DNA of 64,000 nucleotides, from NCBI RefSeq assembly GCF_000253115.1, contig NC_014145.1, forward strand, positions 2,232,001-2,296,000, read 5' to 3'. The notes beneath the pieces were generated by a model. The model ran no database searches, had not been told where the DNA came from, and saw nothing but the letters and a program-made list of their open reading frames with translations. How positions within the stretch are numbered: position 1 is the first letter of the stretch; every line of letters begins with the position of its first letter. The stretch is from Thiomonas arsenitoxydans. Lineage in GTDB: Bacteria > Pseudomonadota > Gammaproteobacteria > Burkholderiales > Burkholderiaceae_C. Made by a program: the position numbers and the translations under genes. This document shows positions 1 through 64,000 of this stretch, one piece after another.

Positions 1-1
1 T

Positions 2-175
2 CTGTCGCGCAGCGAACTCGAAGACCGCATCTACGGCTGGAACGAAGAGGTGGAAAGCAACGCGGTGGAGTTTCTCATCCACAGCCTGCGCAAAAAACTC
101 GCGCCGGATGTCATCAAAAACGTGCGCGGGGTGGGCTGGCTGGCGCCGCGCGGCGATACGGACAAGGCGCCATGA
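2..175 (+). CDS. Response regulator, C-terminal DNA-binding tail (partial)
   Basis: This is the last 57 codons of a gene that begins left of the window. The visible part matches the end of an OmpR/PhoB-type winged-helix effector domain: a recognition-helix stretch (NAVEFLIHSLRKKL) and the wing motif VRGVGW. Such proteins bind promoter DNA after phosphorylation by a partner kinase. The stop codon overlaps the start of the downstream sensor kinase as ATGA, so the two are almost certainly translationally coupled partners. The tail resembles the QseB/PmrA/TctD subgroup, but the receiver domain is outside the window, so the signal cannot be named. Confidence 0.85.
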   Translation: MSRSELEDRIYGWNEEVESNAVEFLIHSLRKKLAPDVIKNVRGVGWLAPRGDTDKAP

Positions 176-1512
176 ATCCCCTGGCCGCACTGCGCCATTG
201 GGGCGCGCAATCGCTGCTGCGTCGACTATGGCTGTGGATGACGGTGAGTGTGGTTGTCGTCGGTCTGGGCACGGCGGCGCTGTCCTACTTTTTCGGCTAT
301 CAGGAAGCCAACGAACTGCAGGACGCGCAACTGCGCCAAATCGCCAGCCTGGTGCACCGCTGGGGCCATCTTCCTGACAGCGCGCTCAACCCCGCCGGGG
401 CCGATGTCGATAAAGACGCCCGCATTGTGGTGCAGCGGCTGGGAGCACCCGTGGGTGCGCACGGCCTGCAGCTCTCCAAAGACCTGAGCGACGGCATGCA
501 TGTGGTGCAAAGCGGCGACCATGCCTGGCGCGTGTTCGTGCAGCAGGGCGACAAAGGCCGCATCGCCGTGGCGCAGCGCACCGATGTGCGCACCGACGCC
601 GCCATCGACAGCGCGCAGCGCACCCTGTTTCCGCTGCTGGCGCTTATCCCGCTGCTGGCCCTGCTGTCTGCTTGGGTGGTGCAGCGGGCGCTGCGGCCGC
701 TGCGGCAAATGGCGCAGGGCGTGGACGCGCGCAGCGAAGCCGATCTGCAGCCCCTGCCGCAAACCGATGTGCCGCAGGAAATCCTGCCCTTCGTGCACTC
801 CATCAACCGCCTGCTGCAACGTTTGAATGCCTCGATGGAACAGCAACGCCGCTTCGTCGCCGACGCCGCGCACGAACTGCGCACCCCCATCGCCGTGCTC
901 AGCATGCAGGTGGACAACCTCAAACCGCTGCAGCTTGAACCGCAGGCGCGGCAGCGCATCGGCGCGCTGCAAGACGGCCTGCGTCGCGCCCGCACCGTGG
1001 TGGAACAATTGCTCAGCCTCGCCCGTTCACAAGGCGAGCAGACGACGCTGCGGCAGATGCTCGACCCGAGCGGGGTGATGCGCGAAGTGATCACCGATCT
1101 GCTGCCGCTGGCCGAGAGCCGCGGCATCGACCTGGGCATCGACCGCGCCGAGAAGGTGGAGATCGACACCGATCCCGCCCAGCTCTACACCCTGCTGCGC
1201 AACGCGGTGGACAACGCGCTGCGCTACACCCCGGAAGGCGGACGGGTCGATCTGCGGATGCGGGCCGAGGCCGACCGCGCGGTCATCGAAGTGCAGGACA
1301 GCGGCCCCGGCATTGCGCCCGAGCAGTTGCAGCGGGTGTTCGACCCCTTCGTGCGCCTGCCGGGCGCGCAAAGCGAAGGCAGCGGGCTGGGCCTGTCCAT
1401 CATCCGCCAGATCGCGCAGCGCCTGGGCGGCGAGGTGACGCTGCGCAACGCCACCGAGGGCGGACTGATCCTGCGCTACAGCCAGCGCCTCACTTCGGCC
1501 AGATCCGGCTGA
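172..1512 (+). CDS. Sensor histidine kinase (QseC/TctE-like)
   Basis: Inner-membrane sensor kinase of 446 aa. Two hydrophobic segments (about residues 21-42 and 152-172) bracket a periplasmic domain of roughly 110 residues, followed by a HAMP-like linker. The phosphoacceptor His234 lies in HELRTP. The ATPase domain has an N-box region near residue 340, the G1 motif DSGPGI and the G2 motif GSGLGLSI, so all catalytic elements are present. It is expected to autophosphorylate and pass phosphate to the regulator encoded immediately upstream, with which it overlaps by 4 bases. The sensed signal is unknown. The family resemblance is to QseC/PmrB/TctE kinases of betaproteobacteria. Confidence 0.9.
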   Translation: MNPLAALRHWGAQSLLRRLWLWMTVSVVVVGLGTAALSYFFGYQEANELQDAQLRQIASLVHRWGHLPDSALNPAGADVDKDARIVVQRLGAPVGAHGLQLSKDLSDGMHVVQSGDHAWRVFVQQGDKGRIAVAQRTDVRTDAAIDSAQRTLFPLLALIPLLALLSAWVVQRALRPLRQMAQGVDARSEADLQPLPQTDVPQEILPFVHSINRLLQRLNASMEQQRRFVADAAHELRTPIAVLSMQVDNLKPLQLEPQARQRIGALQDGLRRARTVVEQLLSLARSQGEQTTLRQMLDPSGVMREVITDLLPLAESRGIDLGIDRAEKVEIDTDPAQLYTLLRNAVDNALRYTPEGGRVDLRMRAEADRAVIEVQDSGPGIAPEQLQRVFDPFVRLPGAQSEGSGLGLSIIRQIAQRLGGEVTLRNATEGGLILRYSQRLTSARSG

Positions 1513-1660
1513 AGTCGAGGGCGATGCGGCACTTGCCGAGATCGAATTCCAGGGTTTCGTCCGCCACGTCCGCCAGCTTGATGTAGCGCCCCACATGCAG
1601 CGAAAAAAGGCGGAGGCCGTGCGGGTACTTATTGATCGGCCACATTGAAGTTTGAGACTG
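1490..1660 (-). pseudogene. Possible C-terminal protein fragment upstream of a repeat
   Basis: A short open frame on the minus strand encodes a plausible protein end (LKLADVADETLEFDLGKC-like, ending DFSRIWPK) and overlaps the last 23 bases of the kinase gene. Upstream of about 1660 the frame runs into a palindromic repeat and has no convincing start, so it looks like the remnant of a gene cut by repeat insertion or deletion. I do not recognise the family. The rest of the gap from 1513 to 1826 holds only the repeat pair and no other gene. Confidence 0.2.
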
Positions 1661-1661
1661 C

Positions 1662-1743
1662 GCCCCACCCCGACCCTCCCCACACGTGGAGAGGGAGTAA
1701 ACACGCCCCCCCACGGCGTGGGGGAGGTTGGGAGGGGGAGAGG
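1662..1743. repeat. Pair of short interspersed palindromic repeats
   Basis: Two GC-rich imperfect palindromes lie head to tail. The first centres on CCCTCCCCACACGTGGAGAG, the second on CCCCCCACGGCGTGGGGGAG with a flank GGTTGGGAGGGGGAG. The same two types recur at 17851-17893 and 18640-18806, there inside a coding gene. They are transcript hairpin candidates or REP-like elements. Their function is not evident. Confidence 0.75.
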
Positions 1744-1826
1744 CCGTTGCATGGCGTTGCCCATGAACCCTTCATGCTTCTTCATTCTGGATCAATAGTC
1801 AGCGTCGCCCAGAGACAACAGCGCTT

Positions 1827-3068
1827 TCACACCGGCTGCAGCCGGTAAATCTTGGCCGACGCGCCGTCTGAAATCAGGTAGATCGCGCCATCCGGCCCCT
1901 GGCGCACGTCGCGGATGCGCTCGCCCAGATCGGTGAGCAGCGCCTCGCGCGACACCACCTTGTTGCCGTCGAGTTGCAGCCGCCACAGCGCCTGCCCGGC
2001 CAGCGCGCCGACGAACAGGTTGCCGCGCCATTGCGGAAAAACACTGGCGGTGTAGAACGCCATGCCGCAGGGCGCGATGGATGTGGGCACCCAATAGGTC
2101 ACCGGCTGCTCCATACCGGGCGCGCTGGTGGCGCCGCCCACGGGCGGGCAGTTGCCCACCGGGGCGCCATATTCGCAGCCGTAGGAAATTTTCGGCCAGC
2201 CGTAGTTGCGCCCGGCGCGGGTGATGTTGACTTCGTCACCACCCTGCGGGCCGTGTTCGTGCGTCCACAACTCCCCAGTCACCGGATGGAGCGCCGCGCC
2301 CTGCACATTACGGTGGCCGTAGCTCCAGATCTCCTCGCGCACCCCGGCGCGGCCGACGAAAGGGTTGTCTTTCGGCACGCTGCCATCCGGGTGAATGCGC
2401 ACCACTTTGCCCAGGGTGTTGGACAAATCCTGCACCGCGTCGCGTTGGCTGAAACGGTCGCCTAAGGTGATGAACAGGGTGCCGTCTGGCGCGAACACCA
2501 GCCGCGAGCCGAAATGCGCGGTGCTGTCGATTTTGGGCGTCTGGCGGAAGATCACCTGCACGTCGCTCAGCCGCGTGCCGTCGTTTGAGAGCACCCCGCG
2601 CGCCACTGCGGTGCCGTTGCGCCCGGCCTCGGCTCCCGTACCCGCTTCGGCATAGCTCAAATACACGCGACGATTCGCCGCAAAGGCGGGATCGAGCGCC
2701 ACGTCGAGCAAGCCGCCCTGCCCGCGCGCGTCCACTGCGGGCACGCCGACAATCGGCGCTGCTGCCTTGCCGTCCAGACCGACGATGCGCAGCGCGCCGG
2801 TGCGCTCGGTCACCAGCATGCGGCCATCGGGCAGAAAGGTCAGCGCCCACGTCCGCGACAGACCGCTGACCACAATCACCGCCGCCGCTTTGACCGCGGG
2901 CTGCGTATCGATCGGCAACGGACTGGACGCCGCCGAGGCCGGGGTTTCGCCCCACACCAGCACCGCCCCGCCGCCGCAAGCGCCCAGCGCGGTGCTGCCC
3001 AGCCCTGCGCCCAGCCAGCGCAGGGTGTGGCGGCGGGTGGGTGAAGTCGGATGCGATGGCGTTTGCAT
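1827..3068 (-). CDS. PQQ-dependent sugar dehydrogenase, lipoprotein/Tat-like export signal
   Basis: A 413 aa protein of the soluble glucose/sorbosone dehydrogenase family (six-bladed beta propeller, YliI/Gdh type). Family-typical stretches are LSRTWALTFLPDGRMLVTER at the first blade, VALDPAF, and the metal/PQQ region GHRNVQGAALHPVTGELWTH with EHGPQGGDEVN and NYGWP. The chosen ATG gives an N-terminus with a twin-arginine-like segment (RRHTLRWLG) and a lipobox-like LGAC with Cys31. It is therefore probably exported and possibly lipid-anchored. It would oxidise aldose sugars or similar alcohols in the periplasm. The exact substrate cannot be read from sequence. Confidence 0.85.
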   Translation of the reverse strand: MQTPSHPTSPTRRHTLRWLGAGLGSTALGACGGGAVLVWGETPASAASSPLPIDTQPAVKAAAVIVVSGLSRTWALTFLPDGRMLVTERTGALRIVGLDGKAAAPIVGVPAVDARGQGGLLDVALDPAFAANRRVYLSYAEAGTGAEAGRNGTAVARGVLSNDGTRLSDVQVIFRQTPKIDSTAHFGSRLVFAPDGTLFITLGDRFSQRDAVQDLSNTLGKVVRIHPDGSVPKDNPFVGRAGVREEIWSYGHRNVQGAALHPVTGELWTHEHGPQGGDEVNITRAGRNYGWPKISYGCEYGAPVGNCPPVGGATSAPGMEQPVTYWVPTSIAPCGMAFYTASVFPQWRGNLFVGALAGQALWRLQLDGNKVVSREALLTDLGERIRDVRQGPDGAIYLISDGASAKIYRLQPV

Positions 3069-3114
3069 GGTCAGCCTCCTGGGATAGCGATGGGGATGCG
3101 GAACAAAAACAGAT

Positions 3115-5208
<2,094 letters not shown>

Positions 5209-5353
5209 GGGCGGAAGGTGGGAATCGAAAAAGCCGTCTGCACGGCGTCATAGCGCGCCTTCAAAGGGCGACGCGGGGCGTAAAATTGCGGTTTTTTGCG
5301 GCACCCATTGTCCCGCAAGCCCGGTTTTCCCGTCACCTCACCTCCCATCTCCC

Positions 5354-6559
5354 ATGACCCAGTCGCTTTTTTCCCGCGTGGAAATGGCCCCGCGCGATCC
5401 CATCCTCGGCCTGAACGAACAATTTGCTGCTGACCCCAACCCCAACAAGGTCAACCTGGGCATCGGCGTCTATACCGACGCCGACGGCAAGCTGCCGCTG
5501 CTGGCCTGCGTGAAAGCGGGAGAAGCGCAGCTCATGCAGGCGCCCAAGCCGCGCGGCTATCTGCCCATCGACGGCATCGCCGCCTACGACAAAGCGGTGC
5601 AAGGACTGGTGTTCGGCGCCGACCACGAGGCCGTGACCTCGGGCCGCATCGCCACGGTGCAAGGCCTGGGCGGCACCGGCGGGCTGAAAGTGGGCGCCGA
5701 CTTCCTCAAGCGCCTCAACCCCAACGCGCAAGTGCTGATCTCCGACCCCAGCTGGGAAAACCACCGCGCGCTCTTCGAAGCCGCGGGCTTCAACGTGGGC
5801 ACTTATCCCTATTACGACGCCGCCAAGCAGGGCGTGAACTTCGACGCCATGCTCGCCGCGCTCAACGCCGCCGCCGCGGGCACCATCGTCGTGCTGCACG
5901 CCTGCTGCCACAACCCCACCGGCTACGACATCAGCCCGGCGCAGTGGGAACAGGTGATCGCCGCCCTCAAGGCGCGCAAGCTCGTGCCCTTCCTCGACAT
6001 GGCCTACCAGGGCTTCGGCGAAGGCATTGCCGAGGACGGCGCGGTCATCCAGCAATTCCTTGCCGCCGGGCTCGACTTTTTCGTCGCCACCTCCTTCTCC
6101 AAGAGCTTCTCGCTCTACGGCGAGCGCGTCGGGGCGCTCAGCGTGGTTTGCGCCAGCAAAGAAGAAGCCGGCCGCGTGCTGTCGCAAATCAAGCGCGTCA
6201 TCCGCAGCAACTACTCCAACCCGCCCACCCACGGCGCCCAGATCGTCGCCACCGTGCTGGGCTCGCCCGAACTGCGCGCCCAGTGGGAGCAAGAGCTTGC
6301 CGGCATGCGCGAGCGCATCCGCGCCATGCGCAGCACCCTGGTGGAAAAACTCGCCGCCGCCGGCGTGAAGGGCGACCTGTCCTACATCACGCGCCAGAAA
6401 GGCATGTTCAGCTACTCAGGCCTCTCCGCCGCCCAAATGGAGCGCCTGCGCACCGAATTCGGCGTGTACGGCGTCTCCACCGGCCGCATCTGCGTAGCCG
6501 CGATCAATCTGCACAACGTGGACTACGTCGCCAAGTCCATCGCGGCAGTGATGCAGTAA
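5354..6559 (+). CDS. Aromatic/aspartate aminotransferase (class I, fold type I)
   Basis: A 401 aa PLP-dependent aminotransferase of the AspC/TyrB subgroup. The start MTQSLFSRVEMAPRDPILGL matches the family N-terminus. Visible signatures are NLGIGVYTD, the HACCHNPTGYD substrate loop, the Asp that contacts the PLP ring in LDMAYQGFG, and the PLP-binding lysine in SFSKSFSLYGERVG. It transfers amino groups between aspartate or aromatic amino acids and 2-oxoglutarate. It is close to length for TyrB (397 aa). It is divergent from uvrB across about 145 bases. Sequence alone does not separate an aromatic from an aspartate preference. Confidence 0.92.
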   Translation: MTQSLFSRVEMAPRDPILGLNEQFAADPNPNKVNLGIGVYTDADGKLPLLACVKAGEAQLMQAPKPRGYLPIDGIAAYDKAVQGLVFGADHEAVTSGRIATVQGLGGTGGLKVGADFLKRLNPNAQVLISDPSWENHRALFEAAGFNVGTYPYYDAAKQGVNFDAMLAALNAAAAGTIVVLHACCHNPTGYDISPAQWEQVIAALKARKLVPFLDMAYQGFGEGIAEDGAVIQQFLAAGLDFFVATSFSKSFSLYGERVGALSVVCASKEEAGRVLSQIKRVIRSNYSNPPTHGAQIVATVLGSPELRAQWEQELAGMRERIRAMRSTLVEKLAAAGVKGDLSYITRQKGMFSYSGLSAAQMERLRTEFGVYGVSTGRICVAAINLHNVDYVAKSIAAVMQ

Positions 6560-6698
6560 GGGAAACGAAAGTAGCGCGCACCTCTCAGCTCGCGACCCTG
6601 ATCCAACAATCGGATGGACTTGAGCTCTGGCGTGCTGGAATTTCTGGCCCCGTTAGCACTGATCATAAGATCAGTTCTATGGCAAAACGCCAGCGTTC

Positions 6699-6790
6699 AA
6701 GCGCCGTTACACAACTCCCTTGCTGCCGTGTTAAGGCGACAGCGGCGATGTTAGGGAGACAAGAGCCTGTAACCCTATAACGAGTAAGGC
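6699..6790 (+). other. attI-like integron recombination site (orphan)
   Basis: This stretch parallels the class 1 integron attI1 site as I remember it. In order it has a GCGCCGTTAC box, TGTTAAGG at 6729, GCGATGTTAG at 6745, CCCTATAAC, and a GTAAGGC box at 6784 that would be the crossover site (consensus GTTRRRY, one mismatch). It precedes an orphan gene that ends in a half attC site, which is the layout of a first cassette at attI. No integrase gene is present between it and the aminotransferase. The rest of 6560-6815 shows no gene. This rests on remembered similarity, not alignment. Confidence 0.4.
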
Positions 6791-6815
6791 TTCATCAACG
6801 ACGTGAAAGGTTCAT

Positions 6816-7553
6816 ATGAGTCCCGGGTTTAGTGAGCGCACATTTGAGTTTTGCTACAACGCCGAGTACTGCCAGATCAATGCAGCTCTACTCGCCACCC
6901 ACCCACACATCCCGTCCCAAAGAGCCGAGAGAGACCTTGGCTACGACGTAGAGTTCAGGATCAATAGCGGCCACTACACGAGGTCGCTCTTCCTGCAACA
7001 CAAGGTTTCGTCGTTTGCGGAGGTCCGGGCGGGTCGGAACGTACAGTTCTACGCCGCTCATGGCCAACCCTACTTCCGCTTTCCTGTCGACAATGAGCAG
7101 CACAACGTGCTCTGCGAGTTGAGTAGGACCAGAGGCAATGCGTTCTACTGCGCGCCGAGGTTTCATTTGAGCCACGAACTCGAAACCAACTTCCGCGGTG
7201 CGTCGATCGCGCCAAACGCCATCCTCCTTGATCCTTTGGACATAGGAGACATCGCTGACAACGAGCGACACAACATCACGTATGACGCCTTTGGCCAAAA
7301 TCCAACCCTGCATTCCGAGCCTCGTCGATTTCAACGCGCCTATGGCGGCGGCAAGGAGAACGCCCCTGAACTGAAGCAACAGCCCGTTACGGCTGCGTAT
7401 GTCGAGGCTCTGAGTGAAGAACTGGTACGTCGAACCAGAGACTCAAAGTTCAGAGCGTCGGTCACGAAGGAGCTTGAACGCGGAAGCCCAACTGAAAGGG
7501 CGCAAGTGCTACTCGGCCGGGTCTATCAAGTCACGTGGCTGCTACTGCCGTGA
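6816..7553 (+). CDS. Orphan protein, probable integron cassette gene
   Basis: A 245 aa protein I do not recognise. It is soluble, with no signal peptide or membrane segment. It is rich in Arg, His, Asn and Phe, with repeated aromatic-polar stretches (NVQFYAAHGQPYFRFPVDN, RGNAFYCAPRFHLSHELE). Base composition is visibly more AT-rich than the neighbours, with Arg/Leu codons unlike the core genes, which suggests horizontal acquisition. The stop TGA is followed two bases later by GCCTAAC, the R' box of an attC site, as in mobile gene cassettes. Upstream lies an attI-like region, and the start ATG has AAAGG 6 bases before it. The function is unknown. The C-terminal part has a helical, charged look (EALSEELVRRTRDSKFRASV). 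Confidence 0.7.
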   Translation: MSPGFSERTFEFCYNAEYCQINAALLATHPHIPSQRAERDLGYDVEFRINSGHYTRSLFLQHKVSSFAEVRAGRNVQFYAAHGQPYFRFPVDNEQHNVLCELSRTRGNAFYCAPRFHLSHELETNFRGASIAPNAILLDPLDIGDIADNERHNITYDAFGQNPTLHSEPRRFQRAYGGGKENAPELKQQPVTAAYVEALSEELVRRTRDSKFRASVTKELERGSPTERAQVLLGRVYQVTWLLLP

Positions 7554-7554
7554 A

Positions 7555-7595
7555 GCCTAACCATTCGGTCAAGCGGAATTGCCTCCGGCAAGCCC
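7555..7595 (+). other. Truncated attC (59-base element), 5' half
   Basis: GCCTAAC (R' box, 7555-7561) is followed by CATTCGGTCAAGCGGA, close to the left arm of many attC sites. After it comes a small hairpin TTGCC-TCC-GGCAA that would be the loop of the folded site. The expected returning right arm and GTTRRRY box are missing: sequence from about 7590 is transposase coding. It looks like an attC site cut in half by the IS1182 remnant. Confidence 0.5.
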
Positions 7596-8432
7596 CGGCG
7601 CAACCGCAAAGGCCAGGAACTCAAGACCAACGTCACCGACCCCGACAGCGCCAAGATGGCCACTGGTAAAGGCGTGATCCAGGGCTATGCGGCGCAAGCC
7701 GCGGTGGACAGTGAGCACCAGATCATCGTGGCCGCCGAAGTGATCGGCTCAGGCTCGGAGCAGGCCATGCTGCTGCCCATGGTCAAAGCCAGCGAAGCGC
7801 TGAGAAGGCCGCAGACCCTGATCACCGCCGATGCGGGCTACCACAGCACCGAGAACCTGCAGGCGCTGGCCGAGCAGAACATCGACGCGCTGATCGCGGA
7901 CAACCAGATGAGGCAACGCGACGAGCGCTTTGAAGCGCAGGGCAAACACAAGGCCAAGGGTGATCCGCTGTACGAGAAGAAGCCCACGGGGTCGCCACAG
8001 AAGATGCGGCTGTACCGGCCTGAGGACTTCAAGGTATCCGAGGATCAAAGCCATTGTCTCTGCCCAGCGGGCCGCAAGCTCTACAGCAACGGCAGCGGCT
8101 GCACGATCAACGGGCGAAGCTGCCACAAGTACACCGGCAGCAAAAGCGGCTGCGGGCCTTGCGAGCAAAGACACCGATGCCTGCGCCATCCGCAGCGCAC
8201 GGCGGTGCGGCAGGTGGCGATCTTCAAGAAGAACCAGCGCAGTCCCAACGAGGTTCTCCAGGCGATGAAGCAGCGCATCGGCACGGTGGAGCCGGTGTTT
8301 GGCAACATCCGGCACAACAAGCGATTGAACCGGTTCACGCTGCGCGGCCAACACAAGGTGGGGGTGCAGTGGCGGCTGTATTGCCTGGTGCACAACATCG
8401 AGAAGCTGGCCGGGTGCGACCTGAAGACATAG
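7587..8432 (+). pseudogene. IS1182-family transposase, 5'-truncated
   Basis: About 280 codons of the C-terminal half of an IS1182-type DDE transposase. It enters at SGKPRRNRKGQELKTNVTDP, continues through the catalytic region DADAGYHS-like TADAGYHSTENLQAL, a zinc-binding-like cysteine cluster (CLCPAGRK, CHKYTGSKSGCGPCEQRHRC), and the end VEPVFGNIRHNKRLNRFTLRG, where the final catalytic Glu is expected in VEPVFGN. The N-terminal domain and the first catalytic Asp are missing, so it cannot be active. Upstream of about 7587 the frame runs into integron-like sequence and hits the stop of the orphan gene. No clear terminal inverted repeat was found. Confidence 0.85.
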
Positions 8433-8529
8433 TGGGTGGGATACGAGTCCTGTTCGGTGTCAGAATGAGCGCAGAGGCCTGATCAGACGGGTGGATCAAC
8501 CGAGAACGAAATCAGGAGGGACCCATACC

Positions 8530-8712
8530 ATGGCGATCCAGAAAACTGAACCCATGCGCCAGTCTGCGGCTGGACTTGGGGTTTTTGCACAGCCTCGTTA
8601 TTCGGAGCAGGCTGCTGAAACTTTGCGGTACCTGGTCAGGTCTGGCCTCGTAGCACTTGTTTCGGTTTGCAGCGCACGCTGTTTGCTCTTTCCCGCCGAG
8701 AAGACGGGGTAG
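8530..8712 (+). CDS. Possible small ORF with strong ribosome binding site
   Basis: A 60-codon frame starting ATGGCGATCCAG, with a perfect AGGAGG at 8514-8519, ten bases before the start. The product has a central stretch (LRYLVRSGLVALVSVCSARC) that could be a short hydrophobic helix. I recognise no family. It sits between the transposase remnant and phaZ. The rest of 8433-8787 contains no other gene and presumably holds the phaZ promoter. It could be a leader peptide, a gene remnant, or chance. Confidence 0.3.
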   Translation: MAIQKTEPMRQSAAGLGVFAQPRYSEQAAETLRYLVRSGLVALVSVCSARCLLFPAEKTG

Positions 8713-8787
8713 CAAAACCCCTGCTGCGCTAGCAGATCTACGCGAGTAAAATTTGTGCATCGCAACAAGAAAAGGTCGGAGTCCATC

Positions 8788-10080
8788 ATGGTGTATGACC
8801 TGTATGAAACCCAGCGCTCACTGATGCGGCCGCTGGCTGATTTTGCCGAGGCTGCCGCCAAGTTTTACGCCAACCCGGTGTGGCCTGCGGTGCCGCACAA
8901 CGTCACCCAGCGTGTCTCAGCCAGCTACGACCTGATGCACCGGTTGCTCAAGGACTACGAAAAACCCGAGTTCGGCATCAATAGCGTGCAGATCGAGGGC
9001 AAGACTGTCGCAGTGCAGCAACGGGTCGTGCTGGAAAAGCCTTTCTGTCGTCTGCTGCGGTTCAAGCGGTTTTCTGACGACGTCAGCCTGCTGGGCAAGC
9101 TCAAGGATGATCCGACCGTGCTCATCGTGGCGCCGCTGTCGGGCCATCATTCCACCTTGTTGCGCGACACAGTGAAAACCATGCTGCAGGATCACAAGGT
9201 GTTCATCACCGACTGGACCGACGCTCGCATGGTGCCCACCGAGCAGGGCCGTTTCAGCCTGGATGACTATGTTGCCTACATCCGCGAGTTCATTGCCACC
9301 ATCGGCCCCGATGTGCATGTGATGTCGGTCTGCCAGCCCACGGTGCCGGTGCTGGGTGCCATTTCGCTCATGGCCAGTGCGGGCGAGATCGCGCCGCGCA
9401 GCATGATCATGATGGGCGGCCCCATCGACGCGCGCAAGTCGCCCACGGCGGTGAACAACCTGGCGATGAACAAGAGCTATGAGTGGTTCGAGAACAATGT
9501 GATCTACCGCGTGCCCGCCAACTACCCCGGCGCGGGTCGGCGTGTCTATCCCGGCTTTTTGCAGCACAGCGGTTTCGTGGCGATGAACCCCGACCGCCAC
9601 CTCACCTCGCACTACGACTACTTTCTCGACCTGATCCGCGGCGACAACGATGATGCCGAGTCGCATCGCCGTTTTTACGACGAGTACAACGCCGTGCTCG
9701 ACATGGACGCCGATTACTACCTCGACACCATCAAGCTGGTGTTCCAGGACTTCGGACTGGTCAACGGCACCTGGACGGTGGAAGGCGAGACGGTGCGCCC
9801 GCAAGACATCCACCGCACGGCGCTGCTCACCATCGAAGGCGAGCTCGACGATATTTCCGGCGCGGGGCAGACCGAGGCGGCGCACGACCTGTGCACCGGC
9901 ATCGCTTCGGTCAGCCGTCAACATTACGTGGCAGAAGGCGCGGGGCATTACGGCATTTTTGCGGGACGGCGCTGGCGCGAAAAGGTCTATCCCGTCGTGC
10001 GCGATTTCATCGCCGCGCATCCTCAAGGGGCTGCGGGCGATCCGCCGCGCAAACCGACGCGATCCCACGCCTCCGCCTGA
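8788..10080 (+). CDS. phaZ: Intracellular poly(3-hydroxybutyrate) depolymerase
   Basis: A 430 aa alpha/beta-hydrolase-like protein matching intracellular PHB depolymerases of the PhaZ1 type. The nucleophile is the Cys182 in SVCQPTVP, which replaces the usual lipase-box Ser, as in that family. Other family stretches are VLIVAPLSGHHSTLLRDTVK, FITDWTDARMVP, MMGGPIDARKSPT and the C-terminal GEGAGHYGIFAGRRWR-like region with the catalytic His (EGAGHYGIF). It degrades native PHB granules in the cytoplasm, releasing stored carbon. An ATG 11 codons upstream is also in frame. I chose 8788 because GGTCGGAG precedes it and the family begins MVYDLYE-like. Confidence 0.9.
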   Translation: MVYDLYETQRSLMRPLADFAEAAAKFYANPVWPAVPHNVTQRVSASYDLMHRLLKDYEKPEFGINSVQIEGKTVAVQQRVVLEKPFCRLLRFKRFSDDVSLLGKLKDDPTVLIVAPLSGHHSTLLRDTVKTMLQDHKVFITDWTDARMVPTEQGRFSLDDYVAYIREFIATIGPDVHVMSVCQPTVPVLGAISLMASAGEIAPRSMIMMGGPIDARKSPTAVNNLAMNKSYEWFENNVIYRVPANYPGAGRRVYPGFLQHSGFVAMNPDRHLTSHYDYFLDLIRGDNDDAESHRRFYDEYNAVLDMDADYYLDTIKLVFQDFGLVNGTWTVEGETVRPQDIHRTALLTIEGELDDISGAGQTEAAHDLCTGIASVSRQHYVAEGAGHYGIFAGRRWREKVYPVVRDFIAAHPQGAAGDPPRKPTRSHASA

Positions 10081-10092
10081 ACCTGTTGACTC

Positions 10093-10725
10093 ATGCCCGT
10101 TGCGACCGTCGCCCTGGCCGCGCAAATCGACGCCTTGCTGCCGCAAACGCAGTGCACCCGCTGCGGCTACCCCCACTGTGCCGCCTACGCGCAGGCCATC
10201 GCCGAAGGCCAGGCCGACATCAACCGCTGCCCGCCCGGCGGCGCGCAGGGTGTTGAAAAACTTGCTCATCTGCTGCAGCGCCCGGCTACCGCGCTCGACC
10301 CATCCTGCGGAACGGAAGGCCCGCGCGAGCGCGCCGTGATCGACCCGGCCCTGTGCATCGGCTGCACCTTGTGCATTCAAGCCTGCCCGGTGGACGCGAT
10401 CGCCGGTGTTTCCAAGCGCATGCACACCGTCATCGAAGACTGGTGCACCGGCTGCGCCCTGTGCCTGCCGCCCTGCCCGGTCGATTGCATACGCATGGAA
10501 GCGCTGACCGACCCCGCTCTGGCCACCCGCAGCGGCTGGAATGCCTGGAGCCCGGCGCAGGCCGACGAAGCGCGCCAGCGCTATGCTCGGCACCTCGAAC
10601 GTCACCCTCGCCCACTGGCGCAGACTGAGCCACCCGCCGCACCGGCTCCTGCGGCAGACCACAAGACCGCCCTGCTGCAAGCGGCTCTGGAGCGCGCCCG
10701 GCAGCGCCAGCGCAGTGCTCCTTGA
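10093..10725 (+). CDS. rnfB: RnfB-like polyferredoxin (electron transport complex subunit B)
   Basis: A 210 aa protein with an N-terminal RnfB-type iron-sulfur motif (CTRCGYPHC...INRCPPGG) and two classic 4Fe-4S ferredoxin motifs, [16 protein letters not shown] and [16 protein letters not shown]. The C-terminus is an alanine-, arginine- and glutamine-rich tail. RnfB normally passes electrons between ferredoxin and the membrane Rnf/Rsx complex. Here the usual N-terminal membrane anchor is missing (the protein starts directly with [17 protein letters not shown]) and no rnfA, C, D, G or E gene lies nearby. It may be a soluble electron carrier rather than part of an Rnf complex. Confidence 0.88.
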
Positions 10726-10754
10726 ATTCTGAATTTCAGCCAAATCGCAAGAAA

Positions 10755-11174
10755 ATGACCACAAAACCCAGTAAATCCCTGCAAACCTTCCCAAACCCCG
10801 CCCCTGAGCGCGACTATCACATCCACATGCAGGTGCCTGAATTCACATGCCTGTGCCCGCTCACCGGTCAGCCGGATTTCGCCCGATTCGACATCGACTT
10901 CATCCCTGACAAGAAGTGCGTCGAGCTCAAAAGCCTCAAGCTCTATATGTGGAGCTATCGCGACGAAGGCGCCTTTCACGAAAAGGTCACCAACGCCATC
11001 CTCGACGATCTGGTAAAGGCCATGTCGCCACGCTTCCTGCGCGTGACGGCGCGCTGGTATGTTCGCGGCGGCATTTACACCAATGTGGTGGTCGAGCACC
11101 GCAAGCGTGGGTGGAAGCCAACGCCGCGCGTCGATCTGACGCAGTTCGACGCCGCCGAACCCGCAGCGAATTAA
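10755..11174 (+). CDS. queF: NADPH-dependent 7-cyano-7-deazaguanine (preQ0) reductase
   Basis: A 139 aa QueF of the short (YkvM-like) type. It reduces the nitrile preQ0 to the amine preQ1 in queuosine tRNA modification. The nucleophilic Cys is in [12 protein letters not shown], the catalytic Asp follows in GQPDFARF, and the QueF substrate motif is [23 protein letters not shown], with FHE close behind. The ATG at 10755 is preferred over a TTG at 10722 that overlaps the rnfB stop. The yhhQ transporter for queuosine precursors lies 11 kb away in the same window. Confidence 0.92.
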
Positions 11175-11194
11175 GAGGACTTAACGAAACTTGC

Positions 11195-12295
11195 TCAGGC
11201 CTTGAGCAGTTTTGACGGCTGAATGCGCAAAATGGCGTTCAGCCCCGTCACCAGCACCGAGCCATCGGCCAAGGCGAGCACGCCATAAGGTAGATGCAGC
11301 TCGGCGGGCAAGGCGCCCGTGGTCACCTTCTCGCCCGCACCGGTTCCGGCCAGGGTGGAAACTTCGCCTTGCGGCGATATGCGGCGCACCCGGTTATTGC
11401 CGGTATCGGCCACGATCAAGCTGCCATCTGGAGCGAACGACAGGGTTTGTGGGTGTAAAAACAGAGCCTCCCCCACGTTGCCATCGGCAAAACCGCCCTT
11501 GCCGGGTTTGCCTGCAAAGGTCGTTACCGTGCCATCGGGCGTGATTTTGCGAATGACATTGTTGAAGTATTCGCTCACGTAAATCTGCCCTTGCGCGTCC
11601 AGCGTCAGCCCGACCGGGGTGTTGAAACGTGCCTGCGCTCCCCGCCCATCGCGCCAGCCGGTATCGCCGGGTGAACCGGCCAGGGTGCTGACCACCCCTT
11701 TTGCGCTGATGCGGCGCACCGTGCTGTTGTAGGCATCGGCCACATACACCACGCCTTTTGCGTTCACGTCCAGCCCGACGGGGTGATTGAATCGCGCCTG
11801 CTGGCCAGTGCCATCGGCAAAGCCTTCGACCTCCAGCTTGCCAGCCAGAGTGCTCACCCTGCCCTCCCGGCTGATGCGGCGCACCGTATTGCTGCCGGAA
11901 TCGCTCACAAACAGCGTGCCATCGGTGGCCACCGCCACGCATTCAGGCGAATAAAACCGCGCCTGCAGCGCCGGGCCGTTGCGGGCGTCGCGCTGCTCCA
12001 CCTGCCCGGCGACAATGCTGACCTGGCCGTCAGTGCCCAGCTTGCGCACCACGCTGTTGACGTAGTCGGCCACAAAGATGTTGCCCTGCGCGTCCAGCGC
12101 CATGCCGCGCGGGTCGTGAAACCGCGCCTGGGCGAAGTCGCCGCCGTTGTACATGCCAGGGCCAATGGCACCTGCAAAGACCTCCAGCGTGCCTGCGGCC
12201 TGCATGGCAGCAAAAGCGGTTTGACTGATCAAAGGGGACAAGGCCGTGCCCAGCGCCAGGGCTCCGGCCGATTGAATGAAGTGTCGTCGCTGCAT
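11195..12295 (-). CDS. NHL-repeat beta-propeller protein, exported
   Basis: A 366 aa protein with an N-terminal signal resembling a twin-arginine signal (MQRRHFIQSAGALALGTAL, then QTAFA). At least five NHL-type repeats follow, each with a pattern like ARFNHPVGLDVNAKGVVYVADAYNSTVRRIS followed by STLAG. NHL propellers are usually binding scaffolds in the periplasm or at the cell surface. No catalytic residues are evident, so the ligand is unknown. It converges on queF, leaving 20 bases between the genes. Confidence 0.85.
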   Translation of the reverse strand: MQRRHFIQSAGALALGTALSPLISQTAFAAMQAAGTLEVFAGAIGPGMYNGGDFAQARFHDPRGMALDAQGNIFVADYVNSVVRKLGTDGQVSIVAGQVEQRDARNGPALQARFYSPECVAVATDGTLFVSDSGSNTVRRISREGRVSTLAGKLEVEGFADGTGQQARFNHPVGLDVNAKGVVYVADAYNSTVRRISAKGVVSTLAGSPGDTGWRDGRGAQARFNTPVGLTLDAQGQIYVSEYFNNVIRKITPDGTVTTFAGKPGKGGFADGNVGEALFLHPQTLSFAPDGSLIVADTGNNRVRRISPQGEVSTLAGTGAGEKVTTGALPAELHLPYGVLALADGSVLVTGLNAILRIQPSKLLKA

Positions 12296-12379
12296 AAGAG
12301 TTCAGGGTAAGTGCCCGCGACGGTTGCGCGGTTCAGGCTCAAGCTTATGTCAGCAGATTTTTACTTGCAGGCGTGCCAC

Positions 12380-12991
12380 TCAAGTGCCGCGCCGGTCGAC
12401 CAGCGCCCGGGCGATGGTGCCGAGATCGACATACTCCAGCTCGGCCCCGGCGGGCACGCCGCGCGCCAGGCGGGTAACGCGCAGGCCGCGCGGACGCAGG
12501 GTTTCGGCGATGACATGCGCCGTCGCCTCGCCTTCGTTGGTGAAGTTGGTCGCCAGAATCACCTCTTCCACCGCGCCGTCGAGCGCGCGGGTCATCAGCC
12601 GGTCGAGGCCGATTTCCTTCGGCCCCAAGCCATCGAGCGGGCTGATGCGGCCCATGAGCACGAAGTACAGGCCGTGGTAGGTGAGCGTCTGCTCTACCGC
12701 GGCGAGATCGGCGGGGCTTTCCACCACGCAAAGCTGGCGGGCGTCGCGTCTGGGGTCGGCGCAGATGCTGCAGACCGCGTCTTCGGTGAGGGTGTTGCAG
12801 CGCGCGCAGCGTTGCACCGCGCCTAGCGCCGCGTCGAGCGCGCGGGCGATGTGCTGCGCTGCCTCGCGGTCGTGTTCGAGCAGGTGATAGGCCATGCGCG
12901 ACGCCGACTTCGGCCCGACGCCGGGCAAATGCCGCAGGGCGTCGATCAGCGCGTCGAGCGCGGGCACATGGCCGGGCGCGGCCTCATGCAT
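12380..12991 (-). CDS. recR: Recombination mediator RecR
   Basis: A 203 aa protein. It has the helix-hairpin-helix [20 protein letters not shown] near the N-terminus, a C4 zinc finger ([16 protein letters not shown]) and a Toprim fold ([14 protein letters not shown] ... [14 protein letters not shown]). RecR works with RecO and RecF to load RecA on gapped DNA. It is the last gene of the dnaX-ybaB-recR cluster, the usual order in proteobacteria, and follows ybaB by about 50 bases. Confidence 0.97.
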
Positions 12992-13042
12992 GACGTGTCG
13001 AGGTCAAGTTCGGGGCCACTTCAGTTCAACTTCGCCCGTCGC

Positions 13043-13372
13043 TCAGAACGGCAGCTTCATGCCGGGCGGCAGGGGCATGCCCGCGGTGGCGGCGCCCATT
13101 TTTTCCTGCGACGTGGCCTCGGCCTTGCGCACCGCGTCGTTGAAGGCGGCGGCCACCAGGTCTTCGAGCATGTCGCGGTCTTCGGCCACCAGGCTGGGGT
13201 CGATGTTCACGCGCTTGACGCCGTATTTGCAGGTCATCGTCACCTTCACCAAGCCCGCCCCAGACTGGCCTTCGACCTCGATCTGGCCAAGCTCGTCCTG
13301 GACGCGCTTGAGGTTGTCTTGCATCTGCTGCGCCTGCTTCATCAGGCCGGAAAGTTGTCCTTTGTTGAACAT
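13043..13372 (-). CDS. YbaB/EbfC nucleoid-associated protein
   Basis: A 109 aa DNA-binding protein starting [20 protein letters not shown], the typical YbaB N-terminus. The core [23 protein letters not shown] and an acidic helix ([21 protein letters not shown]) follow, then a disordered end rich in Met, Pro and Gly. Family members form dimers that bind DNA as part of the nucleoid. The gene sits between dnaX and recR, as is standard. An ATG 15 codons upstream exists but lacks family support. Confidence 0.95.
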
Positions 13373-13431
13373 GGGGTGTCCTTCGATTGAGAAATGAAAT
13401 CGCCGCGCGTGCAGCAACGCGGCATTGTCGG

Positions 13432-15261
13432 TCAGGCGGATGTCGGCTGCGCTGACGGGGGCATGGGTTTGAGGCTGCCGGGCACGATTTGCGCGCCCAG
13501 ATCGTGCATGAGCTGCTGCACCAGCGGATCGTTGCGTATCGCGGCTTCGGCATCGGCCTGCGCCTGGGCCTTGGCGCGCGCGTCGCGCTGCATCACGCTG
13601 TCAGTCACTTCGCCGGCCTCGGCGCGCAGCACGATGTCTTGTCCCAAGGCCAGACGCACGGCGGTTTGCAGCTTGTCGAGCGAACCGGCACGGGTGAGCT
13701 GTTCGTTGGGCACGCGCAGCAGCCACTCCGTGCCTTGCATGGCCACCAGTTCGCTTTGCTGCGCCAGCGCGCGTGGCAGACCCGCGGGCACTTCCAGCCG
13801 CTGCACCAGCGCGGGCCAGTCGGTGTCGGGCGTGATTTGCAGGGGCGGCTTGATGTCGGCGGGGCGGGGTGATGAGGTGGGCTGCGGCGGGGTTTGCGGT
13901 TCGGGCTTAGCCGCATAGCTTGTCGCGGGCGCTTCCTCCGCGGCGAGCACGGGAGCGGCGGGCGCCAATGGGGCGCTCAAGGTCGCTGCGGTACGCGGCA
14001 TGGCCTTGGCTGCGGTTTGCACCGGGGGCGCGGATTTGGTGGCCGGTTGCTCGCGCTGTGCAGCGACCTGCGCCGCAGCCGACTGTGACGGTGGCGAAGC
14101 CGGAGCCGCCGCCTTGGGCAGCGCCAGCCCGCCTGGCGGCAAGCTGGGCACGCTGCCCGCGATGACCGGGGCGAAGGCCAGCAGGCGCAGCAGGGTCATG
14201 GTGAAGCCGGTGCGGTCGTCCGGGGCGAGCGACAGCTCGTTGCGGCCATGCAGCACCGTGGTGTAGGCCAGTTGCACCAGCTCCGGGCTGAGTTGTGCGG
14301 CCAGGGCGACCAGCGCTTCATGCTGCGGGTCGTCGGCATCGGCGGCCTGCGGCACGAGTTGCAGCAGGGCGATGGTTTGCAGCAGCGCGGCCAGCTCTTC
14401 CAGCGCCGCGCCGAAAGACAGACCGCGCGCTTCCAACGCATCGGCCTGATGGATGAGCGCCACACCGTCCTGCGTGGCCAGCGCCTGCAAAATAAGCAGC
14501 AGATCGCTGCGATCGACCGTGCCCAGCATCTGCTGCACCGCCTCGGTCTCCACCCGCCCGGCGCAGTAGGCCAGCGCCTGGTCAGTGAGCGAGAGCGCAT
14601 CGCGCATCGAACCGTGCGCGGCGCGGGCGATGAGCCGAAGCGCGGCGTCGTCTGCCGGCACGTTCTCGGCCTGCAGCACCTGCTGCAAATGGCCGACGAT
14701 GGCGCCCGGCATCATCTGTTTGAGGTTGAACTGCAGGCAGCGCGACAGCACCGTGACCGGCACCTTCTGCGGGTCGGTGGTGGCGAGCACGAACTTCACA
14801 TAATCGGGCGGCTCTTCCAGCGTCTTCAACATGGCGTTGAAGGCGTGGTTCGAGAGCATGTGCACCTCGTCGATCATGTACACCTTGAAGCGGCCGGCCG
14901 TGGGCTTGTAGACCGCCTGCTCCAGCAGCGTGGTCATGTCTTCGACCCCGCGATTGGAGGCGGCGTCGAGCTCGATGTAATCGACAAAGCGCCCGGCGTC
15001 GATCTCGGTGCACGCCGGGCACACGCCGCACGGCTGGCTGGTGACGCCGCCCTGCCCATCCGGCCCGGTGCAATTGAGCGCCTTGGCCAGAATGCGCGAC
15101 ACCGTGGTCTTGCCCACCCCGCGCGTGCCGGTAAACAAATAGGCGTGATGCAGACGGTCGTGGTCGAGCGCATGCGTGAGCGCCCGCACCACATGGTCTT
15201 GTCCCACGAGGGAGGCGAATGATTTAGGGCGCCACTTGCGCGCCAGCGCGACGGAAGTCAT
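13432..15261 (-). CDS. dnaX: DNA polymerase III subunit tau/gamma
   Basis: A 609 aa clamp-loader ATPase. It starts [20 protein letters not shown], then has Walker [10 protein letters not shown], a zinc module ([20 protein letters not shown] region), DEVH Walker B (MIDEVHMLS), sensor 1 and SRC motif [11 protein letters not shown]. Domain III runs to about residue 370. After it comes an Ala/Pro/Gln-rich linker (about residues 370-470) and a tau-like C-terminal domain that would contact the polymerase and helicase. I saw no A-rich slippery heptamer of the E. coli kind, so a short gamma form is not evident. An in-frame ATG nine codons upstream (MMQAP) is less likely. Confidence 0.96.
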
Positions 15262-15385
15262 AGGCCGGATTCTAGGAGCCTGCATCATCCCCTCAGGCTG
15301 AATCCAAAACCCTCGTGGCGCCGTAGAGAGAACAAACCCCAATCCAAGCAGACCTGCCGCCCGCTGACACCTTGCTCCACGCCCC

Positions 15386-16327
15386 ATGCGCCCTTCATTG
15401 CCGACCCTGACCCGACTTTGCCAGCGTCTCGCCCTGGCCTGCCTCGCCCCGCTCATGGTCGCCTGTTCGCCGGTCACCCTGATCAACCGGCTCACCCCGA
15501 CCGACACCTACACCTTCAGTGGCGACATCGCCTACGGCCCCGCCCCGCGCGAAGCGCTGGACATCTACCGGCCCAACGCTGCCACGCTGCGCAAGCCCCA
15601 GCCCGGCGGTGCCCCGGTGGTCGTGTTTTTCTACGGCGGCAGCTGGACCAGCGGCAACCGCGCCATGTACCGTTTCGTCGGCGAGGCGCTGGCTGCGCGC
15701 GGCATCGTCACCGTCATTGCCGATTACCGCCTCTATCCCGAAGTGCGCTACCCCGACTTCCTGCGCGACAACGCCCGCGCCGTCGCCTGGACGGCGCAGC
15801 ACATCGCCCATTGGGGCGGCAACCCGCACCAGATCTACCTGATGGGCCACAGCGCCGGTGCCTACAACGCCGCCATGCTGGCGCTCGACCCGCGCTGGCT
15901 GCACGCCGTCGGTCTGCGCCGCGCCGATCTGGCCGGGTGGATCGGGCTGGCCGGGCCCTACGACTTTCTGCCCATCACCGACCGAGAAGTCCAGCCGGTT
16001 TTCCACTTCCCCGACTACCCCGCCAGCTGCATGCCCATCGACTACGTTCACGACGCCCGCGTGCCGCGCACCTTCCTCGGCGCAGCGCGCGTCGACAGCC
16101 TGGTCAACCCGCAGCGCAACACTGTGCAACTCGCCCAGGCACTGAAGGCCGACGGCGCCCAGGTCACGCTCGACCTCTACCCAGGCGTCAACCACGAAAC
16201 CCTCATCGGCTCCTTCGCCAGCCCGCTGCGCTGGATGTCGCCCGTGCTCGACGACGTGGTGGATTTCGTGCACCACGCGCCCCAGCCGAGCACGGCAGCT
16301 CTTGCTGCCACTCAAGCCACGCCTTGA
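15386..16327 (+). CDS. Alpha/beta hydrolase esterase, lipoprotein
   Basis: A 313 aa protein with a signal peptide and lipobox-like LMVAC (Cys27), so probably a membrane-anchored lipoprotein. It has the oxyanion-hole motif YGGSW (residues 83-87), a nucleophile elbow GHSAG with Ser156, and a catalytic His in PGVNHETL. It fits the BD-FAE/kynurenine formamidase-like carboxylesterase group of the hormone-sensitive-lipase fold. The substrate is unknown. It is divergent from dnaX. Confidence 0.85.
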   Translation: MRPSLPTLTRLCQRLALACLAPLMVACSPVTLINRLTPTDTYTFSGDIAYGPAPREALDIYRPNAATLRKPQPGGAPVVVFFYGGSWTSGNRAMYRFVGEALAARGIVTVIADYRLYPEVRYPDFLRDNARAVAWTAQHIAHWGGNPHQIYLMGHSAGAYNAAMLALDPRWLHAVGLRRADLAGWIGLAGPYDFLPITDREVQPVFHFPDYPASCMPIDYVHDARVPRTFLGAARVDSLVNPQRNTVQLAQALKADGAQVTLDLYPGVNHETLIGSFASPLRWMSPVLDDVVDFVHHAPQPSTAALAATQATP

Positions 16328-16475
16328 TCGACGGCCTTGCGCCGAGCTGGCGGAGCACCCAAAGTTGTCTTCCGTCCGCACCCGCGGGCGGTTGGGAGAT
16401 CGCTCATGCCCACCCTCACCCGAGCCCTCGCGACCCGCAGCCCAACTCGCGGCCGCGCTCAGCCTGGCCGCCCCG

Positions 16476-17330
16476 CTATTCAGTGAGCTTGCCGATGATC
16501 TTCACCGCAATACCCCCGCCCGGCACCACCGCACCGGCCAATTCGCAACCCGCGTCGAGCAGCATCTCGCGGGTCATCACCTTGCTCAGCTTGTCCTTGA
16601 ACCACTGACCGTTCTCACTGACCTCGCCAGTCAGGCCGTTCACCTCGATGACCCCGCGCTTGTCGGCGGTCGACCAGATGAACTCGAATGCGAACACCGG
16701 TCGCCAGTAAAGGTGCAGGCGCTCCACCACAATGGCGTCCGACTGGATGTGATGCGCGTTGATGCTGTTGCCGTTGAGCGCGGTGCTGGCGGCCAGCAGC
16801 GCCGCTTGCTGCGGCACCGTGGGCTTGATCAGTTCCTCGCGCTCGATCTGCTCGACCTCGGAAAACTTGTATTTGGTGCGATAGCCATCGAGCGTGCCCG
16901 GCTTGATGTCGCGCCCAAGACCATCGGAAAACTGGTCGAAAGCCATCTTGCGGTGACACATCTCGGTCACCGCCAGATCGATGCGCGCCTTGTCGCCCTG
17001 CCGCGTCACCTCGTATTGCTCGCCGTTGAGTTCAACTTTGTGCGCATAGGGGTTGTGCACCGGCACCGGGTAGGTCATCTGCGTGGTGTAGTCCACGCTG
17101 CGCGTGGCCGTCACATGCCAGAACGGCTCCAGCCGGAACTCCTTGCGGCTCAGGCGCACCGTGTCATCGCGCGGACGATTGAGCGGGTTGAACTTGGCCA
17201 GCATGCCGAACGCCGAGAGCTTTTTCTTCTCCGCCTGTTCCTCAGCGGCGCGGGCCGGGTACACCTCATCGAACAAATAGATGCGGATGGCGGATTCGTC
17301 GAGTTGCAAAGTCTGCTGCGGGAAGCTCAT
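16476..17330 (-). CDS. Conserved hypothetical protein
   Basis: A 284 aa protein without a signal peptide. The first two thirds are charged and soluble. A central stretch (HLYWRPVFAFEFIW) is followed by a beta-rich segment (KRGVIEVNGLTGEV) typical of a small sheet domain. The end (EMLLDAGCELAGAVVPGGGIAVKIIGKL) is glycine-rich and hydrophobic enough to contact a membrane or a partner. The gene is 84 bases upstream of the large R-M gene stop, on the same strand, but the function is unknown. I recognise no named family. Confidence 0.7.
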   Translation of the reverse strand: MSFPQQTLQLDESAIRIYLFDEVYPARAAEEQAEKKKLSAFGMLAKFNPLNRPRDDTVRLSRKEFRLEPFWHVTATRSVDYTTQMTYPVPVHNPYAHKVELNGEQYEVTRQGDKARIDLAVTEMCHRKMAFDQFSDGLGRDIKPGTLDGYRTKYKFSEVEQIEREELIKPTVPQQAALLAASTALNGNSINAHHIQSDAIVVERLHLYWRPVFAFEFIWSTADKRGVIEVNGLTGEVSENGQWFKDKLSKVMTREMLLDAGCELAGAVVPGGGIAVKIIGKLTE

Positions 17331-17413
17331 CGCGGGTGGTCCTGAGAGGGTGTCGCCTTGTTGGCGGTCGGGTTTCGGTGTTCAAAGTCTAAGCGCATGC
17401 CAGATCGCCAAGC

Positions 17414-20400
17414 TCACCCCCGCCAGCCCTGCCCTTCGCGCCGGGCGCGGCCCAGGGCTTCGAGGGTTTCGAGGATGCGGGGCAGGCTTTTTTTCCAGGG
17501 GCCGCGGCCTTTGAAGCGCGAGGTGAGCGCTTCGAGGTCGAGCGGCTGGGCGCTGGCGGCGAGCAGGTCGGCCACGGCGCGCATCTGTTCGGGCAGGGTG
17601 GACGGCCAGGGCTGGGCGGGCGGCTCGGGGCTGCGGGCCGGGTTGGCCGTGCCGATGGGGTGCGCGCCCACGACGCCCATGCCGAGCGTGGCCTGGGTGG
17701 GCCGGACGGGGTTGGTCTGCGGGTGCTGGAACGCCGGGCGCAGCCAGCGCACGGTGCCTGCGGCTTCTTCGGCAGCGCGGGCGTGGTTGAGGGCGAGCAG
17801 GCGGGTGAGCAGGATGAGGGTGGCAGATTGGGGGGCGACCGCGTCGCCGACCTCCCCTGCCCGGCCCTCCCCACAAGTGGAGAGGGGGCGAGGCGGCGCG
17901 GCGAGGTCGCTCCAGCCGTAGGCGGCCAGCACGGCGGCGTCGAGTTCGGCGTGCAGTTCGGCGAGCACGGCGACCAGGCCGAGTTGATGCACCGTGCGCT
18001 CCTTTGGGGTGAGGGCGCGGCCTGCGCGCAGGGCGTCGAGCACGTTGTAGAGCGCGGTGAGGGTGAGCGCGCCGGGGTGGGCGGCGAGCACTTGTTTGCG
18101 GTGGGCGTCGATGGCTTCGGAGCGTTCGGCGATGCGCTGGCGCAGCGCGGGAGTGAGGCCGGTGTCAGCGTCGGGGAAGGGGAAGGTTTCGAAGCAGCGG
18201 GTTTTGACGTAGACCGGACGATCCTCCAGCGTGCTTCCCTGCGCCAGTGCCCAGGTGACATGCGTACTGCTGGACAGCACGCCGAGGTAGAAGGCGTCGT
18301 CGAGGGCGATGGCAATCAGTTTGTTGTCGGGCAGGATGGACGCGTCGAGGAACTGGAAGGTGCGGTGCTTGGCGGTTTCGACGGTGGCGATATAGCGCGG
18401 CAGGCCGGCGAGTTGTTTGCGCAATTCGCGGCGGGGTTCACCGAAGATCCACCAGTTGTCGCGGTAAGTGGCGCGTTGGTTCTGGTCGCGTTCGGGCTTC
18501 ACGCGTTCGAGCAGCCATTGATAGATGGCCGGGTAGCGGCTGCGCACTTGCTCGGCGTCGAGGCCGAAGAGGTCGATGACGAGCACGCCGCGCGGGGCGT
18601 CGGTGAGGTCGCGGCCGTTGCGGTAGGGGCGCACGATCTCCCCCTCCCAACCTCCCCCACGGGGTGGGGGAGGAGCAAGGCTGGCTGTGTTTGCTCCCTC
18701 TCCACTCGTGGGGAGGGCCGGGGTGGGCCTCTCCTTTCCAACATCTCCCCTGCGTGGGAGATGTGTGGTTGCTCCCTCTCCACTTGTGGGGAGGGCCGGG
18801 GTGGGGCGCAGCGCAGCGGCCTGCTCGGGGGTGACGATGAATCCAGCGCCAAAGAGTTGCACGCCGCGATTGCTCAAACCCAGATCGGCCCGCAAAGGCT
18901 GCGCTGACAACAGGTTCGGCCCCACCGTCAAATCCGCGTGAATCAGCCCGGTCTGCTCGCGCAGTTGCACGGTCATTTCGCCGTGTTCGCCGGGGGTCTC
19001 GGCGATGACGGTCTGCAGGCGGCCTTCGCCTGCGCCGGGTGCGGTCACGGTCATGGCGATGCGCACGGCGGCGCCGCTGGCGCTGTCCACCCAGGGGTGG
19101 TCGGGGATGGCGTAAACGAGGTGTAAATCTGCGTTGAGGGCGCTTTGCACCACGCGGCGGTTGAAGGTCTGGCGCAGGCTGTTGGTAGTGATGAAGCCGA
19201 AGCGCCGCGCCTGGCCCGCGGCCACTTTGCGCGCGGCGGCGTGCCACCAGTACATGACGAAGTCGGCGCTCTCGGGCATGTCGGGCCATACGCTGCGCAG
19301 GGCGTCCACATAACCGTCGCCCAGCGCGGCGCGCATGGCGGCGGCGCCGATGAAAGGCGGGTTGCCGACGATGTAGTCGGCCTGCGGCCAGTCGGCGGGG
19401 CGGGGCTGGTCGTAGGCCCATTGCGGCACTTGGGCGGCGGGGTCGGGGACAGGCTCGCCGGTGGCGGGGTGGGCGGTGTAGGTGCGGCCGTCCCAGCGGG
19501 TGCGGGGCTGGCCCTGGGCGTCGAGCAGGGGGCGCTGGGCGCTCCAGGCGAGCACGGCGTCGCGGCAGACGATGTTGCCGTAGTCGTGCACGACGGGTTC
19601 GGCCACGGCGCGGTCGCCGCGGGTGCGGATGTGCCATTGCAGGTAGCCGATCCACAGCACGAGTTCGGCCAGCGCGGCGGCGCGGGCGTTGACTTCGAGG
19701 CCGAGAAGCTGCTGCGGGGTGACGGTTTCGCCCTCTAACGCGAGTTTGTTCTGGGTTTCGCCAAGGGCGGCAAGCTGGTTGAGCACTTCGCCTTCGAGGC
19801 GCTTGAGGTGTTCGAGGGTGACGTAGAGGAAGTTGCCGCTGCCGCAGGCGGGGTCGAGCACGCGCAGGGTGCACAGGCGGTGATGAAAGCGGCGGAGTTC
19901 GGCGCGGGCGGCGTCCATCTTGGCGTCGCGCGGGCGGCCGTCGAGTTCGGCGGCTTCGTGGGCGAGCAGCAGCGCGGCGGCCTGGGCGTCGGCCCATTCG
20001 CGGCGCAGGGGTTCCATCACGGTGGGCAGCACGAGGCGTTCGACGTAGGCGCGCGGGGTGTAGTGGGCGCCGAGGGCGTGGCGTTCGGCGGGGTCGAGCG
20101 CGCGTTCGAGCAGGGCGCCGAAGATGGCGGGCTCGACTTCGCGCCAGTTGGCGCGGGCGGCGGCGAGCAGCAGATCGACCTGCGCGCGGTTGAGCGGCAG
20201 CGAATAAGCGTCGTCGGCCGCGCCTTTGAACAACTTGCCGTTGAAGCGCAGCACGGTCTGCGCCAGGGCGACGGAGAAGCCGCCGCGGTCCATGTCGGCC
20301 CAGAGGGCGGCGAGCATGCGCTGCAGGGTGACGGGGTCGTCGCGGTGGCGCTTGAGCAGGGTGACGAAGCCGCCTTGGTCGCCCTGCCCGCCCTGTGCAC

Positions 20401-21178
20401 CTTGGCCACCCTGCCCGCCTTCGCCCGCGCCGGGCAGCAGGCCGACGTCTTCGGCAAACATGGAGAACAGGCAGCGGGTGAGGTAGGCGGCGACAAGCTG
20501 CGGCGCGTGGCCGCTGGCTTCGAGCGAGCGGGCCAGTTCGGCCAGTTGCGCGGCGACTTCGCGGGTGACGCGGGCGCTGGCGCGGGCGGGGTCGAGGCCG
20601 AGCGGGTCGAGCCAGATGCGGCGCAGGGTGTCGCGCACCTCGGCGAGGGCGAGGTCGGCGAGCGCGATGCGGTGGCTGCGCGGATCGGGAAACGGGGTGT
20701 AGGTGGCGCCGCTTCGGGTGAATTCGGCGTAAAGCTCGATCACCTGGCCAACATCGACCACGAGCAGAAATGGCGGACGGCCGCCCGCGGCGAGTTCGGC
20801 GGGTTCGAGCGCGCGGGCGTAGCCCTCCGCCTGGGCGCGGGCGCGCAGCAGAGCGTCGTCGAAGCGGCGGGTGTCGGCGCTGGCACGCAGCTTTTTGGCT
20901 TCGAGCACGAAGGCGCCGCGCCGGTAGCAGTCGATGCGGCCGGGGCTGCTGCTGCCGTCGCCGTGGCGAAAGGTGATGGGCCGCTCGAACATGTAGTCGA
21001 GCTCGGGCGTGGGGTGCGGCACAGGCACGCCGAGCAGCTCGCACAACTCGCGCACGAAGCTCTGCGCGGTGGAGAGTTCGGAGGCGGCAACGCCGCTCCA
21101 GCGGGCGATGAAGTCGGCGGCGCGGGCGGCGTCGGGGTGCGCGGCGGCAGTGAGGGCTGCGGAGGGATGATCGGTCAT
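17414..21178 (-). CDS. MmeI-type restriction-modification enzyme (nuclease-methyltransferase fusion)
   Basis: A 1254 aa single-chain type IIL/IIG enzyme candidate. The N-terminal nuclease motif is D83-X9-E93-X-K95 within GRIDCYRRGAFVLEAKK, the spacing known for MmeI. A helical connector follows. The gamma-class N6-adenine methyltransferase has motif I DPACGSGNF (442-450) and motif IV NPPF (606-609). The target-recognition region is later (VRPYRNGRDL, NWWIFGEPRRELRKQLAG, PDNKLIAIALDD). MmeI itself is 919 aa. The extra length comes partly from a low-complexity GGQGGQGAQGGQGDQGG run at about 254-270, from repeat-derived peptides at about 791-847 and 1096-1110, and from a longer C-terminal tail. 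It should methylate and cut unmodified DNA at a fixed distance from its site. Whether it is active is unknown. Confidence 0.85.
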   Translation of the reverse strand: MTDHPSAALTAAAHPDAARAADFIARWSGVAASELSTAQSFVRELCELLGVPVPHPTPELDYMFERPITFRHGDGSSSPGRIDCYRRGAFVLEAKKLRASADTRRFDDALLRARAQAEGYARALEPAELAAGGRPPFLLVVDVGQVIELYAEFTRSGATYTPFPDPRSHRIALADLALAEVRDTLRRIWLDPLGLDPARASARVTREVAAQLAELARSLEASGHAPQLVAAYLTRCLFSMFAEDVGLLPGAGEGGQGGQGAQGGQGDQGGFVTLLKRHRDDPVTLQRMLAALWADMDRGGFSVALAQTVLRFNGKLFKGAADDAYSLPLNRAQVDLLLAAARANWREVEPAIFGALLERALDPAERHALGAHYTPRAYVERLVLPTVMEPLRREWADAQAAALLLAHEAAELDGRPRDAKMDAARAELRRFHHRLCTLRVLDPACGSGNFLYVTLEHLKRLEGEVLNQLAALGETQNKLALEGETVTPQQLLGLEVNARAAALAELVLWIGYLQWHIRTRGDRAVAEPVVHDYGNIVCRDAVLAWSAQRPLLDAQGQPRTRWDGRTYTAHPATGEPVPDPAAQVPQWAYDQPRPADWPQADYIVGNPPFIGAAAMRAALGDGYVDALRSVWPDMPESADFVMYWWHAAARKVAAGQARRFGFITTNSLRQTFNRRVVQSALNADLHLVYAIPDHPWVDSASGAAVRIAMTVTAPGAGEGRLQTVIAETPGEHGEMTVQLREQTGLIHADLTVGPNLLSAQPLRADLGLSNRGVQLFGAGFIVTPEQAAALRPTPALPTSGEGATTHLPRRGDVGKERPTPALPTSGEGANTASLAPPPPRGGGWEGEIVRPYRNGRDLTDAPRGVLVIDLFGLDAEQVRSRYPAIYQWLLERVKPERDQNQRATYRDNWWIFGEPRRELRKQLAGLPRYIATVETAKHRTFQFLDASILPDNKLIAIALDDAFYLGVLSSSTHVTWALAQGSTLEDRPVYVKTRCFETFPFPDADTGLTPALRQRIAERSEAIDAHRKQVLAAHPGALTLTALYNVLDALRAGRALTPKERTVHQLGLVAVLAELHAELDAAVLAAYGWSDLAAPPRPLSTCGEGRAGEVGDAVAPQSATLILLTRLLALNHARAAEEAAGTVRWLRPAFQHPQTNPVRPTQATLGMGVVGAHPIGTANPARSPEPPAQPWPSTLPEQMRAVADLLAASAQPLDLEALTSRFKGRGPWKKSLPRILETLEALGRARREGQGWRG
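17851..17893 (-). repeat. Palindromic repeat in frame in the R-M gene (single copy)
   Basis: One palindromic unit, CCCTCCCCACAAGTGGAGAG, lies in the C-terminal tail of the MmeI-like gene and is read as RPLSTCGEGRAGE. It matches the first unit of the pair at 1662-1743 with few changes and keeps the reading frame open. Confidence 0.75.
18640..18806 (-). repeat. Cluster of four palindromic repeats in frame in the R-M gene
   Basis: Four hairpin units lie side by side: 18640-18674 (CTCCCCCACGGGGTGGGGGA type), 18694-18727 (CCCTCTCCACTCGTGGGGAG type), 18738-18768 (CATCTCCCCTGCGTGGGAGA) and 18771-18806 (like the second). The second and fourth are near-identical and are translated as PTPALPTSGEGA twice. 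All are in frame between two conserved regions of the enzyme. They add about 57 residues that are probably disordered and surface-exposed. Confidence 0.85.
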
Positions 21179-21246
21179 GGCGTGGGCGGCGTTTTGCGCG
21201 ATGGTAGGGCGGCCGCGCGCTGCCCTTCGGACCGACGTTCGGCGGC

Positions 21247-21648
21247 TCAGTCGTGCCAGTTCAGCCACTGCAAGCCGGTCACGCGGGAGAATTCGCGTCC
21301 GTTGCGCGTAATCAGCGTGGCCTGATGTCGCAAGGCCGTGGCGGCAATCAGGGTGTCGTGCGGGCCGATGGGCGTGCCAGCGGCTTCCAATTCCACACGG
21401 ATGCGGGCGGCCTGCGCGGCGCATTCGCTATCGAAGGGCAAGATCTGCAGCGGACGCAGCAAGGCGGTCAACGCCGCCAGACGGGGATGCGCCGCTTCTG
21501 CGGGCAGGCGCATGAGGCCGTAGCGCAGTTCGTATTCCACAATGGCCGGCACGCCGATGTCTGCCGGGGAAAGCGCCTGCAGACGGGGCACGACCTGCGG
21601 GTCGCCGCGAAAGTAATAGCTGATGGTGTTGCTGTCGAGCAAAAGCAT
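21247..21648 (-). CDS. vapC: VapC-like PIN-domain ribonuclease toxin
   Basis: A 133 aa PIN-domain protein. The acidic metal-binding residues sit in LLLDSNTISYY (Asp5), VEYELRYG (Glu) and IGPHDTLIAATAL (Asp), followed by the PIN end VTGLQWLNW. VapC toxins cleave specific RNAs, often tRNA or rRNA, when freed from their antitoxin. The start lies nine bases after the antitoxin stop on the same strand, consistent with a two-gene operon. It sits directly upstream of the R-M gene, on the same strand. Confidence 0.9.
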   Translation of the reverse strand: MLLLDSNTISYYFRGDPQVVPRLQALSPADIGVPAIVEYELRYGLMRLPAEAAHPRLAALTALLRPLQILPFDSECAAQAARIRVELEAAGTPIGPHDTLIAATALRHQATLITRNGREFSRVTGLQWLNWHD

Positions 21649-21657
21649 GACGCGCGA

Positions 21658-21888
21658 TCAAAAGCCCAGGCGCGGCACATCGGCGGGCTGCACGGAGCCG
21701 CCCTCCTCACGCAGCGGAAAATCAGCAAACCGGCCTGCCAGCGCGAGGCAGTCCTGCGGCCATTCCTGCGCGGCATATTTGCGGATGATGTCGGCCACCC
21801 AGCGACTTTTCGATACGCCGTTGGCCCGGGCGGCCTGATCGACCAGCGCTTGCGTGGCGTCGTCGAGATAGAGGGTGATTTGTGACAT
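21658..21888 (-). CDS. vapB: VapB-like ribbon-helix-helix antitoxin
   Basis: A 76 aa protein. Its N-terminus MSQITLYLDDATQALVDQAA has the beta-strand and helix of a CopG/ribbon-helix-helix DNA-binding fold, followed by GVSKSRWVADIIRKY. The C-terminal 30 residues (rich in Pro and Gly, ending VPRLGF) would wrap the toxin. It should neutralise VapC and, with it, repress its own promoter through the palindrome just upstream. Confidence 0.88.
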   Translation of the reverse strand: MSQITLYLDDATQALVDQAARANGVSKSRWVADIIRKYAAQEWPQDCLALAGRFADFPLREEGGSVQPADVPRLGF

Positions 21889-21909
21889 GGCGATCTCCCT
21901 ACAGTCCGG

Positions 21910-21933
21910 TAAGTATATGTGGAATTATACTTA
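21910..21933 (-). promoter_or_regulatory. Operator palindrome of the vapBC pair
   Basis: A perfect inverted repeat, TAAGTATA (21910-21917) and TATACTTA (21926-21933), with an 8-base spacer, lies 21 bases before the antitoxin start in the only AT-rich stretch of the region. Ribbon-helix-helix antitoxins bind such sites. The position over the likely -10 region fits autorepression. Confidence 0.65.
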
Positions 21934-21961
21934 TTTGAACAGCAGGGAGCGCCCGTTCACT

Positions 21962-22642
21962 TCAAGCCGCCACAGCCTGCACCGCGCTACGCGCCAGCCA
22001 GCGCTGCAGTCCGGCCAGCAGCAGGCCATAGAGCGGCAGCACGCCGAGCACGGCCATTGCCAGCTTGACCGCGTAATCCACCAGCGCGATCTCCACCCAG
22101 TGCGCGGCCATGAAGGGGTCGCTGCTGGCGTAGAAGGCGATGGAGAAGAACAGCACGCTGTCCACCAGATTGCCGAACACGCTCGACACCGAGGGCGCCA
22201 GCCACCAATGGCGGCTACCGGCCAGCGTGGCGCGCAGGCGCGAGAACACCAAAATGTCGAGCATCTGCCCCACGGCGTAGGCGATGAAGCTGCCCAGGGC
22301 GATGCGGAAAACGAACAGGTTGAACCCGCTCAGCGCCGCCCACCCGGCAAACGCGCCGTCGTGAAACAGCACCGAGATGGCGTAGGACAGTACGAGGGCC
22401 GGCAGCATCACCCAGCGCACCACGCGCCGCGCCGTGCCCGCCCCGAGCAGCCGGGCGGTGAGATCAGTCGCGACGTACACCAGCGGGAAGCTGAACGCCG
22501 CCCAGGTGGTGTGCAGGCCGAACAGGGTGATGGGCAACTGCACCAGATAGTTGCTGGCGATGATGATGGCGATGTGCAGCGCGGCCAGAGCGGCCACGAC
22601 GGCGCGCTGGCGAGCAGCGCTCAAGTCAAGCGTGAACAACAT
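21962..22642 (-). CDS. yhhQ: YhhQ-family queuosine precursor transporter
   Basis: A 226 aa integral membrane protein with about six hydrophobic segments and the VUT-1 family patterns: ASNYLVQLPITLFG, FSFPLVYVATDL, GSFIAYAVGQMLDILVF, and VSSVFGNLVDSVLFF. Family members import queuosine precursors (preQ0/preQ1) across the inner membrane. The ATG at 22642 is preceded by AAAAAGG at 7 bases, which is also the 3' tail of a preQ1-I riboswitch. This ties the gene to queuosine supply independently of homology. Confidence 0.92.
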   Translation of the reverse strand: MLFTLDLSAARQRAVVAALAALHIAIIIASNYLVQLPITLFGLHTTWAAFSFPLVYVATDLTARLLGAGTARRVVRWVMLPALVLSYAISVLFHDGAFAGWAALSGFNLFVFRIALGSFIAYAVGQMLDILVFSRLRATLAGSRHWWLAPSVSSVFGNLVDSVLFFSIAFYASSDPFMAAHWVEIALVDYAVKLAMAVLGVLPLYGLLLAGLQRWLARSAVQAVAA

Positions 22643-22647
22643 GGACG

Positions 22648-22684
22648 ACCTTTTTGCTTGGACGGTGGGTAAGGGAACCACCGG
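22648..22684 (-). promoter_or_regulatory. preQ1-I riboswitch (translational) upstream of yhhQ
   Basis: On the minus strand a stem CGGTGG/CCACCG (plus positions 22678-22683 and 22663-22668) closes a pyrimidine-rich loop TTCCCTTAC. It is followed by an A-rich tail ending AAAAAGG (22649-22655). CCTT in the loop can pair with AAGG in the tail, forming the H-type pseudoknot that defines preQ1-I aptamers. AAGG is also the Shine-Dalgarno sequence for the yhhQ ATG, so ligand binding would hide the ribosome site and turn the transporter off when preQ1 is plentiful. Confidence 0.75.
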
Positions 22685-22815
22685 CGGCTGGCGCTCTATC
22701 GCGCAGCCTAGTTGTGAAAAAACGCAATTTTAAGCCACAGCGTCGTGCGCTCGCCGCGCGCCGCTCGCAAGCAACCCAAGGCCGTCCGAAGTTGGCTTGC
22801 CGCCCGCGTTGGCGC

Positions 22816-23427
22816 TCAGTATCGCCCGAGCACCGATTGACCGAAGCCCTGCAGCGGCCCCAGTGGATTGCGTGTGGTTTCCACCTCCGAGATTTCAGGC
22901 TGCCCGCCCCAGAGCTTATAGACCACGCGATCATCCACCACGAGCAAGAGCATGTTGAAACGCCAGCCGGTAGTGACGGTTTCGCGACGGAAGTCGAGAA
23001 AGTCGAGCCAGAAATTGCCCACCCGCTTGCGGTCGATATGGCGCTGGTCGATCTCAAAACCACGACAGGCGGTTTGCGCCTGCATGCAGTCGCGGATGCC
23101 GGGATCGAGGGCCAAGTCATTGCCCGAGGGCGGCAGCAGCCGCCGCACGATATCGGCGTAGTTCAGGATGGTGATATTGGGCGTGGTCAACGGGTCGATG
23201 CCCTCCTGATGCAACTGGGCGGTTGTGGTGCGGTAAGGCGTAATCCGTTCATACGCGGCATGCGCCTGGGAGAAGTTGCTCCAGGGCTTGCTGGTCTGCG
23301 CCTCGCCGCGCGGCAGCAATGCGGCGCAACCGCTGAGCGCTCCGGCCAGGCACAGACCAGATACCGCGGCCAAGAGGCCTCGCCAGAGCGAATACCTTGC
23401 GGAACGGCTGGAATCGGGACAAGACAT
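22816..23427 (-). CDS. Putative lipoprotein of unknown function
   Basis: A 203 aa protein with a signal peptide and lipobox LSGC (Cys34). The mature part has three further cysteines (CMQAQTAC and others) and ends with beta-strand-like segments ([19 protein letters not shown]). No known enzyme motif is visible. It is divergent from valS across about 128 bases and 170 bases upstream of yhhQ on the same strand, with the riboswitch between. Confidence 0.75.
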
Positions 23428-23555
23428 TTATTGAGTGTAGAACGTCGCGACGCGCGCCCGTAAAATCGGGCGCTTTGCTTGGGCGTCGCGTCATTTGCCG
23501 CGCCCAGCGCATTTCATCCGAACCGCGACATGCCGCCGCGCACCCGCACATTCCC

Positions 23556-26396
23556 ATGACCGAACTCGCCAAATCGTTTGAGCCCCACAACATCGAAGCC
23601 CGCTGGACTCAGCGCTGGGAAGAACTGGGCGTGTTCGCCCCCACGCTGGACGCCGCCAAACCGTCGTTCTGCGTGCAACTGCCGCCGCCCAACGTCACGG
23701 GCACGCTGCACATGGGCCATGCGTTCAACCAGACGGTGATGGACACCCTAGTGCGCTACCACCGCATGCGCGGCGACAACACCCTGTGGGTGCCGGGCAT
23801 GGACCATGCGGGCATTGCCACGCAGATCGTGGTGGAGCGGCAATTGCAGGCTGCGGGACTGAGCCGCCACGACCTGGGGCGCGACAAGTTTGTCGAAAAA
23901 GTGTGGGAATGGAAGCAGCAGTCGGGCAACACCATCACCGGCCAGATGCGCCGCATGGGCGACTCGGTGAGTTGGGAGCACGAGTACTTCACCATGGACG
24001 ACAAACTGTCGAAAGCCGTGGTGGAGACCTTCGTGCAGCTTTACGAACAAGGCTTGATCTATCGCGGCAAGCGGCTGGTGAACTGGGACCCGGTGCTCAA
24101 GAGCGCGGTGAGCGATCTGGAGGTGGAAAGCCAGGAGCACGACGGCTTCATGTGGCACATCCTCTACCCGTTCAGCGACGGGCCCATCGACGGCGTGCGC
24201 GGCATGCACATCGCCACCACCCGGCCCGAAACCATGATGGCCGACGGCGCGCTGGCGGTGCATCCAGAAGATGAACGCTACGCCAAGTTCATCGGCAAGT
24301 ATGTCGATCTGCCGCTGTGCGACCGCAAGATTCCCATCATCGCCGATGGCTTCGTCGAGCGCGATTTCGGCTCGGGCTGCGTGAAAATCACCGGCGCGCA
24401 CGACTTCAACGACTACGCCTGCGCGCTGCGCCACGACATTCCGCTGATCACCATCTTCACCGACGACGCCCGCATCAACGAAAACGGCCCTGCCGCGTAT
24501 CAGGGGCTCGACCGCTACGCCGCGCGCAAGGCGCTGCTCAAAGACCTGGAAGCGCAGGGCTTTCTCGAAAAAGCGGTGCCGCACAAAAACATGGTGCCTG
24601 TTTGTGCGCGCACCGGCCAGATCGTCGAGCCCATGCTCACCGATCAATGGTTCGTCGCCACCACCAAGCCCGGCCCGGACGGCAAGAGCATTGCGCAAAA
24701 GGCCATCGACGCGGTGGCCGACGGCGAAGTGAAGTTCGTCCCCGAAAACTGGGTGAACACCTACAACCAGTGGATGGCCAATATTCAGGACTGGTGCATT
24801 TCGCGCCAGCTCTGGTGGGGCCACCAGATCCCGGCGTGGTACGGCGAAAACGGCGAAATTTTTGTGGCCCGCAGCGAAGCCGAGGCGCGCGACAAGGCGT
24901 CCGCCGCGGGCTACAACCGCTCGCTCACCCGCGACCCGGACGTGCTCGACACCTGGTATTCCTCCGCACTGGTGCCCTTCTCCACCCTGGGCTGGCCCGA
25001 ACCGACGAAGGAGATGGACCTGTTCCTGCCCTCCTCGGTGCTGGTCACGGGCTTCGACATCATTTTCTTCTGGGTCGCCCGGATGATCATGATGACCACG
25101 CACTTCACCGGCAAGGTGCCGTTCAAGCACGTTTACATCCACGGTCTGGTGCTCGACGCGCACGGCAAGAAAATGAGCAAGAGCGAGGGCAATGTGCTCG
25201 ACCCGGTCGATCTGATCGACGGCATCGAACTCGCCCCCCTGCTCGACAAGCGCACCACTGGCCTGCGCAAACCCGAAACCGCACCCGCAGTGCGCAAGGC
25301 CACCGAGAAAGAATTCCCGGGCGGCATTCCCGCCTACGGCGCTGACGCCCTGCGCTTCACTTTTGCCTCGATGGCCACGCTGGGCCGCAATATCAACTTC
25401 GACACCAAGCGCTGCGAGGGCTACCGCAATTTCTGCAACAAGCTGTGGAACGCCACGCGCTTTGTGCTGATGCAGGTCGATGGACTCGAAGCCTTCGACC
25501 GTGGCATGGATCAATGTGGCGGCGACTGCGGCCCCGACGGCTATATGCACTTCAGCGCCGCCGACCGCTGGATCGCCTCGCAACTGCAGCGCACCGAACA
25601 GCAGGTGGCGCAGGGCTTTGCCGACTACCGCCTGGACTTCGCCGCCCAGGCCATCTACCAATTCGTCTGGGATGAGTATTGCGACTGGTATCTGGAAATC
25701 GCCAAGACCCAGATCGCCCATGGCACGCCGCAGCAACAGCGCGCAGCCCGCCGCACCCTGGTGCGCACGCTGGAAACTGTGCTGCGTCTGGCCCACCCCA
25801 TCATGCCCTTCATCACCGAAGAACTCTGGCAGACCGTCGCGCCGCTGGCCGGGCGCAGCGGCGCCAGCCTGGCCGTGGCGCCCTACCCGCTGGCGCAGCC
25901 CGAAAAGATCGACGCTGCTGCCGAAGCGGAAATCGCCGCCTTCAAGCAACTGGTCGACGCCTGCCGCAATCTACGCGGCGAACTGGGCGTTTCACCGGCG
26001 CAGCGTCTGCCGCTGCTGGCCTGCGGCGACGTGAGCTTGATCGAGCGCCACCGCCTCGCCCTGCAAGCCCTGGCCAAAGTGTCGGAGGTCAAGGTGTTCG
26101 CCGACGAGGCCGCCTGGAAAGCCGCCACGCAATCCGCGCCCACCACCGCGCTGGGCGCCACGCAGTTCGCCCTGTTCGTCGAGGTGGACGCCGCAGCGGA
26201 GCACGCGCGCCTGGGCAAGGAAGTGCAGCGTTTGCAAGCCGAAATCGCCAAGGCGCAAGGCAAGCTCTCCAACGCCAGTTTCGTCGATCGCGCTCCGGCC
26301 GCCGTGGTGGCGCAGGAGCAGGAGCGTCTAAGCGATTTCCAGGCGCTGCTGGTCAAGGTGAAAGAGCAGATCGCGCGTTTGCCGACTGCCCCATAA
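23556..26396 (+). CDS. valS: Valyl-tRNA synthetase
   Basis: A 946 aa class I aminoacyl-tRNA synthetase. It has the HIGH-type motif HMGH in [17 protein letters not shown], the CP1 editing domain with [10 protein letters not shown], the GxDxH-region stretch DALRFTFA, the KMSKS motif ([14 protein letters not shown]), an anticodon-binding domain and a C-terminal coiled coil ([20 protein letters not shown]), as expected for ValRS. It charges tRNA-Val and clears misacylated threonine. The ATG at 23556 matches the family start; the frame is open further upstream but without homology. Confidence 0.97.
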
Positions 26397-26428
26397 AAAA
26401 GTCCCGTGCCCTTCGCAGGGCACGGGAC
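26395..26428 (-). terminator. Rho-independent terminator for the ihfB/rpsA transcript
   Basis: A perfect 11-bp hairpin, GTCCCGTGCCC and GGGCACGGGAC with a 6-base loop, is preceded on the plus strand by AAAAAA. On the minus strand it therefore reads as stem followed by TTTTTT, 38 bases after the ihfB stop. The plus side lacks a T-run, so it would serve valS less well. Confidence 0.85.
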
Positions 26429-26465
26429 TAGGGTTCAGCCGTCAGAATCGACCGCTAAAGCACGC

Positions 26466-26798
26466 TCAATCGACGACGTTCTCGGGCTGGTTTCGCCCAT
26501 CCACCTTGCGCTCTTCGGCCTGGTAATCCACCAGTTCGCGCAGAGTCTTGCCCGGCTTGAAATGCGGGATGCGCTTCTCGGGCACGGCCACCTGCTCGCC
26601 CGAGCGCGGATTGCGCCCGATGCGGGCCGAACGATGGCTGACGCTGAAGCTGCCGAAGCCCCGGATTTCGACACGATGCCCGTCATCGAGGGCCTGCGCC
26701 AACGCGTCGAGAATGGTCTTCACAGACAGTTCAGCGTCGCGGTGGGTCAGTTGAGGAAACTGAGCGGCCAGGATTTCAACGAGATCAGAGCGAGTCAT
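26466..26798 (-). CDS. ihfB: Integration host factor subunit beta
   Basis: A 110 aa HU/IHF-family DNA-bending protein. It starts [17 protein letters not shown], continues with [17 protein letters not shown], and has the DNA-intercalating arm [24 protein letters not shown]. It pairs with IHF-alpha to bend DNA sharply in transcription, replication and recombination. It follows rpsA by about 147 bases on the same strand, the order typical of proteobacteria. Confidence 0.95.
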
Positions 26799-26945
26799 AA
26801 GGGGTACAGGTGAAAACGGCGGCCCCGGTGAACACCGTAGGCCGCCGCACATCAGGACCGCGTAGGGTTTGCGCCGAGTTCGACGCTACCCAACACAGCA
26901 GCCCGCACGGGCGAGTCGATCAATGCAAACGAGCAACGCAACTGA

Positions 26946-28649
26946 TCAGGAGCCTTTGTCCATCTTGGCGCGCAGCAGCGCACCGAGGTTGGTGGTACCG
27001 GCTTCGCGGGTGTCGCCCGCCAGACGGTCCATGGCTTCCTGCTGTTCGGCGGCGTCTTTCGCCTTGACCGACAACTGGATGTTGCGGGTCTTGCGGTCGA
27101 TGTTGACGACGACCGCAGAGACTTGATCGCCTTCCTTGAGCACGTTGCGGGCGTCTTCGACGCGCTCGCGCGAGATCTCGGAAGCACGCAAATAGCCTTC
27201 GATGTCGCTGCCCAGATCGATGGTGGCGCCCTTGGGGTCCACCGCTTTCACAGTGCCTTCGACGATCTTGCCCTTGTCATTCAGCGCGGCAAACGACATG
27301 AACGGATCGTCGAGCATCTGCTTGATGCCCAGCGAAATGCGCTCGCGCTCGATGTCGATGGCCAGCACCACAGCCTCGACGTCCTGGCCCTTCTTGTAGT
27401 TGCGCACTTCAGACTCGCCGGTGTCGTTCCAGGACAGGTCGGATAGGTGGATTAGGCCGTCGATGCCACCGGGCAGGCCGATGAACACGCCAAAATCGGT
27501 GATCGACTTGACCGGGCCGGCAACCTTGTCGCCGCGCTTGTGGTTGGCGGCGAATTCGTCCCAGGGGTTGGCGCGGCACTGCTTCATGCCCAGGCTGATA
27601 CGGCGACGGTCTTCGTCGATTTCCAGCACTTGCACTTCGACCTCGTCGCCCAGTTGCACCACTTTGCTCGGAGCGACGTTTTTGTTGGTCCAGTCCATTT
27701 CGGAGACGTGAACCAGGCCTTCGATGCCCGGCTCGATCTCGACGAACGCGCCGTACTCGGCGATGTTGGTGATCTTGCCGAACAGACGGGTGCCCGCGGG
27801 GTAACGGCGCGAAACGCCATGCCACGGGTCGTCGCCCATCTGCTTGAGGCCCAGGGAAACGCGGCCCTTCTCGGCGTCGAACTTGAGCACTTTGGCCGTG
27901 ACTTCCTGACCGGGGGTGACCACTTCGCTGGGGTGACGCACACGACGCCAGGCCAGATCGGTGATATGCAGCAGGCCGTCGATGCCGCCGAGGTCGACGA
28001 AGGCGCCGTAGTCGGTGATGTTCTTGACCACGCCGGTGACCAGCGAGCCTTCTTGCAGGGTTTCGAGCAGCTTGGCGCGTTCTTCGCCCTGGCTGGCTTC
28101 GACCACGGCGCGGCGCGACAGCACCACGTTGTTGCGTTTGCGGTCGAGCTTGATGACCTTGAACTCCATGGTCTTGTTCTCGTACGGCGTGGTGTCCTTC
28201 ACCGGCCGCGTGTCGAGCAGCGAGCCGGGCAGGAAGGCGCGAATGCCGTTGACCATGACGGTCAGGCCGCCCTTGACCTTGCCGGTCGTGGTGCCTTCGA
28301 CGAATTCGCCGGTTTCCAGTGCCTTCTCCAGCGACAGCCAGGAGGCCAGGCGCTTGGCCTTGTCGCGCGACAGCACGGTGTCGCCGCGGCCGTTTTCCAG
28401 CGCGTCGATGGCAACCGAGACGAAATCGCCGACGTGAACGTCGGCTTCACCCTGATCGTTGTGGAACTCTTCGATGGGGATGTAGGCGTCGGACTTCAGC
28501 CCGGCGTTGACCACGACAAAGTTCTGATCGACCGCAACGACTTCGGCGGTAATGACTTCGCCGGTGCGCATGTCGCGTGATTGCAGGGATTCTTCAAACA
28601 GTGCGGCAAACGACTCGGTGGAAGCAGCACTTGGGGAGACAGAGGACAT
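26946..28649 (-). CDS. rpsA: 30S ribosomal protein S1
   Basis: A 567 aa protein built from six S1 OB-fold domains, recognisable by repeats such as [40 protein letters not shown] and [21 protein letters not shown]1 recruits mRNA to the 30S subunit. The start [20 protein letters not shown] gives the usual N-terminus. It is downstream of the aroA-cmk fusion, as rpsA follows cmk in many proteobacteria. Confidence 0.97.
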
Positions 28650-28723
28650 TGAGTTAAGACCTTCAAACCACGAAAGACCGTGGGGTTGGAGAGAGAAAAA
28701 ACTGAGACGCGCAGGGCGCGCGT

Positions 28724-30703
28724 TCAGACGGATTGACGCCACAAAGCCAACACAGCTTCAACCGTTTGCTCAAGGCTCAGGTCGGTGCTGTCCAGCAGTT
28801 GGGCGTCTGGCGCGGGCTTCAGCGCAGCCACGTCACGCTGGGTATCGCGTGCGTCGCGCAGCTCAAGCTCCGCAAAAACGTCGGCAAGTATAGCGGGAAT
28901 CCCTTGTGAAATCAATTGCTTATACCGGCGCTCGGCGCGACTGTGGGCACTGGCGGTGAGGAAGACCTTGAGGGGCGCGTCTGGAAAGACGACAGTGCCC
29001 ATGTCTCGACCATCGGCCACGAGCCCCGGCGCGCGGCGAAAGCTGCGCTGCAAGGCAAACAAGGCTTCGCGCACGGAGGGAATGGCGGCGATGGTCGAAG
29101 CGGCTTGCCCGACGGCTTCGGTGCGAAGTTGTGCCGCGTCGAAAACGTGTCCGTTCAGAACGATGCCGCCCGCGGCAAAGGTCACGGGCAGATCGGCCGC
29201 GAGCCGGGTCAGCGCGTCGCTGTCGTCCAGCGGCACGCCCTGCTGCAATGCCTCCCAGGCGGTGAGGCGGTAGAGCACGCCCGAGTCGAGGCAAACGAAG
29301 CCCAGCGCCTCGGCCACGGCGGTGGCGATACTGCCTTTGCCGGAGGCGGTGGGGCCGTCGATGGCGATGACCGGCACGGGCCGGGCGATGCGGGCAAAGT
29401 CGTCGAAATAGCCGGGGTAGGTCTTGGCCACACAGCCCGGATCGAGAATGCGGATGTCGGCATGGCCGAAGCTGGCCAGCGAAAAACACATGGCCATGCG
29501 GTGATCGTCGTAAGTGGCGATGGCCGCACTGCGCCACTGCACTGCGGGCAAGGGATGCACACGCAGCCAGTCGGGGCCGGATTCGACCTTCGCCCCGAGC
29601 TTGGTCAATTCGGTGGCCATGGCGTGGATGCGGTCGGTTTCTTTCACGCGCCAACTGCCGATGGCGGTCAGCGTGGTGGGCGCGTCGGCGAACAGCGCGG
29701 TCATCGCCAGGGTCATGGCCGCGTCGGGAATGGCCAGACAGTCGATGTCGCCGCCGCGCAGCGCGGTCAATCCGGCTTGCAGGCCGTCGGTTTCGATAAA
29801 GTCGTCGCCCCACCGCACCTGGGCGCCGAGGTCTTCGAGCACGCGTGCAAACGCCACGTCGCCCTGAATGCTGTCGCGCCCCACGCCCTCCACCCGCACC
29901 GGCGCGCCCTTGCCGTGCCATTGACCCAGCACACCCGCCGCCAGAAAATAAGAGGCCGACGAAGCATCGCCCTCCACGGCGATGCGGCCAGGGCTGCGCA
30001 AACCGCTGCCCGCGGGAATGACAAACCGCTCCCACCCGGTGCGCCGCACCTGCACGCCAAAGCGCCGCAGCAGGTTGAGGGTGATCTCGATATAGGGTTT
30101 GGAAATCAGCTCGCCCTGCACCGCAATGGCGATGTCGTGATCGCTCGCCTTGAGCGGCAGCGCCAGCAACAGGGCGGTGAGAAACTGGCTGGAGACATCG
30201 CCGCGCACGGCCACGTCGCCATTCAGGCGGAAATGGCTGGCCCCGATGTGCAGCGGCGGATAGCCTTCCTGCCCGGTGTAGCGGATTTCGCAACCGAACT
30301 GCCGCAGCGCATCGACCAGATCGCCGATCGGGCGCTCATGCATGCGGGGCACGCCGTGCAGCGCATAGTCACCCCCCAGCAGCGCCAGCGCGGCGGTAAG
30401 CGGGCGGATCGCGGTGCCCGCGTTGCCCATGAACAGATCGGCCTGCGCTGCCGGAAAGCGCCCTGCCCCGCCCTGCACATGAGCCGTCTCGCCCTCGCGC
30501 CGCACGGCAATGCCCAGCGCTTGCAGCGCAGCGAGCATCACGCGGGTGTCGTCGGAATCGAGCAGGCCAGTGATCTCGGCCTGCCCCTCGGCCAGCGCGG
30601 CGAGCAGCAGGACGCGATTGGAAATGCTCTTGGAACCGGGCAGCTTCACCCGTCCGCCCGCGCCGATGAGCGGCGGCAGATCGCGCGCCTCAGACTTCAT
30701 CAT
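28724..30703 (-). CDS. aroA-cmk: Fused EPSP synthase (AroA) and cytidylate kinase (Cmk)
   Basis: A 659 aa bifunctional protein. Residues 1 to about 435 are 3-phosphoshikimate 1-carboxyvinyltransferase: [39 protein letters not shown] and [13 protein letters not shown] are its PEP- and shikimate-binding motifs. From about residue 437 a cytidylate kinase follows, with P-loop [28 protein letters not shown] and [11 protein letters not shown]. The two functions, shikimate pathway and CMP phosphorylation, are not linked by substrate. The fusion reflects the conserved aroA-cmk-rpsA gene order and is known in some Burkholderiales. It overlaps tyrA by 14 bases. Confidence 0.95.
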
Positions 30704-31622
30704 CGGACGACGCCGGAGCGTCCCAGCCCTGCCGCACCTGGCTGGCGCGGCGAATCAGCGCCTCGACCGCGCTCCAGTTGCCCTGCTGAATCTGCGCTTC
30801 AAAACCCGCCAGCGCCTGTTTGTAGAGTTGCAGTTGCCGCAGCACTTCGTCGCGATTGGCCTGCAGCACATCGCGCCACATGTGCGGATCGCCCCCGGCG
30901 ATGCGGCTGAAGTCGCGAAACCCCGGTCCGGCCAGTTGCAAAAAGGCGCTGCCCTGCGGCTGGCTGGAGAGCGCATACACATAGCTGAACGCCAGCAGAT
31001 GCGGCAGGTGGCTGACGGCGGCAAAGGCCGCATCGTGCTCTTCGGGCGACATCACCGAAACCACGCCGCCGATCGACTCCCACGCCTGGGTGGCGATGTC
31101 CACAAAGCTGTCGCTGTTGGCTGCAAGCGGCGTGATGACCACGCGCTTGCCGTCGAACAAACCGGCTTCGGCATGCAGCACCCCGCTCTTTTCCTTACCC
31201 GCTATTGGATGGCAGGGCACGAACTGGCTTTGCCGCGCGCCGAGTTGCGACTGCGCCGCCGCCACCACATTGCCCTTGGTGCTGCCGACGTCCATCACCA
31301 GGGCGTGGGGCTCCAGCCCGTGCCGCAACTGCTTGAGCAGATCGCCGGTTGACACTACCGGCACGGCCAGCAGCACGAGATCGGCGCCATGCACCGCACG
31401 CAGCGCCGAATCAGCCTCCTCGTCGATGATGCCGCGTTCCAGCGCGGTGCGGGTGGTCGTGGGCGACTTGCTGTAGCCCACGACGCGCCGCGCCAGCTTG
31501 GCACGACGCGCAGCCAGGGCGAACGAGCCGCCGAGCAGACCGACCCCGAGAATGGCCAGACGCTCGAATTGCACAGAGGCTTCGTCGCCGATCACAGTGT
31601 CCATGGCCTCAGCTTGCGGCAT
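30690..31622 (-). CDS. tyrA: Prephenate dehydrogenase
   Basis: A 310 aa NAD(P)-dependent enzyme. The Rossmann motif is [14 protein letters not shown] near residue 27, followed by the substrate-site stretches [10 protein letters not shown] and [11 protein letters not shown]. It makes 4-hydroxyphenylpyruvate (or arogenate-derived tyrosine) from prephenate. It overlaps hisC by 14 bases and the aroA-cmk fusion by 14 bases, so it is tightly coupled. A second in-frame ATG six codons in is possible as start. Confidence 0.93.
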
Positions 31623-32739
31623 AGTGGTCGCGCAGTGCGGCGATGCAGGTAGCGTTTTCCGCCTCGGTACCCACCGAGATGCGCAGCCATTGGGGCAGTC
31701 CGTAGTTGTCCACCGGACGGGCGATCACGCCGCGCTGCAACAGCGCCAGATTCAATCGCGCGCCAGCCTTTGCGTCATCGCCCACCTTCACCAGAATGAA
31801 GTTGCCTTGCGAGGGGATGTAGCGCAGGCCCAGCGCCTCGAACGCCGCAGCCAGCTGCGCCTGACCGGCCCGGTTGACCGCATAGGCCTGATCGATGAAG
31901 GCCAGATCGTCCAGCGCGGCAAGCGCCGCGGCCTGTCCTAGCGTGCTGGTGTTGAAGGCCGAGCGCACCCGGTTGAGCACATCGGTCAGCGCCGGCTGCG
32001 ACACGCCGTAGCCCATGCGCAGGCCCGCCAGGCCGTAAGCCTTGGAAAAGGTGCGCGAAACAATCAGATTGGGAAATTCGCGCACCCAAGCCATGCTGTC
32101 GTAACGCAGCGCGGGTTCGATGTATTCCACATAGGCTTCGTCGAGCACCACGGCGATGTGCGGCGGCACCTTGCGCAGAAAGTCGAGCAACTCGTCAGCC
32201 GGCAAAAACGTGCCGGTTGGATTGTTGGGGTTCGCCACGAAGATCAGCTTGGTCTGCGGGGTGATGGCGGCCAGCATGGCGGGCAGGTCGTGACCAAAAT
32301 CGCGGTCGGGCACGATCTGATGCGTTGCCCCCACGCCCTGCACCGCTTGCGTGTAAACGATGAAGCTGTAGCGCGAATACATGCCGGCATCGGCGTCGGT
32401 CAGCAAGGCGCGCGCGGCCATTTCCAGCAGGTCGCTCGAACCATGGCCGAGGGTGATCCACTCGGCCGGCACACTCAGCTTGCTTGCCAGCGCCTGTTTC
32501 AGCGCGTAGCCGTCGTTGTCGGGGTAGCGGGTGCTATCGGCCATCGCGGCCAGGATGGCCTCACGCGCCTTGGGCGACATGCCCAACGGGTTTTCATTCG
32601 AGGCCAGTTTGACGATGCGCTCAGGCTGCAAACCAAACTGCCGCGCGACTTCAGCGATGGGCTTGCCCCCGACGTAAGGTGAAATGGCCTGGACGTAATC
32701 GGCGCCCCAGCGGGCTTGGGTGGCGTGTTGTTCTGACAT
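31609..32739 (-). CDS. hisC: Histidinol-phosphate/aromatic aminotransferase (HisC-like)
   Basis: A 376 aa class II PLP aminotransferase. Signatures are KLASNENPLGMSPKA, NPNNPTGTF, LDEAYVEYI, and the PLP lysine in RTFSKAYGLAGLRMGYG. The ATG at 32739 is used because the upstream codon is TTG. Lying between pheA and tyrA, it likely transaminates phenylpyruvate and 4-hydroxyphenylpyruvate, possibly besides histidinol phosphate. Such HisC paralogues in the aromatic supraoperon are known in pseudomonads and betaproteobacteria. Confidence 0.9.
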   Translation of the reverse strand: MSEQHATQARWGADYVQAISPYVGGKPIAEVARQFGLQPERIVKLASNENPLGMSPKAREAILAAMADSTRYPDNDGYALKQALASKLSVPAEWITLGHGSSDLLEMAARALLTDADAGMYSRYSFIVYTQAVQGVGATHQIVPDRDFGHDLPAMLAAITPQTKLIFVANPNNPTGTFLPADELLDFLRKVPPHIAVVLDEAYVEYIEPALRYDSMAWVREFPNLIVSRTFSKAYGLAGLRMGYGVSQPALTDVLNRVRSAFNTSTLGQAAALAALDDLAFIDQAYAVNRAGQAQLAAAFEALGLRYIPSQGNFILVKVGDDAKAGARLNLALLQRGVIARPVDNYGLPQWLRISVGTEAENATCIAALRDHYAAS

Positions 32740-32769
32740 GTTCAATCTCTCGGGAGATGCGAGCCGTGC

Positions 32770-33867
32770 TCAGTTGTCGCGTGGTTTTTTATCGATGGGG
32801 TAGGAGCCCAGGCACTTGTACATCGCGCACACTCCTTGCAGCTCGCGCAACGCGGTTGCCACCCGGGGTTCGTCTTGGTGCCCTTCGACGTCGATATAAA
32901 AAGCGTATTCCCATTCGCCCGAGCGCGCCGGGCGCGACTCGAACCGGGTCATGCTCACCCCATGCGCGGCCAGCGGTTTGAGCAGGTCGTACACCGCACC
33001 GGCGCGGTTGGGCACGGAGAGGATGAGGCTGGTGCGGTCGGACCCGGTAGGCTCGGGCTGCGCCGCGCCGAGCACGACAAAGCGCGTGGTGTTCTGCGCC
33101 TCATCCTGAATGGCGCGCGCGGCGATGTGCAGGCCGTAAAGCACCGCGGTCGCCTCGGCGGCGATCCCGGCGATGCTGGCGTCTTCCGCAGCCAGCCGGG
33201 CGCCCTCGGCATTGCTCGATACGGGACGAATTTCGGCATTGGGCAGATGCGCACGCAGCCAGCCTGCGCACTGGGCCAAAGCTTGAGGATGCGCAGCGAC
33301 CGTCTGGATGCCCTGTAGATCGGGCATCTGCCGCATCAGGAAATGCCGCACCGGCAAACTGACCTCGCCGCACAGATGCACCGGATGCGCCAGCAGCAGA
33401 TCCATGCTGCGCGCCACCGCACCTTCGGTACTGTTTTCCACCGGCACGATGGCGAACTCGCTCTCACCACTCAAATAGCTGCGGAACACATCGTCGATGG
33501 TCGCGCAGGGAAAGCCTTGCGCACTGGCACCGAAGAACCGCCGCGCCGCCTGCTCGCTGAACGTGCCCGCAGGGCCCAGATACGCCACGCGCTGCGGCGC
33601 CTCCAGCGCGCGGCAGGCCGACATGACTTCGCGCCAGATGGCGCTCACGCCGGCATTGCGCAGCGGCCCAGCATTGTGCTCATGCAGCTTTTCGATCACC
33701 TGACGTTCACGCTCGGGGCGGAACACGGGCATGTTCAAGCGCTGCTTGATATGGCCGATCTGCTGCGCGGCTTCGGCCCGCTGGTTAAGCAGCGCCAGAA
33801 TCTGTTTGTCGAGGGCGTCGATCTGGTCACGCCAGGGGCTCAGGTCATCTTGGGAATCTTGGCTCAT
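32770..33867 (-). CDS. pheA: Bifunctional chorismate mutase/prephenate dehydratase (P-protein)
   Basis: A 365 aa protein. An AroQ chorismate mutase domain occupies residues 1 to about 90 (IDALDKQILALLNQRAEAAQ, VFRPEREROV-like VFRPERERQVIEKL). The prephenate dehydratase domain follows (VAYLGPAGTFSEQAA, PVENSTEGAVARSMDLLL, NTTRFVVLG). A C-terminal ACT domain (SLILSVPNRAGAVYDLLKPL, TRFESRPAR) would bind phenylalanine for feedback control. It converts chorismate to phenylpyruvate. Six bases separate it from serC. Confidence 0.96.
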   Translation of the reverse strand: MSQDSQDDLSPWRDQIDALDKQILALLNQRAEAAQQIGHIKQRLNMPVFRPERERQVIEKLHEHNAGPLRNAGVSAIWREVMSACRALEAPQRVAYLGPAGTFSEQAARRFFGASAQGFPCATIDDVFRSYLSGESEFAIVPVENSTEGAVARSMDLLLAHPVHLCGEVSLPVRHFLMRQMPDLQGIQTVAAHPQALAQCAGWLRAHLPNAEIRPVSSNAEGARLAAEDASIAGIAAEATAVLYGLHIAARAIQDEAQNTTRFVVLGAAQPEPTGSDRTSLILSVPNRAGAVYDLLKPLAAHGVSMTRFESRPARSGEWEYAFYIDVEGHQDEPRVATALRELQGVCAMYKCLGSYPIDKKPRDN

Positions 33868-33873
33868 CGGATT

Positions 33874-34977
33874 TCAGCCGTGGCGTTTTTCAAAGTCTTG
33901 CAAGTAGTTCACCAGCGCCTGCACGCCTTCAAGCGGCATGGCGTTGTAGATCGAGGCCCGCATGCCGCCCACCGACTTGTGCCCCTTGAGTTGCAGCAGC
34001 CCCGCCGCCTCGGCGCCTTGCAGGAAAGCGGTGTTCAAAGCGGTATCACGCAGATGAAATGGCACATTCATGCGCGAGCGGCAATCGCGGGCCAGGCGGG
34101 TTTCGTAAAGCTGCGAGGCATCGAGCGCGTCGTACAGCAGATGCGCCTTGGCGATATTGCGCGCTTCCACCGCGGCCAACCCTTCAAGTCCATCGAAACG
34201 CTGGCGCTTGATCCACTGCAACACCAGTCCGGCGATATAGATCGCGTAAGTGGGCGGCGTGTTGAACATGGAATGGTTGGCCGCCACCACGGCATAGTCG
34301 AAGGCGCTGGGGCAATGCGGCAGGGCATGGCCCAGCAGATCGCGGCGAACGATGACCAATGTCAGCCCGGCGGGGCCGATGTTCTTCTGCGCGCCGCCAT
34401 AGATGCAGGCGTAGCGCGACACCTCCACCGCACGAGACAACAGGTGCGAGGACATATCGGCCACCAGCGGCACGCCGCGGCTGTCGGGCACGAAGTGAAA
34501 CTCCACCCCGTCGATGGTTTCGTTGGTGCAGACGTGCAGATATTGCGCGTCGGGGCGGATGCTCCAGGCGGCGTTGTCGGGAATGCTGCCGTAGCCTTGA
34601 TCGTCGTGGGCGCTCGCGCTCAAGTGCACATCGCAGTATTTGCGCGCTTCCTGCTGGCTTTTTTGCGACCAGCTTCCGGTCACCACATAGTCGGCCTTGG
34701 CCCCGCGCGATAGATTCAGCGGAACAATGGCGTTCTCCGCAATCGCCCCGCCTTGCATGAACAGCACGGCGTAGTCCTCAGGGATCTGCAGCAACTCGCG
34801 CAGATCGGCCTCGGCCTGCGCGATGATGGACTCGAACTGCGGCCCGCGGTGGCTCATTTCCATCACGCTCATGCCGCAGCCGTGCCAGTCGAGCATCTCG
34901 GCCGCGGCCTGTTCCAACACCTCTTCAGGAATGGCGGCCGGCCCGGCGGAGAAGTTGTAGGGGCGTTGCTTGACCAT
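33874..34977 (-). CDS. serC: Phosphoserine aminotransferase
   Basis: A 367 aa PLP enzyme of serine and pyridoxal-phosphate biosynthesis. The start [20 protein letters not shown] is diagnostic. Further signatures are the SHRG box ([14 protein letters not shown]) and the PLP lysine in [13 protein letters not shown]. It makes 3-phosphoserine from 3-phosphohydroxypyruvate. It sits between gyrA and pheA with 6-base gaps on both sides, the classical serC-pheA-aroF/aroA supraoperon. Confidence 0.97.
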
Positions 34978-34983
34978 CTCGGC

Positions 34984-37590
34984 TCACTCCGCGGCCGTGT
35001 CGGCGCCGCCGTCTTCCGCCGGGGGCAACTCAGTCGGGGGCAGCTCGTCGTCGTCCGCCTCCACCACCGGCTGCACCTGGATGAGATGCGCCTTGGCGTC
35101 GAGCGCGATCAGGGTGACGCCCTGCGTCGCCCGGCCCATTTCACGAATCTCTTCCACCCGCGTGCGCACCAGTACACCGGTATCGGTGATCAGCATGATT
35201 TCATCGCTGGTGCGCACCAGGCAGGCCGCCACCACCTTGCCGTTGCGCTCCGAAGTCTGGATGGCAATCATGCCCTTGGTACCGCGCCCATGACGGGTGT
35301 ATTCGGTGATGGACGTGCGCTTGCCGTAGCCGTTTTCCGTGGCGGTGAGCACGCTCTGGGTTTCGTCTTCGGCCACCAGCAAGGCAATGACGGACTGATC
35401 GGCTTCAAGCTGCATGCCGCGCACTCCGCGCGCCTCGCGGCCCATCGGGCGCACATCGGCCTCGTCGAAACGCACCGCCTTGCCTGCGTCGGAAAACAGC
35501 ATGACGTCGTGCTGACCATCCGTAATGGCCGCACCGATGAGGTAGTCGTCCTCGTCCAGCGCCACCGCGATGATGCCCGCAGTGCGCCGGTTGACGAACG
35601 CCGTCAGCGGCGTCTTTTTCACCGTGCCGCGCGCGGTCGCCATGAACACATAGTGCTGCTCGTCGAAGGCCTTGACCGGCAGTACGGTGGTGATCTTCTC
35701 ACCCGCCTGCAACGGAAACAGATTGACCAGAGGTTTGCCGCGCGAGCCGCGTCCGCCCATCGGCGACTCGTATACCTTCATCCAGTACACCCGGCCCCGG
35801 TTGGAGAAGCACAGCAGCATGTCGTGGGTGTTGGCCACGAACAGTTGCTCGACCCAGTCGTCTTCCTTGGTGCCCGTGGCCAGCTTGCCCCGGCCGCCGC
35901 GGCGCTGCGCACGGTATTCCGCCAGAGGCTGGCTCTTGACGTAGCCCGAGTGCGAGATGGTGACCACCAGGTCTTGCGGGGTGATGAGGTCTTCGACATC
36001 GATGTCGTAAGCATTGACCTCGATGTGCGAGCGACGCGCATCGCCGAACTCGGCACGCAGGGCGCTCATTTCGGTGGTGATGATTTCGGTCATGCGCTCA
36101 GGCTTGGCAAGGATGTCGAGCAGATCGGCGATCTGTTCCATGACGTCCTTGTATTCGCCGACGATCTTGTCCTGCTCCAGGCCGGTCAGGCGCTGCAGCC
36201 GCATCTGCAGGATTTCCTGCGCCTGCGTCTCGCTGAGGTAATAACCGTCGGGTTTGAGGCCGTAACGCGCGTCGAGATCGTCGGGTTGGAACTGGGTGAT
36301 GTCACCCTCCACGCGCGACAGCATGGCGCGCGCCTCGCCCGGCTCCCAGGCCTGCGCCAGCAGACGCTCTTTCGCCACCGGCGGCGTGGGCGCGGCCTTG
36401 ATGAGTTCGATCATGCGATCGACATTGGCCAGCGCCACAGCCAGACCTTCGAGCACATGCCCACGTTCACGCGCTTTGCGCAGGTCGAACACCGTGCGGC
36501 GGGTGATGATCTCGCGGCGGTGCGACAAAAAGGCCGCGATCATCTGCTGAAGGTTGAGCAAACGCGGCTGACCATCCACCAGCGCCACCATGTTGACGCC
36601 AAAGGTGTCTTGCAACTGGGTCTGCTTGTACAGATTATTGAGCACCACTTCAGGCACTTCGCCGCGCTTGAGTTCGATGACCACGCGCATGCCCGACTTG
36701 TCAGACTCGTCCTGGATGTGGCTGATGCCTTCGATCTTTTTCTCTTGCACCAACTCGGCGATGCGCTCAAGCAAGGTGCGTTTGTTGACCTGGTACGGCA
36801 ACTCGTCGACGATGATGGCCTGACGCTGACCCTTTTCAAGATCTTCAAAGTGGCAACGCGCCCGCATCACCACCCGTCCGCGTCCGGTGCGATAGGCGTC
36901 TCGCACTCCCGAAGTGCCATAGATGATGCCCGCTGTCGGGAAGTCGGGCGCAGGCACGCGCTCCATCAACTCCTCGATCGTCGCCCCAGGGTTGCGCAGC
37001 AAATGCAAACAGGCGTCGAGCACCTCGCCCAGGTTGTGCGGCGGAATATTGGTGGCCATGCCCACCGCAATGCCCGACGAGCCATTGATCAGCAGATTGG
37101 GCAGACGCGCAGGCAACAGCAGCGGCTCCTGCTCGGAGCCGTCATAGTTGGGGCCGAAATCGACGGTTTCCTTGTCGATATCGGCCAGCATTTCGTGCGC
37201 GATCTTCGACAGCCGGATTTCGGTGTAGCGCATGGCCGCGGCGTTGTCGCCGTCCACCGAGCCGAAGTTGCCCTGTCCGTCCACCAGCATGTAGCGCAAG
37301 GAAAAATCCTGCGCCATGCGCACGATGGTGTCGTACACCGACTGGTCACCGTGCGGGTGGTATTTACCGATCACGTCACCCACGATGCGCGCCGACTTTT
37401 TGTAAGGCCGATTCCAGGCATTGCTCAATTCGTGCATCGCATACAGCACGCGCCGATGCACCGGCTTGAGGCCATCTCGCACATCGGGAAGTGCACGACC
37501 CACGATCACGCTCATCGCGTAATCTAGGTAGGAGCGGCGCATTTCCGTCTCTAGGCTGATCGGCAGGGTTTCTTTGGCAAAAACGGACAT
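34984..37590 (-). CDS. gyrA: DNA gyrase subunit A
   Basis: An 868 aa topoisomerase II subunit. The catalytic tyrosine is Tyr122 in [10 protein letters not shown]. The GyrA box is QRRGGRGK in the C-terminal beta-pinwheel. Numbering matches E. coli through the quinolone-determining region, where residues 80-87 read HGDQSVYD after HP. Position 83, usually Ser or Thr, is therefore Gln, while Asp87 is kept. It introduces negative supercoils with GyrB. It is the first gene of the supraoperon and its promoter must lie in 37591-38030. Confidence 0.97.
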
Positions 37591-37843
37591 GAGTGAGTGC
37601 TTCGCAGCAATAGATCAGACGTCGGAGCGACCAGACCGGGCCCGACAAACCGGGCGTCGCCCGTCTAGCAGACGCGCCCCCAGTCAAGCGAACGATGTTA
37701 GCAGCCCGTATTTCCTCGCTCGGTTTCAGCGCAGCAGCGAAATGGATGACGGAATGTGGAGCAGAAAAATCAGGCCAATGTTGCGAAACAGCAACGCCGG
37801 TATGCGCACCTCGGGGCAGAACGTAAACGAATCGTTTCAGCAA

Positions 37844-37871
37844 TTGAACGTCACAGACGCTGTGGCACAAT
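37844..37871 (+). promoter_or_regulatory. Candidate promoter for the ompA-like gene
   Basis: TTGAAC (37844-37849) and CACAAT (37866-37871) with a 16-base spacer form a plausible sigma-70 promoter, 160 bases before the start of the OmpA-like gene. The gap 37591-38030 has no gene. It must also carry the divergent gyrA promoter, which I cannot place. It is AT-richer than the surroundings and would leave a long 5' leader. Confidence 0.35.
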
Positions 37872-38030
37872 GTCTTCGGGTTTACTAGTAGTGAATGCGT
37901 CAGGTGTCGGGTTCTCGGGCAGTGAACGAGTTCAAGCGGCAATTGCTCACACCCCAAAGCATCCTGGCGCTTATTATGGCAACACGCAGTTCTGGCTGCG
38001 ATGAACGATCAACGACCGAGAGGAAATAAC

Positions 38031-38723
38031 ATGATCCACCCCAAAAAAATCGCAAAATTGTTCGCAGCTGCGGTTCTCGCAACATCTTCGCTGGCGGCTG
38101 CCCATGCCGGTGAGGCTCGCAGCATCAACAACTGGCAAGACCCGTACGGTCTGACCTGGATGAACGGCGACAACAAGCTGTGCTGGCAAGACAACTTCTG
38201 GACGCCGGCAACCGCCTCCAGCGAAGCTTGTGGCCTGCCTGTCGTGGCCAAGGCTGAACCTGCTCCGGCACCTGCCCCCGCACCTGCTGCCGCGCCTGCG
38301 CCCGCCCCCGCCCCCGCTCCGGCCCCTGTGCCTGTGAGCGAAAAGGTCACCTACAACGCCGACGCCTTCTTCCAGTTCAACAAGGCTGTTCTGCTGCCCG
38401 CTGGCAAGGAAAAGCTCGATGATCTGGCTGGCAAGATCAAGGCCATCAATCTGGAAGTCGTGATCGCTACCGGCTACACCGACAGCTTCGGCAGCGTGGC
38501 TTACAACCAGAAGCTCTCCGTTCGCCGTGCTGAAGCCGTGAAGGCTTATCTGGTGAGCCAGGGTGTCCCGGCTGACAAGATCTACGTCGAAGGCAAGGGC
38601 AAGACCGACTTCCGCGTCGATCCCAAGAGCTGCAAGGGTTCCTTCAAGAGCCAAGTGGAATGCCAAGCCCCCAACCGCCGCACGGTGGTCGAGGTTGTCG
38701 GTACCCACATGGTCACCAAGTAA
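38031..38723 (+). CDS. OmpA-family peptidoglycan-binding outer membrane protein
   Basis: A 230 aa protein. The signal peptide ends near AHA at residue 26. A short N-terminal region (NNWQDPYGLTWMNGDNKLCW) is followed by an Ala-Pro repeat hinge (about residues 75-100) and an OmpA C-terminal domain, with TGYTDSFGSVAYNQKLSVRR and AVKAYLVSQGVPADKI as the diaminopimelate-binding signatures. It lacks the eight-strand beta barrel. It should link the outer membrane to peptidoglycan. A good GAGGAAATAAC ribosome site precedes the chosen ATG. Codon use is strongly biased, as for a highly expressed gene. Confidence 0.92.
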   Translation: MIHPKKIAKLFAAAVLATSSLAAAHAGEARSINNWQDPYGLTWMNGDNKLCWQDNFWTPATASSEACGLPVVAKAEPAPAPAPAPAAAPAPAPAPAPAPVPVSEKVTYNADAFFQFNKAVLLPAGKEKLDDLAGKIKAINLEVVIATGYTDSFGSVAYNQKLSVRRAEAVKAYLVSQGVPADKIYVEGKGKTDFRVDPKSCKGSFKSQVECQAPNRRTVVEVVGTHMVTK

Positions 38724-38768
38724 GCTGTTTCAAGAAAGCTGCCGACTTAGAGCTGACTGCTTCACCGA

Positions 38769-38797
38769 AAAAGCCCCGCCCTGCGGGGCTTTTTCTT
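38769..38797 (+). terminator. Rho-independent terminator after the ompA-like gene
   Basis: The hairpin AGCCCCG/CGGGGCT with a 5-base loop is flanked by AAAA and TTTTCTTTTT, 46 bases after the stop codon. It is usable in both directions, but only the plus-strand gene is adjacent. Confidence 0.9.
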
Positions 38798-38897
38798 TTT
38801 GGCGCGGTGTCGCTGCTTGACAACGCCTTCGCTATATTTAAGGGGGCACAGACCGAAACATCGGAGCCAAACATATTCCCGTTCACAGGAGAGTTTC

Positions 38898-40256
38898 ATG
38901 GATCAAGCCGAACTTCAGCGTTCTGGCGCAATGACCGAGCTACCGTCGATGGACCAGCTCTGGATGCCGTTCACCGCCAACCGGCAGTTCAAGGCCGCCC
39001 CCCGATTGCTCGTCAGTGCGCAAGGCATGTATTACCGCTCTCACGACGGACGTCAAATTCTGGACGGCACATCGGGCCTGTGGTGCGTCAACGCGGGCCA
39101 CGGCCGACCGGAGATCAGCGCGGCCATTGCCCATCAGGCGCAGGAGATGGACTATGCCCCCCCATTCCAGATGGGCCACCCTGTGCAGTTCGAGGCGGCA
39201 AATCTGCTGGCCGAAATCGCCCCCGCTGATCTGAAAAAGGTGTTTTTCACCAACTCCGGCTCCGAGTCTGTGGACTCGGCCCTGAAGATCGCCCTGGCCT
39301 ATCACCGGGCGCGCGGTGACGGAACGCGCACCCTGTTCATCGGGCGTGAGCGCGGCTATCACGGCGTGGGATTCGGGGGCATCTCCGTGGGCGGTATGGT
39401 GGCGAATCGCAAGACCTTCCGCGGTTCGCTGCTGCCCAATGTGGATCATCTGCCCCACACTTACGCGCCTAACCATCAGGCGTTTTCGCGGGGCGTACCG
39501 GAATGGGGCGGACACCTTGCCGATGAGCTCGAACGCATTGTGGCGCTGCATGATGCGAGCAATATCGCCGCCGTGATCGTCGAGCCCGTCGCTGGGTCAA
39601 CCGGTGTGCTTGTGCCGCCCAAGGGGTATTTGGAACGGCTGCGCGCGATATGCGACAAATACGGCATTCTGTTGATTTTCGATGAGGTCATCACCGGCTA
39701 TGGTCGGCTGGGCACGCCGTTTGCCGCACAGTATTTCAAGGTCACGCCCGACATCATCACCACCGCCAAGGCGGTGAACAATGCGGCGGTGCCGCTGGGC
39801 GCAGTGTTCGTGCGTAATGGCATTTACGACACGGTCGTGAACGGATCTCCGGACGGCACCGTCGAATTTTTCCACGGTTACACCTATTCGGGCCATCCTC
39901 TGGCCATGGCCGCTGCCGTCGCGGCGCAAAAGATTTACAAGCGCGACCAGCTGCTCACCCGCGTGCAGGACGACGGCATTGCACACTACTGGCAGGAAGC
40001 GCTGCACGCCCTGCGAGACGTGCGGCACGTCAAAGACCTTCGCAATATCGGGCTGATCGGCGCCATCGAGCTGGAGTCGCGGCCTGCCGGCGTGGGCAAA
40101 CGGGCCTTTGAAGCGTTTGTCGGCTGCTACGCACGCGGCCTGCTGGTGCGGTACACGGGCGACACCCTTGCGCTGTCGCCGCCGCTCATCATCGAGCGCG
40201 GCCAGATCGATCAGATCATGTCGACCCTTCGGGACGTTCTGCGCACCATCGACTGA
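38898..40256 (+). CDS. Omega-amino acid:pyruvate aminotransferase (class III)
   Basis: A 452 aa PLP-dependent class III aminotransferase. The start MDQAELQRSGAM is preceded by AGGAGAG. Signatures include LWMPFTANRQFK, SGLWCVNAGHGRPEI, FFTNSGSESVDSALKIA, IVEPVAGSTGVLVPPKGY, LIFDEVITGYGRLG and the PLP lysine in ITTAKAVNNAAVPLGAV. This profile matches beta-alanine (omega-amino acid):pyruvate transaminases, which use beta-alanine, GABA or polyamine-derived amines. The physiological donor cannot be fixed from sequence. Terminators lie on both sides, so it is a single-gene unit. Confidence 0.93.
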   Translation: MDQAELQRSGAMTELPSMDQLWMPFTANRQFKAAPRLLVSAQGMYYRSHDGRQILDGTSGLWCVNAGHGRPEISAAIAHQAQEMDYAPPFQMGHPVQFEAANLLAEIAPADLKKVFFTNSGSESVDSALKIALAYHRARGDGTRTLFIGRERGYHGVGFGGISVGGMVANRKTFRGSLLPNVDHLPHTYAPNHQAFSRGVPEWGGHLADELERIVALHDASNIAAVIVEPVAGSTGVLVPPKGYLERLRAICDKYGILLIFDEVITGYGRLGTPFAAQYFKVTPDIITTAKAVNNAAVPLGAVFVRNGIYDTVVNGSPDGTVEFFHGYTYSGHPLAMAAAVAAQKIYKRDQLLTRVQDDGIAHYWQEALHALRDVRHVKDLRNIGLIGAIELESRPAGVGKRAFEAFVGCYARGLLVRYTGDTLALSPPLIIERGQIDQIMSTLRDVLRTID

Positions 40257-40275
40257 ACGGTTCGCCCACTTTGTC

Positions 40276-40299
40276 AACCCGGCCTCGCGCCGGGTTTTT
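40276..40299 (+). terminator. Rho-independent terminator after the aminotransferase
   Basis: The stem AACCCGGC (40276-40283) and GCCGGGTT (40289-40296) is followed by a T-run, 20 bases after the aminotransferase stop. Confidence 0.88.
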
Positions 40300-40392
40300 C
40301 ATGTCTTGTCGGCCTCTCGACCTCGAGACTGTCGCCGCGCGTTAAAGTGCGTGTCTTATCGCGAATTGCACTTTCTTTTTTCCCTTCCACAC

Positions 40393-41265
40393 ATGGACTC
40401 CCTGCTGCGTTGGTTCATACCCTGGGAACTGTCTCCAACGGCCCTCGTCCTGTTGGCGACTGCGGCTGTTCTCTATGTGCGCGGCTGCCGCAGACGGAAG
40501 ATTTCAGTCTCGCGCCAGGTTCGGTTCTGGCTGGGATGGGTGCTGATGTGGCAGGCCTTCCAAACCCGCTGGGACTACTACGCCGAACATCAGTTCTTCG
40601 TGCATATCTCGCAGCAAATTTCGCTGCATGATTTCGCGCCGCTGCTCATGATGTGGAGCTATCCGCTCGCTGTGCTGCGAGCCGGCATTCCCGTGAGCAT
40701 CAGGGTGCGCTGGCTGAAGCCTTTTCAGCGCAACGCAGTTGTACGGGCGACCAAGCTCGTGCTGTTCAACCCTTACTTTGCCGCGTTATTGTTTGGCGGC
40801 ATGGCATTGCTCTGGCTGATTCCGTCTTTTCACCCCTTTGTCATGCTCAATGCGCCGACCTACCGGTTGATGAACTGGAGTATGGCGCTTGATGGTCTTT
40901 TGTTCTGGTGGCTGGTTCTCGATACCCGTCCCAATCCGCCTGCCCATCTCTCGCCGGGAAAGCGGGTTTTTCTACCTCTGCTGAGCATGCTGCCGACCAT
41001 GGTATGGGGCGCGATCCTCGCTCTGAGCATGACCGACTACTACCCGATTTATGAAATTTGCGGACGCGCGCTGAGCCTAGACCCATTGACTGACCAACAC
41101 CTTGGCGGCCTGATCCTGTGGATTCCGGGCTCTTTCCCCATGATCCTGGCCAGCATGATCGCGTTGCGCAGTTGGATGCGGCTTTCAGACCAAGGCCGAC
41201 TCAAAACGCGGCCCAATAAGCGCGCCGTTGCTTCGGCTGCGCCCGCCGTACCACCCGTCGTTTGA
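40393..41265 (+). CDS. CtaG-like (caa3-type) cytochrome c oxidase assembly protein
   Basis: A 290 aa polytopic membrane protein with about seven hydrophobic segments, matching the CtaG_caa3 family. It has the conserved aromatic/His-rich cores (HFVHISQQISLHDFAPLLMM-like, WLIPSFHPF), MNWSMALDGLLFWWLVLD and PGSFPMILASM. Members help insert copper into heme-copper oxidases or related respiratory enzymes. No oxidase subunits lie nearby. The ATG at 40393 gives a typical short start (MDSLLRWFIPWELSP). The frame is open further upstream, but that part runs into the terminator. Confidence 0.85.
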   Translation: MDSLLRWFIPWELSPTALVLLATAAVLYVRGCRRRKISVSRQVRFWLGWVLMWQAFQTRWDYYAEHQFFVHISQQISLHDFAPLLMMWSYPLAVLRAGIPVSIRVRWLKPFQRNAVVRATKLVLFNPYFAALLFGGMALLWLIPSFHPFVMLNAPTYRLMNWSMALDGLLFWWLVLDTRPNPPAHLSPGKRVFLPLLSMLPTMVWGAILALSMTDYYPIYEICGRALSLDPLTDQHLGGLILWIPGSFPMILASMIALRSWMRLSDQGRLKTRPNKRAVASAAPAVPPVV

Positions 41266-41309
41266 GACTTTGCACCTGTCGAGTTCGAACGGCGCAGGTT
41301 GCAAGCGGC

Positions 41310-43637
41310 TCAGCGGGCCCGTTTGCGCGGGCTGGTCGACTTGCCAGTCTTGCGATCTGCGGACGATTTTCCCTTCGCTGCCTTGCCGTTGGCACTTGGC
41401 GCGGCCGCGGTTTTAATCGCGGCCTCCACGGGGCCCCGCTGGCTCTTGCCGCCCGATTTGGCCACTCCTTTGCCCACTCCGTTTGACGACGTCCGGGATT
41501 TGCGCACACCAGCCGACATTTGCGGATTCAGCGCAAACACATCTTCGTCGACGCCCTTGATCTCTCCGGAAGTCGGTAAAGGCTTGTTAGACGGGCTGGA
41601 CTTGCCGCCTTCGCGCACCAGACGGAAGTCAATTTTGCGGCCATCCAGATCGACCCGGCTGACCTGCACGAGCAGACGCCCGCCCAAGGCGTAACGAATA
41701 CCGGTGCGTTCACCGCGCAACTCGCCACGCGCTTCGTCGTAGCGAAAGTAATCCGCGCCAATTTCCGAGACATGCACTAGGCCTTCGACAAACAGGGCAT
41801 CGAGTTGCACAAAAAGGCCAAAGCCGGTCACTGCGGTGATCGTGCCCGCGTACTCCTCGCCGAGCTTGTCGCGCATATACCAGCACTTCAACCAGCTCTC
41901 GACATCGCGGCTGGCCTCGTCGGCACGACGCTCATTGGACGAGCAATGCACCCCGGCCGCCTCCCAGATCGGCATGTCCTTAGCCTGCTCCTTGGATACC
42001 GGAGCAGCCGGAGCCACGCTTGCAAGCTGACGCTGCGGCGCGCGGCGCGCGTTCTGCTCGCCACGATTGAGTTCGATGCGTTCGCTGAACTTCGGGGTGT
42101 AATGCGTACCGTGCAGGATGGCCTTGATGCCGCGATGCGTGAGCAGATCGGGATAGCGACGGATCGGGCTGGTGAAATGGGTGTAGGCGGGATAGGCCAG
42201 GCCGAAATGCCCGCTGTTGTGCGGCGTATAAATGGCCTGCTGCATGGAACGCAGCAGAAGCGTCTGAATCTGTAGGGCGTCCGGCCGCTCCTCGATGGAC
42301 TGCGCCAGCGCCTGATAGTCGGCGGGTTCGGGCGCACCTTTGCTGCCCAGCGTGAGCCCGAGATTGCGCAGCAGGGTGCGCAGTGTTTCGAGCTTTTCGG
42401 GCGTGGGGCCTTCGTGAACGCGATAGAGCGCAAGCTGTTTGTTGCGTTCCAGAAAATCGGCGGCACACACATTGGCTGCCAGCATGCATTCCTCGATCAG
42501 CCGGTGCGCGTCGTTGCGATGTCGCGGCACGATGGCCTCGATCTTGCCCGCGGCATTCACCACAATCTGCGTTTCGGGAATATCGAGATCGAGCGCCCCC
42601 CGAACCTGCCGCGACTTGAGCAAGGCGTGAAACACGGCATGCAGATTGAGCAGGTGCGGCACCAGCGGCGCACGCTCGCGCGCTAGCTTTCCTGCCGTGT
42701 TCGAAAGGATGTCCGCAACCTCCGTATAGGTCAGTCGCGCCTGCGAACGCATCACCGCCGGATAAAACTGATAGGCCTTGAGCTCACCCTGCGCGGTGAT
42801 CAGCACGTCGCACACCATGCACAGACGATCCACCTGAGGGTTCAGTGAGCACAGGCCATTGCTCAGCTTTTCCGGCAGCATGGGAATCACGCGCCGCGGA
42901 AAATACACCGAGGTCGCACGCTCCAGCGCATCCGCGTCGAGCTCAGTCCCTTCGCGCACGTAATGCGAGACATCGGCAATCGCCACCAGCAAACGCCAGC
43001 CCTTGGCGCGACCGATCTTCGCGGGCTCGCAATACACCGCATCGTCGAAATCCCGCGCGTCCTCGCCGTCGATGGTCACCAGCGCCACATCGCGCAAATC
43101 GATGCGCCCAGCCGAGTCGGCATCGCGAACCGCGTCAGGCAAAGCCGCACTTTCGCGCGACGCGCCGCTCGAAAATAAATGCGGTACGCCGTATTTGCGC
43201 ACCGCAATTTCAATCTCCATGCCGGGGTCATCGAGTTCCCCCAACACCTCCAGCACCCGCCCGACCGGCTGCACGTTGGGCAGCGGCGGCTGTGTGATTT
43301 CAGCGCTCACCACCTGACCAGCACGCGCCTTGCCAATGGCATCGGGCGATATCAGAATGTCCTGCACATAGCGCTTGTCCTCGGGCGCCAGCAACCACGT
43401 TCCGCCCTCTTGCAACAAACGCCCGATGATGGGTCGCGTGCTCCGCTCCAGAATGGCGATGATCTGCCCTTCCGTCCGCCCGCGCCGATCGGGCTTGCCC
43501 ACACGTACTCGCACCCTGTCCAGATGCAGCACAGTGCGCATCTGCTGCGGCGGAAGATAAACATCGGGGCCGCCATCATCGGGCGTGACAAAGCCATGAC
43601 CATCGCGATGACCGCGCACGATACCTTCAACAATCAC
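41310..43637 (-). CDS. rnr: Ribonuclease R
   Basis: A 775 aa RNase II/R-family 3'-5' exoribonuclease. Two N-terminal cold-shock-like domains (GHRDGHGFVTPDDGGPDVYL) are followed by the RNB catalytic domain with the Asp cluster in TIDGEDARDFDDAVYCEPA, a C-terminal S1 domain (EEYAGTITAVTGFGLFVQLD) and a basic Lys/Ser/Arg tail. It degrades structured RNA, including faulty rRNA and tmRNA-tagged messages. It ends 44 bases from the convergent CtaG-like gene. Confidence 0.96.
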   Translation of the reverse strand: MIVEGIVRGHRDGHGFVTPDDGGPDVYLPPQQMRTVLHLDRVRVRVGKPDRRGRTEGQIIAILERSTRPIIGRLLQEGGTWLLAPEDKRYVQDILISPDAIGKARAGQVVSAEITQPPLPNVQPVGRVLEVLGELDDPGMEIEIAVRKYGVPHLFSSGASRESAALPDAVRDADSAGRIDLRDVALVTIDGEDARDFDDAVYCEPAKIGRAKGWRLLVAIADVSHYVREGTELDADALERATSVYFPRRVIPMLPEKLSNGLCSLNPQVDRLCMVCDVLITAQGELKAYQFYPAVMRSQARLTYTEVADILSNTAGKLARERAPLVPHLLNLHAVFHALLKSRQVRGALDLDIPETQIVVNAAGKIEAIVPRHRNDAHRLIEECMLAANVCAADFLERNKQLALYRVHEGPTPEKLETLRTLLRNLGLTLGSKGAPEPADYQALAQSIEERPDALQIQTLLLRSMQQAIYTPHNSGHFGLAYPAYTHFTSPIRRYPDLLTHRGIKAILHGTHYTPKFSERIELNRGEQNARRAPQRQLASVAPAAPVSKEQAKDMPIWEAAGVHCSSNERRADEASRDVESWLKCWYMRDKLGEEYAGTITAVTGFGLFVQLDALFVEGLVHVSEIGADYFRYDEARGELRGERTGIRYALGGRLLVQVSRVDLDGRKIDFRLVREGGKSSPSNKPLPTSGEIKGVDEDVFALNPQMSAGVRKSRTSSNGVGKGVAKSGGKSQRGPVEAAIKTAAAPSANGKAAKGKSSADRKTGKSTSPRKRAR

Positions 43638-43771
43638 GGAAGATCCTTTTCTTGACTGCAGACCACTGCAGAGTCGCGGCCTTGGTGCCGCATGGAGATG
43701 ATGCCAAACATTGTTCTGACTACTGCATTATCACCGCGGACCCCGATCAGCCTCAAAAGCGCGGCCCAGTC

Positions 43772-43799
43772 TTTACAAGCACGAACTTTATGCTAAGAT
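43772..43799 (+). promoter_or_regulatory. Promoter of the tRNA-Leu genes
   Basis: TTTACA (43772-43777) and TAAGAT (43794-43799) with a 16-base spacer end 13 bases before the first tRNA. The rest of 43638-43771 lies between rnr and this promoter and shows no gene. Confidence 0.65.
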
Positions 43800-43812
43800 G
43801 CCCTGCTTCGTT

Positions 43813-43897
<85 letters not shown>

Positions 43898-43981
43898 AAA
43901 TTGCAGAAAGTACTGACGGGGGATTTCGATTCCCCGTTTTGCTTTCCGTCAGGCACAAATGCACGAATGCCTGATCTCCCA

Positions 43982-44068
43982 GCCGGGATGGCGGAATCGG
44001 TAGACGCACTGGATTCAAAATCCAGCGCCCTTAAAAGCGTGCGGGTTCGAGTCCCGCTCCCGGCACCA
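43982..44068 (+). tRNA. tRNA-Leu (anticodon CAA), probable ICE attachment site
   Basis: An 87-nt tRNA. It has acceptor stem GCCGGGA/TCCCGGC plus ACCA, anticodon stem CTGGA/TCCAG with loop TTCAAAA (CAA), a long variable arm and T-arm GCGGGTTCGAGTCCCGC. A tyrosine integrase gene starts 175 bases downstream on the same strand. P4-type integrases usually recombine in the 3' end of such a tRNA, so this 3' end is the likely attL core. The matching repeat should lie beyond the right edge. Confidence 0.96.
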
Positions 44069-44192
44069 GAAGCACGTTTCAGGCGTTTCCGCAACGTCTC
44101 AGCGAAAGTAAAAACAGCCTATAAAATCATCAACTTGCAACGCAAACACGTTGCCTGATGTTGCAGGTCATTCCTTGCATTCTCAAGTGGTC

Positions 44193-44243
44193 TTCCAGTA
44201 ACCTTGCCAGTAAGCGCAGCATGCGCGTTACCGGTTACTGGAA
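44193..44243. promoter_or_regulatory. Inverted repeats at the integrase start
   Basis: TTCCAGTAACC (44193-44203) and GGTTACTGGAA (44233-44243) are a perfect 11-bp inverted repeat ending right at the integrase ATG, with a further CCAGTAA inside at 44207. The same TTACTGG core recurs in the first 100 codons of the gene. Integrase arm sites, or an operator, are possible roles. Confidence 0.55.
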
Positions 44244-45443
44244 ATGGCTTCCAACTTACTGTCAGACGCGGCCCTGCGCCGTGCAAAGCCCACAGACAGG
44301 CTTCAGCGCCTGCGCGATGGTGACGGGCTGTATCTCCTGCTAAGACCAGATGGCAAGCGCTGGTGGCGCTTTGACTACCGCCATGGTGGCAAGGACAAGA
44401 CGCTCAGCGTGGGGGTCTATCCTGATGTGACGCTGGCGCGGGCTCGTCAGCGCGCGGATGAAATACGCCAGCAGTTACTGGACGGCATCGATCCCAGCGC
44501 CGCACGCAAGTCAAAAGTTACTGGCGTGGTTACTGGCGAAGTCTCCGATTCCTTCGAGATCATCGCCCGAGAGTGGCATGCTGGACGGGCGCCTACGTTG
44601 TCCGGCAACACCTCAAAAAATATCCTGCTGCGGCTGCAAAACAACGCATTCCCCTACATCGGCCAGAAGTCCGTGCGTGAACTGCGCGCGCCGGACGTGC
44701 TGGACGTCCTGCGCCGCATCGAAGCGCGCGGGCTGGGTGAAACGGCCAGGCGGGTGCATCAACTTATTGCCCAGGTGATGCGCTATGCCGTCGCCACGGG
44801 GCGCACGGACGCTGACCCTACTCCCGCCCTGCGCGGGGCGCTCAAGCCCGTCATGGTTCGGCACCATGCTGCGGTCATCGAGCCGGTTGAGCTCGGGGCG
44901 ATGCTGCGCGCCTTCGAGGGCTACTCGGGCGGCGTGGTGGTACGAACTGCTTTGCAGTTGCAGGTCATGCTGTTCGTCCGCCCCGGCGAGCTGCGTCACA
45001 TGGAATGGGCAGAACTCGATCTGGACGGCGCGCAGTGGCGCATCCCCGGCGAGAGGATGAAGATGCGCGAACCGCATATCGTGCCGCTACCCCAGCAGGC
45101 CGTTGCTCTACTCAAGGACTTGCAGCCGTTCTCCAGCCGCAGCCGGTATGTATTCCCCTCGCCGCGCAGTAAGGATCGCCCCATGAGTGAGAACGCGGTG
45201 AACGTCGCCCTACGGGCTTTGGGTTTCGACAGAGACACCGTGACAGGCCACGGCTTCCGCGCCACTGCCCGCACCATCCTCGATGAGCATCTGCGCTACC
45301 GGGTCGAGGTCATCGAAATGCAGCTTGCACACGCGGTGCGCGACCCGCTGGGTAGGGCCTACAACCGCACCAAGTACCTGGAGGAGCGCAAGGACATGAT
45401 GCAGGCCTGGGCGGGCTACCTGGACAAGCTCAAGGCCGGCTGA
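44244..45443 (+). CDS. int: P4-type tyrosine integrase
   Basis: A 399 aa phage/ICE integrase with an N-terminal arm-binding DUF4102-type domain (LLSDAALRRAKPTDRL, LSVGVYPDVTLARARQRADE) and a catalytic domain. Catalytic residues visible are Arg246 (RPGELRHMEW), His336/Arg339 (HGFRATART), His363 and Tyr373 (GRAYNRTKY). It integrates and excises the element at the adjacent tRNA. It is intact and close to the usual length. About 200 bases follow to topB. Confidence 0.94.
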   Translation: MASNLLSDAALRRAKPTDRLQRLRDGDGLYLLLRPDGKRWWRFDYRHGGKDKTLSVGVYPDVTLARARQRADEIRQQLLDGIDPSAARKSKVTGVVTGEVSDSFEIIAREWHAGRAPTLSGNTSKNILLRLQNNAFPYIGQKSVRELRAPDVLDVLRRIEARGLGETARRVHQLIAQVMRYAVATGRTDADPTPALRGALKPVMVRHHAAVIEPVELGAMLRAFEGYSGGVVVRTALQLQVMLFVRPGELRHMEWAELDLDGAQWRIPGERMKMREPHIVPLPQQAVALLKDLQPFSSRSRYVFPSPRSKDRPMSENAVNVALRALGFDRDTVTGHGFRATARTILDEHLRYRVEVIEMQLAHAVRDPLGRAYNRTKYLEERKDMMQAWAGYLDKLKAG

Positions 45444-45644
45444 CACTTTCTTTGCCCCCGCCTTTGCCTTGGTGCCGCGCCAGCGGCATGCATTGGCTTT
45501 TCGTTCTTCCGCGACACCCCCGCCCCCGTGCCGCCCCGGCGCATATCTATGTGCCGGGTGCGGTTCGCGGATTTCCTGCGTTGCTCCTTTGCCGCGATTC
45601 GCGGGTGGTGCCGACGCACCCGGCCCCTTTTTCTGGAGCCAGGT

Positions 45645-47804
45645 ATGCGTCTCATCATCGCCGAAAAACCTTCAGTCGCCCAAGCCATCGCCGGTGTCAT
45701 CGGCGGTGCCAAACGCAGCGACGGATTCATTGATTGCCCGCAGGCCAAGACCCGCGTCACCTGGTGCTTCGGCCATCTGCTGGAACAGGCCAAGCCCGAG
45801 GACTATGTAGACGGCGGCAAGGTGCTGGCGTCGCACTTACCTGTCATCCCCACGACCTGGAAGCTGTCGCCGCGCGACGGTGGTGCAGGCAATCAGGTCA
45901 AGGTGATCCGTGATCTGCTCAAAGACGCCACCGAGATGGTCAACGCGGGTGATGCGGATCGCGAGGGGCAATTGCTGGTCGATGAGGTCTTGCTGTTCCT
46001 GAACTGGAAGGGTAAGACCTCCCGCCTGTGGCTGTCCAGCCTGGATGATGCCAGTGTGCGCAAAGCGCTCTCCAGCATCAAAGACAACGCCGCTATGCGC
46101 CCCGTCTACGAATCCGCCCTGGCGCGACAGCGGGCCGACTGGCTCATGGGCATGAACTGCTCCATCGCCTTGAGCCGCAACCTGCAAGCCTGCGGCATGC
46201 CGGGCGCCTGGAGTATCGGCAGGGTGCAGACACCGACCCTGGCGCTGCTGGTGGATCGCCAGCGCGAGATCGGCCACTTCAAGCCTCGCGACTTTTATCA
46301 AGTGGTCGCGCTTCTGGACGGCGGCATCAGGGCTGCATGGCAGACGCGGGACGATCTGGTGGATGAAGATGGGCGCCTACTGGACAAGGCTCGCGCTGAT
46401 GCAACCTCGCATCAGATCACCGGCAAGGCTGCGAGGGTCACCCGATACACCCGCAAGACCGGCGAGCGCTCCGCCCCACTGCCCTACACGCTGGGCGGGC
46501 TGCAGAAGGCCGCCAGCAGCCGTCTGGGCCTGTCGGCCAAGGACACGCTGGCGGCGGCGCAGGAACTCTACGAGGCCAAGGTCACCACCTACCCGCGCAC
46601 CGATTGCCCCTACCTGCCCATTGAGATGCATGGTGGGGCGGCGGGCATTCTGAAAGCCATCGGTGGCACGGACATTGCGGGGATCGACCCCGAGCGCAAG
46701 CACGCGGCCTGGAACACCGCCAAGGTCGAGGCGCACCACGGCCTCATTCCGACTGGGCAGAGCCCAGACGCGGCCGGTTTGTCGGCTGACGCCAAGCGGG
46801 TGTTCGGCCTGATCCGCGAGTCCTACATCCGCCTGTTCATTCCGCCCGAAAAATTTGAGACTCGCGAAGCGATCTTCGACATCGATGGGCTGACGTTCCG
46901 CGCTGCAGCGCGCGTGGTGTTGGATCCCGGCTGGACGAAGCTGGGCGGCAGGGACGAAGACGAGGGGCAAGAGCAAGGCGAAGCTCAAGGCGCGCTGCCC
47001 GATCTGCGCGAGGGTGAGGCCCGCACCTGTGAGCGCGGCGAGGTCGTCGCCAAGCGCACCACGCCACCGAAGCCCTACACCGACGGCACGCTGATTGCCG
47101 CCATGACTGGCGTGCATAAGCTGGTCACCGACCCGAAACTAAAGGCGCGCCTGAAGGAGACTTCGGGCTTGGGTACTGAGGCCACGCGGGCCTCAATGAT
47201 TGAGACGCTGATCGCCCGCGAGTACGCCGAGCGCAGCAAGAAGGAAATCCACCCGACCGACCGGGGTGCGCAGTTGATCGACATGCTGCGCAAGGTGGCG
47301 CCTGAGGTGGCCGACCCTGGCTATACAGCACTGCAAGAGGATGCGCTGGCGGACATCGCAGCAGGACGAGCGCCGCTGGCTGCGTTCATGCGGGCGCAGG
47401 TGGATGCCACGCGGGAGTTTTCGCGGACGCTGCTGGACGGCAGGCTGACAGACCAATCCATCGCCATGCACGCCTGCCCGGCGTGCGGTGGTGCGCGCTG
47501 CGCCAAGCTGACCAGCAAAGCGGGGAATGCCTATCACCGTTGCATGGACTGCCAGGCCGCCTTCGGCGATGCCGGCGGCAAGCCGGGCAAGCGGTTCGAG
47601 GATAGACCGCAGGGCGATGGCGCACAGAAGACATCGAGCGCCGCCGCCACCGGCCCGAAATGCCCGATTTGCAAAAAGCCGACATTCAAGAACGAAACCA
47701 AGACCGGCAAGGCGTACTACCGCTGCGGCGGGTGCAGGGTCGCCTGGTGGCCGGAACGCAAGGATGAAAGCAAACTTGGCACGAAATGGGAGGCAATGAA
47801 ATGA
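45645..47804 (+). CDS. topB: DNA topoisomerase III (ICE-borne)
   Basis: A 719 aa type IA topoisomerase. The Toprim motif is DADREGQ (103-109) and the catalytic tyrosine is Tyr316 in TTYPRTDCPYLP. GLGTEATRASMIETL lies in the gate domain. Two C-terminal zinc ribbons follow (CPACGG...CMDC, CPICKK...CGGC). ICE-borne TopB helps resolve or decatenate transferred DNA. The ATG at 45645 follows a GGAG ribosome site. It overlaps the next gene as ATGA. Confidence 0.94.
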   Translation: MRLIIAEKPSVAQAIAGVIGGAKRSDGFIDCPQAKTRVTWCFGHLLEQAKPEDYVDGGKVLASHLPVIPTTWKLSPRDGGAGNQVKVIRDLLKDATEMVNAGDADREGQLLVDEVLLFLNWKGKTSRLWLSSLDDASVRKALSSIKDNAAMRPVYESALARQRADWLMGMNCSIALSRNLQACGMPGAWSIGRVQTPTLALLVDRQREIGHFKPRDFYQVVALLDGGIRAAWQTRDDLVDEDGRLLDKARADATSHQITGKAARVTRYTRKTGERSAPLPYTLGGLQKAASSRLGLSAKDTLAAAQELYEAKVTTYPRTDCPYLPIEMHGGAAGILKAIGGTDIAGIDPERKHAAWNTAKVEAHHGLIPTGQSPDAAGLSADAKRVFGLIRESYIRLFIPPEKFETREAIFDIDGLTFRAAARVVLDPGWTKLGGRDEDEGQEQGEAQGALPDLREGEARTCERGEVVAKRTTPPKPYTDGTLIAAMTGVHKLVTDPKLKARLKETSGLGTEATRASMIETLIAREYAERSKKEIHPTDRGAQLIDMLRKVAPEVADPGYTALQEDALADIAAGRAPLAAFMRAQVDATREFSRTLLDGRLTDQSIAMHACPACGGARCAKLTSKAGNAYHRCMDCQAAFGDAGGKPGKRFEDRPQGDGAQKTSSAAATGPKCPICKKPTFKNETKTGKAYYRCGGCRVAWWPERKDESKLGTKWEAMK

Positions 47805-48406
47805 CGCCAGTCACGATGCTTGAGCAATGCGCGCCCCAGATTGCGCCGGTGACGCTGGCGGCAATCGTGCAGCAGGAAAGTGGTGGAAATCCCTTGGCTC
47901 TGCACGACAACACCAGCGGCAAGTCCTATCGCCCAGCGACCGCGGCGGAAGCTGCGCGCCTGGCGCGGGAGTTGATCGCGCAAGGGCACTCGGTTGATCT
48001 GGGCCTGGCGCAAATCAATAGCAAGAACCTGCCCCGGCTGGGGATGGGCGTCGAGCAGGCTCTCAATCCATGCCAAAACCTGCACGCCGCGCAGGCGGTT
48101 CTGATGGAGGAGTGGAAGCGCTCGGGCGATCTACGCGCCACCTTGTCGGCGTACAACACCGGCAAACTCCGCAGCAACCCCATGGGAGCGACCTACGGGG
48201 CGCGGGTGTATGAAAAAGCTGGCGTTGTCGTACCGGCAATCCCTGGCGGCAGACTGGCGCAGTGGGTCACTGATGGCGCTGCGCTGCCGCCGCTCCGCCC
48301 TGTCGTCGCCTGGACGCCAAAGGCGAGCCCGCTGACGCCCAAGGGCGGCGGGCTCGAAGTGGCGCTGCGTGACGCGGCTGGTCAGGGATTAGACCCCGGC
48401 GAGTAG
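47801..48406 (+). CDS. VirB1-like lytic transglycosylase
   Basis: A 201 aa SLT-type muramidase domain with catalytic Glu26 in IVQQESGGNP and the core VDLGLAQINSKNL, then TLSAYNTGK. It opens peptidoglycan for the type IV secretion channel. It has no clear N-terminal signal, as in some VirB1/TrbN proteins. Translation is coupled to topB (4-base overlap), and its 3' end overlaps the convergent unknown gene by 18 bases. Confidence 0.9.
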   Translation: MTPVTMLEQCAPQIAPVTLAAIVQQESGGNPLALHDNTSGKSYRPATAAEAARLARELIAQGHSVDLGLAQINSKNLPRLGMGVEQALNPCQNLHAAQAVLMEEWKRSGDLRATLSAYNTGKLRSNPMGATYGARVYEKAGVVVPAIPGGRLAQWVTDGAALPPLRPVVAWTPKASPLTPKGGGLEVALRDAAGQGLDPGE

Positions 48407-49036
48407 CACATCGCGCAGGCGCGGCATCAAACGCGCAACCTCATCGCCCAGATTTTTTGCTTTTATTGTTGAGAGAATTTCTTTTTTCCGCTGTGTTTTT
48501 TTGTTCCGCCAATGCCGCTCCGACGACCCGGTTGTCTCTTTCCATTCTTCCGCGGTGGTATCAAAAAGTGCAAAATCTTTTTCGCCGACCCCAATTTTTT
48601 TGAACAGATCCCGTATTGCATCGGCGTGGTCCGATTCGTTATCGTCCGCGACGTCGAAAAATGGGCTGGCGATTCCACCGCTGTCGTCGGCATCATCTTC
48701 AACTCCCCCATCCGCATACGCCACACTCGCGGGCGCGCTGTTGGCCTGTATAATGCCATCCAAGCAGTACCGCGCGACCTGATGGAAAAATGTGATTTGG
48801 TCGAGGTGGGGTTTTGGCGGCTCTTTTTTGAGCCGGGACAGTACGCGAACGATAATTTCCGCCGAGCGCTCCTCCTGGTTTGCATATAACCCCCCGGACT
48901 GCAGGCTCCCGTGGCTTTCGTGGAAAGCCGGGTTATTGCGCCAAAACAGCGCGGTGCGCCTGGCCTCGCGCATCAGGGCCTCTGGCGGCCATGCGTGCAA
49001 GGGCGTGGTGGAAAGGTGTTGGGTTGGAGTGTTCAT
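48389..49036 (-). CDS. Unknown ICE protein (215 aa)
   Basis: An acidic soluble protein, unrecognised. The N-terminal third is basic-helical (LMREARRTALFWRNNPAFHE, IIVRVLSRLKKEPPKPHLDQ). The middle is very acidic (GGVEDDADDSGG). The C-terminal third (EEWKETTGSSERHWRNKKTQ) looks like a helix-turn-helix or sigma-region-like segment. It runs with the next gene as a two-gene unit against the surrounding direction. A DNA- or RNA-polymerase-binding regulator is a guess. It is AT-richer than its neighbours. Confidence 0.65.
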   Translation of the reverse strand: MNTPTQHLSTTPLHAWPPEALMREARRTALFWRNNPAFHESHGSLQSGGLYANQEERSAEIIVRVLSRLKKEPPKPHLDQITFFHQVARYCLDGIIQANSAPASVAYADGGVEDDADDSGGIASPFFDVADDNESDHADAIRDLFKKIGVGEKDFALFDTTAEEWKETTGSSERHWRNKKTQRKKEILSTIKAKNLGDEVARLMPRLRDVLLAGV

Positions 49037-49060
49037 GACCGATCCTTTGGTTGGTTGTAA

Positions 49061-49489
49061 TCAATCCGAAAATGTGGAGAATGCAAATTCCAACTGCCCG
49101 CTATCACCGTTTTTTTTATTTCGCGGCGGACGAATGTCGAGCACCTGGGCCACGGCTCGCGCCGCCCACAATCCCAGCATAAAAACAAAATGGATAAAGT
49201 CGGCAACGATTTGGCTGCCTGCGGCTTTCGCTTTGCGCGCCAATTTTTCCAGTGCCAGGATTGCGTGCCGCGCGATTATGTAACCATGTGCCGCGCCGCG
49301 TGCTGCGGTTTTTTTGTTTTCCGCAGCGAGCATTGCCAGCCGCCTGCCGGCGCGGCCAAGCAACCATGTTTTCAGGAATGCCGTTGGCGAGTTGCAAAGC
49401 TCCCGCCAGCCGTACCCTGATTTTTTTTCTGGCAGACCGTTGATAATGTCCTGTGCTCGTTCTTCCGCGGTTTTGCGCATTTTGGTCAC
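49061..49489 (-). CDS. Unknown ICE protein with one membrane segment (142 aa)
   Basis: Unrecognised. The first 70 residues are basic and helical (MTKMRKTAEERAQDI, LLGRAGRRLAMLAAENKK). A hydrophobic helix (VADFIHFVFMLGLWAARAVA) lies near residues 94-117, and the tail (NGDSGQLEFAF) is polar. The GTG at 49489 lies inside a palindrome. The ATG nine bases on (49480) is an equally good start. It is divergent from trbB. Confidence 0.6.
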   Translation of the reverse strand: MTKMRKTAEERAQDIINGLPEKKSGYGWRELCNSPTAFLKTWLLGRAGRRLAMLAAENKKTAARGAAHGYIIARHAILALEKLARKAKAAGSQIVADFIHFVFMLGLWAARAVAQVLDIRPPRNKKNGDSGQLEFAFSTFSD

Positions 49490-49541
49490 CCCTTATATCA
49501 AAGTGACCACAATTTTCTTTTCGACACCCATCCGTGTCGAA
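49483..49541. promoter_or_regulatory. Two operator-like palindromes in the divergent promoter region
   Basis: TGGTCAC and GTGACCA (about 49483-49489 and 49503-49509, 13-base spacer) overlap the start of the 142-aa gene. TTCGACAC and GTGTCGAA (49520-49527 and 49534-49541, 6-base spacer) lie just beyond. The gap 49490-49661 serves this operon and trbB. Such paired dyads suggest a repressor encoded in the element. Confidence 0.5.
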
Positions 49542-49661
49542 TATCTACGAATAATCAACAAATGCGTCGCAGCCGCAACGCTGGGCTGAGCCTGCCGTCC
49601 GCAACTTGCCGCCTCGCGGCATATCCCTGTATCAACCAACAACAAAGGCAAGGGGCAAGAA

Positions 49662-50614
49662 ATGAGCGGAGAACATCAAACATCGCGCGCGCGGCAGACC
49701 GAGGCCCTTCGCCGGGCCATGGGGCCTGAAATCCTCACCCCGCTTGACGACCCCAAGGTCGTCGAAATCATGCTCAACCCGGACGGCACGCTCTGGGTGG
49801 ATCGCCTGGGCGAGGGCATGCGGCAGACCGGGCGCTCGACGCCGTGCGGTCGCTTACCATCGTCAACACCGTGGCGGCCATGCTCGATACCGTGGTGACA
49901 CCGCAGCAGCCCATCCTCGAATGCGAGCTGCCTCTGGATGGCAGTCGCTTTGAGGCGCTGATCCCTCCCTTGGTCGAGTGTGCGAGCTTTGCGTTGCGCA
50001 AGAAAGCGACGCTGGTCTTTACCCTGGATGACTATGTCGCCAAGGGCATCATGACGCACGCCCAGCGCCAAGCACTCGAAGAGGCGGTCGCCGGTCGGCT
50101 GAATGTTTTGGTCAGCGGAGGAACCGGCACTGGGAAAACGACGCTAGCCAACGCCATCCTCGACGCCGTGGCCCGGCTTGACGGTGAACACCGCATCGTG
50201 GTGATCGAGGACACGCGCGAACTGCAGGTTAACGCTGAAAACGTCTTCTTCCTGCGCACCAGCGACAACTCCGACATGACCCGGCTGTTGCGCGCCACCA
50301 TGCGGCTGCGCCCGGATCGCATCGTGGTCGGCGAAGTGCGCGACGGCAGCGCCCTGGCCTTGCTCAAAGCCTGGAATACGGGTCACCCCGGCGGGGTCGG
50401 AACTGTGCATGCGAACGACGCCAGCGCGACGCTGATCCGCATCGGTCAACTCATTCAAGAAGCTGGCGTGCCGCCCAACCCGGAACTGATCGCCGAAGCG
50501 GTAAATGTGGTCGTCTCCATCAAACGCACCGCCGAGGGCCGCCGGGTCGAAGAAGTGGCAGCCGTGCGCGGCTGGTCGGCCAGCGGCGGGTTTCACGTCG
50601 AGCGGCTGGCTTGA
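49662..50614 (+). pseudogene. trbB: Conjugal transfer ATPase TrbB, frameshifted
   Basis: A VirB11-type secretion ATPase broken into two frames. The first part (49662 to about 49832) reads PLDDPKVVEIMLNPDGTLWV...GEGMRQTG. The remainder (from about 49832 in another frame) starts ALDAVRSLTIVNTV and continues through Walker A GGTGTGKTTLANA and the His/VirB11 boxes (MRLRPDRIVVGEVRDG, NTGHPGGVGTVHAND). One missing base in ACCGGGCGCTC would restore the family sequence. It is either a true frameshift or a sequencing error. TrbB normally powers pilus assembly and DNA transfer and lies next to trbC. Here it stands alone and reversed relative to trbC. Confidence 0.85.
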
Positions 50615-50641
50615 AAAGGCCGCCTGCTGCAAAATGCACCT

Positions 50642-50950
50642 ATGGACAGCAAACTCGATCTTGCCGTCGGGCATTTGAACGCGGCGACCGGCCCGGTGGT
50701 TCGCCCGGCTGATCTTGCGCTTGCGCTGCGCGAAGGCACCGTTGCGCATATCGTTGCCGGACAGAAGACCCGCATCGTTCGGGGACTGCTGCACAGCCTT
50801 TTTACGGAAATCGACCCTGCGCTCATCCTGAGCTGCGCCCGCGAAGCGAAGACCGACTGGCGACACGCCCATCAGCTTTACGCCGAAACCCTGGCGGACG
50901 GCATGCCGCGTGTCAAGGCGTGGGAGCAACTGGTTGCCGATCGGACATGA
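50642..50950 (+). CDS. Small protein coupled to the nucleotidyltransferase, putative antitoxin
   Basis: A 102 aa helical soluble protein (LALALREGTVAHIVAGQKTR, LILSCAREAKTDWRHAHQL) that I do not recognise. It is not an AbiEi-type winged-helix antitoxin, which is much larger. Its stop overlaps the next start as ATGA, the classic coupling of antitoxin and toxin. The role as antitoxin is inferred from position only. Confidence 0.65.
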   Translation: MDSKLDLAVGHLNAATGPVVRPADLALALREGTVAHIVAGQKTRIVRGLLHSLFTEIDPALILSCAREAKTDWRHAHQLYAETLADGMPRVKAWEQLVADRT

Positions 50951-51714
50951 CCACGCGCGACGACGTGTCTCAGTTCAAGGCCAGCGGCCCGTGGCGCGAA
51001 CTCGCCCGTGCTGCTGCCGAGATGGTGGCCGATGCGGAGCAACGCGCTGGGTCCAAGATGGACCCCAAGCTGGGTGGTGGAACGCGGCTCATGCTGGCCT
51101 TCGAACACCGGATCAGCGATGACATTGACCTGTTTATCCGTGATCCACAGTGGATCGGGTATCTCACTCCCCGGCTGAACGATCGCTTTGAGTCCGTCAT
51201 GACGGGATATGAAGAGTCCGCCACAGCGCTGAAACTTCGACTCCCTGCCGGGGAAATCGACTTCATCGTGAGCATGTCGCTGCTTGGCTTGCCCGATGAG
51301 CATGCGTCCGATGTCGAGGTGCCTTTCGCACTTGAGCCGGTGGATGAAGTCCTCGCAAAGAAATTGTTCTATCGCGGATGGGCATTGACGCCCCGCGACC
51401 TGTTTGACTGGCGCGCGGTCGTCGCGCACAGCGCGGCTGGGCACGTCGCGAAGTCCATGCAGGTTTTTTTGCCTGGCGACCGGCTCGATGCGATTCGAGA
51501 GTCCTTGCATGCCATGACCACATCACGGGCGGCAGAAGCGGCATGGGATGCGATCCGCGCTCCCGACAAGCCAGCGTTCGATGCATCCATCAAGTGGGCG
51601 TTGGAACAGGCCGACCGCTACAACCGCTCAGCAGGCCGCAGCGCCGAGTCCCCGGCAAAACACCGGCAGGATCCAGACATTGTTCGTGCCGAACGAAAAT
51701 TGACCCACTTTTGA
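50947..51714 (+). CDS. AbiEii/AbiGii-like nucleotidyltransferase, 3' end altered by IS21
   Basis: A 255 aa polymerase-beta-fold nucleotidyltransferase. Its signature is GGGTRLMLAF (43-52) followed by the acidic pair in ISDDIDLFIR (58-61). The C-terminal helical half contains ELEPVDEVLAKKLFYRG-like FALEPVDEVLAKKLFYRG and DLFDWRAV, as in AbiEii toxins. Such enzymes add nucleotides to tRNA or other targets and act in toxin-antitoxin or phage-abortive systems. About the last ten residues (VRAERKLTHF) are read from the IS21 end, so the native C-terminus is lost. Confidence 0.82.
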   Translation: MTTRDDVSQFKASGPWRELARAAAEMVADAEQRAGSKMDPKLGGGTRLMLAFEHRISDDIDLFIRDPQWIGYLTPRLNDRFESVMTGYEESATALKLRLPAGEIDFIVSMSLLGLPDEHASDVEVPFALEPVDEVLAKKLFYRGWALTPRDLFDWRAVVAHSAAGHVAKSMQVFLPGDRLDAIRESLHAMTTSRAAEAAWDAIRAPDKPAFDASIKWALEQADRYNRSAGRSAESPAKHRQDPDIVRAERKLTHF

Positions 51715-51795
51715 AGGTTATGCCGACGCAAAATTGACCCGGGTGTTCCACCTACCCTGCTGCTTTTTTAGGCACGGGGAGCAGGAGTGATCACC

Positions 51796-53316
51796 ATGGA
51801 CATGATTGGCAAGATCCGGCGGATGCATTTCCGCCAGAACAAATCCGTTCGAGAGATTGCCCGCAGTACGGGGCTGTCGCGCAACACGGTGCGTACCTGG
51901 CTACGCCAGCCGGGCGATGTCGTACCGCGGTACGCGGCGCGGCGAACACAACCCTCGCGCAAGCTCGCGCCCTATGTGGAGTGGCTCCGGCAGGCCGTGG
52001 CCATTGATGCGCAGCGTCCTAAAGCGCAGCGGCGCACGGCCAGGGCATTGCATGCCGAGTTGAAGCGACAAGGCTATGACGGCGCCTACAGCCGCGTCAC
52101 CGATTTACTGCGCGCTTGGCGACAGGCCGATGGCACGAGCGCTGTGCACGCCTTCGTGCCCTTGACGTTTGCGCTGGGCGAAGCCTTCCAGTTCGACTGG
52201 AGTGAAGAGAGCATGGTGGTGGGCGGCGTGCCGTACCGCGTGCAGGTTGCCCACGTCAAGCTGTGCGCCAGCCGTGCCTTCTGGCTGGGGGCCTATCCCA
52301 GCCAAGGTCACGAGATGCTGTTTGACGCCCATACCCAGGCGTTTGCCGCCTTCGGCGGAGTGCCGCATCGCGGCATCTATGACAACATGAAGACAGCCGT
52401 CGACAAAGTGCACCCGCGCAAGAAGCGCGACGTCAACGCGCGCTTTGCGGCGATGTGCAGCCACTACCTGTTCGACCCCGACTTCTGCAACGTCGCTTCC
52501 GGTTGGGAGAAGGGGGTGGTGGAGAAGAACGTCCAGGACAGCAGGCGACGTGTGTGGATTGAGGCCCTGTCGACGCCCTGGCGCTCCTTTGCCGAACTCA
52601 ATGCCTGGCTGGCCATGCGCTGCCGTGGCTTGTGGCAGGAGATCTTCCATCCCGAGTTCAGCCAGTTCACCGTGGCCGAGATGCTCGAGCACGAGCAGCC
52701 GCACCTCATGCCCATGCCCACAGCGTTCGACGGCTATGTGGACAACACGGTCAAGGTCAGCAGCACCTGTCTGGTGGCCATGGCTGGCAATCGTTACTCC
52801 GTGCCCTGTGAACTCGCCGGGCGGCGGGTGAGCACCCGGGTGTATCCCACCGAGGTGGTCGTGGTGCATGACGGCGTGTGTGTGGCCCGCCATGCGCGGC
52901 TGGCCAACCGGGGACAGACCACCTACGACTGGCAGCACTATGTGCCGCTGATTCAACGCAAACCCGGGGCGTTGCGCAACGGCGCGCCGTTTGCCGATCT
53001 GCCCCAGCCCTTGCAGCAACTGCGCCAGGCGCTGCTGCGGCAAGACGGGGGCGACCGGCTCATGGCCCAGGTGCTGGCGCTGGTGCCCGCATCCGGGCTG
53101 GAGGCGGTCCTGGTGGCCGCTGCGCTGGTGCTGGAAGCCACGGCCCCGTCCGGGCGCATCAGCGTGGAGCATGTGGTCAACGTGATGGGGCGCTTGCAGA
53201 CCGGCCCCCAGCCCGCCCAAGTGACCACGGCCTTGACGATGGCCGATCCACCCCGCGCCGACACGGCCCGCTATGACCGCCTGCGGGTGACTGACGAGGA
53301 GCGAGATCATGCGTGA
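51796..53316 (+). CDS. istA: IS21 transposase IstA
   Basis: A 506 aa DDE transposase with an N-terminal helix-turn-helix ([20 protein letters not shown]). Catalytic acids are visible in [10 protein letters not shown] (first Asp), [14 protein letters not shown] (second Asp) and [15 protein letters not shown] (Glu). A C-terminal SH3-like/Mu-C segment follows. The ATG with AGGAG eight bases upstream is preferred over the GTG at 51787. It overlaps istB by 8 bases. It appears intact. Confidence 0.93.
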
Positions 53317-54127
53317 GGTCATTGCGGAACTCAAGGCGTTGCGGCTGCACGGCATGGCCGGCGCCTGGGCCGATTTGCAAGGTCTGGGGACGAACGCCAG
53401 GCTGGATGCCGCGCAGTGGCTCGTCGAGCATTTGCTGCAGGCCGAGCAGGAAGATCGCGCCGTGCGCTCGGTACGCCATCAAATCCTCTCGGCCCGCTTC
53501 CCGGTGCACCGCGATCTAGCGGGGTTTGACTTTGATGCCTCAAGGGTTGATCGCACGCTGGTGGGGCAACTCGCCAGCATGGCCTTTACCGAAGCCGCGC
53601 ACAACGTCGTGCTGGTGGGCGGGCCCGGCACGGGAAAGAGCCATCTGGGCACGGCCATCGGCGTGGCGGGCATCACGCAGCACGGCAAGCGGGTGCGGTT
53701 TTACTCCACCGTCGATCTGGTCAACGCGCTGGAGCAGGAGAAGGCGCAGGGCAAAGCCGGGCGGATTGCGGCAAGCCTCTTGCGTATGGACTTGGTCATT
53801 CTCGATGAGCTGGGGTATCTGCCCTTCAGTCAGGCGGGCGGGGCTTTGTTGTTCCATCTGCTGTCCAAGCTCTACGAGCACACCAGCGTGCTGATCACGA
53901 CCAATCTGGCCTTCGGCGAGTGGTCCAGCGTGTTCATCGATGCGAAGATGACCACCGCCTTGCTCGACCGGCTCACACACCACTGCCACATTCTGGAAAC
54001 CGGGAACGAGAGCTACCGCTTCCGTCACAGCACGGAAACCGCCAAGACCCGCATCAAGGCGCGGGAGCAAAGGCGTTCGGGCACAGCACAGGCACCCCAG
54101 CCCGCTGAGCCCGAGACACCGCTTTGA
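53309..54127 (+). CDS. istB: IS21 helper ATPase IstB
   Basis: A 272 aa AAA+ DnaC-like ATPase that activates IstA and chooses the target. It has Walker [16 protein letters not shown], Walker [13 protein letters not shown] and sensor [12 protein letters not shown] Gln/Arg-rich tail ([13 protein letters not shown]) closes it. It is intact. Confidence 0.94.
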
Positions 54128-54138
54128 CCCCCACAAGC

Positions 54139-54187
54139 CCTTGGGGCAAGCCGCTCTGGGCTACGCCCGACGCAGCTTGCCCCAAGG
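54139..54187. repeat. Hairpin after istB in IS21
   Basis: A perfect 12-bp inverted repeat, CCTTGGGGCAAG and CTTGCCCCAAGG (25-base loop), just after istB. It lacks a T-run, so it may be a transposition or mRNA-stability element rather than a classic terminator. Confidence 0.6.
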
Positions 54188-54301
54188 ATCCAAACCCACC
54201 CACCAGGAGCCAACCCCACGCAAAAACCGTAGACTTATCCACACCCGACTGCGACGCAGTCGGCCTTAGACCCCGGGTCAAAATTGAATCGGCACGGTGG
54301 G

Positions 54302-56761
54302 TCAAAATTCCATCGGCACGAACACCCAAAGTTCTGCGGCGTGGTTTTGGCCGCGTTCGCGCAGCCATTGGGCGGGCCACGCATCGCCAAGGGTCTCGCG
54401 CAGTTGCCGGATGCGCGCGATGTCGTTTTTGCCGCTGGCCCCGACGAAGGCCAGTTCGGGGCTGGTCAGGCCAAGATCGAACAGACGGCACCCGTCTGGG
54501 TGCATGACGTAGTACTGTCGCTTCGGAGTGGCAAAGGCCAGAATCTGGATTTGCCGGGCGTTGAGCCCCACGCCCTCATACAGGGGGCGGATGTTCTCGG
54601 TCTCGGCCTCGGGGTTGGGCAGAAAAATTTTGGTCGGACAGGACTCGAAGATCACATCGGCGATGCCCGAGCGCACCAGATCGGTCAGGGACTGCGTGGC
54701 GAACACCACGGCGACGTTGGCCTTGCGCAGCACTTTGAGCCACTCGCGGATCTTGGCCTTGAAAGCGGGATGGCTGAGCATGATCCAGGCTTCATCGAGG
54801 ATCAAAAGAGTGGGCTGCCCATTGAAACGCTGCTCGATACGGTGAAACAGATAGGTCAGCACCGGCAGCACGAGCTTGTCGCCCTTGTTCATCAGGTGCT
54901 CCATCTCGAAGACCTGGAACACGTCCTGCCCCAGGCTGTCGGTTTCGGCATCGAGCAGGTGGCCGGCCATGCCGCGCAGGGTGTAGGCCTGCAGGGCTTC
55001 GCGCAGGCTCTGATCCTGCAGCAGCACCAGGAAGTTGGTCAGGGTGCGCTGCGCCATCTTCTCGGTCGAGGCACCGAGCTGGGTGATCGCGCGGAACAGC
55101 TCCTGGCGATGGTGAGGCAACATCTTGACGCCCTGCAGCTCGCAGAGTTGCTCCAGCCATTCGGCAGCCCACACACGCTCAGCAGGCTCATCGACCCGGC
55201 CCAGTGGACAAAAGGCCAGATCACCCTGCTCGCCCGCGATGTCGTAGTGCTCGCCCCCGGCTGCCCAGCACAGCGGCAGCATCGAATAGCCCTTGTCGAA
55301 GGCAAAGACCTGTGCGCCTGGATAACGAAATTGCTGCGCCGCCACGAGGGCCAGCAGCGTGCTCTTTCCAGCGCCGGTCGGACCGAGGATGGCAGAGTGG
55401 CCCAGATCAGCAGCGTGAAGACAGAGGGTGAAGGGCGTGCCCCCGTCGGTCTTGGCCTGCAGCAGCGGCGGGCTGTTTGGCGGGTAGAACGGACACGGGT
55501 TGTGCTCCGGCCCGGCCCAGACGGCGGTCAGCGGCAACAGGTGGGCCAGATTGAGCGTATGAATGATGGGACGGCGCACATTGGCGGCGGTGTTGCCCGG
55601 CAACGTGCCCAGATAGGCCTCGACCGCGTTCACGTCCTCCACGCGGGCGCCGAAGCCGCGGTTCTCGATGAGCTTGACCATCTCGCGCGTGGATTCGTCC
55701 AGGACTTCCAGGTCTTCATGCGAGAGCAGCAGGACACTGGTGTAGTAGCCGAACAGCACCATGCCGCTGGACGCTTCGGCCAGCGCCTGCACCGCGTCGT
55801 TGGCCATGCGATCGGCGTCGGCGTTGATGTGGGTGGCCTGGCCGCCGGCGTTTTCGCGCAGCAGGTTCATCATGCTCTTGCGCTTTTGCGCCCACTTGCT
55901 ACGGTATTTGTTGAGCGTCTTCTCGGCCTGGCCGGGATCGAGGTAGATGAAGCGGCTGCTCCAGCGGTACGACACCGGCAGCCGCGAGAGCATGTCCAGA
56001 ATGCCGGGGAAACTCTCAGGCGGCAGACCGGTCAGCGCGATGCAGGACAGGCTGCGACGGTCGATACGGGGGATGAAGCCGGTCGTGAAATCGTGCTGGC
56101 CGAGCACAGCGTCCAGGTACATGGGCACTTGCGCCATGCGGAAGGGGCGGCGATCCGGCAACAGGCTCACGCACTGTTCCAGATGGGCCAGCAACGGGCT
56201 GGTGAGGACGCCGGTGCGAGGGTCGAAGTTGTCTTTGAGACGGTGGATCTCCAGCAGGGTCGAGAGGCGGGATTCCAGTTCCCGGATCTGTTCATTGAAG
56301 CGTTCAAGGTTGCGGCTGGCCGTGGCTTTGACCCGGCCCTCGACAAACAGATCGGCCGTTTTGCTCGCGGCGTCGGGCATGGGGAACCAGGTGACGGTGA
56401 GGATGAACCGGCTGCGGTAGCCCACGAAGCTGCGCTCGTGGCTGTTGCGGCGGACGTCGTCGATCAGTCGTGTGGTGCGGTCGGGGAAAGCGCCGGGCGG
56501 GACGTAGCCCGGTGCGGGCGCGCGCACCGCATCGCAGTGCAGCACCCAGCCGTCACCCAGCTTCAAGGCCGCGTTGACGCGGGCAGCCATCGCGCCGAGT
56601 TCTTCCCGCGTGGAAGAGTCCAGATCAGGGCCGTGGTACTCCCAGGCGGCCATCAGGCCCCCGCCCTTGGTCAGCACGACGCCGTTGTCCACCAGCGCTG
56701 CCCAGGGCAGCAGGTCCGTCAAGCCGTAGGCGGCAGAGCGGAACTCCCCCAGCGCCATCAT
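54302..56761 (-). CDS. trbE: TrbE, VirB4-type transfer ATPase (C-terminus replaced by IS21)
   Basis: An 819 aa VirB4/TrbE. The N-terminal half shows the VirB4 N-domain patterns (YGLTDLLPWAALVDNGVVLT, IALTGLPPESFPG), then Walker A GPTGAGKSTLLALVA and Walker B (LLILDEAWIML). It powers pilus assembly and substrate export. The stop and last seven or so residues (VFVPMEF) lie inside the IS21 end, so the native C-terminal end is missing. RP4 TrbE is about 850 aa. It overlaps trbD as ATGA. The following trbJ, L, F, G and I genes are absent. Confidence 0.92.
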   Translation of the reverse strand: MMALGEFRSAAYGLTDLLPWAALVDNGVVLTKGGGLMAAWEYHGPDLDSSTREELGAMAARVNAALKLGDGWVLHCDAVRAPAPGYVPPGAFPDRTTRLIDDVRRNSHERSFVGYRSRFILTVTWFPMPDAASKTADLFVEGRVKATASRNLERFNEQIRELESRLSTLLEIHRLKDNFDPRTGVLTSPLLAHLEQCVSLLPDRRPFRMAQVPMYLDAVLGQHDFTTGFIPRIDRRSLSCIALTGLPPESFPGILDMLSRLPVSYRWSSRFIYLDPGQAEKTLNKYRSKWAQKRKSMMNLLRENAGGQATHINADADRMANDAVQALAEASSGMVLFGYYTSVLLLSHEDLEVLDESTREMVKLIENRGFGARVEDVNAVEAYLGTLPGNTAANVRRPIIHTLNLAHLLPLTAVWAGPEHNPCPFYPPNSPPLLQAKTDGGTPFTLCLHAADLGHSAILGPTGAGKSTLLALVAAQQFRYPGAQVFAFDKGYSMLPLCWAAGGEHYDIAGEQGDLAFCPLGRVDEPAERVWAAEWLEQLCELQGVKMLPHHRQELFRAITQLGASTEKMAQRTLTNFLVLLQDQSLREALQAYTLRGMAGHLLDAETDSLGQDVFQVFEMEHLMNKGDKLVLPVLTYLFHRIEQRFNGQPTLLILDEAWIMLSHPAFKAKIREWLKVLRKANVAVVFATQSLTDLVRSGIADVIFESCPTKIFLPNPEAETENIRPLYEGVGLNARQIQILAFATPKRQYYVMHPDGCRLFDLGLTSPELAFVGASGKNDIARIRQLRETLGDAWPAQWLRERGQNHAAELWVFVPMEF

Positions 56762-57057
56762 GACCGCACCTCGCGATCCTTGGCGAAGGGGCTGGCCTGT
56801 GCCGGGTAGTAGCGGCGATATTTGAGCAAGCGTCCGCCGGTTTTTGACAGGATGGGGTCGTAGGCGGCCGCGCGGGACAGCGCCCACTGGCCGACCATCC
56901 ACAGCGTGATGCCGATGACAGCGGCCCAGAGCTTGGCCAGCGAGAAGATAAAAATCCCGGCGATGATGGCCAGCAGCAGAACCAGCTGGCGTTCACCGCC
57001 CATCATCAGGATGGGGCGATTGAGCGAGTCATGGATCGGGGATTTGGTGTCGTTCAT
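56758..57057 (-). CDS. trbD: TrbD, VirB3-like mating-pair protein
   Basis: A 99 aa small membrane protein starting MNDTKSPIHDSLNRPILMMG, with two adjacent hydrophobic segments (LVLLLAIIAGIFIFSLAKLW, AAVIGITLWMVGQW). This matches TrbD/VirB3, which sits with VirB4 in the inner membrane. It overlaps trbE and the small gene upstream, each by 4 bases. Confidence 0.9.
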   Translation of the reverse strand: MNDTKSPIHDSLNRPILMMGGERQLVLLLAIIAGIFIFSLAKLWAAVIGITLWMVGQWALSRAAAYDPILSKTGGRLLKYRRYYPAQASPFAKDREVRS

Positions 57058-57245
57058 TGCGGAACTCCGGTCACGCGGTCAGTGAATTCAGTGAGGTCGG
57101 CCGTGTGGCGCAGCGCCGCCACGATCTGCGGCAACTCCCAGCCCTGCTCAACCAGGGCCTGCACCACGGCGATCAGGACTTCGGGCAGTTGGGGGCGGGG
57201 AGTTGCCTCCCCGCCTTGCCCGGCCTGTGAGAGGGCGGGGTGCAT
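57054..57245 (-). CDS. Small protein between trbC and trbD (63 aa)
   Basis: Unrecognised. The N-terminal 18 residues are polar. Then come two amphipathic helices (LPEVLIAVVQALVEQGWELP, QIVAALRHTADLTEFTDRV). It is coupled to trbC (2-base gap) and trbD (ATGA), so it is very likely expressed. It is not part of the standard RP4 trb set. Function unknown. Confidence 0.7.
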   Translation of the reverse strand: MHPALSQAGQGGEATPRPQLPEVLIAVVQALVEQGWELPQIVAALRHTADLTEFTDRVTGVPQ

Positions 57246-57247
57246 CT

Positions 57248-57601
57248 TCAGAACACCAGGGCGCCGGTCAGTCCGAGCACCTGGAGGAACTTGTTGCCCA
57301 GGACGATGAAGGCCACGCCGAGTACGACGTACAAGGCTTTCTTGGCAATGCCCCCGAGTTCTTCGCCGAACACCAGGGCGGCACCCGCAGCCAAAAAGGC
57401 AATGACGCTGATGGCTGTGGCCACCGGGCCGGTCAGGTCGTTCTGCAGGGTGCTGACCGCGCTGTCCCACGGCAAGCCGCCCGCGCCGGTGGCGAAGGCG
57501 TCGGCCATGGTGGCGGCGAATACGGCAGAGGCGAGCACGAGGCGCCGCACGACCGCAGCGCGCAGACGGTGGTGGATGGAAAGCGTTTTGAGATGTTTCA
57601 T
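57248..57601 (-). CDS. trbC: TrbC, conjugative pilin (VirB2-like)
   Basis: A 117 aa prepilin with a long signal segment (LRAAVVRRLVLASAVFAATM) and the cleavage region ADAFA. The mature part has two hydrophobic helices (GPVATAISVIAFLAAGAALV, IAKKALYVVLGVAFIVLG) separated by FGEELGG. TrbC pilins are cleaved and then cyclised by TraF, whose gene is immediately upstream. The ATG at 57601 is the family start. Confidence 0.92.
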   Translation of the reverse strand: MKHLKTLSIHHRLRAAVVRRLVLASAVFAATMADAFATGAGGLPWDSAVSTLQNDLTGPVATAISVIAFLAAGAALVFGEELGGIAKKALYVVLGVAFIVLGNKFLQVLGLTGALVF

Positions 57602-57680
57602 GAGGATGCCTTTCAGAATGGGGAACGGGACACCTGACGTTGGCGCCCTGCCCGGACTCTGCGGGGTGGGGACAACTGCA

Positions 57681-58262
57681 TCAGCGGGTGATGCGGCGAA
57701 TGTCATTTCGGGTGATCGGCCCCCAGTAGCGGCTGTCGAAACTCTGGGCGGCCATCGCTGGACGGGCGCCGCTGCCATACATCCAGAACTGATCGGGGCC
57801 GAGGGTGAACACGCCGTGCTGGTGAGGCAGATGCACCTCTGGAAAGCTCGGTGAGCCGGGAAGCTGGCCGCTGTGAGGGAGGGTCTTGCCGTTAATGGTC
57901 ACGGCCTGAGGAGTGACGGTGATGCGGTCGCCGGGCAGACCGACGATCTGCTTGAACATCGGCATGCCGCCGCCCGGGCAGTCGCCTTTCATATAGAAAG
58001 GGAAGGCCTGCGGCGTCACCGAGGCCGGGGGACAGAACTCGGCGCGTTCGCCGCGGACGATGCGGGAATTTGCCGTGACGGGGAGCAGGCGATACAGGCC
58101 GAGCGGCTCGCTCTCGGTCCAGTTAACCCGCCAGCCGAGCCACCCCAGGAGGTTGATGGCCAGGGCGGTCGTTGCCAGCGCCGCGACGGGGATGAGGAGG
58201 CGATGCCAGTGCGGCGCGCGGCGGCGAGCGATCGCCTGTTCGATGGCGTAGGGAATGCTCAT
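57681..58262 (-). CDS. traF: TraF, pilin-maturing signal peptidase
   Basis: A 193 aa S26-type peptidase with one N-terminal membrane helix (LLIPVAALATTALAINLLGW). The catalytic Ser51 is in WTESEPLGLYRL and the general-base Lys104 in MFKQIVGLPGDRI. Family members cleave TrbC and form cyclic pilin. It overlaps traG as ATGA and is 79 bases upstream of trbC. Confidence 0.92.
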   Translation of the reverse strand: MSIPYAIEQAIARRRAPHWHRLLIPVAALATTALAINLLGWLGWRVNWTESEPLGLYRLLPVTANSRIVRGERAEFCPPASVTPQAFPFYMKGDCPGGGMPMFKQIVGLPGDRITVTPQAVTINGKTLPHSGQLPGSPSFPEVHLPHQHGVFTLGPDQFWMYGSGARPAMAAQSFDSRYWGPITRNDIRRITR

Positions 58263-60193
58263 GCCAGTCTCCCCGTTGATGCCGCCGCGCCGAGCTTGAT
58301 GCGCTCGGCCAGCGCTGCGTCTTGGTAATACTTGATTTTCTGGCAGTAAACGGGGGCGTGACCTGCGACGAAGACCAGCTCGTCGTCGGGCGGCAGGCGC
58401 ATGCACTCGTCGGGGGTCAACAGCGGGCGCTGCACGATCTGCTCATTGGTGTTGACGTTCTGCAGCACCACCGCAAGCCGGTTGCCGCTGTATTGCCGCT
58501 GGGTGTGGCTGACGGTGGCCTGACCGGCCATCTTGCTCAGCAGCTCAGCCGTCTCGATCTTGTTCGGGGCATAGGCCACGCGGATGTGGCAGTTGCTGAT
58601 GATGGATTCATCCTTGCCATAGGCGGCAAAGAGCTGGCTCAAGTCCTGCACGATCAACAGGGCCTTGAGTCCGTAGCCGGCGATGAAGGCAAGCGCCTCC
58701 TGGAAGATGTCGAGCTTGCCCAGACTGGGGAATTCGTCGAGCAGCAGCAGGAGACGATGGGGGTAACGACTCTTGCTCGCCCCGCCGGCATCGAAGTCCA
58801 TGCCCTCAGTCAGTCGCCGCACGACCTGATTGATGACCAGGCGCAGCAGGGGCTTGAGGCGATCCTTGTCGCTGGGCGGCACCACCAGATACAGCGCCGT
58901 CTTCCTGGGTTCCGGCTTGCCGTCCACATCAGCGCCGCCCATGATGCTTTCCAGGGTGAAATCGGAGACGCGGGTGTTGTCGGCGACGATGGGGTCGCGG
59001 TAGAGGGAGAGAAAGGACAGCGCGGTGGACAGCACGCCCGAGGCTTCGTTCGGCGCCTTGTTCAGGAAGGACTGGCTGGCCTGCGCCACAGCGGCCCAGC
59101 CGGTACGTGCATGGGGATCGTCGGTCTGTGCGCCTTTCTCCAGGGCGACATCGCGGATGTAGGTCATCACGGCCTGCGAGCCTTCCATCGGCTCGGCGTC
59201 CTCACCTTGATTGCGCTCGGCCGCTTCACGGGCGATGTCGCGGATCGGGCCGCCGTCCGAGAGGATGGCCTGCACGGTATGCAGGCAACGCAGGCGAGCG
59301 TCTGGGCTATTGCCGTCCCAGTAGAGCAAGACAAACAGCACCACCCCGGTCATGAGGTCGAAGCCGGTCTTGGCCCAGTGGTCGTTCAGGCCCTTGCCGT
59401 CAGGATCGACGATCATGGTGGCGATGTTCTGCACATCCTTGATCAGGTTGCCGTCCATGCGGATTTCCTGCAAGGGGTTGAAGCGGGCGGAGTCGGGAGA
59501 GGTCGGGTCGAACTTGATGGCACGCTGCCCCAGCACTTTCTCGCGAAAGCCGCTGGTCAGCGCCCAGTTCTCGCCCTTGATGTCGTGCACCAGGACGGAT
59601 TGATCCCAGTTCAGCAAGGTGGGGATGACGATGCCCACGCCCTTGCCGGAGCGCGTCGGCGCGAACACCATCATGTGTTCCGGCCCCTTGTGACGCAGAT
59701 AGCGCACCTGCGGGCCGTCGTTCCAGGCGCCGAACAGCACCCCGCCCTTGTTTTTGTCGTCTGGCAGGATGGCTGTGGCGGCGACTTCCGGGGCTGTAGC
59801 CCAGTGCGCCGAGCCGTGCAGATCGTTGCGTTCGGCGTCGGCCTTGCGTGAGCGGCGGTAGGCGATGCCTACGGGCAGCACCAGGGAGAGGAAGCCGCCG
59901 ACGCCCATGATGAGGTGGGCGCGTTCCAGGATGTCCAGCACGGCCTGGCCGTATTCGATGCGGTTGTATTTGAAGGTCCAGATCAGGATGTCGTAGGGGG
60001 CGTAGAGCCACGGCGGGATCATGGGCGCACCCAGTGCCGGGGTGAAACCGAAGGCCCAGGCGGCGTATTCGGTGGCCGCCCAGGTGGACAGCAGCACGAT
60101 CATGATGAACAGGCCCAGACCCGTCCAGACGAAGCGGGTGATGTCTCTCTGCGCCTTGGGGATGTGGTAGATGGCTTCGGATGCGGTGCTCAT
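58259..60193 (-). CDS. traG: TraG, VirD4-type coupling protein
   Basis: A 644 aa type IV coupling protein. Three or so N-terminal membrane segments are followed by Walker A PTRSGKGVGIVIPTLL, Walker B LLLLDEFPSLGKLDIFQ, and RVAYAPNKIETAELLSKM near the C-terminus. It brings the relaxosome to the mating pore. It is full length. The start MSTASEAIYHIPKAQRDITR is chosen because the upstream frame has no homology. 144 non-coding bases separate it from the ArdC-like gene. Confidence 0.94.
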   Translation of the reverse strand: MSTASEAIYHIPKAQRDITRFVWTGLGLFIMIVLLSTWAATEYAAWAFGFTPALGAPMIPPWLYAPYDILIWTFKYNRIEYGQAVLDILERAHLIMGVGGFLSLVLPVGIAYRRSRKADAERNDLHGSAHWATAPEVAATAILPDDKNKGGVLFGAWNDGPQVRYLRHKGPEHMMVFAPTRSGKGVGIVIPTLLNWDQSVLVHDIKGENWALTSGFREKVLGQRAIKFDPTSPDSARFNPLQEIRMDGNLIKDVQNIATMIVDPDGKGLNDHWAKTGFDLMTGVVLFVLLYWDGNSPDARLRCLHTVQAILSDGGPIRDIAREAAERNQGEDAEPMEGSQAVMTYIRDVALEKGAQTDDPHARTGWAAVAQASQSFLNKAPNEASGVLSTALSFLSLYRDPIVADNTRVSDFTLESIMGGADVDGKPEPRKTALYLVVPPSDKDRLKPLLRLVINQVVRRLTEGMDFDAGGASKSRYPHRLLLLLDEFPSLGKLDIFQEALAFIAGYGLKALLIVQDLSQLFAAYGKDESIISNCHIRVAYAPNKIETAELLSKMAGQATVSHTQRQYSGNRLAVVLQNVNTNEQIVQRPLLTPDECMRLPPDDELVFVAGHAPVYCQKIKYYQDAALAERIKLGAAASTGRLA

Positions 60194-60337
60194 GGTCGTG
60201 CTGCCTGGAAAGGTTTGGGGGCGGCCCGTGACGTGGGCCAGTCGGCGTGCGCCCCGGCAAGGATCGCCAACAGGGGGGAAGGAATCCGGTCGCGCGCTGC
60301 GGCGGTTTTGCGCCACCGGCCGCTGGGCGTGCTGGGT

Positions 60338-62761
60338 TCAGCGTTCCATCGCCGCGGCCTTGCGGTTCGACTGGCGCAGACGGGGACGGGCTGGGCGCTC
60401 GGGTTTGTCAGCCTCGGGCGGTTCGGAGGATTTCTCGGCGGATCGATCGGACGCGTTGGACTTGTCCTTGCCTGCTCCCTGCTCAGCCTGCTTCATCACC
60501 TGATACTCGGCTGCCTTGCGGTCCTCCTTGTCGAGAACCTTGCGGTTTTGTTCGGCGAGGATGTCGGCAGCCAGTTTGTCGGCGCCTACGGCGTCGGCGA
60601 AGCAGTGGAACGCCAGAGCATCGGCAAGCGCTTTGGGCGACACATCACCCGCCATCTCGCTGTCCAGGATGCGGCGCGCTTCTGGCTCCTTGCCGCCATT
60701 CGCAACAAAGTTCTGGACGGCTTTTTCGTAGGCGCTGGGTTCCGTCATCTCCCGGTACTCGGCTGCCTTTCGGTCTTCCTTGGCGAGCATCTGACGATGC
60801 TCTTCGATTGCCGGCGCGAACTTCTCTTTCAGATCGGGGTATTCGTCAAGTACCTGCTGAGGCGGCATGCTCTTTGGTTCCATGCCCGGCGGATGAACCG
60901 CATCAGGCATGTTGTCGTACAGCGCGTTGTTGACCCGGTTTTTGTGCATCATGCGCAGCGCATCGTTCGCGGTCGGGCCCTCGGCGTAGCCCATCAGTTC
61001 GCCGCGCTGCGCGCTGCCGTTGAACACGGCCCATTCCCGCCCATGGTTAGGGCCGAGTTTCTGCGCCGTGGCAACGGTGGCGAACTCGGCAAAGGTCAGT
61101 TCGTGAGGCTGCTTGGACAGCAATTCGTTTTCACGCAGAAGTGCCTCCTGCATCCTGTCGTGCGCCGGGGGCTCGGGTTGAACCTCTGGTTCACCCTTGC
61201 CGCGAATGGCCGTCACGCCCAGACTTTTTCCATGCTCAGCCATCAGAAGCTGTTTGGCCGCGTGGTCGAGTTCAGCGACGCGCTCCGTGGGCGACAAGCC
61301 GTCCATGACGGGGACGGGAATGTCGTCCCATCCCTGTGCAATCACAAACCCGCTGGACTGGGTGTTGACGTTCAGGATTTTCTCGACGGTTCCCTTGCCG
61401 TGCGTGAACTCGCCGCCTTTGTTTGGTTCCTTGTCCAGCAGGAAGGTCTTTTCATAGGAACCGCCCTGCGTGCGCTTCCACCCGCTGGCCTCCAGGGCAT
61501 CATGCAGGGTTGGCGGTTTACCCGTGGGTTTGCCTGCATCTGGATTCAGCCCGCCGTCTACGCTCGGGCCGATGTCTTCGACGGTCTTGAGCTTGCCTTG
61601 CGCCGATTCTGGCTGCTGCGCAGGCTCTGCAGCCATCTCCGCTGCCCTTGCAGAAGCCTGTCGCTCCTGCGTGATCTGCAGGGACTGCTCTTTGGCGAGC
61701 ACATAATCCACCGCCTTGCCCGCTTCCGCTGCGGCCCGGAAGATTTCGTTCTTGTCGTTCTTGAGCACCTTGGCCCAATCCTGAACGTAGGCGGCGTGAC
61801 GTTCGGCGTCATGCGGGATGCCGGTCTGGGCGGCGGCGAACAGGCTGAACATCTCGGCGCGTAGCTCTTCCTTGGCGTAGCCCTCGGAGCCGAAGCGGTG
61901 ACCGCCGGTGATTCCTTCACGATTCAGACGGTGCGCTGCGCCGGTGGCATGGCCGATCTCGTGCAGCAGCGTGCCGTAGTAGCGCGCCGCGCCCTCCTCC
62001 TTGCCCAACTCGGAATTGAAGGCGCCGCGTGGAGGCAGAACCACCTGGTCACGCTTGGGCGAATAAAAGGCGTGCTCGGGATGCTCGCCGTAGCTGAGTC
62101 CATCGCGCGCCATGGCCTCCTTGAGCGACTCGCCTCGCGTCACCGGGTCGAAGGTCGGGGTAGGTGCCAGGGGCTCCAGTTTCAGCCCCTCGCATTGCGC
62201 GACGTTGAACACGGTGTGAACGCGTGATGTCCAGGTGTCGAGTTCGCGCGCCTTGTCCCAGCTCAGATGTTGCGGGCCTTGTTCGGTGCGGCGCTGCACG
62301 CGCAGATCGGTGGTCTTGACGTGCAGGGTGGCGTCCTTGTCAGTCGGCATGCCGACCGCCGCCCGGCCGTTCTTCTCGCTGAACACCTTCACCCGCATGC
62401 CGTTGAGCGTGACGCTGATGTCCTTGCGGGCATAGAAGGGTTGTTCTTTCCACAGCTCGACGGGCAGACCGTGTTCGCCCTTTTTGATGCGCCCGCCCAG
62501 GGCGTTGATCTGCTTGACGGTGCCATAGCGCGGATCGGTGTAACCTCGATCGGCTTGCTCCAGCATCAGCATGAGGCGGTTGCCGCCACGGTATTCCCGG
62601 CCGGTTTCCATATTGCGCGGCAGACCTGCCCGCAACGCGGCAAAGGGCTTGTCCCAGGGAATCTGTCCCTGCTCCAAGGTCTGAACGAGTTTGTCGGTGA
62701 GTTCCTGGCGCAGGTCGCGCGGCGGTTTGACGGGGTGATCGGGTTTGATGTTCTCAGCCAT
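60338..62761 (-). CDS. ArdC-like antirestriction protein with zincin metallopeptidase domain
   Basis: An 807 aa multi-domain protein. Residues 15 to about 110 form the ArdC/TraC1 ssDNA-binding N-domain (LTDKLVQTLEQGQIPWDKPF, NRLMLMLEQADRGYTDPRYG). The zincin metallopeptidase core has HEIGH (267-271) and the third ligand region ELRAEMFSLFAA. The C-terminal 500 residues contain polyvalent-protein-like helices and two copies of a KEDRKAAEY motif. ArdC proteins enter the recipient with ssDNA and block restriction. Here it lies between traI and traG, where RP4 carries traC-like primases. No primase motif is seen. Confidence 0.85.
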   Translation of the reverse strand: MAENIKPDHPVKPPRDLRQELTDKLVQTLEQGQIPWDKPFAALRAGLPRNMETGREYRGGNRLMLMLEQADRGYTDPRYGTVKQINALGGRIKKGEHGLPVELWKEQPFYARKDISVTLNGMRVKVFSEKNGRAAVGMPTDKDATLHVKTTDLRVQRRTEQGPQHLSWDKARELDTWTSRVHTVFNVAQCEGLKLEPLAPTPTFDPVTRGESLKEAMARDGLSYGEHPEHAFYSPKRDQVVLPPRGAFNSELGKEEGAARYYGTLLHEIGHATGAAHRLNREGITGGHRFGSEGYAKEELRAEMFSLFAAAQTGIPHDAERHAAYVQDWAKVLKNDKNEIFRAAAEAGKAVDYVLAKEQSLQITQERQASARAAEMAAEPAQQPESAQGKLKTVEDIGPSVDGGLNPDAGKPTGKPPTLHDALEASGWKRTQGGSYEKTFLLDKEPNKGGEFTHGKGTVEKILNVNTQSSGFVIAQGWDDIPVPVMDGLSPTERVAELDHAAKQLLMAEHGKSLGVTAIRGKGEPEVQPEPPAHDRMQEALLRENELLSKQPHELTFAEFATVATAQKLGPNHGREWAVFNGSAQRGELMGYAEGPTANDALRMMHKNRVNNALYDNMPDAVHPPGMEPKSMPPQQVLDEYPDLKEKFAPAIEEHRQMLAKEDRKAAEYREMTEPSAYEKAVQNFVANGGKEPEARRILDSEMAGDVSPKALADALAFHCFADAVGADKLAADILAEQNRKVLDKEDRKAAEYQVMKQAEQGAGKDKSNASDRSAEKSSEPPEADKPERPARPRLRQSNRKAAAMER

Positions 62762-62897
62762 GATCAGCCTCCGTTTGCGTGTCATCTTCGAAGTCCGCGC
62801 CGAGCGCTTCGGCCGTGGCGCGGTCAGGGACGAAGATGGACTCAAACTCGGGGGCGCCGTCCGCAGGGACGACGGCTGGGGTTTCGGGGTTTTGCAT
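62754..62897 (-). CDS. Small acidic protein (47 aa) in the tra operon
   Basis: An acidic, unrecognised protein (ESIFVPDRATAEALGADFED) with AGGAG just before its ATG, 8 bases of overlap with the ArdC-like gene, and the same strand as traI. The good ribosome site and tight coupling support its being real. A relaxosome accessory or antirestriction partner are guesses. Confidence 0.6.
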   Translation of the reverse strand: MQNPETPAVVPADGAPEFESIFVPDRATAEALGADFEDDTQTEADHG

Positions 62898-62970
62898 GAC
62901 GGGCTCCTGTGAGATAGGCCGTGGCGCACGACGCGCCACGGAGAGACTCTGTGGAGTGGGGACAGGAGGC

Positions 62971-64000
62971 TCAGCCGCCCAGGCTCATGTCGCGGCTGGG
63001 TTGCCGCGGTCGGGAACGGACAGGCGCGCGCTGCGGCGCTTCGACCTCGCGTTCTTCGGCGCGCTCATGGGCGACGACTTCACGTTCCACGGCTTTTTCC
63101 TGCGCCTTTTCTTCGGTGCGCTCTTGCTTTTGTTCCTGCGCTTCGCGTTTTTTCAGCTCTTCGTCGATGTTGCGGGTGCGCAGTTGTTGCTGAAGCTGTT
63201 CCCGTTCGGTCTCGATCTTGGCCCACATGCGCTCGGTCACGCGCTCGCCCAGCGGGGTGAGGCGATCCTTGTCGTCGATCAGGCGGGTCTGTTCGTCATG
63301 GCCCTGCAGTTGGGTGCGCTGCTCTGGCGTGAGGGGCTGATCGCGCGAGGCGCGTTCGAGGGCGTCGAAGCCGTGGATGTCGAGCTTGCCGAGCAAGGCT
63401 TCGGCCTGCATGGCTTGTGCATCGACGGTGTAGGCGCGCCTGTCGCCGCCATGATCTGCGCGGGCCGCTTCGACGCTGCCCTTGCCGACTGCTGGCGCGG
63501 TGAGTCTTGTGTCTGCACCGAGTTCTTCGCTCTGCAGGGTTTGCAGGCGGCCGAGCTGCCAGGTCTGTTGCAGTTCGGGGTTCTGCACTTTCAGACCCAT
63601 GCGACCGGCAATCTCGGCGGTGCGCTCCTGGAATTCGCGGCTGCCGTTGAGTTGCAGCCCTTTGTCCATGTCGTACTTCTGCTCGGCAAGACGCAGGGCG
63701 GCCTCGATCTCGCGGTCATCGACGTGGTAGAGATCGACCCGCTCGCCGCGGTCTGTCATCACCCGCTCGCCATCGCGCGCATAGTGAACGCACTTCGGCG
63801 GTCCGTCCTCGATGTCGTGGGTCAGGCCATCGAGCACTTCGGGTTCCATCGCGGCGGTGCGCCGGCCCCGGATGCTTTGCTGCGCGGGATCGCGGCGTTT
63901 TTCTTGTTCGAGCAGACGGGCGGCGGCGGGGTCGTGTTCGGCGCGAGGTTCCAGAAACTCGCGCAGGGTCGGAACGAGAGGTAGGCTGCTGGCCAGGGTC
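62971..64000 (-). CDS. traI: TraI-type relaxase, C-terminal part (partial)
   Basis: The last 343 codons of a large gene whose start is past the right edge. The visible part contains a DUF/LPD7 polyvalent domain (DLYHVDDREIEAALRLAEQK, GLQLNGSREFQERTAEIAGR) and ends in a long charged coiled coil (EELKKREAQEQKQERTEEKA), then RPRQPSRDMSLGG. This is how MobP/TraI-like relaxases of Tn4371/IncP-type ICEs end. The catalytic tyrosine domain is not in the window. It heads the minus-strand transfer operon. Confidence 0.8.
   Translation of the reverse strand, partial: TLASSLPLVPTLREFLEPRAEHDPAAARLLEQEKRRDPAQQSIRGRRTAAMEPEVLDGLTHDIEDGPPKCVHYARDGERVMTDRGERVDLYHVDDREIEAALRLAEQKYDMDKGLQLNGSREFQERTAEIAGRMGLKVQNPELQQTWQLGRLQTLQSEELGADTRLTAPAVGKGSVEAARADHGGDRRAYTVDAQAMQAEALLGKLDIHGFDALERASRDQPLTPEQRTQLQGHDEQTRLIDDKDRLTPLGERVTERMWAKIETEREQLQQQLRTRNIDEELKKREAQEQKQERTEEKAQEKAVEREVVAHERAEEREVEAPQRAPVRSRPRQPSRDMSLGG

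Follow-up and report, generated by a model that had tools for sequence, protein, structure and literature searches.

Probable remains of a chromosomal integron between an aminotransferase gene and phaZ in Thiomonas arsenitoxydans

Does a single orphan gene, lying between an attI-like site and half an attC, mark the place of a former integron, or did it reach its position in some other way? The question is raised by a locus of Thiomonas arsenitoxydans, an acid-mine bacterium, in a DNA stretch of 64,000 nucleotides that was analysed as a whole (hereafter, the window). At 6584–7591 this window very probably holds the front part of a chromosomal integron that has since decayed. It lies between two housekeeping genes, which profile searches identify as those of an aromatic amino acid transaminase (NF006719) and of phaZ (TIGR01849). 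From left to right, one finds a piece encoding the N-terminus of an integron integrase (intI) on the minus strand, the attI-like site, a cassette with the orphan gene, half an attC, and a fragment of an IS1182-type element. Remains of intI, attI, and a cassette are therefore all present, in the order, orientation, and spacing expected of an integron.

General features of the sequence say less. The GC content is 0.51–0.57 over the orphan gene and 0.64–0.68 to its left. Because the stretch before phaZ is likewise at 0.55–0.57, GC content alone says little. Searches of Rfam gave nothing at the locus (64-kb window at the gathering cut-off; 6500–7800 at E up to 5), and there are no tandem repeats in 6500–8900. 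There is also no match to a sigma-70-type promoter for the cassette in 6540–6840, which counts against the integron.

The attI-like site and the integrase remnant

The attI-like site (6724–6790, plus strand) was delimited by alignment with attI1, the type to which it belongs. It contains two repeats with GTTA and a core, GTAAGGC, at 6784–6790. The alignment over 6724–6790 has 46 identities in 68 columns (68%), and its score at the site ending at 6790 is 46.5, against 29.0 at the highest-scoring position elsewhere on either strand of the window and a mean of 30.2 (sd 3.2, largest 38.5) in 60 dinucleotide shuffles of the window. No fewer than 5,000 plasmid records contain the letters of the attI1 query. 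The box order of a class 1 attI, noticed in the preliminary description, is thus borne out by the best attI1 match of the window, above all shuffles. A functional integron needs an attI adjoining intI, and, as far as the letters tell, one is present here: it ranks first in the 64 kb, and its core lies 172 bases from the RLLDQ codon of the intI remnant.

Three properties of this site argue against the integron. Its start box reads GTAAGGC, departing from GTTAGGC and from the general form GTTRRRY. The attI sites of both Thiomonas genomes with intI (G010 and G002) are unlike it, with scores of −1.0 and 6.5 versus 46.5 for attI1. Finally, the 399 genomes of the order hold no similar stretch beyond 22–31 bases: apart from the window itself, there are five matches of this length (E 0.003–0.01), which were taken as chance. 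DNA searches with the attI stretch gave no match in 39 other relatives, and only seven short matches at E 8 in plasmids, also taken as chance. On neither strand does the stretch fold more stably than shuffled versions of it (z of −1.00 and −0.06).

The intI remnant (6589–6666, minus strand) is recognised by its translation, by its match to a profile of IntI N-termini, and by the point at which homology with the closest relative, the Thiomonas genome G006, ends. The matching piece, located before attI, has 17 residues, SSTPELKSIRLLDQGRE (6639–6589), and its frame is open upstream to a possible ATG at 6666–6664. Among the 1,693 open stretches of the window, SSTPELKSIRLLDQGRE ranks first against the profile (i-Evalue 0.0074; next 0.13). 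The profile was built from eight N-termini of relatives, 4 of the 12 loci tried having given none. That the match covers 17 residues only, with a modest E-value, counts against the integron. The intI N-terminus of G010 is of similar form (RSVRLLNQLRERIR), and the integrase of G014 starts with MKPGTPPLLSIRLLDQVRERIRYLHYS.

The spacing of 172 bases can be compared with nine arrays of relatives. A GTTRRRY-like core lies 133–187 bases from the intI codon in six of them and only at 366 bases in one (L058), where a GTTAGGG, outside the core pattern used, is visible by eye; in the other two, such a core is absent within 60–420 bases. As the intI match stops at 6589 and the homology with G006 at 6583, intI is cut there, with a junction near 6583/6584. 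The intact integrase that a functional integron needs is absent from the locus, and the N-terminal piece is all that is left of it.

The cassette, its half attC, and the IS1182 fragment

The first gene cassette (6785–7591, plus strand) lacks its 3′ end. The bases at 6784–6794 and 7551–7561 (GTAAGGCTTCA and TGAAGCCTAAC) are complementary at 10 of 11 positions, and this complementarity between the cassette start and the R″ side of attC places the 5′ end of the cassette at 6784/6785. The cassette contains an intact orphan gene of 245 codons for amino acids (6816–7553, plus strand), with no Pfam or NCBIfam family. The 5′ arm of attC (7555–7577, plus strand), from the R″ box GCCTAAC to L″, was located with a weight matrix and an arm pattern. 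It is followed by the terminal loop TTGCC-TCC-GGCAA (7579–7591, plus strand), after which the sequence has neither the expected 3′ arm nor the R′ box. Hence, of the complete attC that a functional integron needs on its cassette, there remain the 5′ arm and the loop (7555–7591).

The matrix gives 31.2 at 7555, and 13.3 at the next place on both strands of the 64 kb. It has 23 columns and was made from 19 arms of other genomes, 27 distinct arms having been cut to 19 by keeping one of the nine from the array at L062. Among these are the arms of L026 and L027, two loci in which a gene related to that of the cassette occurs; without them the window site scores 30.8, and without the arm of G006 it scores 30.9 against 13.3. 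The 19 arms themselves, each left out in turn, score from 18.1 to 29.7. A previous scan for attC, based on a palindrome score, gave sites in 2 of 12 arrays but overlooked true ones. In the whole genome of T. arsenitoxydans, the arm pattern GCCTAACNNTTCGNTCAAGCNGA with up to three mismatches has two matches: the one at the locus, without mismatch, and another with three mismatches, behind which no 3′ arm is visible. The GCCTAAC box, arm, and loop named in the preliminary description are therefore in place and form the best arm of the window. Against them stands the fold of the half site, which 55 of its 200 shuffles equal (z −0.55).

Right of the loop lies the 3′ fragment of an IS1182-family transposase gene (7592–8432, plus strand), identified by a profile match, its first letters being not exactly placed. 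The frame at 7656–8432 corresponds to positions 261–486 of the 488 positions of the IS1182 transposase profile (a score of 151 bits, where a whole protein has to reach 270). This agrees with the earlier claim that transposase sequence cuts off the right half of attC. The fragment is present in a single copy in its own genome, and elsewhere it has only partial matches of 69–83% identity, in 4 of the 59 other relatives and in one plasmid record. Farther on, comparison with G006 delimits a shared right flank (8606–8760, plus strand) that leads to phaZ and holds a GGTCAGGTCTGGCCTCGTAGCA repeat. A repeat like GGTCAGGTCTRGCYTCGTAGCA (8634–8655 in the window), with the look of a REP element, precedes phaZ in both genomes. 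This type of repeat has one exact match in the window, where none is expected, and similar ones are visible by eye near the same gap in G002, G005, G007, G009, and G010.

The gap in other Thiomonas and the origin of the remains

G006 is very close to T. arsenitoxydans, with 99% identity for the aminotransferase and 97% for phaZ. Its gap between the two genes contains 207 differing bases, made of the end of another reading frame and an attC-like site (L059 from 3413), and then the shared right flank. When folded, the bottom strand of the site reaches a z of −2.29, equalled by 4 of 200 shuffles, and its top strand a z of −2.81, equalled by none of 200. Two Thiomonas species thus have cassette remains between the same two genes, the intI and attI side in T. 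arsenitoxydans and an attC-like site near the right flank in G006, and we infer that both descend from one ancestral integron. Two observations on G006 speak against the integron: the boxes of the G006 site, GAATAAC and GTTAGCA, are off consensus, and the window and G006 have no insert sequence in common. The loop core of the G006 type is found again in contig 16 of G006 (L085 about 2603, degraded) and in contig 110 of G010 (L086 about 11379), with one match each within the stretches examined.

Among the 13 genomes of the genus, T. arsenitoxydans included, the aminotransferase is found in 12 and phaZ in all 13. Both genes are on one contig in 7 of the 12 other Thiomonas genomes, where the gap measures about 80 bases at its shortest (G001) and about 3.6 kb at its longest (G007), and its contents do not match the insert of the window. 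The gap is variable in the genus, with differing reading frames in G005, G009, and G011 and about 80 bases in G001 (L033–L042). The central claim of the preliminary description, that of a former integron which no longer has its integrase or the remainder of its array, gains support, because the N-terminus piece of intI remains at a fitting spacing and an attC-like site occupies the corresponding gap of G006.

The genome of T. arsenitoxydans has nine matches to the integrase family TIGR02249 at E 0.001 and none over the cut-off; the same search also gives matches in all 14 control genomes. In 40 genomes, its own included, matches exceed the cut-off in 14 and reach E 1e-40 in 16. Within the genus, G010 has an integrase match with one internal TAG, and G002 has a partial match under the cut-off. 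The genome G023 has a chromosomal array beside intI (L062), with 31 very similar attC-like palindromes in 19.4 kb. Since the search of the genome turned up no integrase over the cut-off and the locus lacks a complete attC, the remaining integron pieces should be immobile.

The following history would account for these observations. An integron with an attI1-like attI would have sat between the aminotransferase gene and phaZ, with the integrase read towards the left and the cassettes towards the right. Cassettes would have entered at attI when the integrase recombined the core at 6784 with the folded attC of a circular cassette. Then, probably in this order, a deletion would have removed intI except for about its first 26 codons, up to the junction near 6583/6584, while an element of the IS1182 type, of which only a 3′ fragment survives, would together with a deletion have taken away the 3′ half of attC and anything behind it.

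A history that differs from this one only in the arrival of the integron is that the latter, of a class 1-like kind, did not grow here but came into the gap aboard a larger mobile element, which decayed later. It would fit an attI that is closest to attI1 and unlike those of the integrons of the genus, as well as the lack of this stretch in the 39 other relatives. We regard it as rather unlikely, as neither transposon ends nor other cargo are seen beside the IS1182 fragment, and the cassette remains of G006 lie between the same two break points. Far less probable is that no integron ever existed here and that an integrase encoded elsewhere placed a solitary cassette off-target, in a secondary site of the attG type. 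Scattered cassettes that lack intI have been described (PMC8618304, PMC12444791), no integrase gene is left at the locus or over the cut-off in the genome, and the integrases of the genus are on contigs other than that of the aminotransferase. Yet a solitary attG cassette has no remains of intI or attI; here an attI1-like site and an intI N-terminus directly precede the cassette at normal spacing, and such an insertion brings neither. That an orphan gene is flanked by attC- and attI-like words by chance is hardly credible, for although every motif is short by itself and half of attC is missing, three separate scans rank the locus first in 64 kb, their hits follow one another in the order and at the distances of an integron, and the corresponding gap of a second species also contains an attC-like site.

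The cassette protein and comparison with known systems

Having taken the locus as an integron relic, one may ask what its cassette encodes. The protein has 193 relatives at E 0.001; among the 120 matches listed, many are on short metagenome contigs, and the source names are hypothetical protein or adenylosuccinate lyase. The cluster of the same protein (P0001) comprises 24 contigs in this listing. No Pfam family exceeds the cut-off in 65 members of the family. The residues G42-Y43-D44-V45, Q61, and K63 are invariant in 65 relatives and in seven forms ranging from Thiomonas to a haloarchaeon, and E7, E17, and E38 are also invariant across the same seven forms, haloarchaeon included. D44...Q61-x-K63 can be read as a motif of the PD-(D/E)XK type. 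On this reading, the gene would most likely encode a small nuclease of the PD-(D/E)XK kind acting on foreign DNA. We consider the chances of the nuclease assignment to be about even, and a role in defence against foreign DNA is a more tentative suggestion.

Five hits in PDB by sequence, all to nanobody or antibody chains and none with an E-value below 0.066, were attributed to chance, as was a match to TrfA at E 0.27, below the cut-off. With PADLOC, 2 of 19 members match one family (best E 0.058), and the protein of the window matches none. In viral contigs, 55 stretches match a pattern, and none encodes a relative of the cassette protein. Distant relatives (26–38% identity) occur in four plasmid records, and 2 of the 399 genomes of the order, its own included, have a match.

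Nine homologs are in loci of named genomes. In three of them (L025, L026, and L027) the gene is followed by an attC 5′ arm, and in three (L023, L025, and L027) GTTAGGC lies 26–29 bases before its start, two loci having both; these features speak for the integron. No arm is seen behind the gene in the other six, which counts against the integron. In Pelomonas sp. Root405 (L029) and in L030, the gene of a form with 36% identity has a DNA methylase gene before it and a helicase gene after it. The neighbours in L029 match PF01555 and ResIII (PF04851), and the frames overlap. These stretches (L029 1182–7968, L030 69–5649) could be a three-gene restriction system with an unnamed middle part. In a Sulfitobacter plasmid (L096 6001–11636), a relative with 29% identity lies opposite genes for an AAA family ATPase and a DNA repair exonuclease. 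It is conceivable, if doubtful, that this is an undescribed small family of the PD-(D/E)XK type, in one place a lone anti-phage integron cassette and elsewhere the third part of a methylase/helicase operon, the part moving between both.

We found no description of this relic in the papers searched: the word integron does not occur in the main text of two Thiomonas genome papers (PMC2829063, PMC4589449), and six papers that mention both Thiomonas and integron have neither word in their titles. Parts of the integron literature describe broken integrase genes as common, nearly a third of intI genes being affected (PMC2426708), and the loss of intI as one route to cassettes without integrase (PMC8618304). 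In Xanthomonas, intI at one fixed locus has frameshifts, stops, or large deletions (PMC12444791). IntegronFinder 2 by default reports arrays without integrase from two attC sites up (PMC9024848), so that the present locus would be passed over. Surveys that count only intI genes, or at least two attC sites, would miss such places, even though a 17-residue piece of IntI, an attI, and one half of an attC are enough here to recognise integron remains that fall below this default. Decayed integrons being familiar, the least ordinary part of the locus is its cassette protein of an uncharacterised family, and the gene offers a candidate, open to testing, for a nuclease family that also occurs in a restriction-type operon.

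In the methylase and helicase loci, the protein is 36% identical to that of the window and, in L029, keeps E7, E17, E38, GYDV, Q61, and K63. There it belongs to an operon with no attC arm, whereas here it is encoded in a free cassette. CALIN, the clusters of attC without integrase, share with this locus a cassette free of integrase but, according to PMC9024848, require whole attC sites, two by default; the window has one half site, with no second good arm match in the whole genome. The integrons of the same genus (contig 16 of G010 and contig 90 of G002) resemble the relic in the form of the intI N-terminus (RSVRLLNQLRERIR in G010). They differ in the attI core, ATTACGTTAGG, and in having intI on contigs other than that of the aminotransferase. 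The likeness with class 1 integrons consists of the attI alignment (46/68), the two repeats before the core, and a divergent intI, at a spacing that is about that of the relatives' integrons; the intI of about 26 codons, the core GTAAGGC, and an identity of 68%, which is far from clinical attI1, set the relic apart. A close parallel in its history is offered by the decayed integrons at ilvD of Xanthomonas, which, according to PMC12444791, kept longer arrays, while here, in another genus and at another place, one cassette and half an attC remain; in both cases, the integron had a fixed chromosomal place, intI was lost by large deletion, and cassettes were kept.
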